Of a stretch of DNA of 50,309 nucleotides, positions 1 through 50,309 are shown piece after piece. Below the pieces are notes generated by a model that was given only the letters and a program-made list of their open reading frames with translations, did no database searches and had not been told where the DNA came from. The position numbers were made by a program, and so were the translations under genes. The stretch comes from an uncultured Sulfolobales archaeon (lineage in GTDB: Archaea > Thermoproteota > Thermoprotei_A > Sulfolobales > NBVN01), in contig CALIBI010000031.1 in the NCBI GenBank assembly GCA_938045815.1, positions 1 through 50,309 on the forward strand. Direction: 5' to 3'. Position 1 is the stretch's first letter. Every line of letters starts with the position of its first letter.

Positions 1-11
1 GCTTAAGTTAA

Positions 12-2378
12 TTGTGGTTGAATACAATGACAAATATTGATACTGGGTCAGAGTCTCTTATTAGTAAGTGGCTTGAAGCTAAGGAATTCTTGGTTGTCGG
101 GAAGAATGTGTCTAGGGTTGACGCGTTAAGTAAGGCTTTAGGTACAGCTAAATACACTGAGGATTATTTAATGAGTGAAGCACTCTTTATTAAGCAGGTT
201 TTAAGCTCTGAACCTCATGCGATTATCAAAAGTATTGACGTGTCTGGAGCTTTAAGCGTACCAGGAGTTAATCAAGTATTTACTGCGAGAGATATTCCGG
301 GAGTTAATCAAGTTGGTTACGCGTTACCTGATCAACCATTGCTTGCGGAGAAGAAGGTCAGGTATGTTGGTGAGGTAGTAGCTCTTGTTGTCGCGACTGA
401 TTACGATAAAGCTTTGAGAGCTGCTGAAGAAGTTAAGGTAGATTATGAGCCGCTACCCCACATTCTAGATCCTTTAGAAGCTCTGGAGAGGATGGATGTG
501 TTAATACATGAGGAAGCAGGCTCCAACATAGCTTTCAGAACAAAAGTTAGGAAAGGCGATATCGTTGATGGTTTCAGTAAATCAGATGTCATAGTAGAGA
601 ATGAGTATAGGACACATCATCAAGACCACATATACCTAGAGACTGAGGCAGCACTAGCTATACCTGATATAGAGGGGAGAATAACGATCATAGGAGGTAT
701 TCAGTACCCGCATCTAGCAAGAGACATAACTGCTAAAGTTCTCGGGGTTCCTGCAAGCTACGTTAAGGTGATAGTTCCTTACGTGGGGGGAGGTTTCGGG
801 GGCAAAGACGATGAGGGTCCTTTAGCGGCAGCTAAAGCAGGTCTAGTAGCTTACTTAACTAGGAAGCCCGCGTTCGTTCTGTATAGTAGGGAAGAATCAA
901 TAATTATTCACCCGAAGAGAGAGGCCGCAATAATAAGGTATAAGAGTGGTGCTAGTAGTGAGGGTAAGCTGCAAGCGATTGATGTAACAATAATTCATGA
1001 CACGGGCGCGTACGCTAATAGGTCACCCTTCATATTATGGAGAGCTACGATGCATTCTTCAGGCCCCTACGAAGTACCTAACGCTAAAGTAGATGGGTAT
1101 GCTGTCTACACCAACAAGGTTTATGAGGGTTCTTTCAGAGCTTTCGGTAACGCGTCAATACAGTTCGCTGTTGAAAGACAGATGGACCAGTTAGCTGAGA
1201 AGCTAGGTATGGATCCTATAGAGTTCAGACTAAAGAATATCTTAGAACCCGGCAAGTATACGGTGACGGGCCAGCTTCTCGATCACTCTGTAGGTATAGG
1301 TGATGCCATAAGAAAGTTAGCGGAAGTAACGGAATGGAGGAAGAAACGCGAGGAGTATAGGAAGTTTAACGAGACGAGTAATAGGTTCAAGAGAGGTATA
1401 GGTATAGGTGTTGCGTGGCACGGCATAAGCACATCTAGAGGAGTTCCGGATTGGTCTAACTCATACATTAAGATAGAGAAAGACGGGTCTGTAACAGTGT
1501 ATACCGGAATTACTGAGATTGGTCAGGGGTCTCCTACCTCCTCGCACGTGCAGATAGTTTGTGAGTTGCTTGGTGTTTCACCAGATCATGTTAAGGTGAT
1601 TTTCGGAGGTACTGATGCTCCTGATTCTGGAGCTACACACGCTTCAAGAGGGACAAGTATTGGTGGTATAGGGGTTTTAGTAGCTGCGGCAAAACTTAGG
1701 GAGAGACTAGTTTCTCTCGCTGCTAGCATGCTTAACACGAGTTCTGAGGAGGTGGTTTTAAGAGATGAGAAAGCATTAATTAAAAGTGATCCTTCAAAAT
1801 ACGTAGGCTGGAAAGACCTCATTAAGGAAGCTATGTCTAGAGGAGTTGAGTTAAGCGTGACTGGGTACTTCTTCCTACCTAAAGGAAGGTTTGATGATAC
1901 GATAGGTCAGGGATTTGCTTACCCCGCATACAGCTATATCTCAGTAGTGAGTGAGGTTGAGGTAGATACGTGGACAGGGCAAGTCAGGGTGCTTAAGGTA
2001 TGGCCTGCTTTAGCTGCCGGAAGAATAATAAATCCACAGCAGGTTGAGGGACAGGTTGAGGGCGCTGTTGTTCAAGGCATGGGTTACGTCCTAATGGAGC
2101 ATCTAGTGTTTGATGAGAAAGGCAGGATATTGAATCCTGACTTAACAGATTACGTCATACCAACGATAAGAGATATTCCTGAGATAGCTAAGCCTATCTA
2201 CGTGGAAGACGTCTTTAAGTACGGTCCCTTCGGTGCTAAGGGTGTTGGTGAGATGGCCTTAATACCTATGCCGGCCACTCTCTCTAACGCTGTAGCTAAC
2301 GCATTAGGAGTAAACATAACTAGACTGCCTCTAACGCATGAGAATATTCTTAAGTTCTTAGGTGTGGTGAGGGGGTGA
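12..2378 (+). CDS. Xanthine dehydrogenase-type molybdenum hydroxylase, large (Mo-pterin) subunit
   Basis: This is the catalytic subunit of a molybdenum hydroxylase (xanthine dehydrogenase/aldehyde oxidase/CO dehydrogenase superfamily), about 788 aa, a normal length for the separate large subunit. Residues 259-265 read GGGFGGK, the pterin-contact motif. GVGE near residue 747 supplies the glutamate that acts as base in this family. The loop at about 373-380 reads GSFRAFGN, close to the xanthine dehydrogenase loop and lacking the AYxCSFR signature of form I CO dehydrogenase, so CO oxidation is not supported. Possible starts are TTG at 12, TTG at 18 and ATG at 27; a stop lies just before position 12. 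It is followed after 6 nt by the FAD subunit and then the 2Fe-2S subunit. The substrate (purine, aldehyde or other heterocycle) cannot be told from sequence. Confidence 0.93.
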   Translation: MWLNTMTNIDTGSESLISKWLEAKEFLVVGKNVSRVDALSKALGTAKYTEDYLMSEALFIKQVLSSEPHAIIKSIDVSGALSVPGVNQVFTARDIPGVNQVGYALPDQPLLAEKKVRYVGEVVALVVATDYDKALRAAEEVKVDYEPLPHILDPLEALERMDVLIHEEAGSNIAFRTKVRKGDIVDGFSKSDVIVENEYRTHHQDHIYLETEAALAIPDIEGRITIIGGIQYPHLARDITAKVLGVPASYVKVIVPYVGGGFGGKDDEGPLAAAKAGLVAYLTRKPAFVLYSREESIIIHPKREAAIIRYKSGASSEGKLQAIDVTIIHDTGAYANRSPFILWRATMHSSGPYEVPNAKVDGYAVYTNKVYEGSFRAFGNASIQFAVERQMDQLAEKLGMDPIEFRLKNILEPGKYTVTGQLLDHSVGIGDAIRKLAEVTEWRKKREEYRKFNETSNRFKRGIGIGVAWHGISTSRGVPDWSNSYIKIEKDGSVTVYTGITEIGQGSPTSSHVQIVCELLGVSPDHVKVIFGGTDAPDSGATHASRGTSIGGIGVLVAAAKLRERLVSLAASMLNTSSEEVVLRDEKALIKSDPSKYVGWKDLIKEAMSRGVELSVTGYFFLPKGRFDDTIGQGFAYPAYSYISVVSEVEVDTWTGQVRVLKVWPALAAGRIINPQQVEGQVEGAVVQGMGYVLMEHLVFDEKGRILNPDLTDYVIPTIRDIPEIAKPIYVEDVFKYGPFGAKGVGEMALIPMPATLSNAVANALGVNITRLPLTHENILKFLGVVRG

Positions 2379-2384
2379 AGCTAC

Positions 2385-3275
2385 GTGTTCTATAAGTTGC
2401 CTGAGATAGAATACATACGTGTTTCAGAACTTGATGAAGTTTTAAGTCTCTTGAGTAGGAAGGAAGACGTGAAGGTGTTGGCAGGAGGGACAGACCTAGT
2501 AATTGATATGAAGATAGGTAGGTACAAGCCGAAAACAGTAATAGATATCTCAGGAATCAAGAGCCTGAGATACATAGTTGATGAAGGCGATAAGATTAGG
2601 ATAGGCGCGTTAACCAGGATGCAGGATATAATCGAGTCTCCAGTCATTAGAGAGAAGCTACCAGTACTTGCTGAGGCTGTCTCAATGCTAGGTTCTTGGC
2701 AGATTAGGAATATGGCTACTGTTGGTGGTAATTTGTGTAGTGCTTCTCCTGCTGCTGACTCAGCACCACCACTCCTAGTACACGAAGCAAAAATAAAACT
2801 AACAAGCATAGAAGGAACAAGAGAAATACCAATAACAGAATTCTTCACAGGACCTAGGAAAACCGTAATGCATAAGATCGAATTACTCCACGAAATAATA
2901 GTACCATATGATGAGGACTTTGCCAGGACGTATTCTTACGCTAAACTAGGTAGGAGAAACTCCTTCACTCTCTCGGTAGTAGCTGTAGCTACAGTTCTTA
3001 AAGTGAGGGGGAGGAGGTTTGAGGACGTGAGAATAGCTCTAAATGCTGTTGCTCCAACACCCGTGAGAGCTAGGAGTGTTGAGTCATTTTTGAGGGGCAA
3101 GGAGATAGGTGAAGAAGTTATTGAGGAGGCTTCAGAGCTCGTAGTAAATGATATATCGCCTATAAGTGACGTCAGAGCTTCGGCAGAGTATAGGAGACAT
3201 GTTTCTATGGTTTTAGTTAGAGATACTTTACTAAAGGCTCTAGAGAAATCAGGTGTGAAGGAGGTGAGTAAGTAA
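2385..3275 (+). CDS. Molybdenum hydroxylase FAD-binding (medium) subunit
   Basis: This 296-aa protein is the flavin subunit of the same enzyme and passes electrons between the iron-sulfur subunit and the external acceptor. The two FAD pyrophosphate-binding loops are visible: AGGTDL at residues 33-38 and TVGGNLCSASPAADSAPP from residue 112. The length is typical for CoxM/XdhB-type proteins. It starts with GTG six nt after the large-subunit stop and ends directly against the start of the small subunit, so the three genes form one transcript in the order large-medium-small. Confidence 0.93.
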   Translation: MFYKLPEIEYIRVSELDEVLSLLSRKEDVKVLAGGTDLVIDMKIGRYKPKTVIDISGIKSLRYIVDEGDKIRIGALTRMQDIIESPVIREKLPVLAEAVSMLGSWQIRNMATVGGNLCSASPAADSAPPLLVHEAKIKLTSIEGTREIPITEFFTGPRKTVMHKIELLHEIIVPYDEDFARTYSYAKLGRRNSFTLSVVAVATVLKVRGRRFEDVRIALNAVAPTPVRARSVESFLRGKEIGEEVIEEASELVVNDISPISDVRASAEYRRHVSMVLVRDTLLKALEKSGVKEVSK

Positions 3276-3731
3276 GTGTTGGTAAAGTTTAGATTAAATG
3301 GAAAGGATGTTGAAGTAGATGTATATCCTAATGAGATTCTTCTCGATACGCTACGTCTGAAACTAGGTGTGAGAAGCGTTAAGAGAGGGTGTGAGAGAGG
3401 AGAGTGCGGAACATGCACGATCTTACTTAACGGCAGTCCCGTAAACTCCTGCTTAATCCTAACACCGCATGTGGAGGGAGCAGAAGTAATAACTGTCGAG
3501 GGTCTTGAGAAAGACTCAAAATTCAAAGAACTCGTTAATAATTTCGTTAATGAGGGTGCAATACAGTGTGGTTTCTGCACGCCAGGCTTCTTACTCACTG
3601 CTTACACGGCTATAATCAATCAGAAGATTAAGACTGTAGACGACGTTAAGAAGAGTTTAGAAGGTAATTTATGTAGGTGTACGGGCTACGTAAAAATAAT
3701 AGAAGCAGTAGCTAAGACCGCACTCAAGTAA
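3276..3731 (+). CDS. Molybdenum hydroxylase [2Fe-2S] (small) subunit
   Basis: This 151-aa electron-transfer subunit carries two [2Fe-2S] clusters. The plant-ferredoxin-type N-terminal cluster uses Cys39, Cys44, Cys47 and Cys59 (CERGECGTC then C). The C-terminal helical domain binds the second through Cys98, Cys101, Cys133 and Cys135 (CGFC and CRC). The start GTG abuts the stop of the FAD subunit with no gap. A strong Shine-Dalgarno sequence GGAGGTGA lies inside the end of that gene at 3260-3267, fixing this start. A T6 run follows at 3755-3760. No maturation gene (XdhC or CoxDEF type) sits in the visible part of this operon. Confidence 0.95.
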   Translation: MLVKFRLNGKDVEVDVYPNEILLDTLRLKLGVRSVKRGCERGECGTCTILLNGSPVNSCLILTPHVEGAEVITVEGLEKDSKFKELVNNFVNEGAIQCGFCTPGFLLTAYTAIINQKIKTVDDVKKSLEGNLCRCTGYVKIIEAVAKTALK

Positions 3732-3754
3732 GACTAAGCAGACACAGTAAGGAA

Positions 3755-3760
3755 TTTTTT
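3755..3760 (+). terminator. Possible T-run terminator after the molybdenum hydroxylase operon
   Basis: A T6 run lies 24 nt after the stop of the [2Fe-2S] subunit gene, in an A+T-rich stretch before the TATA box of the next gene. Archaeal RNA polymerase commonly ends at such runs without a hairpin. The position fits but the run is short. Confidence 0.35.
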
Positions 3761-3794
3761 AATTAAGGACCTCTTTAATTCTTTGAAGTTACAC

Positions 3795-3809
3795 ATAAAT
3801 ACTTTTATC
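3795..3809 (+). promoter_or_regulatory. TATA-like element for the acetamidase/formamidase gene
   Basis: The stretch ATAAATACTTTTAT is centred about 30 nt before TTG 3834. This is the archaeal TATA spacing for a leaderless transcript beginning at that start codon. It argues against the longer reading frame that opens at 3783, because translation would then have to begin upstream of transcription. Confidence 0.5.
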
Positions 3810-3833
3810 GAGATCATATCTTGGTGTATTGTA

Positions 3834-5135
3834 TTGAGTATTGAAAGAGAAGTATACAACGATATCCAGACTAACGGTATAATAGGACCTCACACTAAGA
3901 TGATTGGTCCTGTTGCTGACGGCGGGAGAATAGTGTTTGTTACGTCTCCTGGTTGTTGGGGTCCCATGATAACACCTAGCATAAGAGGAGGTCATGAAGT
4001 CAACGTCCCGGTAGCGGTGGAGGGAGCTAGAGTAGGTGATGCTGTAGTCATTCGTGTGTTAAGTATTGAGGTTCTCTCTAAAGCTTCCTCCTCCGGTGTT
4101 GATGCGGTACGTCCAGGTAGTTACGTAGGTGATCCCTACGTAGCTAAGAAATGTCCTTCATGTAATGAGCCATGGCCTGAATACTATGTGGACGGCATAG
4201 GAGATAATGCTATTAAGTGTAAGAAGTGCGGGGTTCCAGTTTCACCGTTCACGATGGTTAACGGCTACACTATGGTGTTTGACCTAAGTTTAGGTGTAGG
4301 TATTACGGTCAGCAAGAGAATAGCTGAGGACATAGCTAAGAATGCAGCAGAATGGAGTGTCTTGCCTAGAAATTCTAAGCAAGTTCCTGTCTTGATATTA
4401 GGTAAGAGTGATATTGTTGGGTTAGCATCGAGAATGAAACCGTTCTTGGGTCAGTTAGGTAGTGTACCAGCTGTTGACATACCTGACTCACACAACGCAG
4501 GCGACTTTGGTTGGTTCCTCATTAATGCGCCACATCCCTACGCGATTACTAAGGAAGACTACGAGACTAAACTCACTGACGGACACCTAGACATAGACTC
4601 AGTCAGAGAGGGTGCGGTCTTAATAGTGCCTGTAAAGGTGGAGGGCGGGGGGATTTATGCGGGGGACGCTCACGCTATGCAGGGGGATGGTGAAGTAGCC
4701 GGGCACACAACAGACGTTACCGCTAAAAGCGTAATTGAGGTTTCAGTCATAAAGAACCTAGGACTAGACGGTCCTATACTAATCCCGCCTGAAGATGATC
4801 TACCACCTCTAGCCAAGCCTTGGAGGAAGGATGAGTGGGATCGTGTCTTGAGCTTAGCTAGGAGATTAAAGATAGAAGTAGAACCTGTAGCTCCTATACA
4901 AATAATAGGTTCTGGACCAACAATCAATGAAGCAGTAATGAGAGGCTTCGCAAGAGCTTCTAAACTGCTTGGAATGAGTGTTGAGGAGATAAGGAATAGA
5001 GTTACTATCAGCGGTGCGGTAGAGATAGGTCGCCTACCAGGTATAGCACAGATAACACTACAAGTTCCTTTAAGAATTCTAGAAAGACTAAGAATAGATA
5101 ACATAGTAACAAGTCAGTACAGACTGCCTTTCTAA
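3834..5135 (+). CDS. Acetamidase/formamidase family amidohydrolase with zinc-ribbon-like insert
   Basis: The protein belongs to the FmdA/AmdA family, which hydrolyses short amides such as formamide or acetamide to ammonia and the acid. Family-typical segments include SPGCWGPMITP near the N-terminus, DIPDSHNAGDFG in the middle and a late GDAHAMQGDGE stretch. The open frame reaches back to 3783, but the TATA element and the family alignment favour TTG 3834 (433 aa). Between the first strands sits an insert with CPSC and CKKC pairs (about residues 107-110 and 129-132 from this start), a four-cysteine zinc-ribbon pattern. It is a single gene downstream of the molybdenum hydroxylase operon; a joint nitrogen-compound pathway is possible but unproven. 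The exact amide is unknown. Confidence 0.88.
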   Translation: MSIEREVYNDIQTNGIIGPHTKMIGPVADGGRIVFVTSPGCWGPMITPSIRGGHEVNVPVAVEGARVGDAVVIRVLSIEVLSKASSSGVDAVRPGSYVGDPYVAKKCPSCNEPWPEYYVDGIGDNAIKCKKCGVPVSPFTMVNGYTMVFDLSLGVGITVSKRIAEDIAKNAAEWSVLPRNSKQVPVLILGKSDIVGLASRMKPFLGQLGSVPAVDIPDSHNAGDFGWFLINAPHPYAITKEDYETKLTDGHLDIDSVREGAVLIVPVKVEGGGIYAGDAHAMQGDGEVAGHTTDVTAKSVIEVSVIKNLGLDGPILIPPEDDLPPLAKPWRKDEWDRVLSLARRLKIEVEPVAPIQIIGSGPTINEAVMRGFARASKLLGMSVEEIRNRVTISGAVEIGRLPGIAQITLQVPLRILERLRIDNIVTSQYRLPF

Positions 5136-5435
5136 TTAATTCATTGTCCTAACATAAATTAATGTAGGTTTTTAACTAAAGGTTTGATTCATTATCATTT
5201 CGTCCATCCTAACAGTTTTCTTAGAATTGGTAATGCGCTCTAGAACTAAATCTAATTAACTCACCATAGAGCATTCTGCATAGTCTTACCGTACTACAGA
5301 GTAATCTCAGGTAAACTAATTAATTTTTGCAATCATGCATACCCCCGAAGAAACCTCTTCAATAACTCTCATTAAGTAATTACTAAACAACTAAAGAGAA
5401 TCACTAGCAAATCTGCACTAATAACTCAAATAAGC
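5136..5435. other. 300-nt AT-rich intergenic stretch, no gene seen
   Basis: I found no convincing reading frame, tRNA, C/D box pair or long repeat here. It separates the acetamidase gene from the stub of a peptide-transporter ATPase gene, so it may be worn-down remains of the missing upstream part, but no recognisable protein homology is left in it. Confidence 0.5.
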
Positions 5436-5651
5436 AATCTGTCATCAATTCCAGTGCCAGATCCAGTAGTAGCTAGGAGTCGAAAGAGGGTTAAACCATT
5501 AGGTGAGCCCCCGTCCCCGATAAACCCGCCACCTGGCTGCAGGTTCTATCCGCGATGTCCGCACTCTATGGATATATGTAAGGTTGAGGAGCCTTCCCTG
5601 ATTGAGGCTGAACCGGGTAGCCAAGTTTCTTGCTGGCTCTACGCAAGATGA
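5436..5651 (+). pseudogene. C-terminal remnant of an oligopeptide/dipeptide ABC transporter ATPase (OppD/DppF type)
   Basis: Only the tail of the gene survives. Reading in frame from about 5439 gives SSIPVPDP, then GEPPSPINPPPGCRFYPRCP, then a short stretch with IC and SCWLY. This is the oligo_HPY C-terminal extension of Opp/Dpp ATPases, whose two cysteine pairs are kept here. The Walker A, signature and Walker B regions are absent: the frame is closed by TAA at 5373-5375 and no ATPase-like sequence lies upstream. A GTG at 5454 makes it look like a 65-aa gene, but the homology begins before that codon, which shows a truncated relic rather than a small gene. No permease or binding-protein gene of such a transporter is present in the window. 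Confidence 0.85.
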
Positions 5652-5670
5652 CCTTGATGAAGCCTAAACT

Positions 5671-5683
5671 AATATTTTTAATA
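5671..5683 (+). promoter_or_regulatory. TATA-like element for the SDR gene
   Basis: AATATTTTTAATA is centred about 36 nt before ATG 5713, between the transporter stub and the dehydrogenase gene. The spacing allows a short-leader transcript. Confidence 0.4.
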
Positions 5684-5712
5684 ATGACTAAATCGTTACT
5701 TAGTGATCTGAG

Positions 5713-6420
5713 ATGAACGTATTAGTTACTGGTGCTTCATCAGGTATTGGGAAAGCATTAAGTAGTGAGTTTTGTGCGGAGGGCGGTAACAGGGTTTTAG
5801 GTGTTGGGAGGAACATCAAAGGTCTTGAGGATGTTAAGAGTATGTATAGCGATTGCTTCGAATACTTGATTCTTGATTTAAGCAACATCGAGAATGTGAA
5901 ATCCATAGTTGCTGAGGTCGCGAATAAGCTTGGTGTTTTAGATGTTTTAGTTAATAATGCTGGTTACGGTCTATATAAGAATCTACTTGAGATCGAAATT
6001 AACGAGATCATCAATATGACTCTGGTTAATTTTATTGTTCCGTTAGCTCTAGTAAGAGAACTCCAGCCCTACATGAAGAGCGGGTCCGTAGTGGTTAACA
6101 TAATAACAGCAGGTATACATGTCTTGATGACTAAACTACCGTTGTATGGCGCTACTAAGATAGCACTACACTATGCTTCAGAAGCTCTACGTAGAGAGCT
6201 AGAAGTTAAGGGTATACACGTAGTTAATGTTTATCCAGGTTACGTAGAAACGAGTTTCCACGTTAGAGCCGGCATGAGTGAAGTTAGGAAAGGCCTAACT
6301 CCTGAGGAAGTAGCGAAACACGTAATCAAGTCTATTAAGTCAAGAAAGAAGCGAGTCTACGTACCAAGCTACCTAGAGATAGCGCGGGTTTTTCTAGGAC
6401 CTCACTTACTAGCTTTATAA
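5713..6420 (+). CDS. Short-chain dehydrogenase/reductase (SDR)
   Basis: This 235-aa protein is a classical SDR, an NAD(P)-dependent oxidoreductase with a Rossmann fold. The dinucleotide loop TGASSGIG is at residues 6-13, NNAG at 81-84, and the catalytic YxxxK pair is Tyr145-Lys149 (YGATK). The position 13 residues before the tyrosine, normally serine, is Thr132 (NIITAG). Threonine can partly replace serine, so activity is plausible but not certain. The gene is intact although both neighbours are pseudogenes, which suggests it is maintained. It stands alone and its substrate cannot be predicted. Confidence 0.9.
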   Translation: MNVLVTGASSGIGKALSSEFCAEGGNRVLGVGRNIKGLEDVKSMYSDCFEYLILDLSNIENVKSIVAEVANKLGVLDVLVNNAGYGLYKNLLEIEINEIINMTLVNFIVPLALVRELQPYMKSGSVVVNIITAGIHVLMTKLPLYGATKIALHYASEALRRELEVKGIHVVNVYPGYVETSFHVRAGMSEVRKGLTPEEVAKHVIKSIKSRKKRVYVPSYLEIARVFLGPHLLAL

Positions 6421-6427
6421 AGATTAC

Positions 6428-6890
6428 TCACGCCTTACGTATGAATTCAACAGCCTCTTCTGGCCTAGAAAAATCCTTTCCTATCAAGTCGGTCTTCAAG
6501 TCTTCTCAGTAAGTCACTCACATACTTTCCTGGTTTCCTAGCTCTCATTAGGGAAGTTACTAACTGAACCACCCTAGCTCCAGCTAAGACGTATGAAGCT
6601 ACATCACCCCAATACCTGACACCCCCCACAACTTATTATCTCCGCTCCGTATTCCCTGTAAGCGTCGTGAGCAGCTCTTAAACCTATGTAGAGTATTAGA
6701 ACTCCAGAACACCCCATATTGCTGGAGGAAAGACTGTAAGTAGGTCTCTCAGGATTTATTGACCTACCCTAACAGAATTTATTAAGGTGAGAGCTCTCGC
6801 CCTCTTAAGAGCTTTCCCTACTAAATGAATTAAGTTATTCCTAACATCAACCCCCAACTTAGCTAACCTACATAGGAACTCACGAACCCT
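6428..6890 (-). pseudogene. Decayed dihydroorotate dehydrogenase-like gene (C-terminal half, frameshifted)
   Basis: On the minus strand three frame fragments join into one familiar protein. First comes a stretch through LGVDVRNNL to LTLINSVR. Then, after a frameshift near 6760, INPERPTYSL runs to AHDAYREYGAEIISCGG. After a second shift in a G6 run near 6625 comes RYWGDVASYVLAGARVVQ up to KYVSDLLRRLED. A third shift in a T5 run near 6468 gives SRPEEAVEFIRKA and a stop at 6428. The order and motifs (LINS, GGVRYW, LAGARVVQ) match the FMN-binding C-terminal half of dihydroorotate/dihydropyrimidine dehydrogenases. The N-terminal half is missing. The shifts fall partly in homopolymers, so single-base sequencing errors could inflate the damage, but they cannot restore the missing half. 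Confidence 0.78.
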
Positions 6891-7010
6891 CAAAAACAAC
6901 AGAATACTGGGTGAGCAACATAATTATGTTGTTGACTCATCTAAGTCTCCGAATTACTCAGGCTTACCTTCAAATCTCTATGGGGGTATGAAACTGCGAG
7001 GTCTAAGCTC
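6891..7010. other. Short gap with a perfect 16-nt palindrome
   Basis: The stretch between the decayed dehydrogenase and the amylase promoter holds no gene. It contains the perfect palindrome CAACATAATTATGTTG at 6916-6931. This could be a regulator site for the downstream glucanase operon about 130 nt away, or chance in AT-rich DNA. Confidence 0.4.
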
Positions 7011-7012
7011 AT

Positions 7013-7024
7013 AATTTATATTAC
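7013..7024 (+). promoter_or_regulatory. TATA box of the starch-degradation locus
   Basis: AATTTATATTAC lies about 30 nt upstream of GTG 7049. This is canonical archaeal spacing for a leaderless or near-leaderless message. Confidence 0.55.
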
Positions 7025-7048
7025 TGAGTAACTACTAAATAGCGAGGT

Positions 7049-10000
7049 GTGTACGTGTTGAGGAAGAAGACCCTGTTACTGGTTTTGATTAGCTTAGTTA
7101 TTGCTAGTATCTTCGCAACTCCATTAACCATAATAAGAGCTGAGAGTACACCTTTAAACGTAATCATAGTGTGGCACTATCATCAGCCATGGTATTATGG
7201 CGAGAATGACTCTTACTTCATACTACCTTGGGTTAGGATGCATTCAGTCGGTAATTACTATAAGATGGCTTTAATTTTGAGTAAATACCCTGGAGTTAAG
7301 GCGACCTTCACCTTCTCTGGCTCACTCCTCCATCAATTAATAAGTGGCGTGAACGGTGTTATGGATGTAAGACAGGTAATATCTTGGAAAATCGTCAACG
7401 GAACTGCAACAACCATGGAGTTATTTGAGATGCTGAGAATACCGGGAGGTTTCTTCGACATTAATTGGGCCAATATCCTAGAAGCTTCACCCAGGTTTAA
7501 AGAATTGAGAAGTAAAGCGCAGGCAGCCTTCACAAAATATGCTGGTCTTCCGGAGGAAGAAATGATAAATAAGGTGGTTAGTGAGTTCACTAACCAAGAC
7601 TTCATAGATTTAGCAACACTCTTCAACCTACTTTGGATAGACCCTGAAGTAGTATCTAGAGAGTACCCTGAACTCTCGCCACTAAGGGAGAGAGCTCTGA
7701 GCCAGACGAACCCATCCTTCACTAAGAGCGAGTTAGCTCTAGTTTTGAGTAAGCATGTAGAGATAATGAGCAAGGTAATACCGAAGTATAGAGAGTTACT
7801 TAATTCAGGTCAGGCAGAAATCATCCCAGTTCCTTACTCACACCCTATAGCCCCACTCTTAGCTGATTTAGGATGGTATGAAGATCTAGAAATACACGTT
7901 GAGAAAGCATTAAAACTATTTGAGACACACTTCAACTACATACCGAAAGGTATTTGGCCTGCTGAACAAGCAGTTAATGAGGAAGCACTGAGAATATTTA
8001 GTAAATATGGTATCTCGTGGTGTGTGACTGACAGAAACGTGCTTGAGTTAAGCGGTGTTGACGTAACTAAGCCAGAAAACTATCTAAGACCTTGGAGAAT
8101 AGATTTCGGCACTACCTCCTTCTACGTGTTTTTCAGAGATCCTCATTTAAGCAATATGATGAGTTTCCAGTACTCAGGAATGGATACTGGCGCCGCTATT
8201 AATGACCTCAAGAATTACTTAATGAGCTTAGCTTCCGCTAGTACTGATGAGAGTAGGGTCTTAGTAGTAGCTCTTGACGGTGAGAATCCTTGGGAGAGTT
8301 ACAGAAACTTCGGTGATGACTTCCTGAATTCTCTCTACGCCACCCTCAAAGAACTGCAGGAGCAGGGTATTATAATCACTAGAACTCCTAGCGAATACGT
8401 AAGACTCTACAAAGAGAGAATTCCACAATTACCATTAACTACTCAGAAGTATCTTGATTTAGCAGGCAAAGACATATCTCACATAACAACTTACGAGGCT
8501 CTACCTACTAGAGAAGTTTCGGCGAGAATAGCTGAGAGTTCTTGGAGTGGTAAAGACGCTAGATTAAATACTTGGATAGGCGATAAGCAAGAAAACATCG
8601 CTCTAATGTGGTTAGCTAAAGCCAGAAACGATGTAATGCTTAAACACGGCGTTACGAGCATTCGTGAGTTGGCTGAAGTGAATCCGTCAGCCACTGAAGC
8701 AATATTAAGGGCTGAAGCAAGTGACTGGAACTGGTGGTATGGTGGTGAATGGGGACCTGTAGGTAGATTTGACTTAGTCTATAAGTATTATCTGGCAGAG
8801 GCTTACAGGTCTTCAGGGCTTCAGCCACCACCATACTTAAATGCTACTTTTCTCCCGGACGGTATTCCCTCAGGATTGATTAACTCTCAGTCACCACCAT
8901 CTCTTAAAACTAGACCAAAGAATTACGTAATACCTGATTCAGAGTTAGGTCGCGTGTTGGAGGTCGTAGTGGCGCATAAAGTTCTAGATAAGGTTATTCT
9001 AGGTGTTGATAGTGAGTACCTCTACGTGAATTTCAGGATTAACTTAACCACTAACACAGACTATTCTGTAGTTCTTTACTTAAGTAATCCTAGGAGGAGT
9101 TACTCGCCATGGGTTAGAGGGTATAACGTGTATCCAATGAACGCTACCAGAGATTTAGGTGTAGCCATAGCTAGCGCGGTAGTTATTAAGATTACGAGAG
9201 AATCTCTAGCAGACCCTTATGGTAGGGTAGCTATCATTTATCAAGCAAGCGGTGACGAGTCTTACTATCCTTCCTACGTTAATTACTACAATACGTTAAT
9301 AGAAAACGATAAGGTCTTCGTAGCTTTAGGTATTAAGTGGCTTGATTTAGGTTTAGAGACAGGTGACGTGACCTACCTAGCAGTAGCACTCTACTCTGAC
9401 GGGGTGTTAAGCGCGTACTCAAGCAGGTTAGGTAGTGTGTACTTCGTTAGAGTGCCGAGACCCCCAGTAGCTCCTGGAGCTAACGTAATAGTAGAGCTCA
9501 CAGATCCTGAGAAAGATGATAAGGGTGCCGGAACGTATGTTTACCCTCTGAATAGAGTATTTGTGCCAGGAGTTTTCGATTTACTTAAGTTTAGTGTGCT
9601 CGATATCGGTGAGAAGTACCTCATAACCTTCGAAGTTAGAGAACTTGGAGGTAATCCGTGGGGAGGACCTAACGGCTTCAGCATGCAGTTCTTCCACGTC
9701 TACATAGACACTGACAACGTCCCGAGAAGTGGCAACGTAACTACTCTTGGTTTATGGGTTGAGATAGACCCAGAATATGCTTGGGAGACAGCTCTACTCA
9801 TAGGTCCCGGATGGTCCGGTAGCAACAACGTTATATATCCTAACGGCACGAACATAGCTAATGCTATGAGTATTTACGCAGAACAGCCTAACAAGATCAT
9901 AGCTGAAGTACCTAAGGAACTAATACCAGCAATTAAGCCTCCTAAAGAGTGGGGATGGGTAGTAGTGTTGACTTCATGGGACGGCTACGGAGCCAACAAC

Positions 10001-10414
10001 ATAAGATCCTTCGCTATAGATCCAGGTGAATGGAGCTTTGGCGTAGGAGCACAACACGCTATAGCAGTTGCTGCAGGAGTCATACCAAGAATAGTAGACT
10101 TACTAGCACCAACACCAGAACTACAATACAGCATGCTTTCCTCATATAGCGTAAACGTAGAAACACTGGAAGGAACTCCCGCCAAAATAAAGGGTGTCAG
10201 ACCCGCCGTACAACTCCCTCAACCAACAATAACAGTCACTACCACAACAACTACCACGGAAATCTTAAGCACCACGTTTACGCAGACAGAAACAACGACA
10301 GTTCCTCAAACAATTACTGACTGGAACCTAGTAGCTTTAAGCGTAGTCACCACACTGATAGCTTCAGTCGTAGTGTTCCTGATACTCATCAGATTCTTCT
10401 TTAAGAAGAGATAA
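7049..10414 (+). CDS. Cell-surface GH57 glucanase (amylopullulanase-like), membrane-anchored
   Basis: This is a 1121-aa secreted glycoside hydrolase that should cut starch, pullulan or related alpha-glucans outside the cell. A signal peptide covers about residues 1-32. The GH57 barrel shows HQP (45-47), WPAE with the nucleophile Glu306, and LDGE with the acid Asp410. Downstream (about 650-1050) lie beta-rich segments like the C-terminal domain of glucodextranase and archaeal amylopullulanases, including ELTDPEKDDKGAGTYVYP. A Thr-rich stalk (about 1065-1090) leads to a C-terminal membrane helix and a short basic tail, so the enzyme is tethered to the membrane. Start GTG 7049 follows a TATA box; GTG 7055 and TTG 7058 are alternatives. 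The maltodextrin importer genes follow. Exact bond specificity (alpha-1,4, alpha-1,6 or both) is inferred only from architecture. Confidence 0.9.
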   Translation: MYVLRKKTLLLVLISLVIASIFATPLTIIRAESTPLNVIIVWHYHQPWYYGENDSYFILPWVRMHSVGNYYKMALILSKYPGVKATFTFSGSLLHQLISGVNGVMDVRQVISWKIVNGTATTMELFEMLRIPGGFFDINWANILEASPRFKELRSKAQAAFTKYAGLPEEEMINKVVSEFTNQDFIDLATLFNLLWIDPEVVSREYPELSPLRERALSQTNPSFTKSELALVLSKHVEIMSKVIPKYRELLNSGQAEIIPVPYSHPIAPLLADLGWYEDLEIHVEKALKLFETHFNYIPKGIWPAEQAVNEEALRIFSKYGISWCVTDRNVLELSGVDVTKPENYLRPWRIDFGTTSFYVFFRDPHLSNMMSFQYSGMDTGAAINDLKNYLMSLASASTDESRVLVVALDGENPWESYRNFGDDFLNSLYATLKELQEQGIIITRTPSEYVRLYKERIPQLPLTTQKYLDLAGKDISHITTYEALPTREVSARIAESSWSGKDARLNTWIGDKQENIALMWLAKARNDVMLKHGVTSIRELAEVNPSATEAILRAEASDWNWWYGGEWGPVGRFDLVYKYYLAEAYRSSGLQPPPYLNATFLPDGIPSGLINSQSPPSLKTRPKNYVIPDSELGRVLEVVVAHKVLDKVILGVDSEYLYVNFRINLTTNTDYSVVLYLSNPRRSYSPWVRGYNVYPMNATRDLGVAIASAVVIKITRESLADPYGRVAIIYQASGDESYYPSYVNYYNTLIENDKVFVALGIKWLDLGLETGDVTYLAVALYSDGVLSAYSSRLGSVYFVRVPRPPVAPGANVIVELTDPEKDDKGAGTYVYPLNRVFVPGVFDLLKFSVLDIGEKYLITFEVRELGGNPWGGPNGFSMQFFHVYIDTDNVPRSGNVTTLGLWVEIDPEYAWETALLIGPGWSGSNNVIYPNGTNIANAMSIYAEQPNKIIAEVPKELIPAIKPPKEWGWVVVLTSWDGYGANNIRSFAIDPGEWSFGVGAQHAIAVAAGVIPRIVDLLAPTPELQYSMLSSYSVNVETLEGTPAKIKGVRPAVQLPQPTITVTTTTTTTEILSTTFTQTETTTVPQTITDWNLVALSVVTTLIASVVVFLILIRFFFKKR

Positions 10415-10426
10415 AACATATTAACA

Positions 10427-10432
10427 TTTTTT
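10427..10432 (+). terminator. Possible T-run terminator after the GH57 gene
   Basis: A T6 run lies 13 nt after the stop of the glucanase gene and before the binding-protein gene. It may stop part of the transcripts, leaving the large enzyme and the transporter at different levels. Confidence 0.35.
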
Positions 10433-10468
10433 ACCCCTAAGTCAGAATATTTATTGAGGTGTCTCGCT

Positions 10469-11851
10469 TTGGGTAGGGCTATTAGTAAAACTATTGCCGT
10501 AGTTATTGGTGTCGTGATTTTGATTGCTGTTGTTGGTGTTTTGATCTACATGACTACTCAAGCACCACCAACACCAACGGAAACAACACCGACACCCACA
10601 ACCACACCAACCACAACACCAACAGAAACTACGACACCTGTCGAGTATAAGTTAAAGTTTGGTGATGTGGAGGTCTTGGTTACTAGAGAGATTTATGAAG
10701 TAGCTCAGAAGGCTAGGAACCGGCAAATAGATGTCACGATTACTTTCTGGGTTTCTATGATGCCTTTCGAGGAGGAGGTGATTAGGAGCATAATTGAGAA
10801 CTTTACTGCTGAATATCCTGGCATAAAAGTTAATCTAGTTCATCAAGACAGTATGAAGGATGTTTATCAAGCTCAGGTAGCTATCGGGAAAGGTCCCGAC
10901 TTACTTACTTGGGCTCATGACTGGACCGGAGGTTTTGCTGATGCTAACATGATTGTGCCTCTAGATCAGTACTTGACGAGTGACATATTAAATCAATTTG
11001 TTCCCTCTGCGCTGAGGGCTGCGTCATATAACAACAAGATATGGGGATTGCCTTGGGCTGCTGAGACCGTCGCTCTTGTTTGCAATAACGCTCTAGTTAG
11101 TAAGATTCCTGAAAACTTTGATGAGTTGAAAAACATAATGCAGCAGTATTACAACCCTGGCGCAGGTAAGTACGGAATTTCATACCAGGTTGATTCTTAC
11201 TTCATTTCCGCGTGGGCTCACGCTTTCGGAGGTTACTACTTTGATGATGCTACGGAGAGACCTGGAGTCAATTTAACTGAGACGGTGAGAGGGATAAGAT
11301 TCTTCTACGAGAATATCTACGTGTACCTATATACAGGTGATTTAGGACATGATGCGCAGTTAAGACTCTTCTTAACTGGCGGAACACCATGCATAGTAAC
11401 TGGACCTTGGGATATTAAGGCTATTAGGGATGCGGGCATAAACTTTACCGTAACACCACTACCTAAGATTTCCGAGACTGTGGTACCGAAGCCGTACTCG
11501 GGTGTTAAACTAATATGGCTAAACCCCAACTCCAAGAATAAGGAGGCTGCAGTACTCTTCGCTCTTTGGTTCACCTTAAATAATAAGGTCATACAGAAAC
11601 TTGCTGAGGAGGCTGGCTTCGTTCCAGTACATAAAGCAGTTCTTGAGTGGGAAGGCTTACTTAGGCTTCCAGTAGTTCATGGTTATGCTAGGGCTGTAGA
11701 AAGAAGCATACCCATGCCTTCAAGCCCTAAAATGATCCATGTCTGGACAGCAGTTGGTGAAGCCTTAACCGCCATAAATCAGGGAGTCTCAACTATAGAA
11801 GAAGCACTTAATTACGCGCAGGAACAGATACTACAGAAGCTTTCTGGATAA
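10469..11851 (+). CDS. Maltodextrin-type ABC transporter substrate-binding protein with class III signal peptide
   Basis: This is an extracellular sugar-binding protein of the MalE family (460 aa from the start chosen). The N-terminus reads MGRAISK followed by a hydrophobic helix. Arg-Ala before Ile-Ser fits the type IV pilin-like (class III) signal recognised by the archaeal peptidase PibD, as seen in Sulfolobus sugar-binding proteins. A Thr/Pro-rich linker (about residues 30-55) then tethers the lobes to the membrane. The frame opens at TTG 10454, but GAGGTG at 10456-10461 is a good Shine-Dalgarno site seven nt before TTG 10469, so the latter is preferred. The next two genes encode its permeases. 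The role is uptake of oligosaccharides released by the GH57 enzyme; the exact sugar is inferred from context. Confidence 0.88.
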   Translation: MGRAISKTIAVVIGVVILIAVVGVLIYMTTQAPPTPTETTPTPTTTPTTTPTETTTPVEYKLKFGDVEVLVTREIYEVAQKARNRQIDVTITFWVSMMPFEEEVIRSIIENFTAEYPGIKVNLVHQDSMKDVYQAQVAIGKGPDLLTWAHDWTGGFADANMIVPLDQYLTSDILNQFVPSALRAASYNNKIWGLPWAAETVALVCNNALVSKIPENFDELKNIMQQYYNPGAGKYGISYQVDSYFISAWAHAFGGYYFDDATERPGVNLTETVRGIRFFYENIYVYLYTGDLGHDAQLRLFLTGGTPCIVTGPWDIKAIRDAGINFTVTPLPKISETVVPKPYSGVKLIWLNPNSKNKEAAVLFALWFTLNNKVIQKLAEEAGFVPVHKAVLEWEGLLRLPVVHGYARAVERSIPMPSSPKMIHVWTAVGEALTAINQGVSTIEEALNYAQEQILQKLSG

Positions 11852-11866
11852 AGTGGGGTTAAACGT

Positions 11867-12820
11867 ATGGGAAAGCCGAAAAGCAAAGAAGAACTTCTTT
11901 TTCCTACTAAAACAGCACTCATTCTAGTAATTCCCTCACTCTTTCTCTTCATATTCTTTAATATATGGCCAATAGCTTTCTCAGCTTACCTGGCTTTCAC
12001 TAACGCTAATCATATAAACATATACAACCCAGATTATCCTGCCAGACCTCTCATGTTTATAGGTTTGAGTAATTTTATGAAGCTGTTCAATGACCCGGCT
12101 TTCTACTACTCACTCTTAAAGACTTTGTTGTTCCTTGCTACATCAGTTCCATTAAAGATATTAGTTGGTGTAGGTCTCGCGTTTCTCCTCTCCACACCCC
12201 TAATTTATGGAAGGAAAATAATGAGGGGGTTGTTACTGACACCTTGGGCCATACCTGCCATATTATCTGTTATGATATGGAGAAGTGTTCTAGACCCTAG
12301 CTACGGTCCCGTGACTCAGTTTTTCTCGTTTATTGTTGGCAGACCTTTTCAGGCTGTAGGTACTATTATGAATGAGTGGGATTCTTTCTTAGTATATAAT
12401 ATCATAGAAACCTGGCTAGCTTATCCCTTCGTAATGACCGTAGTTGGTGGTGCTATATCAGGTATTCCTAAGGAGATTATCGAGGCCTCAATAGTTGATG
12501 GAGCAGGCGTATTCACTAGGACCACTAAGGTTGTTTTACCACTAATAATAAGAACCATAGCTTTCGTAGCAGTTCTTACGTCAGGTGCTTCTCTCCAGGC
12601 TTTCTTAATTCCCTTCGTACTCAACGACGGTGGTCCTATGATTAGGTTCATGGGTAAGCTAGTCAACAGTAATGATTTGCTGCTCTTGTACGGGTATCAT
12701 AGATTCATGAGAGACTATGAGTGGGGTTATGCCGCGGCTTTCTACCTCATAGTTGTTCTAATACTCTCAGTGTATGTTTACGTGTGGTTTAAGCTAGTTT
12801 TTCAGAGAGGTGGTAAGTAA
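11867..12820 (+). CDS. Sugar ABC transporter permease, MalF type
   Basis: This 317-aa inner membrane permease has about six hydrophobic helices. It carries the cytoplasmic EAA-loop signature of binding-protein-dependent permeases (EASIVDGAGVFTRTTKVVLP, around residues 206-225), which docks on the ATPase. It starts 15 nt after the binding-protein gene and is followed almost at once by the second permease, so all three are co-transcribed. MalF-type N-terminal helices and length fit a maltodextrin or related carbohydrate importer. Confidence 0.9.
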   Translation: MGKPKSKEELLFPTKTALILVIPSLFLFIFFNIWPIAFSAYLAFTNANHINIYNPDYPARPLMFIGLSNFMKLFNDPAFYYSLLKTLLFLATSVPLKILVGVGLAFLLSTPLIYGRKIMRGLLLTPWAIPAILSVMIWRSVLDPSYGPVTQFFSFIVGRPFQAVGTIMNEWDSFLVYNIIETWLAYPFVMTVVGGAISGIPKEIIEASIVDGAGVFTRTTKVVLPLIIRTIAFVAVLTSGASLQAFLIPFVLNDGGPMIRFMGKLVNSNDLLLLYGYHRFMRDYEWGYAAAFYLIVVLILSVYVYVWFKLVFQRGGK

Positions 12821-12821
12821 G

Positions 12822-13634
12822 GTGACTTCAGTTAAGTTATATCTACTCAAGCTATTTATTACTGCGGTGGGATTCTCCATAACTGCTACACTACTTTATC
12901 CTGTAGTCTATATCTTTCTTACAGCATTCTCAAAACTACCTACCATATCACTTGATGCAGCATACTTCACTCTAGACAACTTCGTGACTGTTATCAACGA
13001 TGGAGATTTCAGGAGCTCGCTATTTCTAAGCTCTCTGGTTTCCGGGGCTACAGTATTCCTAGCTTTATTATTCATAACTCCTGCAGCATACGCGTTCTCC
13101 AGATTTAGGTTTAGGGGTAAGAGTACCGCGCTATACTCTTACCTAATATTTAGTCAAGTGAGCGGGGGTTTTGGTGTGGCGTCTCTTGTTGCTCTCTTTG
13201 TTTTTCTAGGCAAACTGAATCTAGTTAATATTTACGTGCTGCCATTCCTGTATGTTTCCGGTATGGTTCCTTTCAATACCTGGCTCCTCAAAAACTATTT
13301 TGACAACATTCCTAGAGAGTTAGATGAGGCTGCGTTCGTTGATGGTAGTGGGTGGTGGACCCTAATGTTTAGGGTGGTCCTACCATCATCTAGAGCACCA
13401 ATGCTGGTGTTAGCTATCTTCGCGTTCATGGGTGCTTGGTCTGAGTTCATTCTAGCTAACTTATTCGGTTTCCAGACTCTGCCAGTCTTTATGTATAGAT
13501 ATATTGGAGCTCGTACCATTTACTGGAATATATTCGCAGCTACAGCAATACTCTACGCAGCACCTATGATAATCATGTATATGGTGGCGCAGAGATTCGT
13601 AGGAGAGGCTGTTAGGATGGGTGTTAAAGGTTAG
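12822..13634 (+). CDS. Sugar ABC transporter permease, MalG type
   Basis: This is the second permease of the same importer, about 270 aa with six hydrophobic helices and the EAA-loop motif DEAAFVDGSGWWTLMFRVVLP in two parts around residues 170-190. The frame is open from GTG 12810, overlapping malF. However, GAGGTGG at 12806-12812 is a Shine-Dalgarno site placed for GTG 12822, just after the malF stop. No ATP-binding gene follows; the operon ends here and two sRNA genes come next. An ATPase encoded elsewhere must energise the transporter, the MalK-like protein at 31028-32128 being one candidate. Confidence 0.9.
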   Translation: MTSVKLYLLKLFITAVGFSITATLLYPVVYIFLTAFSKLPTISLDAAYFTLDNFVTVINDGDFRSSLFLSSLVSGATVFLALLFITPAAYAFSRFRFRGKSTALYSYLIFSQVSGGFGVASLVALFVFLGKLNLVNIYVLPFLYVSGMVPFNTWLLKNYFDNIPRELDEAAFVDGSGWWTLMFRVVLPSSRAPMLVLAIFAFMGAWSEFILANLFGFQTLPVFMYRYIGARTIYWNIFAATAILYAAPMIIMYMVAQRFVGEAVRMGVKG

Positions 13635-13671
13635 TTTTTACGTTACTAAAACTCATGTACGTTAAGTTTAA

Positions 13672-13719
13672 TCAGAATTCCTGGGATCATCACTACTCAG
13701 CCGGTTGATCCTTCATCAC
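13672..13719 (-). ncRNA. C/D box sRNA with a guide matching the 5' end of 16S rRNA
   Basis: On the minus strand all four boxes are in order: C box GTGATGA (13713-13719), 12-nt guide AGGATCAACCGG, D' box CTGA (13697-13700), 3-nt spacer, C' box GTGATGA (13687-13693), 11-nt guide TCCCAGGAATT, D box CTGA (13672-13675). Guide lengths and the short D'-C' spacer are typical of archaeal C/D sRNAs that direct 2'-O-methylation with L7Ae, Nop5 and fibrillarin. The first guide is the exact complement of CCGGUUGAUCCU at the start of archaeal 16S rRNA. The five-nucleotide rule points to the first U of GGUUGAUCC. The second guide's target was not recognised. A TATA box sits about 25 nt upstream of the C box. 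Confidence 0.88.
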
Positions 13720-13740
13720 TATACTACTATCACACTCAAA

Positions 13741-13750
13741 ACTAATATAG
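13741..13750 (-). promoter_or_regulatory. TATA box for the minus-strand C/D sRNA
   Basis: Read on the minus strand this is CTATATTAGT. About 25 nt downstream is the first base of the C box at 13719, which is the expected spacing for an sRNA transcribed from its own promoter. Confidence 0.5.
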
Positions 13751-13774
13751 GCTGTGTTCAAGCATGCCGTAAAA

Positions 13775-13784
13775 GTTTATAAGG
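13775..13784 (+). promoter_or_regulatory. TATA box for the plus-strand C/D sRNA
   Basis: GTTTATAAGG points away from the minus-strand sRNA promoter, only about 25 nt from it. Transcription would begin near 13805-13810. There CTGAAG and CTTCAG (13804-13820) can form a small hairpin just upstream of the C box. Confidence 0.5.
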
Positions 13785-13827
13785 TTTCTTTCATCAGGAT
13801 TTTCTGAAGAACCGCTTCAGTTAATAC

Positions 13828-13876
13828 GTGATGAGAGCTCCCCTTCCTGAAGCATGATGTATCCGACATCGGCTGA
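13828..13876 (+). ncRNA. C/D box sRNA with a guide matching the 23S rRNA peptidyl-transferase loop
   Basis: Four ordered boxes are present: C box GTGATGA (13828-13834), 12-nt guide GAGCTCCCCTTC, D' box CTGA (13847-13850), 4-nt spacer, C' box TGATGT (13855-13860), 12-nt guide ATCCGACATCGG, D box CTGA (13873-13876). Ten bases of the second guide are complementary to CCGAUGUCGG. That string belongs to the conserved 23S loop around E. coli positions 2500-2509. The fifth base before the D box pairs with the U equivalent to 2504, predicting 2'-O-methylation there. The first guide's target was not recognised. The gene ends directly at the stop codon of the convergent glycosyltransferase gene and is followed by a T5 run. 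Confidence 0.87.
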
Positions 13877-15199
13877 TCAGTTTTTATTAATTACGTAGAA
13901 GTCCTTCACTGCAGACACTCTGAATATCGAGGACACTTCTATTAACCAAGCTATAGGTGCTATTAGGAAGTACCTGAGCTTCCCAGACTTGTAGGCTCCG
14001 TACGCGTACGCTGACCAGTGATATAGTGAATTAATTATTATGAGGCTTGCGATGAGCACGTTATAGTAACTCTTCGTCACGATTACCGTAATCACGACTA
14101 TTACTAAAGCAACCCAGAGAAAAGATTTAACAGCTACTATAGCTCTCATAAGGTTCGGAGCACGTCTTAAGTCTTTCAAGACCCCCTTAAACCATCTAGC
14201 TCTTTGTTTCTGGAGATCGCTTAGACTATTAGGGGATTTAATACTTACTATAGTTCTTGATTGCCAAGTCTTGTAATCATTCTTAACCAACTCAATAGCT
14301 AGGCTGAAGTCTTCAGTTATTGATGCGTGATTAAAGTTTAGTTCTCTTAATACGTGACCCTTAATACCTAGTAACTCCCCGTGAAGCCCTAAAAACGGCT
14401 TCCCTAGAAAACCCGTAAAGAACCTGTAGAGAGTTAAGTCATTGAAGTATCTTATCCAGTCAATCACGTAAGCTATTGTTGAGTTACCTCTCCGAGGCTT
14501 CAATATGGGATTAAAAGCCACGTAACCAACCTCCTCATAATACGGTATCTCATACAGGAAATGATCATCCAAAACTATGTTATCATCATCTAAGAAAACA
14601 TACCAGTTATCAGGTTCTACGAAATGTTCTATGAAGTACTTCATAGCACGCGCCTTACCCTTGCAGGATCTTATGTATGTTTGAGGTACTACAACGAGTC
14701 TTAGGTAAGGATCTGAGGAACTCATACTACTTAAGTAATTCGTTAATTCCGCACCCTCATCTATAACCACCCACACTAAGTAATTTCTGAATCTCTTGCG
14801 TAAGTTCCCTAGAGATTCTTTTAAAGCATTCTTAACTTTATTATTAGCTACAGTCACGAGAACAAACTCTACGTTATAACTCTTATAAGGCTTCTTCTTA
14901 GGCTTGTAGATAACGTACCCTATAGACCCAGCTATCAAGAAAACATAAGTAACAGATAGTGTTATGTAGATTGGTATCATGAGGTATGGCTCGTTAGATA
15001 AGACATTAACACTCTCATCCATCATCAACACCTGATTCATAATGAATTCACAGGATAAAAAACTTATAATCTTCGTACTAACGTATAAGCAGGTGACTAG
15101 CATGGGTGGTAGGCAGAAAACTACTCTTTTCATGATTAGTGAGTCTAAAGAAACACGCAAAGCTAAGAGTACCGAAACACAAGAAAAAACCAAAAGCAA
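13877..15199 (-). CDS. Membrane-bound family 2 glycosyltransferase (processive/egghead-like)
   Basis: This is a 440-aa integral membrane glycosyltransferase. The N-terminal part (residues 1-98) has hydrophobic helices, the central GT-A domain spans about 105-340, and two or more helices follow to the C-terminus. The catalytic motifs of GT2 are present: DDDN (204-207), TED (295-297) and QKQRARW (330-336, the QxxRW motif). SCKGKARAMKY before the DDDN is typical of egghead-like and cellulose/hyaluronan synthase-like enzymes. It probably extends a cell-surface glycan, glycolipid or N-glycan. TTG 15199 gives the longest frame; ATG at residue 23 is the main alternative. It is transcribed away from the MscS gene through a shared 75-nt promoter region. 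Confidence 0.85.
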   Translation of the reverse strand: MLLVFSCVSVLLALRVSLDSLIMKRVVFCLPPMLVTCLYVSTKIISFLSCEFIMNQVLMMDESVNVLSNEPYLMIPIYITLSVTYVFLIAGSIGYVIYKPKKKPYKSYNVEFVLVTVANNKVKNALKESLGNLRKRFRNYLVWVVIDEGAELTNYLSSMSSSDPYLRLVVVPQTYIRSCKGKARAMKYFIEHFVEPDNWYVFLDDDNIVLDDHFLYEIPYYEEVGYVAFNPILKPRRGNSTIAYVIDWIRYFNDLTLYRFFTGFLGKPFLGLHGELLGIKGHVLRELNFNHASITEDFSLAIELVKNDYKTWQSRTIVSIKSPNSLSDLQKQRARWFKGVLKDLRRAPNLMRAIVAVKSFLWVALVIVVITVIVTKSYYNVLIASLIIINSLYHWSAYAYGAYKSGKLRYFLIAPIAWLIEVSSIFRVSAVKDFYVINKN

Positions 15200-15274
15200 G
15201 AAATGATTTTAACTAACATAAATATTATTCGAAAATATATAAGGGAGTCTTAAGGTATTATATTCGGTGAATTC

Positions 15275-15901
15275 ATGTCTCCTGAGAAGGAGACGGTAGG
15301 GGCTGCTCTACGGAAGCTAATAATCTACATAGTAATTGCGGTATTAATTATGGGAGTTCTTAACTGGTTCTTCAACTACTTAATACCAGACTTAGTCGAG
15401 AAGAATAAGGCGTTAGAAGGGCTGCTCGTGATAAGGGATTTCCAGCCATACGTGTATATCTTAGTAGCTTTACTGATCGGTTGGTTAATTATCTCTTCAA
15501 TAGCGTCGATGTTTTACGCTATGCTCACTCCTAAATACGGTCCTTCAGCTGCAGCAGCTGTCAGAAGCATCATTAAGATTCTGGGTATAGGTGCTTTGAT
15601 AGCAGGTATTGCGGGCGGTGTAGCCGGCGGTGCTGCAGGAGTAGCTTTAGGAGGTTTTATAGGTTTAGTGGTAGGTTTCGCGACACAGCAAGTTCTTGGT
15701 CAAGCAGTTTCCGGGATGTTCTTACTTCTTGCGAGACCGTTTAAGATAGGTGACGTAATAGATGCTGCAGGAGAGAGTGAGGTTGAGGTAATAGATATAG
15801 GGACTCTCTTCACAGTCGCTAAAAGGAAGGACGGTAATACTGTGCTAATACCTAGCACAGCCTTAATAGGTCAGAAGATAGTCATAAGAAAACAAACATA
15901 G
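15275..15901 (+). CDS. Small MscS-family mechanosensitive channel
   Basis: A 208-aa membrane protein with three or four helices. It ends in the MscS pore helix and beta domain: a Gly/Ala-rich helix (about 110-140), then GFATQQVLGQAVSGMFLLL and RPFKIGDVI. It is shorter than E. coli MscS (286 aa) because the large C-terminal alpha/beta cage is nearly absent. The role is release of solutes during osmotic downshock. A TATA-like AAAATATATAAGG lies about 35-45 nt upstream of the ATG, shared back-to-back with the glycosyltransferase gene. Confidence 0.85.
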   Translation: MSPEKETVGAALRKLIIYIVIAVLIMGVLNWFFNYLIPDLVEKNKALEGLLVIRDFQPYVYILVALLIGWLIISSIASMFYAMLTPKYGPSAAAAVRSIIKILGIGALIAGIAGGVAGGAAGVALGGFIGLVVGFATQQVLGQAVSGMFLLLARPFKIGDVIDAAGESEVEVIDIGTLFTVAKRKDGNTVLIPSTALIGQKIVIRKQT

Positions 15902-15947
15902 TTTCCCCTAATCAAATCCTCTTTATTTAAAGTGAGTTAGGAATTAG

Positions 15948-15971
15948 CCTTTATTTTCTTGACCTCAAGAA
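15948..15971 (+). promoter_or_regulatory. Promoter and dyad upstream of the polyferredoxin-AOR operon
   Basis: A TATA-like CTTTATTTTC (15948-15957) is overlapped by the perfect inverted repeat TTCTTGA-CC-TCAAGAA (15956-15971). It lies 16 nt before the start TTG 15988. A protein bound to a dyad between the TATA box and the start codon would block transcription, so this is a candidate repressor site. Confidence 0.4.
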
Positions 15972-15987
15972 TTATTGGGGGTTATGT

Positions 15988-16482
15988 TTGAAGATATGGA
16001 TACTGAGGGATTATTCTAGGTGTGTAGGTTGCAGGTTATGTGAGATAGAGTGTTCGCTAAGACACGAAGGCATCATATGGCCTGCGGCTTCAAGAATAAG
16101 AATCCATGAATACATCTACGGGTTCCCAATACCGTACTTGTGTGTTCAGTGTGATGACTACCCATGCGTTGCTTCATGCCCTACTAAAGCCTTAAGTGTG
16201 TCTGAGACTGGTGCGGTGTTAGTGAATGAAGATCTGTGTGTGATGTGTGGGTCGTGTGTGAATGTTTGTCCCGGGAAAATACCTAGAATGGTGAATGGTA
16301 AGAAAGCTGTCATAATATGTGATTTATGTGGTGGGAATCCAGCGTGTGTGGAGGTTTGTGAGTCTATGGGTTTCAACGCATTAAAACTAGTACGCAAACC
16401 TGCCGGGGAAGTTGTTAAAGCTTACTTGACTAACCCACACAAGTCTTCAAGAGATCTAGCTAGGAAGTTAAGTGTGTTTTGA
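15988..16482 (+). CDS. Polyferredoxin electron-transfer subunit of an AOR-family oxidoreductase
   Basis: This 164-aa HycB/DmsB-like protein has four cysteine clusters: CVGCRLCEIEC, CVQCDDYPCVASCP, CVMCGSCVNVCP and CDLCGGNPACVEVC, enough for about four [4Fe-4S] centres. It lies 13 nt before an AOR-family gene. This matches enzymes in which a polyferredoxin partners the tungsten subunit (Pyrococcus furiosus WOR5, Aromatoleum AOR). It should carry electrons from the pterin centre to a soluble carrier. The start is TTG 15988 with a G-rich Shine-Dalgarno-like site at 15977-15981. An ATG at 15984 opens only an 11-codon frame and is not used. Confidence 0.9.
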   Translation: MKIWILRDYSRCVGCRLCEIECSLRHEGIIWPAASRIRIHEYIYGFPIPYLCVQCDDYPCVASCPTKALSVSETGAVLVNEDLCVMCGSCVNVCPGKIPRMVNGKKAVIICDLCGGNPACVEVCESMGFNALKLVRKPAGEVVKAYLTNPHKSSRDLARKLSVF

Positions 16483-16495
16483 GAGGTGTTGTTGA

Positions 16496-18361
16496 GTGTT
16501 TGGTTTCTGGGGAAGGCTTCTCGATATAAACCTAAGTACTGGTGCTACTAAAGTAGTTGAAGTTCCTGAAGAGATTTTCAGGAAGTACGTAGGTGGTAGG
16601 GGTCTCGCTGCCTGGATCTTGTGGAGAGAGTTAGGTTCTAGGTGGGAATTCATAGATCCTTTAGGACCTGAAAATATTCTCTTAGTTCTTACAGGTCCTC
16701 TCACAGGCTATTACCCAGGGATTAAGCTAGTTGTTTCTGGTAAGTCTCCCCAGAGCGGGGGTGTGATTGGTTCTACAGTATCTAGTGAGTTAGGTGTTGA
16801 ACTTAAGTCAGCAGGGTATGATGGACTCATGCTGAGAGGGAGTTCCGAGAAACCGGTCTACGTATACGTAGATGATGATGGGGTGCAAATCCGGGATGCT
16901 ACCTCATTATGGGGTTTGGGAGGTCTTAAGCTTGCTGAGGCTTTAAATGATTTACTCTATAAGGACATGAAGATAGAGCGTGGTCTTGATACCTTGCCTA
17001 GCTACATTTACGTAGGGCCTGCAGGCGAGAACACTGTCAGAACTTCAGTAGTTATGAGTAAACACACTCACGCTGCCGGGTATGGAGGCTACGGTGCTGT
17101 TATGGGTTCTAAGAAGATTAAAGCTGTAGTAGCTAAGGGATTCGGTCCTTTACCTAGGGTGAGTAACTGGGGTGAGGTGATCGAGTTAAGGAAAGAAATA
17201 CTGAGAGAGCTCAGTAACAGAATGAGGATTTTCAGATACTGGGGAACTACTGAGGGGCTTTGGTATACGGGCTACGTTACGAGCTCCGAACCAGTGAGAA
17301 ACTGGTTAGAGGAATGGCATGATGTAAGGTCTTTTAGTCATGAGGAAGCTGAGAGGAAGTGCTGGGTCAGGAATTTATGGAGTGATTGGGGTTGTCCCAC
17401 TTCGTGCATGAAGTTAAGTAGAGTCTCCGAAGATGCGAGACCTTACGTAACTGACGGACCTGACTACGAGATGGGGGCTTACCTGGGAAGCAACCTAGGG
17501 GTTTTCGATATAGAATCAGTAGTTAAGTTATCAGCACTAGCTGATGAATTAGGGCTTTGCGGGATACAAACCGGGAATGTGATAGGGTTCGCTATAGAAC
17601 TCTTTGAGAGAGGTTATTTGACTAGGGATGACGTAGGTTGTGAACTCAGGTGGGGAAATACTGACTGCATAACGGAGATACTTCACGACATAGCTTACAG
17701 AAGAGGTCTTGGCGCCATACTAGCTGAGGGAACCTACAGAGCCGCGTTGAAACTCAGTGAAAGAGTAGGTGTAGATCTACTAAAATACGGTGTTCAGGTT
17801 AAGGGTGTTGCGGTAGGAGCTCACGGCATAAGGAGTGGTTTAGATTATCCGCAGAAAATAGCTTACGCGGGATCCGTGCAGGGGGGAGACCATACATCGA
17901 CTGCTGGCACTCCTCTCAAGTCCACTGAATCTGAGGCGTTCACAGCCTTCCTAGATAGCGCCGTAATATGCTTCTTCAACACAGTAGATACTGTGAAGCT
18001 AATCAAATACTTAAACGCTGTGACTGGTTGGGGATTTAGTGAGGAAGACGTCTACTTGAGTGGGGTGAGGATATTAACTATTCAACGCGTTCTCTTACTC
18101 CTAGGAGGTCCTGATGTTTTCTGGGATCCTAGAATACATGATGATAATCCTGAGAGATTCTACGAGCCGCTTACGTCAGGACCGAAGAAGGGTGAAGCTC
18201 CCAGGAGAGAAGATGTAAAGATTGAGTTGATTAAGTATTATGAGGAGCTAGGATGGGATGAGTTAGGGGTACCTAAGGAGGAAACGTTAATGAAGCTAGG
18301 TGTGAGTGAATTAATTAGGGAAGTTGAGAGAGTTAGGGTGAGGATCAACCTCAATGCATAA
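16496..18361 (+). CDS. Aldehyde:ferredoxin oxidoreductase (AOR) family tungsten/molybdenum enzyme
   Basis: This 621-aa AOR-family catalytic subunit oxidises aldehydes to acids with ferredoxin-like acceptors, using a bis-pterin tungsten (or molybdenum) centre. Family landmarks are the N-terminal GRLLDINLSTG, YVGGRGLAAW, GGYGAVMGSKKIKAV (197-211), and the pterin-contact segments around LADELGLC (348-355) and LDSAVICFF (486-494). The [4Fe-4S] site normally reads CxxCxxxC plus a distant Cys. Here it is Asp297-x2-Cys300-x3-Cys304 with Cys492, so the first ligand is aspartate. GTG 16496 is set by GAGAGGTG at 16481-16488. The gene is flanked by a polyferredoxin and overlaps a MoaD-like gene. Aldehydes from amino-acid fermentation are plausible substrates. 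Confidence 0.92.
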   Translation: MFGFWGRLLDINLSTGATKVVEVPEEIFRKYVGGRGLAAWILWRELGSRWEFIDPLGPENILLVLTGPLTGYYPGIKLVVSGKSPQSGGVIGSTVSSELGVELKSAGYDGLMLRGSSEKPVYVYVDDDGVQIRDATSLWGLGGLKLAEALNDLLYKDMKIERGLDTLPSYIYVGPAGENTVRTSVVMSKHTHAAGYGGYGAVMGSKKIKAVVAKGFGPLPRVSNWGEVIELRKEILRELSNRMRIFRYWGTTEGLWYTGYVTSSEPVRNWLEEWHDVRSFSHEEAERKCWVRNLWSDWGCPTSCMKLSRVSEDARPYVTDGPDYEMGAYLGSNLGVFDIESVVKLSALADELGLCGIQTGNVIGFAIELFERGYLTRDDVGCELRWGNTDCITEILHDIAYRRGLGAILAEGTYRAALKLSERVGVDLLKYGVQVKGVAVGAHGIRSGLDYPQKIAYAGSVQGGDHTSTAGTPLKSTESEAFTAFLDSAVICFFNTVDTVKLIKYLNAVTGWGFSEEDVYLSGVRILTIQRVLLLLGGPDVFWDPRIHDDNPERFYEPLTSGPKKGEAPRREDVKIELIKYYEELGWDELGVPKEETLMKLGVSELIREVERVRVRINLNA

Positions 18362-18584
18362 GATATGCGTTAAAGCTGTAGGTCTGCTTGATGAAGTAGT
18401 CTGCGTAGAGATAGAGGAATGTGTTAGTGTAGGAGATTTAATAATGAAGATTTTCAGCATGAAAGATATTAAGGCAAGCTTAGAAGCAATGATTGTGAGT
18501 GACGGGTTTAAAACCCTGGAACTCTCTGAGAACGCCTGCTCCTACAAGGAGCTCGTGATTTATAGGGTTTTTCGAGGAGGCTAA
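18354..18584 (+). CDS. MoaD/ThiS-like ubiquitin-fold protein ending in Gly-Gly, coupled to AOR
   Basis: This 76-aa protein overlaps the AOR gene by 8 nt, so its translation is coupled to that enzyme. Its pattern of alternating strands and one helix (EECVSVGDLIMKIFSMKD), and especially the C-terminal FRGG, fit a beta-grasp sulfur carrier of the MoaD/ThiS type. The Gly-Gly end would be activated by an E1-like enzyme. Sequence similarity to the canonical MoaD at 25109 is weak. Likely roles are a dedicated sulfur donor for the pterin of this AOR, or an archaeal ubiquitin-like modifier. The fold is inferred from length, the Gly-Gly tail and context. Confidence 0.72.
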   Translation: MHKICVKAVGLLDEVVCVEIEECVSVGDLIMKIFSMKDIKASLEAMIVSDGFKTLELSENACSYKELVIYRVFRGG

Positions 18585-18630
18585 CCCCTAACGCATTTAA
18601 AGCTTATTTAGCCAAGTCCTCAGTATTTAG

Positions 18631-20166
18631 TTGGTGTTTTCTGTGTACGTGAGTGTGACTCCAGAAATAGCTGTTGAGGGTTTAACTAAGTTTGCTGGTG
18701 GTTTAGGAGTTCTTGAGGGAGATAAGCTCGTTGAGGCAGGACTCATGGGTATAGATTATGCCGTCATCACAATGCATTATCCTGAGGGCTACGTCACATA
18801 CGATATAAGTAATGGGGATCTCGCTGAAGCTAATGATGATTGGGTAATCTCCAACGGACATAGTCTCAGTACCTTAACAATAAGAGTTAGAGGAGAGGTA
18901 GTGACGCTAGAGCCCGTGCTCTTCGAGGTATTCAGATCTAAGTTAATCTTGTTGAAGGTTTTGGACCCTTACTGGGCAGTAACACTCACTAAGAAGCTGT
19001 ACATAGAGAAGAACACGGAAGAGATGTTTCTTAAGTATACAGTCTTAAGTAAGGGGGCTGCAGCATTAATTGAGTCTGGTCTGCTGGGAAGTATTGATGA
19101 GGTGCATCTACAAGAAAGCTTCGCGGGGATGACAGCTTTTGTTCTCAAGGACTTATCTAGAGTTAAGTTCGTGACTCACTCACCAGGTCCTTGGGCACAC
19201 CCAATAATCCATAAAGAGTGGTTACTTTCTGAGTTCGACTCGGAGAAGCTTAAGGAATGTATTAGAGACAACTACGTAAACCTAACTGAGTGCGTAATTA
19301 GGTTAGTACCTAAGAGTTACGTAGTATCGAAGAAACAACTGAAAGTGATGAGGAACATAATACCTAGCACCGCTGACAGACTTACGGATGCTACGAACGG
19401 GGTTAGCTTAAGTAGGTGGTGTGATAAAGAGGTGCTAGATTATGTTTCAAGAGATGACAAAGACTTAGAGAAGTTTGTTAAGATTAAGCAGAAACTTAGA
19501 GAAGAGCTAATTAAGTATCTTAGAGAAGCAGGCTATAGTAAGTTGCCAGAACCTGGAACTCCTATAGTCTCATGGGTTAGGAGAATAGTCAAGTATAAGA
19601 GACCTTACTTCGTAACTAGGTTCATAGAAGATAATAAAGACTTAAATGTCTTCTTCGTTTTGGGAGGTAAACCACATCCTCAAGACATGTATGGAAGAAT
19701 GTACGCGAAAGAATTCCTCAGATTATCAAGAGAGTATAAGAACGTAATATACTTAAACAATTACGACCTAGAAAGTGCTAAGTACATATTGAGGGGTTCT
19801 GACCTACTCCTCTTCACACCATTTCCGGGCTGGGAAGCTTCAGGCACTAGCTTCATGAAAGCAGGAGTTAACGGTACCCCCACACTAGCCTCAAAAGATG
19901 GTGCTGTGCTAGAGATGATTAAAGATGAGTATAACGGCTGGCTTTTCGGTAAGGATATATACGAGTTCATAGATATATACACTAGCCATAAAGCTAACGA
20001 AATAGATGAGGAAGAGTATGAGGAATTCAGTAAGAAGTTAAGCTATATAGTCAACACGTACCTAGATAGTCCAGAAAAGTACTTCAGGGTCTCAGTAAAT
20101 GCCGCTAAGATCTTTGTGAGGTTAGCTGATATTAGGAATACTTTATTCAGACTAATTTCAGGTTAA
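18631..20166 (+). CDS. Alpha-glucan (maltodextrin) phosphorylase, GT35 family
   Basis: This 511-aa enzyme should cleave maltodextrins with phosphate to glucose 1-phosphate, feeding imported oligosaccharides into glycolysis with an energy saving. GT35 signatures are ATNGVSLSRWC (254-264), SWVRRIVKYKR (314-324), LGGKPHPQD (344-352) and EASGTSFMKAGVNG (402-415), where Lys410 matches the lysine that binds pyridoxal phosphate. It belongs to the short archaeal/bacterial phosphorylases, which lack much of the N-terminal regulatory part of the 800-aa enzymes. Start TTG 18631 or GTG 18634 follows a TATA-like TTTAAAGCTTATTTAG. The 3' end overlaps the convergent GPN GTPase gene by 9 nt. Confidence 0.88.
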   Translation: MVFSVYVSVTPEIAVEGLTKFAGGLGVLEGDKLVEAGLMGIDYAVITMHYPEGYVTYDISNGDLAEANDDWVISNGHSLSTLTIRVRGEVVTLEPVLFEVFRSKLILLKVLDPYWAVTLTKKLYIEKNTEEMFLKYTVLSKGAAALIESGLLGSIDEVHLQESFAGMTAFVLKDLSRVKFVTHSPGPWAHPIIHKEWLLSEFDSEKLKECIRDNYVNLTECVIRLVPKSYVVSKKQLKVMRNIIPSTADRLTDATNGVSLSRWCDKEVLDYVSRDDKDLEKFVKIKQKLREELIKYLREAGYSKLPEPGTPIVSWVRRIVKYKRPYFVTRFIEDNKDLNVFFVLGGKPHPQDMYGRMYAKEFLRLSREYKNVIYLNNYDLESAKYILRGSDLLLFTPFPGWEASGTSFMKAGVNGTPTLASKDGAVLEMIKDEYNGWLFGKDIYEFIDIYTSHKANEIDEEEYEEFSKKLSYIVNTYLDSPEKYFRVSVNAAKIFVRLADIRNTLFRLISG

Positions 20167-20910
20167 GTCTCCACACGCGCAGAATACTTCATGAATCACC
20201 GAATATAGCGAGACAAAACCTTCCTCAGTAACAGCTGAAACAGTTATTATGCGGGTGGGTATCGCGTACATGTTCAAGATCCTTACAAGCTCGCTCGCTA
20301 ACTCACTAAGCAATCCATTACTTTGAGTCAATCTCTCCGCAATACTACCTATCTCCTCAGAAAAAGTTTTCCTTAATTGTTGTTTGAGGAGATCTGACTT
20401 ACTGAGAACAGGTACTACTGGAGCGTCTAGTCTCAACCGCACCACCAAGCCCATCAGATAAGTTACGATGGCTTCAACAGGGGACTCACGCGTAGTTACG
20501 TCGTTAAGGTAAACAACTATAGTTGGAGCAATCTTCCTAAGCACACTAATCACCTTAGGTCCTGAATCTCTCAGTAGAAATAGTTCACTCAGACCCGGCG
20601 TATCTACGAGCACGTAATCGCTATCCAGTCTTTTCAAGTTATTTAGTAATTCTCCAACATTATCAGCCACCATATCAGCAGCTCTTATCATCGCGCCGTT
20701 AGGACCTAGACCCTCTTCACTCAACAGCTTCTTAAAGTCTACTAAACAACGCACATCAAAATCAGGCTCGTAAGGAAGCTTTTCTACCGCTGGATCAAGG
20801 TTTACAATACTGACTCTCATATTAAATTCTCTCCTAAGCCACCTACTAAAAGCTGATGTAAGAGACGTTTTGCCGGATGCTCCAGGCCCGGTGAAGACAA
20901 TTATCCTCAC
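20158..20910 (-). CDS. GPN-loop GTPase (XAB1/Gpn family)
   Basis: This 250-aa archaeal GTPase belongs to the SIMIBI class. The P-loop is GPGASGKTS (8-16), the eponymous insertion GPN is at residues 69-71 (LGPNGAM), switch II is DTPG, and the base-recognition loop is LSKSD. Eukaryotic relatives assemble RNA polymerase II; the archaeal role is not settled. It begins with ATG and shares a short intergenic region with the divergent small gene at 20990, where a 22-nt dyad lies. Its end overlaps the phosphorylase gene by 9 nt. Confidence 0.92.
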   Translation of the reverse strand: MRIIVFTGPGASGKTSLTSAFSRWLRREFNMRVSIVNLDPAVEKLPYEPDFDVRCLVDFKKLLSEEGLGPNGAMIRAADMVADNVGELLNNLKRLDSDYVLVDTPGLSELFLLRDSGPKVISVLRKIAPTIVVYLNDVTTRESPVEAIVTYLMGLVVRLRLDAPVVPVLSKSDLLKQQLRKTFSEEIGSIAERLTQSNGLLSELASELVRILNMYAIPTRIITVSAVTEEGFVSLYSVIHEVFCACGDLT

Positions 20911-20951
20911 ACACCCACACCTTATAGTAGAATAGTTAAGAGGAAGTTAAG

Positions 20952-20973
20952 CTTATCTTTCTTGAAAGATAAG
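20952..20973. promoter_or_regulatory. 22-nt perfect dyad between divergent genes
   Basis: CTTATCTTTC-TT-GAAAGATAAG is a perfect 10-bp inverted repeat with a 2-nt centre. It sits 41 nt upstream of the GPN GTPase start and 16 nt before the start of the gene at 20990. It may be an operator controlling one or both genes, or a hairpin in the leader of the small gene. Confidence 0.5.
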
Positions 20974-20989
20974 TATTAAGGGAGTTAAA

Positions 20990-21289
20990 ATGAGGAGCGT
21001 AGTTAACGTAGGTATTAAGGAGATTAAGGAATCAGAAAACTTATACGACGTGATACTTTCTATAAAGTACGTGGATAGAAGCTACGAGCTATGTCTTCAC
21101 AGAATCACGCAGAAGGTTGCCAGCGTAGAAGCTGACCTGAGAGGGGACTACCTCTATATCAGGTTGGTGAATGAGAGAAACGAAGGATTCGCAACATGCT
21201 GCATACATGTAAAACACTTAGAGAGCGGTTGTATGGAATGCCCCTCGCTACTCTTACCTCCATCCAAGACCGGTTGTGAGGGTTCATAA
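20990..21289 (+). CDS. Unknown small protein with C-terminal cysteines
   Basis: I do not recognise this 99-aa protein. It has alternating strand-like segments in the first 75 residues and a Cys-rich end (Cys-Cys, then CMEC, then a last Cys), which could bind a metal. Support for a real gene comes from ATG with GGGAG about six nt upstream, a conserved-looking spacing to its neighbours and a strong dyad in front. It lies between a GPN GTPase gene (divergent) and the thiamine regulator gene (same direction, 55 nt downstream). No function is proposed. Confidence 0.65.
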   Translation: MRSVVNVGIKEIKESENLYDVILSIKYVDRSYELCLHRITQKVASVEADLRGDYLYIRLVNERNEGFATCCIHVKHLESGCMECPSLLLPPSKTGCEGS

Positions 21290-21344
21290 GGATTCTCTAG
21301 AGTTTTCGTGGTATCTTTAAAGTTTTTATTATTAATTCTATTTA

Positions 21345-22262
21345 TTGGTGGTGGGTCTGTTACCACATGAGCTGGTTAGCGAGCTTATAGTACCTGAGTT
21401 GAGGGGTCTCTTAGCACATAAATTAAGTGAGAAGGGTTTCGGTCAGTTACGTATATCTAAGTTTCTAGGGATTTCTCAACCAATGGTTAGTAAGTACATG
21501 AGTATTGGTCCTCCTGAGTATCTTAAGAGGCTTGAGAGTCTAGGTTTAGACACGAACGAGGTTATGAGAACTGTGGAGATTTTGGTGGAGAAGGTTGCGA
21601 ACGAGAATTATCACGGGTATTTGGAACTGATGAGTGGTTTTCTTAATTCTCTTTTGAGGAGAGGCTTGCTCTGCGAAACACATAAGAAGATATCACCTAA
21701 CGTCCCGAGAGATTGTGAGGTGTGTTTTAAACTGTTTGAGGAGGTCAGCGACCCTTATGTAGAGGAGGTTAAGGTAGCGTATGAAATACTGAGTTTTCAT
21801 CCCAAGGGTTACGAGATAGTTCCTGAGGTAGGCATGAATATAGTTTCAGCTCCCCCCAACGCGAAAGACTTTAGAGACGTAGCAGGATTCTCCGGCAGGA
21901 TAGTGAGGTCAAACAATAAAGTGGTGGCTGTGGGAGAGCCTGTTAAGGGCGGTAGTAAACACACTGCAAGCATACTACTTAAGATCATGAGTAAATTCCC
22001 CAACATAAGAGCTGCTGTGGTGATTAAGTACGATGATAAGTGTATTAGTAGGTTAAGTTCCGCGGGATTAAATGTAGTTAATACAGGGCCGCATCAATCA
22101 ATCAACGCGTTCTTCACCTCCCTAGAAAGGGTAGTGAGTGAATTGAGTAAGGAGCCTGACGCGGTAGCAGACGCAGGTGGCTTAGGCATAGAGCCTGTAA
22201 TCTACGTTTTCTCACTAAGTGCTATAAATGCTGTTAAAAAAGCACTTATGTGTGTTGAGTGA
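21345..22262 (+). CDS. thiR: ThiR-type thiamine regulator: HTH domain plus ThiN domain
   Basis: This 305-aa protein joins an N-terminal helix-turn-helix (about residues 25-55, ISKFLGISQPMVSKYM) to a C-terminal ThiN domain (about 135-300), which in other proteins makes thiamine phosphate. HTH-ThiN fusions without ThiD are the archaeal repressor ThiR, which senses thiamine phosphate and controls thiamine synthesis and transport genes. Between the domains a stretch with CETHKK and CEVC may bind metal. The convergent neighbour is a YkoEDC-type transporter, an expected ThiR target. The start is TTG 21345, with GTG codons just after as alternatives, behind an A+T-rich promoter. A remaining catalytic ThiN role cannot be excluded. 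Confidence 0.85.
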   Translation: MVVGLLPHELVSELIVPELRGLLAHKLSEKGFGQLRISKFLGISQPMVSKYMSIGPPEYLKRLESLGLDTNEVMRTVEILVEKVANENYHGYLELMSGFLNSLLRRGLLCETHKKISPNVPRDCEVCFKLFEEVSDPYVEEVKVAYEILSFHPKGYEIVPEVGMNIVSAPPNAKDFRDVAGFSGRIVRSNNKVVAVGEPVKGGSKHTASILLKIMSKFPNIRAAVVIKYDDKCISRLSSAGLNVVNTGPHQSINAFFTSLERVVSELSKEPDAVADAGGLGIEPVIYVFSLSAINAVKKALMCVE

Positions 22263-22264
22263 AG

Positions 22265-22801
22265 TTACCTCCTAATACTGAGACCAACAGAAGATGCTAC
22301 AGCACCGTAAATAGCTCCACTAACACATGCTGCTAAAAACCATAAACCCATCTCAATAGGTCCTCCAATTACCCCGAAAAGAAGCGCGTCTAGAGCAACA
22401 GCAGGAATACCTGCTAGTGCCCCAGCAACAGCACCCGAAAACACGTCCCAGCGACCATACCTAAATATCATGTAGCCCAACTCGGAAGCAAGACCCTGCG
22501 TAAACCCATAAATAACGTTGGTTATGCCGCCAGCAGGAGCTATTAGAGTCTCTACGAGAGATCCTATAAGCTCTCCCAAAAACGCCGAGAATGGTTTCTT
22601 TATTAAGGAAGCTGCTAGCGGAGCTCCAATGAACCACAACCCATAACTAATTACCCTAGCACCTACGGGTCCTGCCAGAGCTTCCGACACGTTATACAAA
22701 GTCCAAGTAGCAGTAAATATAACTCCACTCACAACCCCTGTCACTGCCAGTAGGGCTAGATCTATACTCGTGAATTTGGTTGTTCTCATGAGGACCACCA
22801 T
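22265..22801 (-). CDS. ECF transporter substrate-binding membrane subunit, YkoE family (thiamine precursor)
   Basis: This 178-aa integral membrane protein has five or six helices and is the substrate-capture (S) component of an energy-coupling-factor transporter. The pattern WTLYNVSEALAGPVGA, then YGLWFIGAPLAASLI, then LGELIGSLVE and TQGLASELGYMIFRY resembles YkoE, which imports hydroxymethylpyrimidine or thiamine. The adjacent T and A components and the facing ThiR gene support this. It has its own upstream AT-rich region of 62 nt after the T component. ATG 22801 or the ATG four codons later may be used. Confidence 0.83.
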   Translation of the reverse strand: MVVLMRTTKFTSIDLALLAVTGVVSGVIFTATWTLYNVSEALAGPVGARVISYGLWFIGAPLAASLIKKPFSAFLGELIGSLVETLIAPAGGITNVIYGFTQGLASELGYMIFRYGRWDVFSGAVAGALAGIPAVALDALLFGVIGGPIEMGLWFLAACVSGAIYGAVASSVGLSIRR

Positions 22802-22809
22802 AATATAGT
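22800..22809. promoter_or_regulatory. Candidate ThiR site at the ykoE-like gene
   Basis: ATAATATAGT lies exactly at the start of the S-component gene. The same 10-mer occurs in opposite orientation in front of the ATPase gene of this transporter (25022-25031). Shared short motifs beside two genes of one transporter next to thiR could be operator half-sites, but both lie in AT-rich DNA. Confidence 0.25.
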
Positions 22810-22863
22810 ATAATCAGGAAATAAAAACATTTATTATTTAGTTATAAATCACAAACCTAGGGG

Positions 22864-23574
22864 TTAAGATAGCTGCGTAAGAGCGAGCACCCACTGCAGA
22901 ATTAACGCACAGAATATTGCGAGATCTCCTACGCTGAGAGACTTCCCTTCACGTATTCTTCTCATACTCAGACCTCTTAGTTCTGCAGAGATGCCTCCCC
23001 AAACAGCTCGCTCATAACTCAAGTTAAGTAGTGGTAGTAGAATACTCTTAAGGTTTCTAGGATTTAGTATCATTGAGCTAAATCCTCTTTCTCTCCGAGA
23101 TATGTAGACTTCGCTCAAATCCTTACTCAGTAGTGGGAATAATCTGAAGGCGTACGTTATCGTGAACGCTATCCCTGGTGATATTCTTAAGTCTCTCTCT
23201 AACGACTTTATTAAGTCTCTCATGTTGGTAAGTCCTAACATAAGTAGTGTAGCACCCACGACTAGGAAGAATCTAAGACTAACTAATAGGAAGGATTCAA
23301 TAACGCCTTCCCTAATAACTACTACCTGTGTTGAGATAATTACTTCACCGAAGTTATGGAAATAAAGTCCATTAAGAAACGCACCCCAAACATTCAGGAG
23401 TAGGAGACTCACTAACAATTTTTGAGGTAGTTTCTTCCTACCGAGAGTGAAGCCTACGATTCCGTTAATTAGTGAGGGGAATATTATCGATCTGATAGAG
23501 TTTGATATGAATGCTATCAAGGATATCCCTAAAGCGTACAGAAACAGCGTAGACTCTCTAAACCTGAGTTTCAT
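22864..23574 (-). CDS. ECF transporter transmembrane (T) component, YkoC type
   Basis: This 236-aa membrane protein has about five helices and the two cytoplasmic coupling helices of EcfT proteins. The motif SRRERGFSS (around residue 180) and a later SAELRGL match the Ala-Arg-Gly signatures that grip the ATPases. Its ATG overlaps the last base of the ATPase stop codon (TAATG), so it is translationally coupled to that gene. It links the double ATPase to the YkoE-like S component encoded next. Confidence 0.87.
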   Translation of the reverse strand: MKLRFRESTLFLYALGISLIAFISNSIRSIIFPSLINGIVGFTLGRKKLPQKLLVSLLLLNVWGAFLNGLYFHNFGEVIISTQVVVIREGVIESFLLVSLRFFLVVGATLLMLGLTNMRDLIKSLERDLRISPGIAFTITYAFRLFPLLSKDLSEVYISRRERGFSSMILNPRNLKSILLPLLNLSYERAVWGGISAELRGLSMRRIREGKSLSVGDLAIFCALILQWVLALTQLS

Positions 23575-25004
23575 TAGTAGACACCCGCAATGCTCTCAAG
23601 CATTAGAGCTACTTCGTAAGGCTCTGCTTCCCTAACCCTATTTCCCTCAATCAATAAGGACTTATCTACCGAGTCTAGAAGAACTCTTGGGTCGTGAGTA
23701 GATATTATGAAGGAAATCCCGCTTTCACTCAGTTTCCTCACGTAGCTAAGCATAGTGTTGAGTAGTCTCAGATCCAGACCGGCCGTAGGCTCATCCATCA
23801 AAACAATATCTGGTTTGTAAGCCCACGCGATAGTTAGTGTTAACCACCTACGCTGACCTAAACTAAGCTTATAAGGTGACGAATACTTCCTTTCGTGATA
23901 GAAAGGTACCTCCCTTACTAAGTCCTCGACCCGGAGACCTGTTCTTGATGCAGTTAACCTTAACTCTTTTTCTACAGTGTTTTCAAGAAACATGTAATCA
24001 GGTGTTTGGCTAATGTAGAATACTCTCCTTCCCCCGTTAAGAAGCTTGATTTCCCCTGAGTAGCCTCTATGAAATCCTGCTATAGTTTTTAGTAGGGTGG
24101 TCTTGCCCGAGCCGTTAGGACCTACTAGAGCCACGACCTCACCTCTCCTTACTTCAAACGAAACATTTTTTAGGAGAGGCTTCTCAGGGTCATGCCAGCA
24201 CTCAAGTCCTTTAACGAGTAGCACAGGCTCGCCAACCCTCGCCCTCCTACTAGATTTCCTGGGTATTTCATGAATAGGTTCCACATCAACATTCATACCC
24301 CTGATTTCAAGCAAATTTCTTTGCGTAAGCTCTTTCTTCGCGTACTCAGCTATCTTCCTACCAGAATCAATTAGTATTAACTTATCAGCGATATCTAGGA
24401 AGTACTTAATCTTGTGCTCAACTACCAAAACAACACTACCCCCCTCAACTAACTCGGTAACGAATCTCCTCACCTCCCTTATTCCCCAGGGATCCATAGA
24501 CGCGGTAGGTTCGTCAAGCATTATAACATACGGCTTGTGAGATATTGCTGAAGCAAGAGATAACCTCCTCTTCTCACCACCTGAGAGAGTCTCTACATGG
24601 TCTAACCTCTTACTTAAGAGACCAAACCTTCCTAACAACTCCGTAGCTCTTGCTAAAGCCTCTTCTTCACTAAACCCCAGATTCTCCAGCGTGAATAAAA
24701 CCTCATCTAACGGGGTTGGCATTAAGACCTGCTTTTCCGGGTCTTGAAGAACAAGTCCTACAAGCCTAGATACAGCGAGGCTACTCTTAAGAATATCCTC
24801 ATCATTAATTAATACTGAACCGTTAATCCAGCCACCCAAAAGTGAAGAAAGAACTCCTGAGATAGCAAGCAGTAGTGTTGTTTTGCCAGAACCTGAAGCT
24901 CCACCAATAAGTATTAACTCCCCCTCATTACCTTCAAACCTAATCTCTCTTAACACAGCATCACCAGCACTATAACCAGCAGCCTCTATATTCACTCTCA
25001 ACAT
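23574..25004 (-). CDS. ECF transporter ATPase with two fused ABC domains, YkoD type
   Basis: This 476-aa protein contains two ABC ATPase domains. The first has Walker A GGASGSGKTT, signature LSGGEKRR and Walker B VIMLDEPTASMD. The second has GPNGSGKTT, the variant signature LSLGQRRW, and IVLMDEPTAGLD. Fusion of the two A subunits is typical of YkoD and contrasts with separate EcfA1/EcfA2. It is first in a minus-strand operon with the T and S components. The upstream DNA has a TATA-like element and a partial palindrome (25022-25037). It powers uptake of thiamine or its pyrimidine precursor. Confidence 0.9.
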   Translation of the reverse strand: MLRVNIEAAGYSAGDAVLREIRFEGNEGELILIGGASGSGKTTLLLAISGVLSSLLGGWINGSVLINDEDILKSSLAVSRLVGLVLQDPEKQVLMPTPLDEVLFTLENLGFSEEEALARATELLGRFGLLSKRLDHVETLSGGEKRRLSLASAISHKPYVIMLDEPTASMDPWGIREVRRFVTELVEGGSVVLVVEHKIKYFLDIADKLILIDSGRKIAEYAKKELTQRNLLEIRGMNVDVEPIHEIPRKSSRRARVGEPVLLVKGLECWHDPEKPLLKNVSFEVRRGEVVALVGPNGSGKTTLLKTIAGFHRGYSGEIKLLNGGRRVFYISQTPDYMFLENTVEKELRLTASRTGLRVEDLVREVPFYHERKYSSPYKLSLGQRRWLTLTIAWAYKPDIVLMDEPTAGLDLRLLNTMLSYVRKLSESGISFIISTHDPRVLLDSVDKSLLIEGNRVREAEPYEVALMLESIAGVY

Positions 25005-25021
25005 GTCCGCATTACCATATA

Positions 25022-25037
25022 ACTATATTATAATAGT
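25022..25037. promoter_or_regulatory. Partial palindrome in front of the ECF transporter operon
   Basis: ACTATATTATAATAGT has 5-bp inverted arms (ACTAT and ATAGT). It lies about 18-33 nt upstream of the ATPase start, just inside a TATA-like stretch. The inner 10-mer recurs at 22800. This is a candidate binding site for the neighbouring ThiR. Confidence 0.3.
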
Positions 25038-25108
25038 ATTAATAAAAATATTATGAGGAAGCCCACAATTTATTAAAGCAAAATCGTTAAATGTGTTGGT
25101 GAGGGAAA

Positions 25109-25369
25109 GTGAAGGTAAGATTCTTCGGTATTTTGAAAGACTTCAGCAAGATTGAGTCTGTTGAGGTTGGGCTGGAGGAACCCATAAGAGTTAAGGAACT
25201 ACTGAATTTTCTAGCAGACAAGCTTAACTGGTTTAACGACTTCCTTACGAGAACTGAGGAAGCCGACATACCGATCATAGTGTTAGTCAACGATAGTATA
25301 GTTAGTGAGGATTATATCCTTAAAGAAGAAGATGTAGTTACTTTATTACCCCCGGCAGCTGGTGGTTAG
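25109..25369 (+). CDS. moaD: MoaD, molybdopterin synthase small subunit (sulfur carrier)
   Basis: This 86-aa protein is the canonical sulfur carrier of molybdopterin synthase. It starts KVRFFGILKDFS and ends LLPPAAGG, the Gly-Gly tail that receives thiocarboxylate sulfur. GTG 25109 follows a GGTGAGG Shine-Dalgarno site, and a TATA-like TTTATTAAAG lies about 35 nt upstream. MoaE starts 5 nt after its stop. This is the general MoaD of the cell, in contrast to the shorter MoaD-like protein attached to the AOR operon. Confidence 0.95.
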   Translation: MKVRFFGILKDFSKIESVEVGLEEPIRVKELLNFLADKLNWFNDFLTRTEEADIPIIVLVNDSIVSEDYILKEEDVVTLLPPAAGG

Positions 25370-25373
25370 TGAG

Positions 25374-25829
25374 ATGGTTGTTGAGGCTTTAATAACGAAG
25401 AACAAGCTAGATGTTAACGAATACCTGGAAAGACTGTCTAAGGATTCTTCTAGGGAGGGGTGTGGAGCGTTAGTCATGTTTATGGGTTTCGTTAAGGGGC
25501 TCGTGAATGATGAGTCCGTTAGTAAGCTTATTTACGAAGCTTACGAGAATTTCGCTCTCAGTAAGATGCGAGAGATCGGTAATGATGCCCTCAAGAATTT
25601 CAGGGTCAGAGACGTGGTTGTGATTCATAGGGTAGGTGATTTAAGACCAGGTGATCCAACCATATACATACTCGTAACCGCTAGAGAAAGGAGCGAGGCC
25701 TTCAGAGCTGCTGAGTACGTGTTAGAGAGAGTTAAACATGAGGTTCCCATCTCGAAACTCGAGATTAGAGAGGACGGAGAATTCTGGGTCTTAGGTGACG
25801 GGAGGCGAATACGAAGACCAAAACCTTAA
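25374..25829 (+). CDS. moaE: MoaE, molybdopterin synthase catalytic subunit
   Basis: This 151-aa large subunit of molybdopterin synthase transfers two sulfurs from MoaD to precursor Z (cyclic pyranopterin). Seen are GALVMFMGFVKG, YEAYENFA, HRVGDLRPGDPTI and KHEVPISKLEI, where the last carries the active-site lysine region. The frame is open from 25362, but ATG 25374 lies just after the moaD stop with GGTGG upstream and is the likely start. The gene ends one base before the convergent moaC stop. Confidence 0.95.
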   Translation: MVVEALITKNKLDVNEYLERLSKDSSREGCGALVMFMGFVKGLVNDESVSKLIYEAYENFALSKMREIGNDALKNFRVRDVVVIHRVGDLRPGDPTIYILVTARERSEAFRAAEYVLERVKHEVPISKLEIREDGEFWVLGDGRRIRRPKP

Positions 25830-26261
25830 TTAGATTTCTTCTTTAGTTTTCCTCAATACTCTTATGCTACTTATCTGAGTCTCAGGATACTGCCCTCTCT
25901 CATCCTTCTCATACTTCTTGACCATGTCCCAAATATTTAGTAGTGCTAGCGCAACCCCTGTAAGAGCCTCCATTTCAACCCCAGTCTTCGCAGTGGTTCT
26001 CACAGTGACGGTGACTTTGACACGGTCGTCAAGTATCTCGTACGATGTCGATACGTGTGTTATCGGTATGTTGTGAGTTAGTGGAAGTAATTCAGGTGTT
26101 TTCTTGACAGCCTGTACCGCAACTACGGAGGAAATTGTTAAAACGTCTCCTTTCTCTACTAATTTCTCTTTTATCAACTCTACGGTTTCTTTCTTAAGTT
26201 TTATGTAGCCCTCAGCCACTGCTTCCCTGAAAACCTCCGGTTTAGATGATATATCAATCAT
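25830..26261 (-). CDS. moaC: MoaC, cyclic pyranopterin monophosphate synthase
   Basis: MoaC converts the MoaA product (3',8-cyclo-dihydro-GTP) to cyclic pyranopterin. Motifs are [30 protein letters not shown] and the final [10 protein letters not shown]. The longest frame begins at GTG 26285. ATG 26261 ([14 protein letters not shown]) with GGGAG six nt upstream matches the family start and gives about 143 aa. It is last in a minus-strand operon with moaA and the MoeA-related gene. Confidence 0.94.
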
Positions 26262-26284
26262 TTGTGCTCCCAATTTAATCACCA

Positions 26285-27196
26285 CTACTTAAAATATGGT
26301 TCTCTTAATAAAGTAGCTTTCTTAAGCGCTTCCTCTAGTGCGTGGGAATCCCTGCTCTTTATCGCTTCTTTAACATCAACGAAGACGTCGTCTCTAAAGA
26401 TACACATTTTGATCTTACCACTCGGTGTGAGTCTCAAGCGGGTGCACCCACTACAGAGGTATGGGTTGCCGTACCCCCTAATAAGTGTTACCTCCACACC
26501 ACTATCTAACACGTAGGTAGGTCTATTCTGAAAATCCCTAAAGTATTTCCTTACTGCTCTCTGCTCTACTAGGTTCTCTACATCACTAAGACTCACGTAC
26601 TCATTCCTATAAACTTGCTGAGGAGTACCTAAAGGAATTAACTCAATTAAATTCACGGAGACGTTATTGCTTGCCGCGAAATCAAGCAATCTAGTGATCT
26701 CGTTAATGTTTGATTTCATGACTACGAAATTTATTTTCACACTCAGCCCGGTGTCAAGAGCTTCTTTAAGACCCTCCATCACCGGCTTTAGAGGTGCTTT
26801 AGTAATGTGTGTGAAGACCTCGTCTCTGAAGGAGTGAAGACTTACGTTAAGTCTATCTAGTCCTGCTTCCGACAGAGCTCTAGCTTTATTCTTAAGTAAT
26901 GACCCATTAGTAGATAACGATACCTCACTAGAGTAAGGCTTCAACTCCCTAACAATATCTGCTATATCGTCTCTTACTAGCGGTTCTCCTCCTGTTAGCT
27001 TATACTTGCTTATACCAAGTGTTTTCGATACTCTCGCTAAGAACCCGTAATCTCCCGGACTCAATGCCTCGTCTTCAAACCTGAAAATCCCTTCCCTGTG
27101 ACAGAATATGCAGGCTTGGTTACATCTCTGGGTAACACTTACTCTGAACCTGTCCACGATCCTTCCAAAATTATCTTTAAGTCTTAATGAAGACAT
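26285..27196 (-). CDS. moaA: MoaA, GTP 3',8-cyclase (radical SAM)
   Basis: This is the first enzyme of molybdopterin synthesis. The radical SAM cluster is bound by CNQACIFC (Cys28, Cys32, Cys35 in the frame from 27205), followed by GGEP (72-75). The second [4Fe-4S] site near the C-terminus is Cys250, Cys253 and Cys267 (CSGC and KMCIF). The protein ends in REPYFK rather than the Gly-Gly tail of bacterial MoaA. TTG 27205 is possible, but ATG 27196 overlaps the upstream stop as TGATG and is preferred. Confidence 0.95.
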
Positions 27197-28212
27197 CAAT
27201 ACCAACCCCTACCTTTGAGGAATTCATCAGTTAAACCACCATCACCTAAGCTAATTAGGTATTCCTTACTTATTTTTTCTTTTGCTATTACCCAAGGTAA
27301 TAGAATATCTAAAATGTTCCACTTATTGTAATATATTATAGCTGATGAAACACCTATTACTGGCTTTCCTTGAGCATACGCAACCATACTCATCGTGTTG
27401 GGTTTAATAGGTATTCCGTACATGATTACTTCATCAGCCATCTCAGCAATAGATTTCGGTGTTAAGTCGGTTGGATCTACACTCATCCCGCCAGTCACTA
27501 TGACCGCATCACATTCTCTCAAGAGTTCTGTTATGGCGTTCTTAATTAGTGTTAGGTCGTCAGGAACCTTAACAATTTTTGTTACGACTCCACCATACTC
27601 GAGAACCTTGCTCTTAACTACTGGTGAAGCCTTATCTTCAATCAATCCTTCAAAGACTTCCGTACCCGTAACCACGACACCTACTTTTAACTCGTGGAAA
27701 GGACATACATCAATAAATGATCCACAATTCTTTAATTCATTAAGTAGGTAGTCTAAGTAATCCTTAGGTACAGCGAGAGGTATTAAATCAACAATACCTA
27801 CGATACTGCCTTCCTTAACGACCGTTCCGTTACGTCTCGTAACAACCACGAAGACTCCTGTAGAGTTTACTTTCTTTAAGCACTGACTATTAATCTTTAA
27901 GAGACCCCGAACCCTAGACTTAAGGACAGCTTTGCCTTCATCACCTAAGAAAACATCAACGTTATTACCTGCTAAGTGCTTACCAAGCTCCATTACTGCC
28001 TCCTCCTCATGTAAGTCATTGGTTGGACCTCCTAACTCATCGTAAACGTACACGTAATTATGGCCTGCCCTCCTAAGCATCTCAATATCTGAGTATGTTA
28101 AGACGTGTCCACGCCTCAAGAAAGCTCCCTTAAAAGACTCAGTCACTAAAGTAACATCGTAAGCAAGAATCTTACCAACAGCTTCCTCGACCTTAAGCAC
28201 CCTCAACAACAT
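27196..28212 (-). CDS. MoeA-related molybdopterin-binding protein (short variant)
   Basis: A protein of about 338 aa with a C-terminal MoCF/MogA-like domain: VGVVVTGTEVFEG, then VTGGMSVDPTDLTP, the loop that binds molybdopterin. The N-terminal part (KVEEAVGKILAYDVT, then RRGHVLTYSDIEMLRRAG) resembles the short molybdopterin-binding proteins found beside xanthine-dehydrogenase-like genes in clostridia. The DGYA segment of true MoeA is absent. It may insert Mo or W, or hand over the pterin. The longest frame starts at GTG 28305; ATG 28212 has GAGAGGGTGAG directly in front and is preferred. It leads the moaA-moaC operon. Confidence 0.85.
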   Translation of the reverse strand: MLLRVLKVEEAVGKILAYDVTLVTESFKGAFLRRGHVLTYSDIEMLRRAGHNYVYVYDELGGPTNDLHEEEAVMELGKHLAGNNVDVFLGDEGKAVLKSRVRGLLKINSQCLKKVNSTGVFVVVTRRNGTVVKEGSIVGIVDLIPLAVPKDYLDYLLNELKNCGSFIDVCPFHELKVGVVVTGTEVFEGLIEDKASPVVKSKVLEYGGVVTKIVKVPDDLTLIKNAITELLRECDAVIVTGGMSVDPTDLTPKSIAEMADEVIMYGIPIKPNTMSMVAYAQGKPVIGVSSAIIYYNKWNILDILLPWVIAKEKISKEYLISLGDGGLTDEFLKGRGWY

Positions 28213-28349
28213 TAAACTCACCCTCTCATTACGTAATATACTCAATTTACTTAGTTGATCATCAGTAATAAATCTGACGTAAATATGTTCATTTACATAG
28301 TTCACGTAAAAATTTAATTTTCCTAGCCAGCTTTACTAAGGGGGATATA

Positions 28350-28934
28350 TTGAGTAAGTCTTTCAGGAAATCTCTTACTAGTTATCTCCGCTACAGCGGC
28401 TTACTATCCTTCGCTACCGCTTACGTTTTTATAATCATATCTATCTTAATTAATCCATGGTTTAATTTATTCAAGAACGCGTTAAGTGATTTAGGTAGGG
28501 TGGGTCTAGAGAACAGTTACGTCTTTAACACAGGTTTAATACTTGCTGGTCTCATATCCCTAACCTACGTACCTAGCCTACTCAACTTCTTTAAGTCTCG
28601 AATAGGTTGCATGAGTGTCGGTGTCTTCTTAGTCGCTATACTCCACCTAATCTTAATAGGAGTTTTCCCTGAAGGTACTAGACCTCACGGATTCGTGTCA
28701 TATGAGTTTTTCGTTTTAATGACTATAAGCTTATTCTTAGTAGGGGTTTCACTAATCGTTGAGAGGTTGAGTAGGTATGGGCTTATCTTAATAATGCTAT
28801 TCCTCCTCAGCTTAATCGGTTCATTATCTATTACTTGGCCGTCTATAGCTCTCCTCGAACTATATAACATAGTGTTATACAACGTAGGAGTAGCTATCCT
28901 AACATACCTTCAGTTTAAAAAATCTACTACGTAA
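28350..28934 (+). CDS. DUF998-family membrane protein
   Basis: This 194-aa protein has about six hydrophobic helices. NALSDLGRVG near residue 48 and GVFPEGTRPHGFVS near residue 108 are the conserved loops of DUF998 proteins, whose function is unknown. The start is TTG 28350 behind a GGGGG stretch. It is transcribed away from the cofactor operon and meets the phosphoesterase gene head-on with one base between the stops. No function can be assigned. Confidence 0.8.
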   Translation: MSKSFRKSLTSYLRYSGLLSFATAYVFIIISILINPWFNLFKNALSDLGRVGLENSYVFNTGLILAGLISLTYVPSLLNFFKSRIGCMSVGVFLVAILHLILIGVFPEGTRPHGFVSYEFFVLMTISLFLVGVSLIVERLSRYGLILIMLFLLSLIGSLSITWPSIALLELYNIVLYNVGVAILTYLQFKKSTT

Positions 28935-28935
28935 C

Positions 28936-30981
28936 TCACTTCCTTCCAGCAATCTTGATAACTAAGAAAACAACTACTGAAGCAACAGCTCCAAAGATTG
29001 CTAACATTATGAGTGTTGTATCTGCCGATATAGGGTGCTCAGTAGTGGTGGGTGTGGTAGCTGGCGTAGTTGTTAGTGTAGTTGTCGCCGTGGTTTCTGT
29101 TGGTAGCGTTGTCGTCGCGGTTTCTGTTGGTGTCGGTGTGGGTGTTGGTGTTGTTGTGGTTGTCGGGCTTGTTGGTGTTGATTCGACGTAATCTAAGATT
29201 AATTCAGGTGTTTCACTAACGTGTCCAGCTAAATCAATAGCTACTGCCTTCATGATTACCTGATTAGTCACTAGTTGAGGTATTTGAGCTATGTAAGTTC
29301 CTTGAGACTCCTGCGCACTTACCTCTCTCCACCCAGGATCTCCTGGTTTCCTATACAACAACTTAACTGTGTCGAGACCCCAGCCAAGATCTGAAGCAGA
29401 GATATACACAGTCACCACACTTTTTCCTGAGATAGGCTTTGTTGGACTGTAGTATGCTATTCGTACTGAGGGAGGGGTTTCGTCAGGATATGTTGAGAAG
29501 ACTAAGTAGAGTTTCATGTCTGGTTCTAGAGGGACACTACTCTTGACGAGCCATAAATCACCGTATGTAGAGTACTCGTAACTCACGTTGGTGGTATTAT
29601 ATCTGGCGTAAAGTCTATACGACTGAATATCAATAGTTCTATTCAGGAAGAAGTAGAGAGTGAAATTATTTGTGATGAAGGGTAATATATATCTAGTCGA
29701 TATTATGTTAGCATAGAGAGTCAAGTTCTTGTCAGTGACTACCCTAATATTAAGTCCGTCAGTAGGGTATGATGCATCCTCGGAATACGTTGACGCGCCG
29801 TAGTTAATTACCTTTAAAGTACCGTTAACGTAAACCTGATAAAGTCTGTAGCCTCTGTATTGTCCTGTTCCCCCGTTAGCTGTGGTGACAGTCAAGAACC
29901 ATGTTCTACGAACGTATAAGAGTGTTGAGTCAGCGTGTATGTGGCCTGAAAGAACTCCCACGACGTTGGGGTAGCTATCTATTATTCTGAGAAACGCTAA
30001 CGTTATATCGAGGTTATTCCTCCAGCTAACGTACATATATCTTAACAAAGGCTGATAATTTGAAGAATCACCTGACAGCGTACCGAAGCCCCTGAATACT
30101 GGATAATGCGTTAATATGAGTATCTTCTTCCCCGACTTACTATAAGAACTTAGCGTGCTGTTAAGCCAATTTATTTGTTCCATGTCTAAAATAGCCCCGT
30201 AACCTGAGTCAAGCCCTATAAGGACGAAGTTACCTAAATCTCTGACCCAGTAGCGAGGACCTACGAACGTTCCGTAGAACTTATAGAAATCACTCAAGCT
30301 ACTTACCTGAGACCAGTCATGATTACCTGGAATACAGAAAGTAGGTCGTAAGAATTTGTTAGTTAGTCTCATGAAGTCTTTATAGGAGTATACATCACTA
30401 CCTACGTCAGCTATGTCTCCGGTAATCACTATGACGTCTGGTTCAAGAAAGTTAGCAATCGCTATGTATCTCTCATACCTATCAGATGCTTGCCAATTAT
30501 CCATCGAGATACCTATATGAATATCACTCAGATGCATTATCTTGAGGGAAGTAGGGTATTCATCAACAACCCACAGACTCCTAGGACTAATCACGTGGTG
30601 CTTCACACCATCAATTACGGTTTCCACTAATATGGTGTAGAGCCCTGACTCAATTTCTGGTGGAAGACCCGCACCAACTAACGCGGTACCTGATGAGGGC
30701 GTGATAACAGTCAAGTTACTTATCTCGTATTCCCTACCTACACTATATAACTTGATAGTCAATGCTTGAATGCTCTGACCTGAATACTCTAATGAAATAT
30801 TCAGCGGCGAATTTCTTGTAAGCATTACTGGGAAACAATATGTGGGGTCTTTTATCCTAACGATGTTGGGTGGTGCTCCTGTGTCGAAGTATGCTAAACC
30901 TAAGTTCTCCGGGGGTAGAACCAATATAGCGAGAGTACTTAAAATTAAGAACCCTATCAACAACATGGTAAGCTTCTTCAA
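28936..30981 (-). CDS. Cell-surface calcineurin-like metallophosphoesterase with Thr/Pro stalk
   Basis: This 681-aa exported protein has an N-terminal signal helix (about 5-23), a beta-rich domain (35-140), a metallophosphoesterase domain and a beta-sandwich region (about 500-600). A low-complexity Thr/Pro stalk (about 610-655) and a C-terminal membrane helix with a basic end follow. Metal ligands are Asp153 and His155 (LSDIHIG), Asp189 (TGDIAD), Asn220-His221 (GNHD), LTHYPVF near 292 and SGHIH near 346. It should hydrolyse phosphomonoesters or diesters outside the cell. The stalk-plus-helix anchor is the same design as the GH57 enzyme at 7049. The substrate is unknown. Confidence 0.85.
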   Translation of the reverse strand: MKKLTMLLIGFLILSTLAILVLPPENLGLAYFDTGAPPNIVRIKDPTYCFPVMLTRNSPLNISLEYSGQSIQALTIKLYSVGREYEISNLTVITPSSGTALVGAGLPPEIESGLYTILVETVIDGVKHHVISPRSLWVVDEYPTSLKIMHLSDIHIGISMDNWQASDRYERYIAIANFLEPDVIVITGDIADVGSDVYSYKDFMRLTNKFLRPTFCIPGNHDWSQVSSLSDFYKFYGTFVGPRYWVRDLGNFVLIGLDSGYGAILDMEQINWLNSTLSSYSKSGKKILILTHYPVFRGFGTLSGDSSNYQPLLRYMYVSWRNNLDITLAFLRIIDSYPNVVGVLSGHIHADSTLLYVRRTWFLTVTTANGGTGQYRGYRLYQVYVNGTLKVINYGASTYSEDASYPTDGLNIRVVTDKNLTLYANIISTRYILPFITNNFTLYFFLNRTIDIQSYRLYARYNTTNVSYEYSTYGDLWLVKSSVPLEPDMKLYLVFSTYPDETPPSVRIAYYSPTKPISGKSVVTVYISASDLGWGLDTVKLLYRKPGDPGWREVSAQESQGTYIAQIPQLVTNQVIMKAVAIDLAGHVSETPELILDYVESTPTSPTTTTTPTPTPTPTETATTTLPTETTATTTLTTTPATTPTTTEHPISADTTLIMLAIFGAVASVVVFLVIKIAGRK

Positions 30982-31027
30982 CTAGGATCCCTCACTTATA
31001 GATATGATGAGAGAACTAAATAAGTAT

Positions 31028-32128
31028 TCATGCTACCTCAAGCACTTCCCCCTCACTCTCTCTAGGGAACACTAAAACATCATCGATTTTAACATATACA
31101 ACAAACCTATCACCAGGCTTAACCTCCTTCTTCGGGTCCACGAAGACTTTCAAGTTTTGATTAGCTACACTCATCCTCAGTTGGGTGAAAGATCCTAGAA
31201 ACATAGAAAACTCAACAACACCCTCAATCACGTTGTGTGGTTCTTGAGGAGGCTCTACCAGGAAATCCTCCGGCTTAATAACTAATATGGCTCTACTCCC
31301 TTCTTTAAGAGGTGAATCACCCGTTAGTTTTCCTAAAACCCTAATCTCACTGCCGATATCCACTAGTACGTTGTCCGCGTCTTTTCTGACTACAGTACCC
31401 TGAAGTAGGGTTGACTTACCTATGAAGGTGGCGACGAAGGTGTTCTTAGGTCTGAAGTAGATGTCTTGAGGAGTGCCTACCTGGAGTATCTTGCCTTGAT
31501 TCATAATAGCAACCCTATCTGATATGCTCATAGCTTCTTCTTGATCGTGCGTGACGTAGATTGTCGTTATACTTAACGTTCTCTGTATTTTCCTTATCTC
31601 CTCCCTCATTCTCACCCTGAGTTTTGCGTCAAGATTGCTGAGAGGCTCGTCTAGTAGGAGGACTCTAGGCTCGACAACGAGAGCTCTGGCTAAGGCTACT
31701 CTTTGTTGCTGTCCGCCAGATAATTGTAGCGGGTATCTACTCTCTAACCCTCTTAAACCCACTAAATCAAGTACTTCTAAGACCTTCTTTCTAATCTCTT
31801 CCTTAGGTAGCTTCTTTATTTTGAGTCCGTAAGCTATGTTATCGAAAACACTCATATGTGGCCATAAAGCGTAGTTCTGGAATACCATCGCAGTACCTCT
31901 CTCGTATGGTTTGGTGTATGTGACGTCCTCCTCGTCAAAGAAGACTTGTCCTGAGTCAGGATACTCAAAACCCGCAATAATTCTCAAAGTTGTTGTCTTA
32001 CCGCATCCTGACGGACCAAGTAACGTGAAGAGCTCGCCCTTACTAATACTTAATTCTACGTCTCGAGCAGCGAACACGTTGCCAAACTTCTTCGATACTT
32101 TACTTAAGCTCACTCTAGTCACGTTCAC
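31028..32128 (-). CDS. ABC transporter ATPase (MalK/FbpC/PotA type)
   Basis: This 366-aa ATPase has Walker A GPSGCGKTT (near 38-46), signature LSGGQQQR, Walker B VLLLDEPLSNLD and switch His (THDQEEA). After about residue 240 a TOBE-type beta domain follows, as in MalK, FbpC and PotA. Its GTG overlaps the stop of the permease gene by 4 nt (GTGA), so the pair is one operon. The partner permease is of the iron/thiamine/polyamine style. MalK-like ATPases can serve several transporters, so it might also energise the maltodextrin permeases at 11.9-13.6 kb, which lack an ATPase gene. Confidence 0.9.
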   Translation of the reverse strand: MNVTRVSLSKVSKKFGNVFAARDVELSISKGELFTLLGPSGCGKTTTLRIIAGFEYPDSGQVFFDEEDVTYTKPYERGTAMVFQNYALWPHMSVFDNIAYGLKIKKLPKEEIRKKVLEVLDLVGLRGLESRYPLQLSGGQQQRVALARALVVEPRVLLLDEPLSNLDAKLRVRMREEIRKIQRTLSITTIYVTHDQEEAMSISDRVAIMNQGKILQVGTPQDIYFRPKNTFVATFIGKSTLLQGTVVRKDADNVLVDIGSEIRVLGKLTGDSPLKEGSRAILVIKPEDFLVEPPQEPHNVIEGVVEFSMFLGSFTQLRMSVANQNLKVFVDPKKEVKPGDRFVVYVKIDDVLVFPRESEGEVLEVA

Positions 32129-33915
32129 ACACCTATGAATGCGTATCTCTGCTTCAAGAATATATTGGTCACGAGTATTATTAATAATTGCGTTACAACT
32201 ATGAGAACTGCCATGGCAGCAGCTAATTGAAGTCCTGCTAAGCGCCCACCGGTTAGGAAGTCTAGCATGACTGCAGTTAGTGGTTTCTGACCAGCCGCTA
32301 CAGCACCTATAGTTACTGAAACACTTGTCTCGGCTACCGAATACACGAAAGCTAGTAACGCTCCACTGAGAACGTTAAGACCTAACAAAGGCACGATTAT
32401 TGTGGCTAGGGTTCTTAATCTAGAAGCACCTAGATTCATTGCTGCTTCCTCGTAAGCTACATGTATTTGCTGAAGACCTGCGTAAATCACTCTCGTAGCG
32501 AACGGGGATCTCCTAATAGTGTAAGCTAGCACGACCAGCAACCAAGGCCCGTAACTTGAGAGAGGATCTAGAAACGTATCTTTGAAGAGTCCTGACGTAA
32601 ACATGATTATGTATCCGGAAGCTATTGCTAGACCCGGTATAGCTAGGGGGGAGGTGCTAATCAGGTCTATAACCTCATTTAACGTGTGGAGTTTGCTTCT
32701 AGCAGCTACGTACGCTGATGAGAGGCTTAAGACAATTATTAACGCCGTAGCCATAGCCGCGTATCTGAGACTGTTAGTTAGACCTGAGAGGACTTCCGGA
32801 TTAACAAGTATATTCGCGAAATGATCTAACGTGAAACCCTCTGGGTATGCTCTAGACCACCTCACACTAAAAGCTGTCACGAAAACACCTATTTGCGGCA
32901 TGGCGGTGAACAACATTATAGGCAATATCACTAAGTATATTATTAAGCTACCCACTAATCCAGGCTTTCTAACCCTAGGCATCCATCTCCCGCCCCTACT
33001 CAACATAGCGTACTGCTTCAGAGACACGTACTTCTTAATCCCGAAGAATATAGATAACGCCAGAGCTAGCAAGACTATCGCTAACGCACCAACATACGCT
33101 CCAACCTCACCAATATTCTGAGCAGCCTTAATATTACTGTAGATACTGTAGGAAAGCACGTCGTGGAATCCGTAAGCTATCGGACCTCCTAAATCCTCCA
33201 TAGAGAAGATGAAGACTACCGCAGCACCTGCTGCAAGACCAGGCAGTGAGAGAGGTAACGTAATACTCCTGAATAACTTAAAACCTTTAGCACCTAAGTT
33301 CTCGGCTTGCTCCTCCAGACTAGGGTCAATCATCATCATGCTTGAGTATATGTTCAAGTAAATTATGGGCCAGAAAGCCATAGACTGCGTTAGTATGACT
33401 CCAAACATTCTATCAACGTTAATCTTTAACGGTATTCCTAGAACAGTATTTATAATATACGAGAATAAACCATCAAAAGAAAAAAGCTTTTTTATAACGT
33501 AGGCGTTAACGAAAGGAGTCATTAATAGCGGTATGTAGGCGATAACACGCATGATTAACTTACCTCTGAACTCGTAACGCGCCATGACGAAAGCTACAAC
33601 CAAGCCTAGCAACGTAGTTATTGAAGTAACGATGGAAGCTATTATTAACGTGTTCGGTATAACACCGAAATCCCATCCTATGAAATTAACTAGAGTTGTA
33701 TTGCCTATCTGAGCCACTATCACGGGTTCCGTGGTAGAGTATGTTCTGAAGAGTCTGGGGTCACTAAATAACTCAATGAGGGAGTACCCAGTCTTAACAC
33801 CACTAACTAACCTTTCTATAGTGAAGGTTATTGGGAGTAAGATAGTCTCTACTAAAGGTAATATAAGAAATAGGGAGAACATCACGAGAGCGAAAATTAT
33901 CATAAACACTAACAC
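32125..33915 (-). CDS. Double-length ABC transporter permease (FbpB/ThiP type)
   Basis: This 596-aa membrane protein has about 12 helices. It is two fused permease domains, each with an EAA loop (EEQAENLGAKGFKLFRSITLP around 235 and YEEAAMNLGASRLRTLATIIV around 490, each a family-typical motif). Such fused permeases transport ferric iron, thiamine, phosphonates or similar small solutes with an ATPase like the next gene. No periplasmic-type binding protein is encoded next to it, so the substrate stays unknown. The frame remains open a few codons upstream of GTG 33915 without a clear start, so the N-terminus is uncertain. Confidence 0.88.
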   Translation of the reverse strand: MLVFMIIFALVMFSLFLILPLVETILLPITFTIERLVSGVKTGYSLIELFSDPRLFRTYSTTEPVIVAQIGNTTLVNFIGWDFGVIPNTLIIASIVTSITTLLGLVVAFVMARYEFRGKLIMRVIAYIPLLMTPFVNAYVIKKLFSFDGLFSYIINTVLGIPLKINVDRMFGVILTQSMAFWPIIYLNIYSSMMMIDPSLEEQAENLGAKGFKLFRSITLPLSLPGLAAGAAVVFIFSMEDLGGPIAYGFHDVLSYSIYSNIKAAQNIGEVGAYVGALAIVLLALALSIFFGIKKYVSLKQYAMLSRGGRWMPRVRKPGLVGSLIIYLVILPIMLFTAMPQIGVFVTAFSVRWSRAYPEGFTLDHFANILVNPEVLSGLTNSLRYAAMATALIIVLSLSSAYVAARSKLHTLNEVIDLISTSPLAIPGLAIASGYIIMFTSGLFKDTFLDPLSSYGPWLLVVLAYTIRRSPFATRVIYAGLQQIHVAYEEAAMNLGASRLRTLATIIVPLLGLNVLSGALLAFVYSVAETSVSVTIGAVAAGQKPLTAVMLDFLTGGRLAGLQLAAAMAVLIVVTQLLIILVTNIFLKQRYAFIGV

Positions 33916-34014
33916 GTTGTCTAAATACCTTAAACTGTTTTTTATGCTTAAGTCACTTCACCCCCAAATCTAATTTAGTTCTCAGGATATAATTTCTCTT
34001 TCGATAACACTTCT

Positions 34015-34347
34015 TCATACCTCACTATCACTCCTGGGTAAGCTTATTCTCGCAACACCGTTTCTTACCGTCACCTCACGCTTACTTAAATTAACGGGGC
34101 TTGATAGTAGTATTAACCTCTTAATATCGCGTCCCTTATATCTAAAAAACAGTTCTATTTTGAAGGCGTCAATAGGGCGTACGATTATGGAGTGTGGGTC
34201 TTGGTCCGAGACCTCAATAAATATCTTCACGTGATCAGGATACTCTCTCACCTCAACTAGTGGGTCCTGCGTTAAGTACTTGCCTGACTCCTCATATGCT
34301 GTGAAATCTTTACTCTCAGGTACTCTCTTTCTCTTCTCCTCAACCAT
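34015..34347 (-). CDS. Hsp20/alpha-crystallin-like small protein
   Basis: A 110-aa protein whose residues 30-105 follow the alpha-crystallin strand pattern: VEVREYPDHVKIFIEV, then a middle IELFFRY, then VTVRNGVARISLPR, the end of the domain. It lacks a clear C-terminal I-x-I anchor, so it may be a diverged chaperone or a targeting-factor-like Hsp20 domain. The ATG at 34347 is clear. It is upstream of the permease gene on the same strand, about 100 nt away, and probably not part of that transporter. Confidence 0.62.
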   Translation of the reverse strand: MVEEKRKRVPESKDFTAYEESGKYLTQDPLVEVREYPDHVKIFIEVSDQDPHSIIVRPIDAFKIELFFRYKGRDIKRLILLSSPVNLSKREVTVRNGVARISLPRSDSEV

Positions 34348-34543
34348 ACTTAACCTCTCCTACTTAACTACTAGGTCAGTCTACTAGGGGGTCACGCACC
34401 TAATTCAGGACCTACTAATTGCTGACCTCATGTTCTAAAGTGGTGAGGAGCTTATAAAACTTACCTGCAACACACCTTCATGGCTACATAAAGAATTAGT
34501 TGTGAGTAGAATAAAACTCTAAAGTTCCTGAAGCAATAATGTA

Positions 34544-35923
34544 TTGGGTAGCCGGGATGACGTGATGAAGGAGCCCTATAATCTTCGATGGGTAGATGTT
34601 GCTGCGTTAATTGATGCTGTAAAGCTAGCTGAGAGTATTAAGCCTTCTCAGCAAGCTAAGAGAACAGCTTTCAAAAAGTATGGTATTCTTGGAACCAGGC
34701 ACGACCCCCCACTCACCGCTATATTCTACAACATAATGTTGAGGTTAGGTCTCATAGACAACTTAATCAAGGAATTCTCAGGTGTGCTGAGCCCGCTACT
34801 CCTAGATAGCAACCTTAGAGCAACTCTCAGAGTCTTCATTGGTTTAATGGTTTTTAGTAAGGAGAGGGTTAAGTTCGAAGATCTTAATAAAATTAAGAAT
34901 AAGGTAGCTCAGTATCTCTCGGAAAGCAGTCACCCATTCACCGGCATGTGGTTTTGGGATTTAATAGATAAACTAACGAAATACGAGTATACGCCCCGGA
35001 CACCGGAGGAGGAACTAACTCTAAAGTACTTGCTACCTGCTTGGTACGTCAAGAAAATGCGTGAGTTAATTGGTGAGGAGGAAGCTGCTAAACTCTTCGA
35101 AAGCTTCCTGAAAACACCTAAAATATCTGTGAGAGTCAATACTCTGAAAGCCTCCGTTGACGAAATCCTCAAAGAACTTAAGGAGAGTAAGGTGAGGGAT
35201 TTGGAAATATCTCAGATAGTGCCTACAGTAATAAAGTTTAAGGGACCATACAACTTCGATAAATCAAGCCTCGTGAGGGAAGGAAAGATAATTATACAGG
35301 ATGAGTCAGCAGCGTTAGCAGCAATACTACTAGACCCTAAACCCGGACACGTAGTAGTTGATTTAGCTGCTGCTCCAGGAGGTAAGACAGAGTTCATAGG
35401 TGAGTTAATGAGGAATGAAGGAATTATCTACGCTTTTGACGTGAACCACAAACGTATTAAGAGAATGCAGAAACTACTTGAGAAAACCGGCATCACTATA
35501 GTTAAGATATACGAGGGAGATGGGAGAGGAGCTCCTAAAATAATTGGTGAGAACCTGGCTGACAGAGTTCTCGTAGATCCCCCATGTAGTTCTGACGGAA
35601 CCCTAATGAAGAATCACGACCTAAGATGGAGACTCATGGAGGACGAGGTTCCTAAGCTAGCACAGCTTCAGTATGAACTCCTGCTAGCAGGTCTAAAAAT
35701 TCTTAAACCAGGCGGGTATCTCTTATACTCTACTTGTTCACTCCTCAAAGAAGAGAACGAGGACGTGATACTACGTGTTATTAAGAAAAAGAAAGGGAGA
35801 ATAATACCTATTAGGGGTCCGTATGATGAGGGCTTCATCGAAGGCACTATGAGGGTGTGGCCCCATAAACACAATACGACGGGCTTCTTCTACGCTCTAC
35901 TTACTAAGGGGGATGCTACTTGA
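34544..35923 (+). CDS. NOL1/NOP2/Sun-family RNA cytosine-C5 methyltransferase
   Basis: A 459-aa SAM-dependent methyltransferase that forms 5-methylcytosine in rRNA or tRNA. The N-terminal part (1-150) resembles the NusB-like helical domain of RsmB-type enzymes. The SAM site is DLAAAPGGKT (273-282). The two cysteines of the family are Cys348 in DPPCSSDG and Cys398 in YSTCS. TTG 34544 is supported by a TATA-like AGAATAAAAC about 30 nt upstream; ATG 34565 is the alternative. The following gene overlaps by 4 nt. Confidence 0.92.
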   Translation: MGSRDDVMKEPYNLRWVDVAALIDAVKLAESIKPSQQAKRTAFKKYGILGTRHDPPLTAIFYNIMLRLGLIDNLIKEFSGVLSPLLLDSNLRATLRVFIGLMVFSKERVKFEDLNKIKNKVAQYLSESSHPFTGMWFWDLIDKLTKYEYTPRTPEEELTLKYLLPAWYVKKMRELIGEEEAAKLFESFLKTPKISVRVNTLKASVDEILKELKESKVRDLEISQIVPTVIKFKGPYNFDKSSLVREGKIIIQDESAALAAILLDPKPGHVVVDLAAAPGGKTEFIGELMRNEGIIYAFDVNHKRIKRMQKLLEKTGITIVKIYEGDGRGAPKIIGENLADRVLVDPPCSSDGTLMKNHDLRWRLMEDEVPKLAQLQYELLLAGLKILKPGGYLLYSTCSLLKEENEDVILRVIKKKKGRIIPIRGPYDEGFIEGTMRVWPHKHNTTGFFYALLTKGDAT

Positions 35924-36630
35924 GTCCAGTACCGCGTCATAAAATCCAGAGAATACCGGAATTTAGGGAAGTAATTTATGATGAGAAGAAATGGGATTTA
36001 TTAGCTAAGTTGAGATCAAGAGCTATTCACGTGATAGAGGACCTAAGTAAGTGCGGGGTAGATGCTGTTGCTCACGGCTCCCTAGCAAGAGGGGACGTAA
36101 CGCTCACTAGCGATATAGACATAGTGATAACGTATTTGGTTCAGCCCTACAAAGTTATTTTCTGTTTGGAGGAGCGTGGCTACACTGTACACAAGCAATA
36201 CATCGTGAAAGCTACTCCCGCATCAACGCCTAAAGCCTACGTAGAACTAGATGTCGAAGGGAGAGAAGTGATTTCATTCCCGCTCAAAGAAACAAGCCCT
36301 ACGGAATGGGAATTCTATAAGTTTGGTGGGATCGCAACGCTTGAAGACCTGAAAAAGAATATCAGGAAACCAGGTGTTAATAAAAACCTAGTCCTGATAG
36401 TGCCTACGGATAAGGGACATCTTGAAGCACCCGTCATCAACTATGAAGGTTACGTTGCTTCACTTCTCAAGATTTCTATTAACGTTGTTAATGAGAGAGT
36501 CAGATTACTGAGTAGACGGGATCAAGTCGGTAGGACGGGGACGTACCTTAAATACGTCCTAAGAATTGGAGAAAGTTTTGAGGAAGCACTCTCCAAACTA
36601 ATTAAGGAGGGGAAGCTGGAATTAAGCTAA
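35920..36630 (+). CDS. Nucleotidyltransferase domain protein (pol beta superfamily)
   Basis: A 236-aa protein with the nucleotidyltransferase signature GSLARGDVTLTSDIDIVI at residues 53-70. Gly53-Ser54 and the metal-binding Asp65 and Asp67 are present. The C-terminal part (about 170-225) is helical and positively charged. Its TTG overlaps the methyltransferase stop (TTGA) and is preceded by GGGGGATG, so the two are co-expressed; an RNA-related substrate is therefore possible. It is too short to be a CCA-adding enzyme. The substrate is unknown. Confidence 0.82.
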   Translation: MSPVPRHKIQRIPEFREVIYDEKKWDLLAKLRSRAIHVIEDLSKCGVDAVAHGSLARGDVTLTSDIDIVITYLVQPYKVIFCLEERGYTVHKQYIVKATPASTPKAYVELDVEGREVISFPLKETSPTEWEFYKFGGIATLEDLKKNIRKPGVNKNLVLIVPTDKGHLEAPVINYEGYVASLLKISINVVNERVRLLSRRDQVGRTGTYLKYVLRIGESFEEALSKLIKEGKLELS

Positions 36631-36701
36631 GAATAGGAGCTAGACTAGTAGGAAAACAGCACTACTGAGACCTCCTAACCTAAAAACTAGCTCATCCTCA
36701 A

Positions 36702-37550
36702 CTATCTTAGTGTTCGCGTTACTTCATTGAACTTACTGACAAACTGTTTAGCTTTCTCGACATCTAGGGGGTTGCCTGCCTTACCGTTTATCTTGATGTA
36801 TGAACCTACTATGACTCCGTCAGCATTCATCATTAGCTTTTCAAGATTCTCAGGTCTTGCACCACTACCTACTATGACTGGTACTGGTGAGACATTCTTT
36901 ATTTTGCTTAAGAACTCAATACTTGGTTCTTCCCCGGTCCTCAGACCAGTCACTATTAGCGCGTCCGCTTTCCCTCTTTCTACAGCATCCATAACTAGCT
37001 CTCTCATCAGTTCTTCATCGTTTACATCACTCTTCATAGAGCTCTGCTCCCTGTAAGTTAGGTAGTTTAAGCTAGCTCCGTGCTTGCAGAGAATATCAGC
37101 ATATACCTTAATACCTGGATAATTAAACCTAATATTCCTAAGTCTAGGTGCTTCAGGTTCTATGATTCCTGAATCCGTTAAGAGGGTCTCGATTAACGAG
37201 TTTACTCTAATGAATTTAGCTCCTGCAGCTAATGCTACTGAGTAAGCTTCAAGACCTGAGTTTCTCAGCAGGTTAACTCCTACGTCAATACTAACAGACC
37301 TAACAACCTCTCTAGTTATGACGGTAAATACAGATAATGTTAAAGGGTCTTTAACTCTCTTTAAGAAAGGAGCGTCCCCAAAATTCTCGATAATGAGTCC
37401 GCTAAACCCTAACTCCTCAAGCAGTTTAGATTCTTTGACAGCTCTCTCCAAAATCTCCTCAACCTTAACCTCACTAACGTAATGAGTACTAGGTAGTCTA
37501 GGAAGATGTATCACACCAATTAATAATTTTCCTGATGCAGTAGTATTCAC
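36702..37550 (-). CDS. BtpA/SgcQ-family TIM-barrel protein
   Basis: A 282-aa protein matching the BtpA family: IGVIHLPRLPST at the start, LIIENFGDAPFLKRV, VGVNLLRNSGLEAYSVALAAG and FIRVNSL in order, ending with VIVGSGARPENLEKLM and DGVIVGSYIK. The barrel resembles phosphate-binding TIM enzymes. The cyanobacterial member affects photosystem I, but non-photosynthetic members have no settled role; a sugar or nucleoside catabolic step is likely. It starts with ATG and is divergent from the DUF1464 gene. Confidence 0.85.
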   Translation of the reverse strand: MNTTASGKLLIGVIHLPRLPSTHYVSEVKVEEILERAVKESKLLEELGFSGLIIENFGDAPFLKRVKDPLTLSVFTVITREVVRSVSIDVGVNLLRNSGLEAYSVALAAGAKFIRVNSLIETLLTDSGIIEPEAPRLRNIRFNYPGIKVYADILCKHGASLNYLTYREQSSMKSDVNDEELMRELVMDAVERGKADALIVTGLRTGEEPSIEFLSKIKNVSPVPVIVGSGARPENLEKLMMNADGVIVGSYIKINGKAGNPLDVEKAKQFVSKFNEVTRTLR

Positions 37551-37625
37551 TCAACACCACCTCAATCAACACTAGTTTTTAGGAAATTATTTAATGTTTT
37601 AAGTAAAGATTTACGAAATAATTCG

Positions 37626-38783
37626 GTGTGTCCGTGTTTGAGGGTAGTAGGGATAGACCCAGGGACTAAAACGATAGATTTATGCTTGCTTGAAGACGGT
37701 GTGGTGAAGGGTGAGGTAGTTCTTGAATCTAGTGAGGTAGCGTTTAAACCTGAACTACTCGTGAGAGCTATCGAGAAACTATCTCCATACGACCTCATAG
37801 TAGGTCCGTCAGGTTACGGTGTTGAGGTAACGTATCTTGACGAAATACCTGATGAGGTTTTTGAGGAGTGGTATTACACCTACATACTCTTAACAAGTAA
37901 AGACGAGATTGAGCAAGGTATTGCCAGAGGTGACGTAGGTTCTTACGTTTACTACGCCATGGCTAAGACCGTAGCGGAATTTAAGAAGCGTCGACTTCCA
38001 GTAGTTTTTATACCAGGCATCATAAACCTACCTACGGTTCAGAACTTTAAGAAACTAAACAAAGTTGATCTAGGAACCGCGGATAAGTTAGCGGTAACTG
38101 TTCTTGCAGTGCACCTACAATCCGAGAGACTCAACATACCGTACAGTAAAACCTCCCTCATTCTATCTGAGCTAGGCTTTGGCTATAACGCGGTTGTGGG
38201 GGTTAGTGAAGGCCTTATTAAAGACGCGTTCGGCGGAACCACAATGCCTGGCCCCGGATTCCTGTCTATGGGTTGCGCTGACTTAGAGCTTGTTCAGCTC
38301 GTAAAGAATTGGTCAAAGACTGATGTATTTACTGGGGGGATTTCCTACGCGTCAGGCTGCAAGACACCTCAGGAGTTAGTTCAGTGTTACGCTACCAGAC
38401 CCGAATGCGTTGATTTACTGAATTCCATGATTGATGGTGTCATGAAAGCCATCCACGCCCTAACATACAGTGTTGGTATACCTAAAGAAATACTTTATTC
38501 AGGAAGAATCTCCAGAATTGACTTAATCAGGAATACGTTAATAGAGAATCTCAGAAAATCTACTATTTTAGGCTCAGTAAAGACGTTGCCGGTAGGAAAC
38601 CTACCGGGTGCTCACAAAACCAAAGAAACCGCGCAAGGCTACGCGTTAGTTGGAGACGGCGTAGCAGGCGGTGTTTTCAGGGAATTAATAAATCATATGC
38701 GTATTAAGGAAGCTAGAGGGAACGCGCTCGACTACGTAAATCACCCTAAATTCAGTAAAGAAAAACTTGTTAGGTTTAAATGA
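37626..38783 (+). CDS. DUF1464-family ASKHA-type protein (predicted kinase fold)
   Basis: This 385-aa archaeal protein begins with the ASKHA nucleotide-binding motif GIDPGTKTIDLCLLEDG. It contains KVDLGTADKLAVTV in the middle and a long C-terminal domain with GDGVAGGVF near residue 345. DUF1464 proteins are relatives of butyrate/acetate kinases and sugar kinases with no proven activity. GTG 37626 or TTG 37638 (just before the motif) may be the start. It stands alone between divergent BtpA and a 257-nt gap. Confidence 0.8.
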   Translation: MCPCLRVVGIDPGTKTIDLCLLEDGVVKGEVVLESSEVAFKPELLVRAIEKLSPYDLIVGPSGYGVEVTYLDEIPDEVFEEWYYTYILLTSKDEIEQGIARGDVGSYVYYAMAKTVAEFKKRRLPVVFIPGIINLPTVQNFKKLNKVDLGTADKLAVTVLAVHLQSERLNIPYSKTSLILSELGFGYNAVVGVSEGLIKDAFGGTTMPGPGFLSMGCADLELVQLVKNWSKTDVFTGGISYASGCKTPQELVQCYATRPECVDLLNSMIDGVMKAIHALTYSVGIPKEILYSGRISRIDLIRNTLIENLRKSTILGSVKTLPVGNLPGAHKTKETAQGYALVGDGVAGGVFRELINHMRIKEARGNALDYVNHPKFSKEKLVRFK

Positions 38784-38901
38784 ATCTTCTAGTTATTCGG
38801 GAGAGGATCTAAGAGATTGAGGGGTATAAGTCTTTGCTGTAGTTAACGAATTGCTTTAGAGTGAAGACGAATCTTTATGCTTGGCGTGTTCTTACTCCTG
38901 G

Positions 38902-38939
38902 TAAACATGGTTGATGCTAATAAACATAGTTGACGTTAA
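38902..38939 (+). repeat. Tandem imperfect 19-nt repeat upstream of the aminotransferase gene
   Basis: Two adjacent 19-nt units read TAAACATGGTTGATGCTAA (38902-38920) and TAAACATAGTTGACGTTAA (38921-38939), identical at 16 of 19 positions. An inverted copy of their GTAAACAT end, ATGTTTAC, lies at 38982-38989. All are 50-140 nt upstream of TTG 39041, around an AT-rich promoter. This layout suggests operator sites for a regulator of the amino-acid catabolism genes. The rest of the gap 38784-39040 has no gene. Confidence 0.5.
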
Positions 38940-39040
38940 TTTTGTTTTAATTATGCTTAAAACGTGTAAATATTATTTATTATGTTTACGTAAATTCTAT
39001 GTTTTAATGTCTTTATTAGAGTAAGGTATGGTGGCTAATT

Positions 39041-40393
39041 TTGTGGGATTATAAGAAGCCCTCAATAGTTGTTACACCTCCCGGTCCTAAAGCACTTGAG
39101 TGGATTAAGCGTGATGAAGCATTACTCTCAACTTCTCTAACTAGAACAGCTCCTTTAGTCCCTGCAGAGACTGGTTATGTCTGGATTAAAGACGTTGACG
39201 GGAATGTTTTTCTTGATTTTGGTTCCGGGATTGCTGTGACGAACGTGGGTCACAGACACCCGAGAGTCGTTAAAGCGTTAAAGGAAGTAGTTGATATGCT
39301 TGATCACACGAATTCTTGTGATTTCTATAGTCATCTCCAGGTATTGTATGCAGAGAAGCTACTCCCACTAGTACCGGGCGATTTCAAAAAGAGGATATTC
39401 TTCGGTAACTCAGGAACTGAGTCAGTAGAGTGTGCTTTGAAAGCTGTTAAGTGGCATTCTCCAGGCAAGCCCTACATACTGGGTTTCGTGCCAGGTTTTC
39501 ATGGGAGAACTATGGGTTCACTATCTTTCACTACTACGAAGTTGAGTGCTAGGAGAAGGTTCTTCCCCTTCATGGTCGGAGCTATTCACGTGCCCTTCCC
39601 CAACACGTATAGGTGTCCCTTCAAAGGTCTTGAAGAGGATGAATGCGTTGAGGCAGTTCTCTCGTATATTGAGGACTTTCTGTTCCAGCACGTAGTCCCG
39701 CCTGATGAAGTTGCTGGAGCAATAATAGAACCAATACTTGGTGCTGGCGGGGTAGTACCAGCACCTGAGAGGTTTCTAAGAGAATTATACAGAATGAGTA
39801 GAAAGTATGGTTTCTACTTAATAATAGATGAGGTCCAGACAGGATTTGGTAGGACAGGTAAGTTATGGGCAGTGCAACACTACGATGGCGTAATACCTGA
39901 CGTCATGACAATGTCTAAAGCGGCTGCGAACGGACTGCCGTTCGGTCCGTGCGTTGCTAGAGCAGAGCTGCTTGAGTGGGATCCTGATGCTCACGAGAAT
40001 ACGTTAGGTGGTAACCCCATAGTTGTGGCTGCTGCAATAGCTGTTCTAGACGTGATCTTGGAAGAGAAACTCCCAGAAAACGCCGCTAAGCAGGGAGAAT
40101 ACCTGATGAGGAGATTGAACGAGCTTAAGGATAAGTATGAGGAAGTAGGTGATGTGAGGGGTAAGGGGTTAATGATTGGTGTTGAGTTCGTCAAGAGTAA
40201 GGAAACTAGAGAACCTAACAAGAAATTCAGAGAGAAAGTTATAGAGGAAGCTTTCAAGAGAGGTCTAATATTGTTGGGTGCAGGAATCTCGTCTCTAAGA
40301 CTTCAACCACCACTCGTTATTAGGGAGGAGCACGTTGACGTAGCTGTTGAAATACTAGAAGAATCTATAAAGAGTGCTAAAACTCACATGTAA
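39041..40393 (+). CDS. Class III aminotransferase, PLP-dependent (GABA aminotransferase-like)
   Basis: A 450-aa pyridoxal-phosphate enzyme of fold type I. The cofactor lysine is Lys293 (MSKAAANGLP), the ring-binding aspartate is Asp263 (IIDEVQTGFGRTG) and the phosphate loop is GNSGTESVE (122-130). Archaeal relatives include 4-aminobutyrate and ornithine aminotransferases and a broad amino-acid racemase, so the exact reaction is open. It starts with TTG 39041 and GGTGG a few nt upstream. Only 11 nt separate it from the acyl-CoA synthetase gene, and IorAB follows, pointing to amino-acid fermentation. Confidence 0.9.
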   Translation: MWDYKKPSIVVTPPGPKALEWIKRDEALLSTSLTRTAPLVPAETGYVWIKDVDGNVFLDFGSGIAVTNVGHRHPRVVKALKEVVDMLDHTNSCDFYSHLQVLYAEKLLPLVPGDFKKRIFFGNSGTESVECALKAVKWHSPGKPYILGFVPGFHGRTMGSLSFTTTKLSARRRFFPFMVGAIHVPFPNTYRCPFKGLEEDECVEAVLSYIEDFLFQHVVPPDEVAGAIIEPILGAGGVVPAPERFLRELYRMSRKYGFYLIIDEVQTGFGRTGKLWAVQHYDGVIPDVMTMSKAAANGLPFGPCVARAELLEWDPDAHENTLGGNPIVVAAAIAVLDVILEEKLPENAAKQGEYLMRRLNELKDKYEEVGDVRGKGLMIGVEFVKSKETREPNKKFREKVIEEAFKRGLILLGAGISSLRLQPPLVIREEHVDVAVEILEESIKSAKTHM

Positions 40394-40404
40394 GAGGTTT
40401 AGGC

Positions 40405-41781
40405 ATGGAGTCGGAAATAAAGCTGCTTTTCGAACCTAAGTCTGTAGCGGTTATAGGTGCTTCAAGAGATCCCGCTAAAACAGGGCATATAATACTCAAG
40501 AATATAGTTGAGGGGGGCTATAAGGGGGAGATATACCCAATCAACCCAGCAACGAACGAGATTCTTGGTTTGAGATGCCATAAGTCTGTTCTCGAGGTTC
40601 CCGCAAGCATAGATTTAGCTGTTGTCGTAGTTCCTGCTAGGCTAGTACCTAACGTAATCGATGAGTTAAGCATTAAGGGTGTTAGAGCAACCGTAATTAT
40701 TTCCGGCGGGTTTAGAGAAACCGGAACTCAGGAAGGTCTTAGGTTGGAGGAGGAGCTTAAGAGCAGAGCTAGTAGAGGTAACGTAAGGGTTTTAGGACCT
40801 AATTGTCAAGGGGTAAATAACCCACACGTTGGTTTATGCGCTTCATGGCCCCTAGTAAGAAGTAAAGGACCTATAGCTATAATATCGCAGAGCGGCACGA
40901 TAGCAGCGGCTCTTGAGTTGTGGGCTGAGGAGGAAGGTATTGGCATAAGTAAGATGGCTACTCTAGGGAATAAAATCGATGTGGATGAGACTGACTTGCT
41001 AGAGTACCTTAAAGACGATGCTGACACGAAATCCATAGCTATGTATATAGAGAGTGTTAGAGATGGGCGGAGATTCTTGAGGGTAGCTATAGAGACTAGC
41101 CGTAAAAAACCTGTAGTAGTGCTTAAATCAGGCAGGACTCCCTCAGGTATGAAGGCAGTAGCCTCACATACTGGGTCTCTAGCAGGTTCTTACGCTATTT
41201 ATCGCTCAGCCTTTAGAAAAGCTGGGATCGTTGTTGCTGACACTATAGAGGAACTCTACGACATAGCTAAGGGTTTGGCTTTGCTACCTAGAACAGAAGG
41301 AGACCGAATTCAGATAGTTACTTCCTCGGGTGGTTCAGGGATAGTGTCTGTAGATTATGCGGAGACTCTTAACTTAAGATTAGCTAACCTGAGTGAATCA
41401 TCTAAGGAAAACCTACGTAGTGAGCTACCACCTCACTGCATAGTAGGTAATCCACTAGATCTCACAGGAGATGCTGACGCCGCAAGATATGATAGAGTCT
41501 TGAAGATTTTAGTAGGAGATCCTAACATAGACGTAATCCTGACTATATTCGGTGATCCAATACCTAACGCCAGCGACGTAATTAAGAAATGGTTTAATTC
41601 GGGGAAAACAATAGTTCCAGTATACATAGGTGGTGGTGCTGTAGAAGCTGTAGAGAGGAGGAAAATGCATGAGTCTCAAATCCCAACCTTCAAAACCCCT
41701 GAAAGAGCAGTAAAGGTTGTGAGAGCATTAATAGATTACACCAGGTTTTTAAGAACAGTGAGTGAGGATCTCGAAAGTTGA
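40405..41781 (+). CDS. ADP-forming acyl-CoA synthetase alpha subunit
   Basis: A 458-aa alpha subunit of the archaeal ADP-forming acetyl/aryl-acetyl-CoA synthetase, which makes ATP from an acyl-CoA. It has the CoA-binding Rossmann domain (KSVAVIGASRDPAKTGHIIL from about residue 12) and the two succinyl-CoA-ligase-like domains with catalytic His255 (ASHTGSLAG). The ATP-grasp beta subunit is neither fused nor adjacent. It is in an operon with the aminotransferase and upstream of IorAB, so its natural substrates may be aryl-acetyl-CoAs from aromatic amino acids. Confidence 0.92.
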   Translation: MESEIKLLFEPKSVAVIGASRDPAKTGHIILKNIVEGGYKGEIYPINPATNEILGLRCHKSVLEVPASIDLAVVVVPARLVPNVIDELSIKGVRATVIISGGFRETGTQEGLRLEEELKSRASRGNVRVLGPNCQGVNNPHVGLCASWPLVRSKGPIAIISQSGTIAAALELWAEEEGIGISKMATLGNKIDVDETDLLEYLKDDADTKSIAMYIESVRDGRRFLRVAIETSRKKPVVVLKSGRTPSGMKAVASHTGSLAGSYAIYRSAFRKAGIVVADTIEELYDIAKGLALLPRTEGDRIQIVTSSGGSGIVSVDYAETLNLRLANLSESSKENLRSELPPHCIVGNPLDLTGDADAARYDRVLKILVGDPNIDVILTIFGDPIPNASDVIKKWFNSGKTIVPVYIGGGAVEAVERRKMHESQIPTFKTPERAVKVVRALIDYTRFLRTVSEDLES

Positions 41782-41822
41782 TTACTCCGTTAAAGTTCTA
41801 GCTACTTTAGCTTCCGAGCTAA

Positions 41823-41830
41823 CTTTATAA
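41823..41830 (+). promoter_or_regulatory. TATA box of iorAB
   Basis: CTTTATAA lies about 25-32 nt before ATG 41855. The spacing supports a leaderless message starting at that ATG and hence the longer N-terminus of IorA. Confidence 0.5.
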
Positions 41831-41854
41831 CGATTTACTGAAACAAATTAATCT

Positions 41855-43945
41855 ATGTTTAAAATACGAGGTTACGTGTTACTTAAATGTGGTGTTGTAG
41901 TGGTGCATATTGTTGGGTTAGATAAGCCGGGCTCTAGATTTCTTCTTCAAGGTAATGAAGCCGTAGCTAGGGGTGCTTTAGAGGGGGGAGTTCAAGTAGC
42001 TGCAGGATATCCTGGCACACCCTCCTCAGAAGTTATTGAAACTCTGGCTGAGATAGCTAAGGATTACGGAATATACGTGGAGTGGTCTATCAACGAGAAA
42101 GTAGCTTTTGATGTTGCTGTGGGGGCGGCGAGCGTTGGTGCTCGCGCTATAGTAACTGCTAAGAATGCTGGTGTTAACTGGTACATGGATATGTTCGCTA
42201 CCGTGGTTTACGGGGGACTCCCAGGAGGTCTTGTTGTGTATGCGGCTGACGATCCAGGAGCTTTTTACAGTTCTACAGAGCAAGACACTAGACCGCTGGC
42301 TAAAAGCGTAGGTGTTTTGATTCTGGAACCTGCTGATCAGGGAGAATCTAAGGAAATGGTGAGACTAGGTTTTGATTATTCGGAGAAATTCGAACTACCT
42401 GTCTTCGTGAGGTCAGTAACTAGAATCAGTCATTCTTCCGGTGACGTACTGTATGGTGAGATTAGGAAAGAAAGAAACAAAATCTTCTTTAACAGACACT
42501 ACGGGCTACCTTTCAGGTATAATGTTTACGGTCCCTACAGGTATAAGGGTGAGACAGGACCCTCAGCTAAGCATGCATGGCAATTAGAGAGGTTAGACGA
42601 GATTAGAGAATTTGTTGAGGAGTTACCGTTTAATCAGGTTGAGGAAGGTAACGCGGATGTCGGTATTATTGCGTCAGGTATAGGATACTCTTACGTCAAG
42701 GATGCTCTAGTGAGGCTAGATTGCGGTATTAAGCCGTGGGTTTTAAAGATAGGGACACCATACCCACTCCCAACTAGAAAAATATCTGAGTTCCTGAGAA
42801 ACTTAAAGAAAGTTCTAGTTATTGAGGAGGGAGACCCCTTCATCGAGGAACAAATCAAAGCTCTAAGTAAAGATTGTTGTCCTGATATCAAGATACTAGG
42901 TAGGGGGACAGGAACTATAAGAAGTTTCGGTGAGTTAGGACTCTCGCAAGTCTTGAAAGCTTTAGCTGATTTGACAGGTTCTAAGTCTTACGAGTTAGAT
43001 GATGAGAGAAGAAACGTTAAGGCCGAGATAAAGAAAATAGTTGCTCCAAGATCTTCCATGATGTGTGCTGGTTGTCCGCATCTAGGAACTTATTGGGTGC
43101 TCAGGTTCGCTCTACATAAGATAGTCAACAAATATAGAGACAGATTTAAAGGTGCTTGGATAGTTAACGGCGATATAGGTTGCTATGAGATGGGTGGTTA
43201 CGGGCTCTTCGCTAAAGAAATAGAACCACAAAAAGAAAAAGCTACACGTAGGGTAAGCATTGATAATCCTTATGAAATACTTGACTCTAATTACATTATG
43301 GGTGGTGGGATAGGTGTTGCTCAAGGTCAGTATCACGCGGGTTATCGTGAAGGTCCTATAGTAGCTGTAGCCGGTGATTCTACGTTCTTCCATGCATGCA
43401 TGCCAGCACTACTCAACGCGACATACAATAAGGCAGCTGTAACGTTCCTAGTACTAGATAATTCTTGGACTGCTATGACAGGTCATCAACCAGCACCAAC
43501 AACAGGCATTACAGCCACCGGCTCACCTAGCAAGGTTTACGGGATAGAAGAGATTGCTAGAGCGTTAGGAGTGGATGATGTGTGGGTTACTGATCCTTAT
43601 GACTTAAAGAAAGCTGAGGAAGTCCTGATAGGAGCTATGGAGAAGACAGTTAACGAGAATAAAACTACTTTAGTTATCTTTAAACGTGAGTGCGCGTTAC
43701 AAGTAGTTAGAAGACTTACTAGAGAAGGCAAGATAATAACTCACTACTTAGTTGATACAGATAAATGCGTAGGTTGTAGACTCTGTGTGCAGTTAGGTTG
43801 CCCTGCTGTTGGGTGGGATAAGAATTCTAAGAAAGCCTTCATAGACCCTACTCTATGTGTGTCGTGCTCTCTATGTGCTCAAGTATGTCCTGTGAAAGCA
43901 ATAAAGCCCTCTACGGAGAGGGTAGTTGGTGTTAAGGAGGTGTGA
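41855..43945 (+). CDS. iorA: Indolepyruvate:ferredoxin oxidoreductase alpha subunit
   Basis: A 696-aa subunit that decarboxylates aryl-pyruvates (from Trp, Phe, Tyr) to aryl-acetyl-CoA and reduces ferredoxin. The N-terminal pyrimidine-binding domain (about 20-220) has GYPGTPSSEVIE. The thiamine diphosphate site is GDIGCYEMGGYG and GDSTFFHA in the C-terminal half. The last 65 residues hold two [4Fe-4S] motifs, CVGCRLC and CVSCSLCAQVCP. The ATG at 41855 fits a TATA box; GTG codons about 17 residues in would also be possible. IorB follows, and the acyl-CoA synthetase subunit precedes. Confidence 0.95.
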   Translation: MFKIRGYVLLKCGVVVVHIVGLDKPGSRFLLQGNEAVARGALEGGVQVAAGYPGTPSSEVIETLAEIAKDYGIYVEWSINEKVAFDVAVGAASVGARAIVTAKNAGVNWYMDMFATVVYGGLPGGLVVYAADDPGAFYSSTEQDTRPLAKSVGVLILEPADQGESKEMVRLGFDYSEKFELPVFVRSVTRISHSSGDVLYGEIRKERNKIFFNRHYGLPFRYNVYGPYRYKGETGPSAKHAWQLERLDEIREFVEELPFNQVEEGNADVGIIASGIGYSYVKDALVRLDCGIKPWVLKIGTPYPLPTRKISEFLRNLKKVLVIEEGDPFIEEQIKALSKDCCPDIKILGRGTGTIRSFGELGLSQVLKALADLTGSKSYELDDERRNVKAEIKKIVAPRSSMMCAGCPHLGTYWVLRFALHKIVNKYRDRFKGAWIVNGDIGCYEMGGYGLFAKEIEPQKEKATRRVSIDNPYEILDSNYIMGGGIGVAQGQYHAGYREGPIVAVAGDSTFFHACMPALLNATYNKAAVTFLVLDNSWTAMTGHQPAPTTGITATGSPSKVYGIEEIARALGVDDVWVTDPYDLKKAEEVLIGAMEKTVNENKTTLVIFKRECALQVVRRLTREGKIITHYLVDTDKCVGCRLCVQLGCPAVGWDKNSKKAFIDPTLCVSCSLCAQVCPVKAIKPSTERVVGVKEV

Positions 43946-43949
43946 TTCA

Positions 43950-44570
43950 ATGAAGTATTACCACATAATGATAGCTGGTGTAGGAGGGCAAGGCAACCTC
44001 CTTCTCTCAAGAATCATAGGGGATGCAGCGATCTCTAAAGGTCTGAAGGTCAGGTTAGGGGAGACTTTCGGCGCAGCTCAAAGAGGAGGTTCCGTACATT
44101 CTCACGTCAGGGTAGGAGAGGAAGTTTATGGTCCGTTAATGCTTGAGGATGAAGCAGATGCCTTGCTAGCTCTAGAACCTCTTGAGGGGTTAAGGAGAGG
44201 TCTTCAGTACTTAAGGAAGGGTGGTTTAGCCGTACTAAATACCAGAAAGATTAACTCATTCGATACCAATGTAGGAGTTGCTGAGTACCCTAGTATAGAA
44301 GACATAATCAATTCTTTCAGAAAATTAGGAGCTAGAATAGTCCATCACGATTTCACTAAGATAGCTGAGGAGATAGGATACCCAAGACTAATGAACGTTG
44401 TTGTTTTAGGAGCGTTTGCCGGTATCGCTGAAAATGAACTCCCCTTCACTACAGAGGATTTAAAGACGGCTATAAGGAATAGGGTTCCACCAAGATGGGT
44501 CGAGTTGAACATACGTGCTTTCGATAAAGGTTATGAGTTCTCCAAGAAGTATTCAGAGTTTTCAATTTAA
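43950..44570 (+). CDS. iorB: Indolepyruvate:ferredoxin oxidoreductase beta subunit
   Basis: A subunit of about 206 aa of the same enzyme, of the gamma-domain type, starting with IMIAGVGGQGNLLLSRIIGD and containing GAAQRGGSVHSHVR, both typical for IorB. The frame is open from 43926 inside iorA. ATG 43950 is preceded by the strong Shine-Dalgarno site AAGGAGGTG (43935-43943) seven nt away and is the clear start. It is co-transcribed with iorA. Confidence 0.95.
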   Translation: MKYYHIMIAGVGGQGNLLLSRIIGDAAISKGLKVRLGETFGAAQRGGSVHSHVRVGEEVYGPLMLEDEADALLALEPLEGLRRGLQYLRKGGLAVLNTRKINSFDTNVGVAEYPSIEDIINSFRKLGARIVHHDFTKIAEEIGYPRLMNVVVLGAFAGIAENELPFTTEDLKTAIRNRVPPRWVELNIRAFDKGYEFSKKYSEFSI

Positions 44571-44576
44571 GCTAGT

Positions 44577-45530
44577 TTACGTTTTGAAAAGTTTAGTGCT
44601 GAAATACCTCGCGGCGTAATCCGGAAGAACAGTAACTATCTTTCCATTAATACCGAATCTCCTAGCCACTTTAATAGCAGCCACTACGTTAGCGCCTGAA
44701 GAAATTCCGACTGCAAGTCCCTCAAGTCTAGCTAGTTTTCTGCTCATTTCTATTGCCTCCGAAGAACTAACTACTTCGAAATGATCTACTAGGTACTTAT
44801 ACTTCTTAATTATGTTGGGTACGAAACCGTCTCCTACACCTTCTATTTCGTGTCTACCCCAGGGTCCTTCTACCCCCGTATAGAACCAATTATAAGCTAC
44901 AGGACATTCAGCAGGCTCCGCACCTACAACGAGAATCCGAGGATTAATCTCTTTAAGCTTCTTAGCAACTCCCACTAGTGTTCCGCCAGTACCTACGTGA
45001 GCTACGAAGGCATTTATGTTACCCAGCTGCTTAATTATCTCCTCACCAGTAGTTTCGTAATGTGCTTCAACATTCGCTTCATCATCCCACTGATCTAAAA
45101 AGACATATTTATCAGGATACTTTCTTTCAAGTTCTTTTCCGTACTCAAGAGCTTTAAAAGCGTCTGACTCACCGCCAGGCACCCTAACTATCTCTGCCCC
45201 ATAGTGCTCAATTAGTAAGAACCTTTCTCTACTCATCTCCTCAGGTATCACTATGACTACTCTATAGCCTAACGCAGCACCTAGTGCTGCGAAAGCTATT
45301 CCAGTATTACCTGTTGTCGCTACCACTATGGCTTTATCTCTACTTAATCTGCCTTCCCTCTCAGCTTTCTTAATCATGTAGAGAGCCATCCTATCCTTAA
45401 TACTACCTGAGGGATTCATAAACTCTAACTTAACCCAGACCTCAGCCTTCACGTCCTCAGGTATTACTCTCCTGAGTCTCACTACGGGGGTTTCACCTAC
45501 TATGTCTGCTATTGATTCACCTACCCTCAC
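44577..45530 (-). CDS. Cysteine synthase family PLP enzyme
   Basis: A 317-aa fold-type II pyridoxal-phosphate enzyme. The cofactor lysine is Lys45 in NPSGSIKDR, the phosphate region is GTGGTLVG, and the substrate loop is TTGNTGIA. Members make cysteine from O-acetylserine or, in some archaea, O-phosphoserine, or make cystathionine. It stands between convergent iorB and the divergent M19 dipeptidase gene, which shares its promoter region. Substrate preference is not clear from sequence. Confidence 0.9.
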   Translation of the reverse strand: MRVGESIADIVGETPVVRLRRVIPEDVKAEVWVKLEFMNPSGSIKDRMALYMIKKAEREGRLSRDKAIVVATTGNTGIAFAALGAALGYRVVIVIPEEMSRERFLLIEHYGAEIVRVPGGESDAFKALEYGKELERKYPDKYVFLDQWDDEANVEAHYETTGEEIIKQLGNINAFVAHVGTGGTLVGVAKKLKEINPRILVVGAEPAECPVAYNWFYTGVEGPWGRHEIEGVGDGFVPNIIKKYKYLVDHFEVVSSSEAIEMSRKLARLEGLAVGISSGANVVAAIKVARRFGINGKIVTVLPDYAARYFSTKLFKT

Positions 45531-45660
45531 CTACCTTCACCGTTAGTTCTTGTAGTGGGGAGCCTCCTTATATAAAATATTTCACGTGTCCAGAAGAAAC
45601 ACTATAGGTTACTCCATCATATTTTTAAGTTTTTGTGTTAGTGAGATAAGGTGGCAAGCT

Positions 45661-46674
45661 TTGTACCCCATCATAGATTTACATGAAGATGTCTCGACCT
45701 ATTTCCTGACTTTTGGCGGTGGCCAGCCTCTAGCAGATTTGGGGGTTGACGTAGTAGGTAGAGACGCTGACATACCTAAGTATGTTCGCGGTAATGTAAG
45801 AGTAGTTTTCTCTTCCATATTCCCTGGAACACACACTTTTGACGTGAAACAACTTAAGCAGAAAGAAAGAGATAGGTGGCTGCCTGGAGTTATTATGAGG
45901 TATCCTCAGCTACAGCTTTTCGAACATATCAAGATTTACTACTCACTCTCCGAAGCTTACAATATAAGGATTATTGAGTCTCTCAAGGATGCTGACGAAA
46001 TCATTAAATCAAGTGATTATAGTCTTGGTTTCCTTATTCATGTGGAAGGAGCTGACGCTATTGACGACCCCTACGACCTAGTTATTCTAAAGAAGTTGGG
46101 TGTGAGATCTCTCGGCTTAACCTGGAACTACAATAATAGATGGGCTTCCTCCTGCTTCTCAAGTAAGGACTACGGCTTAACTCCTGAGGGAGAAGAACTC
46201 GTTAAGCACGCTAATAAGTTAGGTATAGTGGTAGATTTAGCTCACGCAAGTAAGAAGACAATCATTGACGTACTTCAGGTTTCTAAGAAACCTGTTATGA
46301 TAAGTCACGCTAACGTTAAATCAGTACATGATCATAAGAGGAACGTGGATGACGAGATTCTAGAGCTTCTCTCACTAAATAAAGGCGTTATAGGGTTATC
46401 TTTCGTGAGTTCCTTCATATCTCCTAAGAAAAGATCAAGCCTTAACGATTTAATTAATCACTTCATGTACGTGTATGAGAGATTCGGTCCAAACATACTA
46501 GCTATAGGTTCCGATTTTCACGGTCTCTTAGGTCTTCCAAGCGTTGAGGGACTTGAGTCTATTGATAAGATTCAGACACTCCTGGAAATCTTAAGAAGTA
46601 AAGGTCTTAGTGAGTCAGACATTAGGAAAATAGCTTACGAGAACGCTCTCAGGTTGATGCGGGAAGTCTTCTAG
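45661..46674 (+). CDS. M19-family (renal-type) membrane dipeptidase
   Basis: A zinc dipeptidase of about 338 aa that cleaves dipeptides, including the Cys-Gly end of glutathione breakdown products. Zinc ligands are in DLHEDV right after the start, HVEGADA, DLAHASKK, SHANVKSVHDHKRN and the late IGSDFHG. The frame is open from GTG 45586 with a short hydrophobic prefix. However, AAGGTGG lies directly before TTG 45661 and a TATA-like CATATTTTTAAG is about 30 nt upstream, which favours TTG 45661 and a cytoplasmic enzyme. It ends one base before the convergent gamma-glutamyltransferase stop. Confidence 0.88.
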   Translation: MYPIIDLHEDVSTYFLTFGGGQPLADLGVDVVGRDADIPKYVRGNVRVVFSSIFPGTHTFDVKQLKQKERDRWLPGVIMRYPQLQLFEHIKIYYSLSEAYNIRIIESLKDADEIIKSSDYSLGFLIHVEGADAIDDPYDLVILKKLGVRSLGLTWNYNNRWASSCFSSKDYGLTPEGEELVKHANKLGIVVDLAHASKKTIIDVLQVSKKPVMISHANVKSVHDHKRNVDDEILELLSLNKGVIGLSFVSSFISPKKRSSLNDLINHFMYVYERFGPNILAIGSDFHGLLGLPSVEGLESIDKIQTLLEILRSKGLSESDIRKIAYENALRLMREVF

Positions 46675-48195
46675 CTAAAGCAGTCCTAGCGCAAGACCGT
46701 CTCCTCTCACATCAACGTAGCTAGCCTTAACCCTACCTCTAATCTCCGCGGCTGCAGCTACGCCAAGTCTTGAAGGGTATTTAACCTTACGTAGGATGTA
46801 TCCCTCAATAATCCCTTCCTCAAAACCTTCCTCGAATTCTATCGTGTTTGTTCCCGGATACCATATGAATCTAGGATATTCTATAGCTTCCTGCAGGTTC
46901 ATCCCGTACTTAAACATATTTTGAAAAATTTCTGCGTGTAGCTGGGGTCTGAAGTGACCTCCAGACAGTCCTAACGCGATCTCCTTATCTTCTGTTAGTA
47001 TTATCATAGCTGAGAGTGTGTGTAGTGGCTTCTTTAAGGGCGCTAATGAGTTCGGGTGATTAGGGACCAGATTAAAAGATGATGCTCTAGAGTTTAAGGT
47101 CACTCCATACGTAGGTTCTGTTATCTTGGAACCAAACGGGTAGAAGAGAGACTGTATTCCAGATACTATAGTTCCCTCTCTATCTATGACTGCAAAATAC
47201 GTCGTATCTCCGTCGGTATGAGAATTCCTGCCTTGTTTTGAAGAGTTATCATGTAGTAAGTTAATATCAAGCAACTCATCAATCTTAATACTCATGTATC
47301 GTGGATCCCCAACATAGATGTCTCTGAGCTTGTAGACAGTCTTAAATAGATTCACATACATTCTTAATCTGCTAATAGAGTTCGGCTTATCCATGCGTTC
47401 TCCCTCAAGAAGTTTCAGTAGCTGAAGGGTTGTTACGCCCTGAGTGTTGGGAGGCATCTCATATACCGTGATTTTATCTAGGTTTAGTTTTATGGGTTCT
47501 TCAATACTTGCTCTGTAATTCCTCATATCCTCATAACTAATTACTCCGCCTAAGGATCTCACGTACTCTGAGATCTTGACCGCTATATCGCCTTCATAGA
47601 AATACCTAGGGTTTTCTTTGATTAAATCTAGTGTTTTTACGATGTTATCGAATCTGACTAGTTGTCCTGGAGTATAATAGTGAATATTACTGTAGTAGGT
47701 TTTCCTAGAACCTACATCCTTAGTCAGCACGTCTTTAAAGTTGTTGAGAGCTGTAGCGAAGCTTGGCGGTATAGGGAAGCCTTTCTTGACGGAATTTATT
47801 ACTAAGTCTACAATCTTCCTCCACTCAAGAGATCCTAACTTCTCCCACATTACTCTGAGACCGTCAATCATTCCTGGCACAACTACTGATAGAGGTCCTT
47901 CTAGAGGGACTTCTTTAAGACCTAAAGACTTAACGAATTCTGAAGTCATTGAGGAAGGGGCGTAACCTGATCCATTGATGAACGTGATTCTCCCTTGAGG
48001 ATCCTTAACTAGAGCGAAGAAGTCTCCCCCTAAACCACCTAGGTGAGGTATATTAATAGAGAGCATGAGAGACACAGCCACAGAAGCATCTACAGCATTA
48101 CCCCCAAGCTCAAGAACCTTAACTCCTATGGATGAAGCTAAAGTAGTCTCACTAGCTACTACACCATCAGAAGAATAGAATGGAACCCTAAACAC
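46675..48195 (-). CDS. ggt: Gamma-glutamyltransferase
   Basis: A 506-aa N-terminal nucleophile hydrolase that removes gamma-glutamyl groups from glutathione-like compounds. Thr331 (GDTTYFAVID) is the expected autocleavage and catalytic threonine. LGGLGGDFFAL (52-62) and LSGGHFRPQLHAE in the small subunit are family marks. There is no signal peptide, so it is probably cytoplasmic, unlike many bacterial forms. Its end touches the dipeptidase gene; the two are consecutive steps in thiol-peptide breakdown. Confidence 0.9.
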   Translation of the reverse strand: MFRVPFYSSDGVVASETTLASSIGVKVLELGGNAVDASVAVSLMLSINIPHLGGLGGDFFALVKDPQGRITFINGSGYAPSSMTSEFVKSLGLKEVPLEGPLSVVVPGMIDGLRVMWEKLGSLEWRKIVDLVINSVKKGFPIPPSFATALNNFKDVLTKDVGSRKTYYSNIHYYTPGQLVRFDNIVKTLDLIKENPRYFYEGDIAVKISEYVRSLGGVISYEDMRNYRASIEEPIKLNLDKITVYEMPPNTQGVTTLQLLKLLEGERMDKPNSISRLRMYVNLFKTVYKLRDIYVGDPRYMSIKIDELLDINLLHDNSSKQGRNSHTDGDTTYFAVIDREGTIVSGIQSLFYPFGSKITEPTYGVTLNSRASSFNLVPNHPNSLAPLKKPLHTLSAMIILTEDKEIALGLSGGHFRPQLHAEIFQNMFKYGMNLQEAIEYPRFIWYPGTNTIEFEEGFEEGIIEGYILRKVKYPSRLGVAAAAEIRGRVKASYVDVRGDGLALGLL

Positions 48196-48284
48196 TTATC
48201 TCACCAAACTAGTAAGGATGCCTAAGATAATAAAGAAACGAAGTGCAGCAAAACACACACGAATTTAAAGTCTTAATATAGTTC

Positions 48285-48616
48285 GGGGGGCGGTGTCGGC
48301 TATAGCCCGCCTTCAGTACTACGGCGGCATGAAGCTTAACGGCCTACCCGCGCCTCGCGCGGTCCTCATCGGCGCTACTTGGCCTTGCTCCCGAGGGGAC
48401 AGCCGTTTCAACGCATCCGCCCCCATACTCAGCGGGTTACTGACACCTCGTTGCCGAAGTGTCCTCACCACCTCATCGACATCCGGGGGCGGCCGTGTCG
48501 TTTCTGTGCTGTTGCCGCGGGTCTCCCCGCACCCCTTACGGGGTCCTCGCACCGCGTGGAGGGCGGTGCTTCCTCAGGGACGTAAGCCCCGTAGCCGCCA
48601 GCCGACTCCGCCCCAG
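48285..48616 (-). ncRNA. rnpB: RNase P RNA
   Basis: This is the RNA of the tRNA 5'-processing ribozyme, about 332 nt. It is a sharp GC-rich island in AT-rich DNA, as structured RNAs are in thermophiles. The closing helix P1 is exact: GGGGCGG-A-GTCGGCT at the 5' end (48600-48614, minus strand) pairs with AGCCGAC-A-CCGCCCC at the 3' end (48287-48301). Conserved core segments appear in order: CTGAGGAAGCACCGCC (CR I), GCAACAGCACAGAAACGA (CR II/III), GAGCAAGGCCAAGTAG (CR IV) and GGCGGGCTATAGCCGA (CR V). The universal elements are in archaeal type A order. Several open frames inside are artefacts. Confidence 0.96.
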
Positions 48617-48633
48617 AATTAATGAGGCTTCAC

Positions 48634-48647
48634 AAAATATTAAATTT
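48634..48647 (-). promoter_or_regulatory. TATA element of the RNase P RNA gene
   Basis: On the minus strand AATTTAATATTTTG is about 25 nt before the RNase P 5' end. It lies over the stop codon of the upstream small gene. Confidence 0.5.
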
Positions 48648-48927
48648 TTGAGATTATCTTGAAATACCCAAATCTTAGGGGTTCTGTAGGGTCTTCTGGT
48701 TCATCATACTTAACTAACGTTGTTTCTAATCCTACCTCCCTAAAAACATATACGAGGTCCTCAATCCAGTCATAAATACCGCACCACATACAGAAATTAC
48801 CTGAAAACTTAACGATTATGATATCGTCTTTAATCTCGAGAAGTTCTGCTACTGCTTCCGGAGATCTCCGTTCGTTGTAGGTTTCAATACCTTTCTTAAT
48901 CAACTTAATTAACGTTTCCCCACTCAT
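48640..48927 (-). CDS. Small unknown protein with a CxxC motif
   Basis: A 95-aa protein that I cannot place in a family. After an N-terminal helix (residues 1-30) come IIIVKFSGNFCMWCGIYDWI, with Cys-x-x-Cys, and a helix-strand end. This is reminiscent of thioredoxin-like or NifU-like small folds but without a clear match. ATG with a GGGG stretch nearby and the close fit to RNase P RNA suggest a real, maintained gene. The CxxC could be redox-active or bind a metal. Confidence 0.65.
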   Translation of the reverse strand: MSGETLIKLIKKGIETYNERRSPEAVAELLEIKDDIIIVKFSGNFCMWCGIYDWIEDLVYVFREVGLETTLVKYDEPEDPTEPLRFGYFKIISKI

Positions 48928-49027
48928 TAGAGATCCTCCAGTATCTCTCTAGTTTAAAAGAAATTAACTTGTGATAAGATAAATATTGAGTGAGTTGATG
49001 GAGTGATGGTTACCTAAATAAAAAAGC

Positions 49028-50308
49028 TTATTTCTTTTTCACGAAAGCTAGTGCTAGTGAGATCAAAGCTAAAATTAAAGCTACTCCGCCTAAAGCCATC
49101 GATATCGTAATGTTTGCTGTAGCGCCTTCAAGACTTGAGACGCGGGAGCTTAATCCGCTAGTAGTGTTTTCCAGAGTTGAGACTCGATTATTCAGACCTC
49201 CTAAAGAGTTTTGAATACCAGTGACAGTATTTTGCAGTGAAGATACTGAATTGCTTAAGCTATTAACACTTGACGCTAACTGATTCAAGCTGGAATTCAG
49301 TTCTGTTAAGACTTTCTTACCTTCAAGTAATTCTTTGTAGGCTAGTAACTCACCATAGTAGCCTGTAGCCCACAACACTATATTTCTGAATAACCTCATA
49401 CCCTGCATGACGACGCCGTAATATATGTAAGTTAACCCAGACTGATAACCACCGTAAGGTGACTCGCCACTCACGATCACTTTATTCCCGTTGGGTAGAA
49501 TCTCTACAGCTAAGAGAGGAAATACTCCACTATCTCCGGGTGAGTATAGCTGGTGAAGCATTCCCGGAGCGCCTGGAGCTTTAGGCTGATGCTGAACTAT
49601 TTTTCCGTCTTCAGATGTCCTAACTACTATGTAGACGTTAGGTATTTTAACGTTTATAGGATTAACCCAAGTTCCGTCATCTGAGACTGCAGCAAGAGGT
49701 CCTGGACCGTGGAATAACGCTAACTTAGCACCGTAACCTAACTCAGCAACTTCTGGATCAGGATCTACGATTCCCACAACTCTGTAGGTTGCTTGAGCAT
49801 TAGAGACCATGTCTTCTACAGAAACATAATCTATTCTTAGGCGGGATCCCAGAGCTTCTGCAATCATATTAACTACCTGCTGCGCTATCTCACTGCCTTG
49901 TGCAGGGTAATCACTATCGCCAGCTAACCATATAGCTCTAGGCGTTTTATCAAACCACGAAACTAAAGCAGCAATCTCCTCTGGCGTGGATAACTTTAAC
50001 GCCTGCCCAATTATAACCATTTCAACGTCTTTCAAAGTAGTTGAGGTAAAACCACCATACCTAATCTCAGCATTATTCTTAACATAATCAGGAAGCTTTT
50101 CTAAATCTGCCTCACTAGATAGTAAGACAACCCAATTAGCCTCAGGAATCATCTTCATCATTTCAATCACCCCGCCGACAGTCTGACCGTGAGATAAGTC
50201 TATCAGTATACCTATCCCAACCTTAGCAGCTCTAAGTTGCGGAGCTACCAAGCCCGTAGCTGATACAAGAAGTAGTAATATTAGGATTGCTGTAGCCAAC
50301 CTACGCAT
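49028..50308 (-). CDS. Surface protein: signal peptide, alpha/beta domain, coiled coil, membrane anchor
   Basis: A 426-aa exported protein. Residues 1-27 are a signal peptide. Residues 28-310 form an alpha/beta domain with GILIDLSHGQTVGG, WLAGDSD and VIVSGESPYGG, recalling glutamine-amidotransferase-like domains of archaeal surface or ABC-associated proteins (no catalytic triad recognised). Residues about 330-395 are a Ser/Asn-rich coiled coil with Leu/Val heptads and N-glycosylation sites (NSS, NTT, NIT). A C-terminal membrane helix follows (about 400-422) with a Lys-rich end. ATG 50308 is one base from the window edge, so an earlier start cannot be excluded. It looks like an S-layer-stalk-type cell-envelope component; the function is unknown. 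Confidence 0.75.
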   Translation of the reverse strand: MRRLATAILILLLLVSATGLVAPQLRAAKVGIGILIDLSHGQTVGGVIEMMKMIPEANWVVLLSSEADLEKLPDYVKNNAEIRYGGFTSTTLKDVEMVIIGQALKLSTPEEIAALVSWFDKTPRAIWLAGDSDYPAQGSEIAQQVVNMIAEALGSRLRIDYVSVEDMVSNAQATYRVVGIVDPDPEVAELGYGAKLALFHGPGPLAAVSDDGTWVNPINVKIPNVYIVVRTSEDGKIVQHQPKAPGAPGMLHQLYSPGDSGVFPLLAVEILPNGNKVIVSGESPYGGYQSGLTYIYYGVVMQGMRLFRNIVLWATGYYGELLAYKELLEGKKVLTELNSSLNQLASSVNSLSNSVSSLQNTVTGIQNSLGGLNNRVSTLENTTSGLSSRVSSLEGATANITISMALGGVALILALISLALAFVKKK

Positions 50309-50309
50309 T

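Follow-up and report, generated by a model that had tools for sequence, protein, structure and literature searches.

All four domains of the small ribosomal subunit are connected through the central pseudoknot. In eukaryotes, the C/D RNA U3 occupies the 5′ strand of this structure and postpones its closure. Nucleotides 9–25 and 913–920 form this pseudoknot, and a base triple is given as U13-U20-A914 (PMC3914948). Yeast U3 pairs with nucleotides 9–16 of 18S rRNA and, judging by the 90S structure, probably also with the 5′ arm of helix 27 (h27) (PMC5354517), while reviews describe U3 and U3-like RNAs as not known in archaea (PMC8339473, PMC3608112). Archaea carry dual-guide C/D box sRNAs (Omer 2000 and Gaspin 2000, as cited in PMC7994747; Dennis 2015, PMC4644070), among which orphan guides are common (PMC7994747). 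In the text of the 2015 survey, the methylation site is given as the fifth nucleotide upstream of the D or D′ box; the same text, supplementary tables aside, does not mention a target at the 16S 5′ end, nor does it mention the pseudoknot or U3 (PMC4644070). By guide, the closest Rfam family is RF01145 (sR14), from Pyrococcus and Thermococcus.

The locus described here, sRNA A, lies in a window of 50,309 nucleotides (the whole stretch of DNA that was analysed) from an uncultured Sulfolobales archaeon. The interval 13672–13719 is an archaeal C/D box sRNA gene, in kind an ordinary member of an already known class. Read on the minus strand (13719 to 13672), it is arranged as GTGATGA-AGGATCAACCGG-CTGA-GTA-GTGATGA-TCCCAGGAATT-CTGA, i.e. 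C box (RUGAUGA), D′ box (CUGA), C′ box (RUGAUGA) and D box (CUGA) in this order, and its spacing is canonical (guides of 12 and 11 nt for an expected ~10–12 nt, and a short D′–C′ spacer of 3 nt). Compared with archaeal C/D box sRNAs, we found no architectural difference: the boxes, the guide lengths, the spacer, the fifth-nucleotide rule and the intergenic or gene-end position are the same. It lies in an intergenic gap; the flanking genes encode an ABC-transporter permease (12810–13634, plus strand) and a family 2 glycosyltransferase identified by its domains (13877–15199, minus strand). The TATA-like element listed in Table 1 is a possible promoter of sRNA A. The folding energy of sRNA A is unremarkable (z −0.11), as expected for C/D sRNAs.

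Table 1. Features of the sRNA A locus and of the neighbouring sRNA B, in window coordinates
Feature	Position	Strand	Basis or remark
C/D box sRNA A, box-to-box unit of 48 nt	13672..13719	−	Box pattern, spacing, chance estimate, orthologues
C box GTGATGA	13713..13719	−	Sequence
D′ guide AGGATCAACCGG, 12 nt	13701..13712	−	12/12 against own 16S 5′ end CCGGUUGAUCCU, E. coli nt 9–20
D′ box CTGA	13697..13700	−	Sequence
C′ box GTGATGA (GTGATGT in G002 and G004)	13687..13693	−	Sequence, congener comparison
D guide TCCCAGGAATT, 11 nt	13676..13686	−	CCCAGGA core kept in genus
D box CTGA	13672..13675	−	Sequence
TATA-like element CTTATAAAC	13775..13783	−	64 nt upstream of the sRNA A C box
C/D box sRNA B	13828..13876	+	Convergent with the glycosyltransferase gene, at whose stop codon it ends

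The first-pass annotation had called, with no strand given, a C/D box sRNA with four perfect boxes, and this pattern, present on the minus strand, occurred in none of 300 random versions of the window generated with a dinucleotide model. A relaxed box pattern, expected 0.007 times per window, was found twice, at sRNA A and at sRNA B. Single C/D half-motifs arise by chance ~0.24 times per window, which is what could be said for boxes and guide being a chance resemblance, but the full motif is absent from the random sequences and the wide conservation and covariation described below speak against it as well; already refuted by conservation, this explanation has a negligible probability.

sRNA B, which had been overlooked, reads GTGATGA-GAGCTCCCCTTC-CTGA-AGC-ATGATGT-ATCCGACATCGG-CTGA. 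Its D guide shows a 10-nt pairing (one G-U) with TCGATGTCGG of 23S rRNA (E. coli about 2500–2509), near the peptidyl transferase centre, and the gene is conserved, likewise next to the glycosyltransferase gene, in G001, G002, G004 and G005. The window also harbors an archaeal RNase P RNA gene (48291–48610, minus strand, 204 bits). On a Thermococci contig (L088), three C/D sRNA genes (sR14, sR22 and sR45) lie within about 1.1 kb.

An Rfam search for the organism's own 16S rRNA gave no match, the gene being divided between contig ends. A pattern search then located the 5′ end, and the 3′ end was found upstream of the 23S gene; the assembly lacks the middle. The 5′ end lies at the end of a contig (G000:C33) and reads ATTCCGGTTGATCCTGCCGG. 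The D′ guide of sRNA A pairs 12/12 with CCGGTTGATCCT in this sequence, which confirms the earlier reading of the guide as a 12-nt exact complement of the 16S start and excludes the case, named there as fatal to that reading, of a host 16S lacking the complement. The next best site among the own 16S pieces and the 23S has a run of only ~7–8 pairs, G-U included and counted through the site position. From the fifth-nucleotide rule, the predicted target is the first U of GGUUGAUCC, the same base as originally proposed, corresponding to U13 in E. coli numbering (our own alignment). The guide thus matches a stable RNA encoded by its own genome, with the site base-paired five nucleotides from the box. 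Fibrillarin is encoded in the same genome (G000:C4, E 8.2e-103). Overall, the boxes, the spacing, the match to the own 16S and fibrillarin, together with the synteny, the distribution and the single covariation presented below, make it highly probable that sRNA A is a guide for 2′-O-methylation of U13 near the 16S 5′ end, as predicted from these sequence features.

In the congeners G002 and G004, sRNA A occupies a syntenic position after the same glycosyltransferase gene, and in G001 the orthologue is found elsewhere on the same contig with intact boxes; guide lengths are 12 and 11 nt in all four genomes, the window's included. When the intergenic region is aligned with those of G002 and G004, both sRNAs appear as conserved islands in diverged DNA, and the TTATAA of the TATA-like element is also kept. 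In the congeners, the position adjoining the D′ box does not pair, and 10 Watson–Crick pairs remain (G001 and G004, where a 16S is available). The rRNA contig of G003 was set aside from the 16S comparisons because its 16S looks bacterial (G003:C28, L067); the bin is probably contaminated there. Among 30 genomes of the same family, many of them incomplete, the sRNA A guide is present within 2 mismatches in only six, one of which is doubtful, a point against the guide reading. The match to 16S could be real and the gene nevertheless a decaying or silent remnant, as the orphan appearance of the D guide and the variation of its D-proximal bases within the genus might suggest, but four perfect boxes, a guide pairing at every position and syntenic islands in diverged DNA render this very unlikely.

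The D guide itself has a part that is constant in the genus, CCCAGGA, and bases adjacent to the D box that vary (ATT, TGT, GGT, GGA). We found no convincing target for it in the own 23S or in the own 16S fragments, which lack the middle of the gene, and on a congener's 16S its match is unexceptional, being reached by 271 of 400 shuffled guides. Candidate sites were considered and rejected: the 23S near CATCCTGG is unconvincing, with 8 pairs in G002 and 6 in the window's genome; h21 of 16S (AATTCCTGGGC, as in G041) fails in the congeners with an archaeal 16S; and the 16S 3′ end offers 7 pairs, in G004 only. The D guide also carries neither TTCAGCCTTG nor a similar complementarity to helix 27. 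It probably has either no rRNA target or one in the middle part of the own 16S that the assembly lacks. Since the D guide has no convincing target, single-site methylation is all that is supported for sRNA A, and bridging is not.

We ran a pattern composed of box, guide and box, with 18 fixed bases, on about 85,000 species genomes. It returned 70 exact matches, about 61 archaeal and 9 bacterial, the latter being near the ~7 expected by chance from our own estimate for 18 fixed bases; a match in G043 was left out of the count as it has no proper D box. Note that the single register of all 70 matches holds by construction of the pattern. The archaeal loci, most of which display a second box pair on one side of the guide, belong to Thermococcus and other Thermococci, Desulfurococcales, Pyrodictiaceae, Culexarchaeia, Methanomethylicota, Wolframiiraptor and deep Thermoproteota. 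The searched collection seems to contain no complete single-contig genomes carrying the pattern, and absences from it are thus uninformative. The 16S 5′ ends checked in several distant genomes with the pattern count in support of the guide reading.

A matched change in guide and target was observed in family f4, where helix 1 of 16S has a compensated change CCGC...GCGG (G033, G053). The 16S of G053 carries G12C and reads CCGCTTGATCCTGGCGG, and the same genome has two C/D sRNAs (L142, L143) with the matching guide AGGATCAAGCGT, which forms an 11-nt pairing with the altered 16S; they share their partner guide type with Pyrodictium. An either-base search over six f4 genomes returned these two loci, the other five genomes giving none. 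This apparent guide–target covariation corresponds to one event in one genome and is supportive rather than conclusive.

In Thermococci, in the window's genus and in the group whose partner guide is directed at 23S, the guide for the 16S 5′ end comes first (D′); in most other loci it comes second (D). The site of its partner guide depends on the lineage: 16S GGGCCTAAAGC in Desulfurococcaceae (h19, E. coli 566–576), TATTGGGCC in Pyrodictiaceae and relatives, just upstream of this h19 site, CAAGGCTGAA in Culexarchaeia, Methanomethylicota and one family of the window's order (h27, about 899–908), 23S ACTCGGCAAA in one deep group, and 16S ACGATGCGG in Wolframiiraptor, with E. coli numbers taken from an alignment of ours over conserved stretches. 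L022 (the family of the window's order), L115–L117, L123, L131 and L139 are dual guides that target both the 16S 5′ end and helix 27. In two genomes of the window's own family, G029 and G030, the partner guides AGGAGGTGATCT or GGGAGGTGATCT are complementary to the 16S 3′ end GGATCACCTCC, and each of these sRNAs (L160, L159) has one guide that pairs with the 5′ end of 16S and one that pairs with its 3′ end (anti-Shine–Dalgarno); the GGGAGG variant of this type fits the CTCCC variant seen in a congener. Shuffled guides reached the observed match in 3 of 400 cases for h27, 7 of 400 for h19 and, on a relative's 16S, none of 400 for the 16S 3′ end. The corresponding counts are 81/400 for Wolframiiraptor and 40/400 for G053, so that these two partner targets are weak. 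Partner guides could be assigned to classes in about three quarters of the loci, and the comparison leaves out 23S matches on references L051, L054 and L057. Thermococcus has two partner types. In Desulfurococcaceae-like loci (L096, L104, L106, L111, L113 and others), the sRNA ends just upstream of the start codon of a conserved gene whose product begins M-A-Y-T-W-E-P-K-W-E.

The sR14 family shares with sRNA A the C box, the position of the D′ guide and the spacing. Its Thermococcus members carry GGATCAACCGG-CTGA exactly, with a D′ guide that, like the one of sRNA A, is directed at the 16S 5′ end, and the sR14 model recognises several Thermococcus loci with the same guide. The second guide is unrelated, and the sR14 consensus guide, GgAUCuACGg, differs from that of sRNA A and is one base shorter. 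In a covariance model scan, one of the checks recommended in the first-pass annotation, sRNA A obtains 25.7 bits for a gathering score of 38 and stays below the family cut-off. Rfam at curated cut-offs skips the gene, in line with the earlier expectation that annotation misses such genes; for annotation, this means that sRNAs of this kind are lost at standard cut-offs.

If expressed, as we infer, sRNA A would fold into a C/D k-turn and a C′/D′ k-loop and would bind L7Ae, Nop5 and fibrillarin. The D′ guide would pair with nucleotides 9–20 of the pre-16S rRNA, and fibrillarin would then methylate the 2′-O of U13. While bound, sRNA A would cover the 5′ strand of both helix 1 and helix 2, and would hold back formation of the central pseudoknot until its release. 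The coverage of these h1 and h2 strands is also where another account starts, in which sRNA A would be mainly a folding chaperone of the 16S 5′ end, with methylation incidental or absent. C/D sRNAs have been proposed as rRNA chaperones in the text of the 2015 survey (PMC4644070), and the partner guides of other lineages pair near the central core (h19, h27) or with the 16S 3′ end. Furthermore, the cryo-EM/LC-MS list of modifications of the Pyrococcus abyssi 30S subunit includes no Um near the 16S 5′ end (PMC7005279), even though sR14 spans Pyrococcus and Thermococcus, and this counts against U13 methylation. The resolution was 3.2 Å, however, and the sR14 consensus differs from the sRNA A guide, so that this guide may be absent from P. 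abyssi. The box-to-guide register, on the other hand, is the one needed by a methylation guide, and the partner guide of sRNA A has no convincing rRNA target, so that the chaperone role suggested at first, plausible for the guide family, cannot be argued for sRNA A. We therefore hold a mainly chaperoning sRNA A to be possible but on the unlikely side, and retain the methylation guide for U13 as the preferred reading. A guide that addresses identical 16S nucleotides in an unchanged register, from Thermococci across to several groups of Thermoproteota and with one matched change, is a candidate for a genetic test. Its recurrence in archaea that are only distantly related, combined there with varying partner guides, makes it a candidate folding helper for the small subunit, a role that can be tested.

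Like sRNA A, U3 snoRNA pairs with the 5′ end of the small-subunit rRNA. U3 also contacts helix 27, a contact shared by the orthologous guides of Culexarchaeia, Methanomethylicota and a single family within the window's order, whereas sRNA A has the 5′ end contact only; within h27, the archaeal guides are directed at the loop and the 3′ arm, and U3 at the 5′ arm. U3, which does not act in methylation, is much longer than the 48-nt unit of sRNA A and also base-pairs with the 5′ ETS. The guide for the 16S 5′ end could be an ancient archaeal counterpart of U3, a C/D RNA acting in trans that would hold the 5′ strand of the pseudoknot and, in lineages with an h27, h19 or 3′-end partner, would gather distant core strands before closure; we put this forward as a speculative and rather improbable proposal. 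By analogy, and with no claim of common descent, the archaeal dual guides that combine the 16S 5′ end with h27 deserve to be tested as candidate analogues of U3.

Follow-up and report, generated by a model that had tools for sequence, protein, structure and literature searches.

Does the 49-base element at positions 13828-13876 of this stretch encode a C/D box sRNA and, if so, which nucleotide would it mark for ribose methylation? The window (i.e. the whole stretch of 50,309 nucleotides that was analysed) belongs to a genome assembly of 1.52 Mb in 72 contigs, which GTDB places in the order Sulfolobales and which shares its family with Zestosphaera. Read on the plus strand, the element is GTGATGA-GAGCTCCCCTTC-CTGA-AGC-ATGATGT-ATCCGACATCGG-CTGA, and it is made up of and surrounded by the following features:

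12810-13634, plus strand: ABC-transporter permease gene, the 5' neighbour of the sRNA
13672-13719, minus strand: second C/D box sRNA, GTGATGA-AGGATCAACCGG-CTGA-GTA-GTGATGA-TCCCAGGAATT-CTGA
13776-13782, plus strand: TATA-like box (TTTATAA) that starts 52 nt ahead of the C box, a putative promoter element
13828-13834, plus strand: C box GTGATGA, the same in 4/5 orthologues (ATGATGT in relative G003)
13835-13846, plus strand: D' guide GAGCTCCCCTTC, 67-100% identical among orthologues, with candidate 23S sites at the equivalents of 738, 1703 and 2568
13847-13850, plus strand: D' box CTGA, unchanged across six orthologues
13854-13860, plus strand: C' box ATGATGT, its core TGATGT unchanged across six orthologues
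13861-13872, plus strand: D guide ATCCGACATCGG, complement of 23S 2500-2509 and predicted to target U2504 (both in E. coli numbering)
13873-13876, plus strand: D box CTGA, unchanged across six orthologues, adjoining the antisense stop codon of the glycosyltransferase gene
13877-15199, minus strand: glycosyltransferase gene, a convergent neighbour whose stop codon directly abuts the D box of the sRNA

The boxes C (RUGAUGA), D', C' and D of archaeal C/D box sRNAs are thus all present and in order, each of the two 12-nt guides lying next to its box. A strict C/D pattern matches only twice in the window (13828-13876 on the plus strand and 13672-13719 on the minus strand), and it does not occur at all in 200 dinucleotide-preserving shuffles. 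None of the archaeal C/D families of Rfam reaches its gathering score on the element; snoPyro_CD (RF00095) aligns over the full length of the C/D layout with 22.6 bits, short of its gathering score of 45 bits.

The second sRNA, at 13672-13719, shares the intergenic region with the first on the opposite strand and is kept in relatives G002 and G004. Its D' guide is a full complement, over 12 bp, of the archaeal 16S 5' end (CCGGUUGAUCCU in the 16S of relative G001), no good rRNA match was found for its D guide, and its Rfam matches (to Pyrococcus sR14 and sR20) are sub-threshold.

Orthologues of the sRNA at 13828-13876 were found in all four other genomes of the genus (BLAST, E 1e-18 to 1e-7) and, by pattern scans, in Zestosphaera, so that the element is kept as a unit in five genus members plus Zestosphaera. 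In three relatives the D guide shows no difference (100% identity); the figure falls to 90% for Zestosphaera and to 80% for G004, whose guide carries a mismatch at position 2 (CCGACATCAA). The 60 bases upstream of the sRNA share 32-53% identity among orthologues, and a TATA-like box starts 49-54 nt before the C box in 6/6 of them. Together, the conservation and the TATA-like box fit an independently transcribed gene with a putative start site of its own.

It could be argued that there is no sRNA gene here, and that the conservation stems from the convergent glycosyltransferase gene, be it from the 3' end or from the untranslated region, given that the D box directly abuts the stop codon of that gene and that the downstream flank is 67-83% identical, which is so because it is coding sequence. 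The conserved block, however, lies outside the glycosyltransferase coding sequence and tracks the boxes and guides, the full set of four boxes occurs in a pattern that the shuffles do not produce, and the sRNA stays in place while its 5' neighbourhood differs between relatives, which makes this explanation extremely improbable.

A C/D box sRNA would also require its proteins, and genes for all three core components are encoded in the host genome: fibrillarin (E 8e-103), Nop5 (Nop; E 2e-75) and an L7Ae-family protein (E 2e-31). The preliminary description had proposed a C/D box sRNA at exactly 13828-13876, and this call is supported by the box anatomy, the orthologues in six genomes, the TATA-like box and the presence of the protein machinery. 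The element is a further archaeal C/D box sRNA, a class that is itself well known. An archaeal RNase P RNA (204 bits) was found elsewhere in the window, at 48291-48610 on the minus strand.

The D guide is complementary to the 23S rRNA of the host, in which the peptidyl-transferase loop reads ACAUCGAUGUCGGCUC and the stretch facing the guide is UCGAUGUCGG. The ten contiguous pairs with this loop that had been claimed beforehand come down to nine Watson-Crick pairs and one terminal G.U, as guide position 1 (the G next to the D box) faces U2500 and not a C; E. coli also has a U there. Alignment to E. coli rrlB shows that the guide spans 2500-2509 and that the base opposite guide position 5, which is paired, is U2504, i.e. 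precisely the position at which methylation had been predicted. The same position emerged when the guide of each orthologue was scored against the 23S of its own host: 2504 was the top column, with a summed score of 143 versus 120.5 for the next, and only 1/150 joint position shuffles of the D guides matched its score. For G003, the guide was scored against the 23S of the window's host, because the sole 23S copy found there (L038, on contig C28) resembles bacterial 23S, so that this contig is probably contamination of the MAG. No match equal to that with the 23S loop was found for the D guide in the 16S of relatives (the host assembly holds none) or in 30/45 tRNA loci. It seems very probable, judging from these sequence comparisons, that the D guide directs a methyl group onto U2504 in the catalytic pocket.

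The runner-up site to 2504 lies in helix 1 of the 23S, whose 3' strand contains, in the host, a true ten-base match to the D guide (L001:3699-3708, CCGATGTCGGCGC); the corresponding strand in G001, G002 and G004 is CCGATGTCGACGC. The D guide might thus act mainly or also on helix 1 (CCGAUGUCGGCGC), either as a folding chaperone or through methylation. In favour of this, the pairing is an unbroken run of ten Watson-Crick pairs for the host and of nine for G001 and G002, and two-target guides as well as chaperone roles have been proposed for archaeal sRNAs (PMC4644070). In Zestosphaera, however, the helix-1 strand is CCGAGGCTGACGC, which does not match, and the D guide is nonetheless kept. Moreover, the guide of G004 pairs better with the 2504 loop than with helix 1, and the conservation of the helix-1 strand is already explained by its pairing with the 5' end of the 23S. 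The helix-1 strand was therefore rejected as the main target, and a role of the guide on helix 1, be it main or additional, is considered unlikely. Because Zestosphaera lacks the match yet keeps the guide, the match itself is probably coincidental or secondary.

Guides predicted to aim at the same nucleotide also occur in other archaea. A strict guide pattern matched 6/214 genomes of the order (0 with the reversed control), and a relaxed pattern 27/214 (reversed control 7/214). Most of the extra matches under the relaxed pattern represent one second sRNA family from two other family-level groups of Sulfolobales (L204-L213, L216-L217 and L219-L224), with the layout TGATGA..GCCGACATA..CTGA..C'..GGGTCGAT..CTGA. 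Its D' guide (GCCGACATA) aims at U2504 in the same register, while its D guide (GGGTCGAT) fits ATCGACCC, the equivalent of 2479. The second family thus shares with the window sRNA the predicted nucleotide and the register, but it uses the D' guide rather than the D guide, and outside the shared guide the two are unrelated. In all copies of the second family an A faces G2502 at guide position 3; as a matter of speculation, this mismatch may avoid pairing with the family's own D guide (GTCGAT).

A third layout, GATGATGA-GGCCGACATCG-SCTGA, occurs among the matches listed in Diapherotrites, Micrarchaeota and one 'Euryarchaeota' MAG, and the matches listed from Bathyarchaeota and Hadesarchaea are weaker. 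One Bathyarchaeota MAG (DYS_1) has two near-identical CCGACATCG-CTGA elements on two contigs (L123 and L139); neither shows a clear D box, and they may be duplicated sRNAs that guide to U2504. A single genome outside the order matched the guide in a phylum-wide sample, and the form of that match suggests chance; in the scan across 84,980 species the matches listed were mostly chance bacterial ones, so that absence from that scan means nothing.

Following these comparisons, unrelated guides seem to have arrived at U2504 more than once, and such repeated targeting has been described by Dennis et al. at other sites (PMC4644070). The unrelated sRNAs are predicted to target the loop, which is a further point against helix 1 as the site of action. 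At least three unrelated C/D layouts would be involved, namely a D guide (in the Zestosphaera family), a D' guide with the position-3 mismatch (in two Sulfolobales families) and a D' guide (DPANN-type). Whether their shared target makes Um2504 a recurrent archaeal modification, arrived at by convergence through guided ribose methylation, is a tentative proposition, with the balance tipping slightly against it.

For the D' guide of the window sRNA, in which the preliminary description had recognised no target, the picture is less clear. In the 23S its candidate sites correspond to E. coli 738, 1703 and 2568, with the best summed column at 738; jointly over the orthologues, however, no 23S column beat the shuffles, 25/150 of which were as good. 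The search of the guide complements against rRNAs and tRNAs, suggested in the preliminary description as a check, points to the 23S loop as the best site for the D guide and gives candidate sites for the D' guide. Matches of the D' guide in the 16S scan, for which whole loci with their flanks were scanned, partly repeat the 23S sites. The equivalent of 2568 lies 64 nt downstream of 2504, and it is favoured because dual guides mostly target sites less than 100 nt apart (PMC7994747). The D' guide of G004 forms nine contiguous pairs there, and in the 23S of Zestosphaera the G facing guide position 9 pairs with the C of the guide. The D' guide may therefore direct a second contact nearby, with the 2568 equivalent as its best linked candidate. 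The 23S genes of G004 and Zestosphaera (L035 and L037) have A-loop insertions at E. coli 2552, which are probably introns; these sit downstream of the 2504 target and upstream of the 2568 candidate, and are absent from the 23S of the window's host.

The lack of a significant target for the D' guide raises the question of whether the boxes might be real while the guide is decayed or orphaned, such that the core proteins are bound and U2504 is not methylated in vivo. Orphan guides are common, 28% of Pyrobaculum guides being without a target (PMC7994747). On the other hand, among the unpaired-box segments the D guide shows the strongest conservation in the genus and Zestosphaera, and it fits the 23S in register, so that an sRNA without effect on U2504 appears quite unlikely.

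Taken jointly, an independently transcribed C/D sRNA, its assembly into an RNP and guided methylation of 23S U2504 form a reading of high confidence. The anatomy of the boxes, their conservation, the fit to the 23S of the host and the genes for the core proteins are shown, and transcription, assembly and methylation are inferred from them. In C/D RNPs, L7Ae, Nop5 and fibrillarin assemble on the RNA, and the ribose that they methylate lies at a distance of five bases from the D box (PMC8162545). Applied to the present locus, independent transcription would yield an sRNA some 50-60 nt long, on whose C/D and C'/D' motifs L7Ae, Nop5 and fibrillarin would assemble. The D guide would then pair with the nascent 23S at E. 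coli 2500-2509 (nine Watson-Crick pairs plus the G.U), upon which fibrillarin would methylate the 2'-OH of U2504, the nucleotide that pairs with guide base five, counted upstream from the D box.

Archaeal C/D sRNAs, as well as methylation hotspots in the peptidyl-transferase centre, are already well known. In terms of architecture, the window sRNA does not differ from the archaeal C/D sRNAs described (PMC4644070, PMC7994747), with which it has in common the C-D'-C'-D order, 12-nt guides by D and D', a length of ~50 nt, a position overlapping the border of an adjacent gene and a 23S target in the peptidyl-transferase centre. The C/D layout is likewise common to snoPyro_CD and the Pyrococcus sR families, whose guides are unrelated to those of the window sRNA. 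In the open paper texts searched, archaeal Um2504, or methylation of U2504, was not found named, but the site may already have been predicted elsewhere (for instance in the supplementary site lists of Dennis 2015 and Lui 2018).

The class of the sRNA is ordinary and its target is what is notable, the same nucleotide being predicted for unrelated guides in several archaeal lineages. In bacteria, U2504 is a pseudouridine made by RluC, a stand-alone protein enzyme. The bacterial modification thus concerns the same nucleotide, but it is an isomerisation of the base and not an RNA-guided methylation of the ribose; if the recurrent, convergent modification proposed above is real, Um2504 would correspond, in archaea, to this bacterial pseudouridine. 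U2504 is part of the lining of the peptidyl-transferase pocket, a binding site of several antibiotics, and because of that location a guided 2'-O-methyl group would bear directly on active-site tuning in thermophilic archaea.
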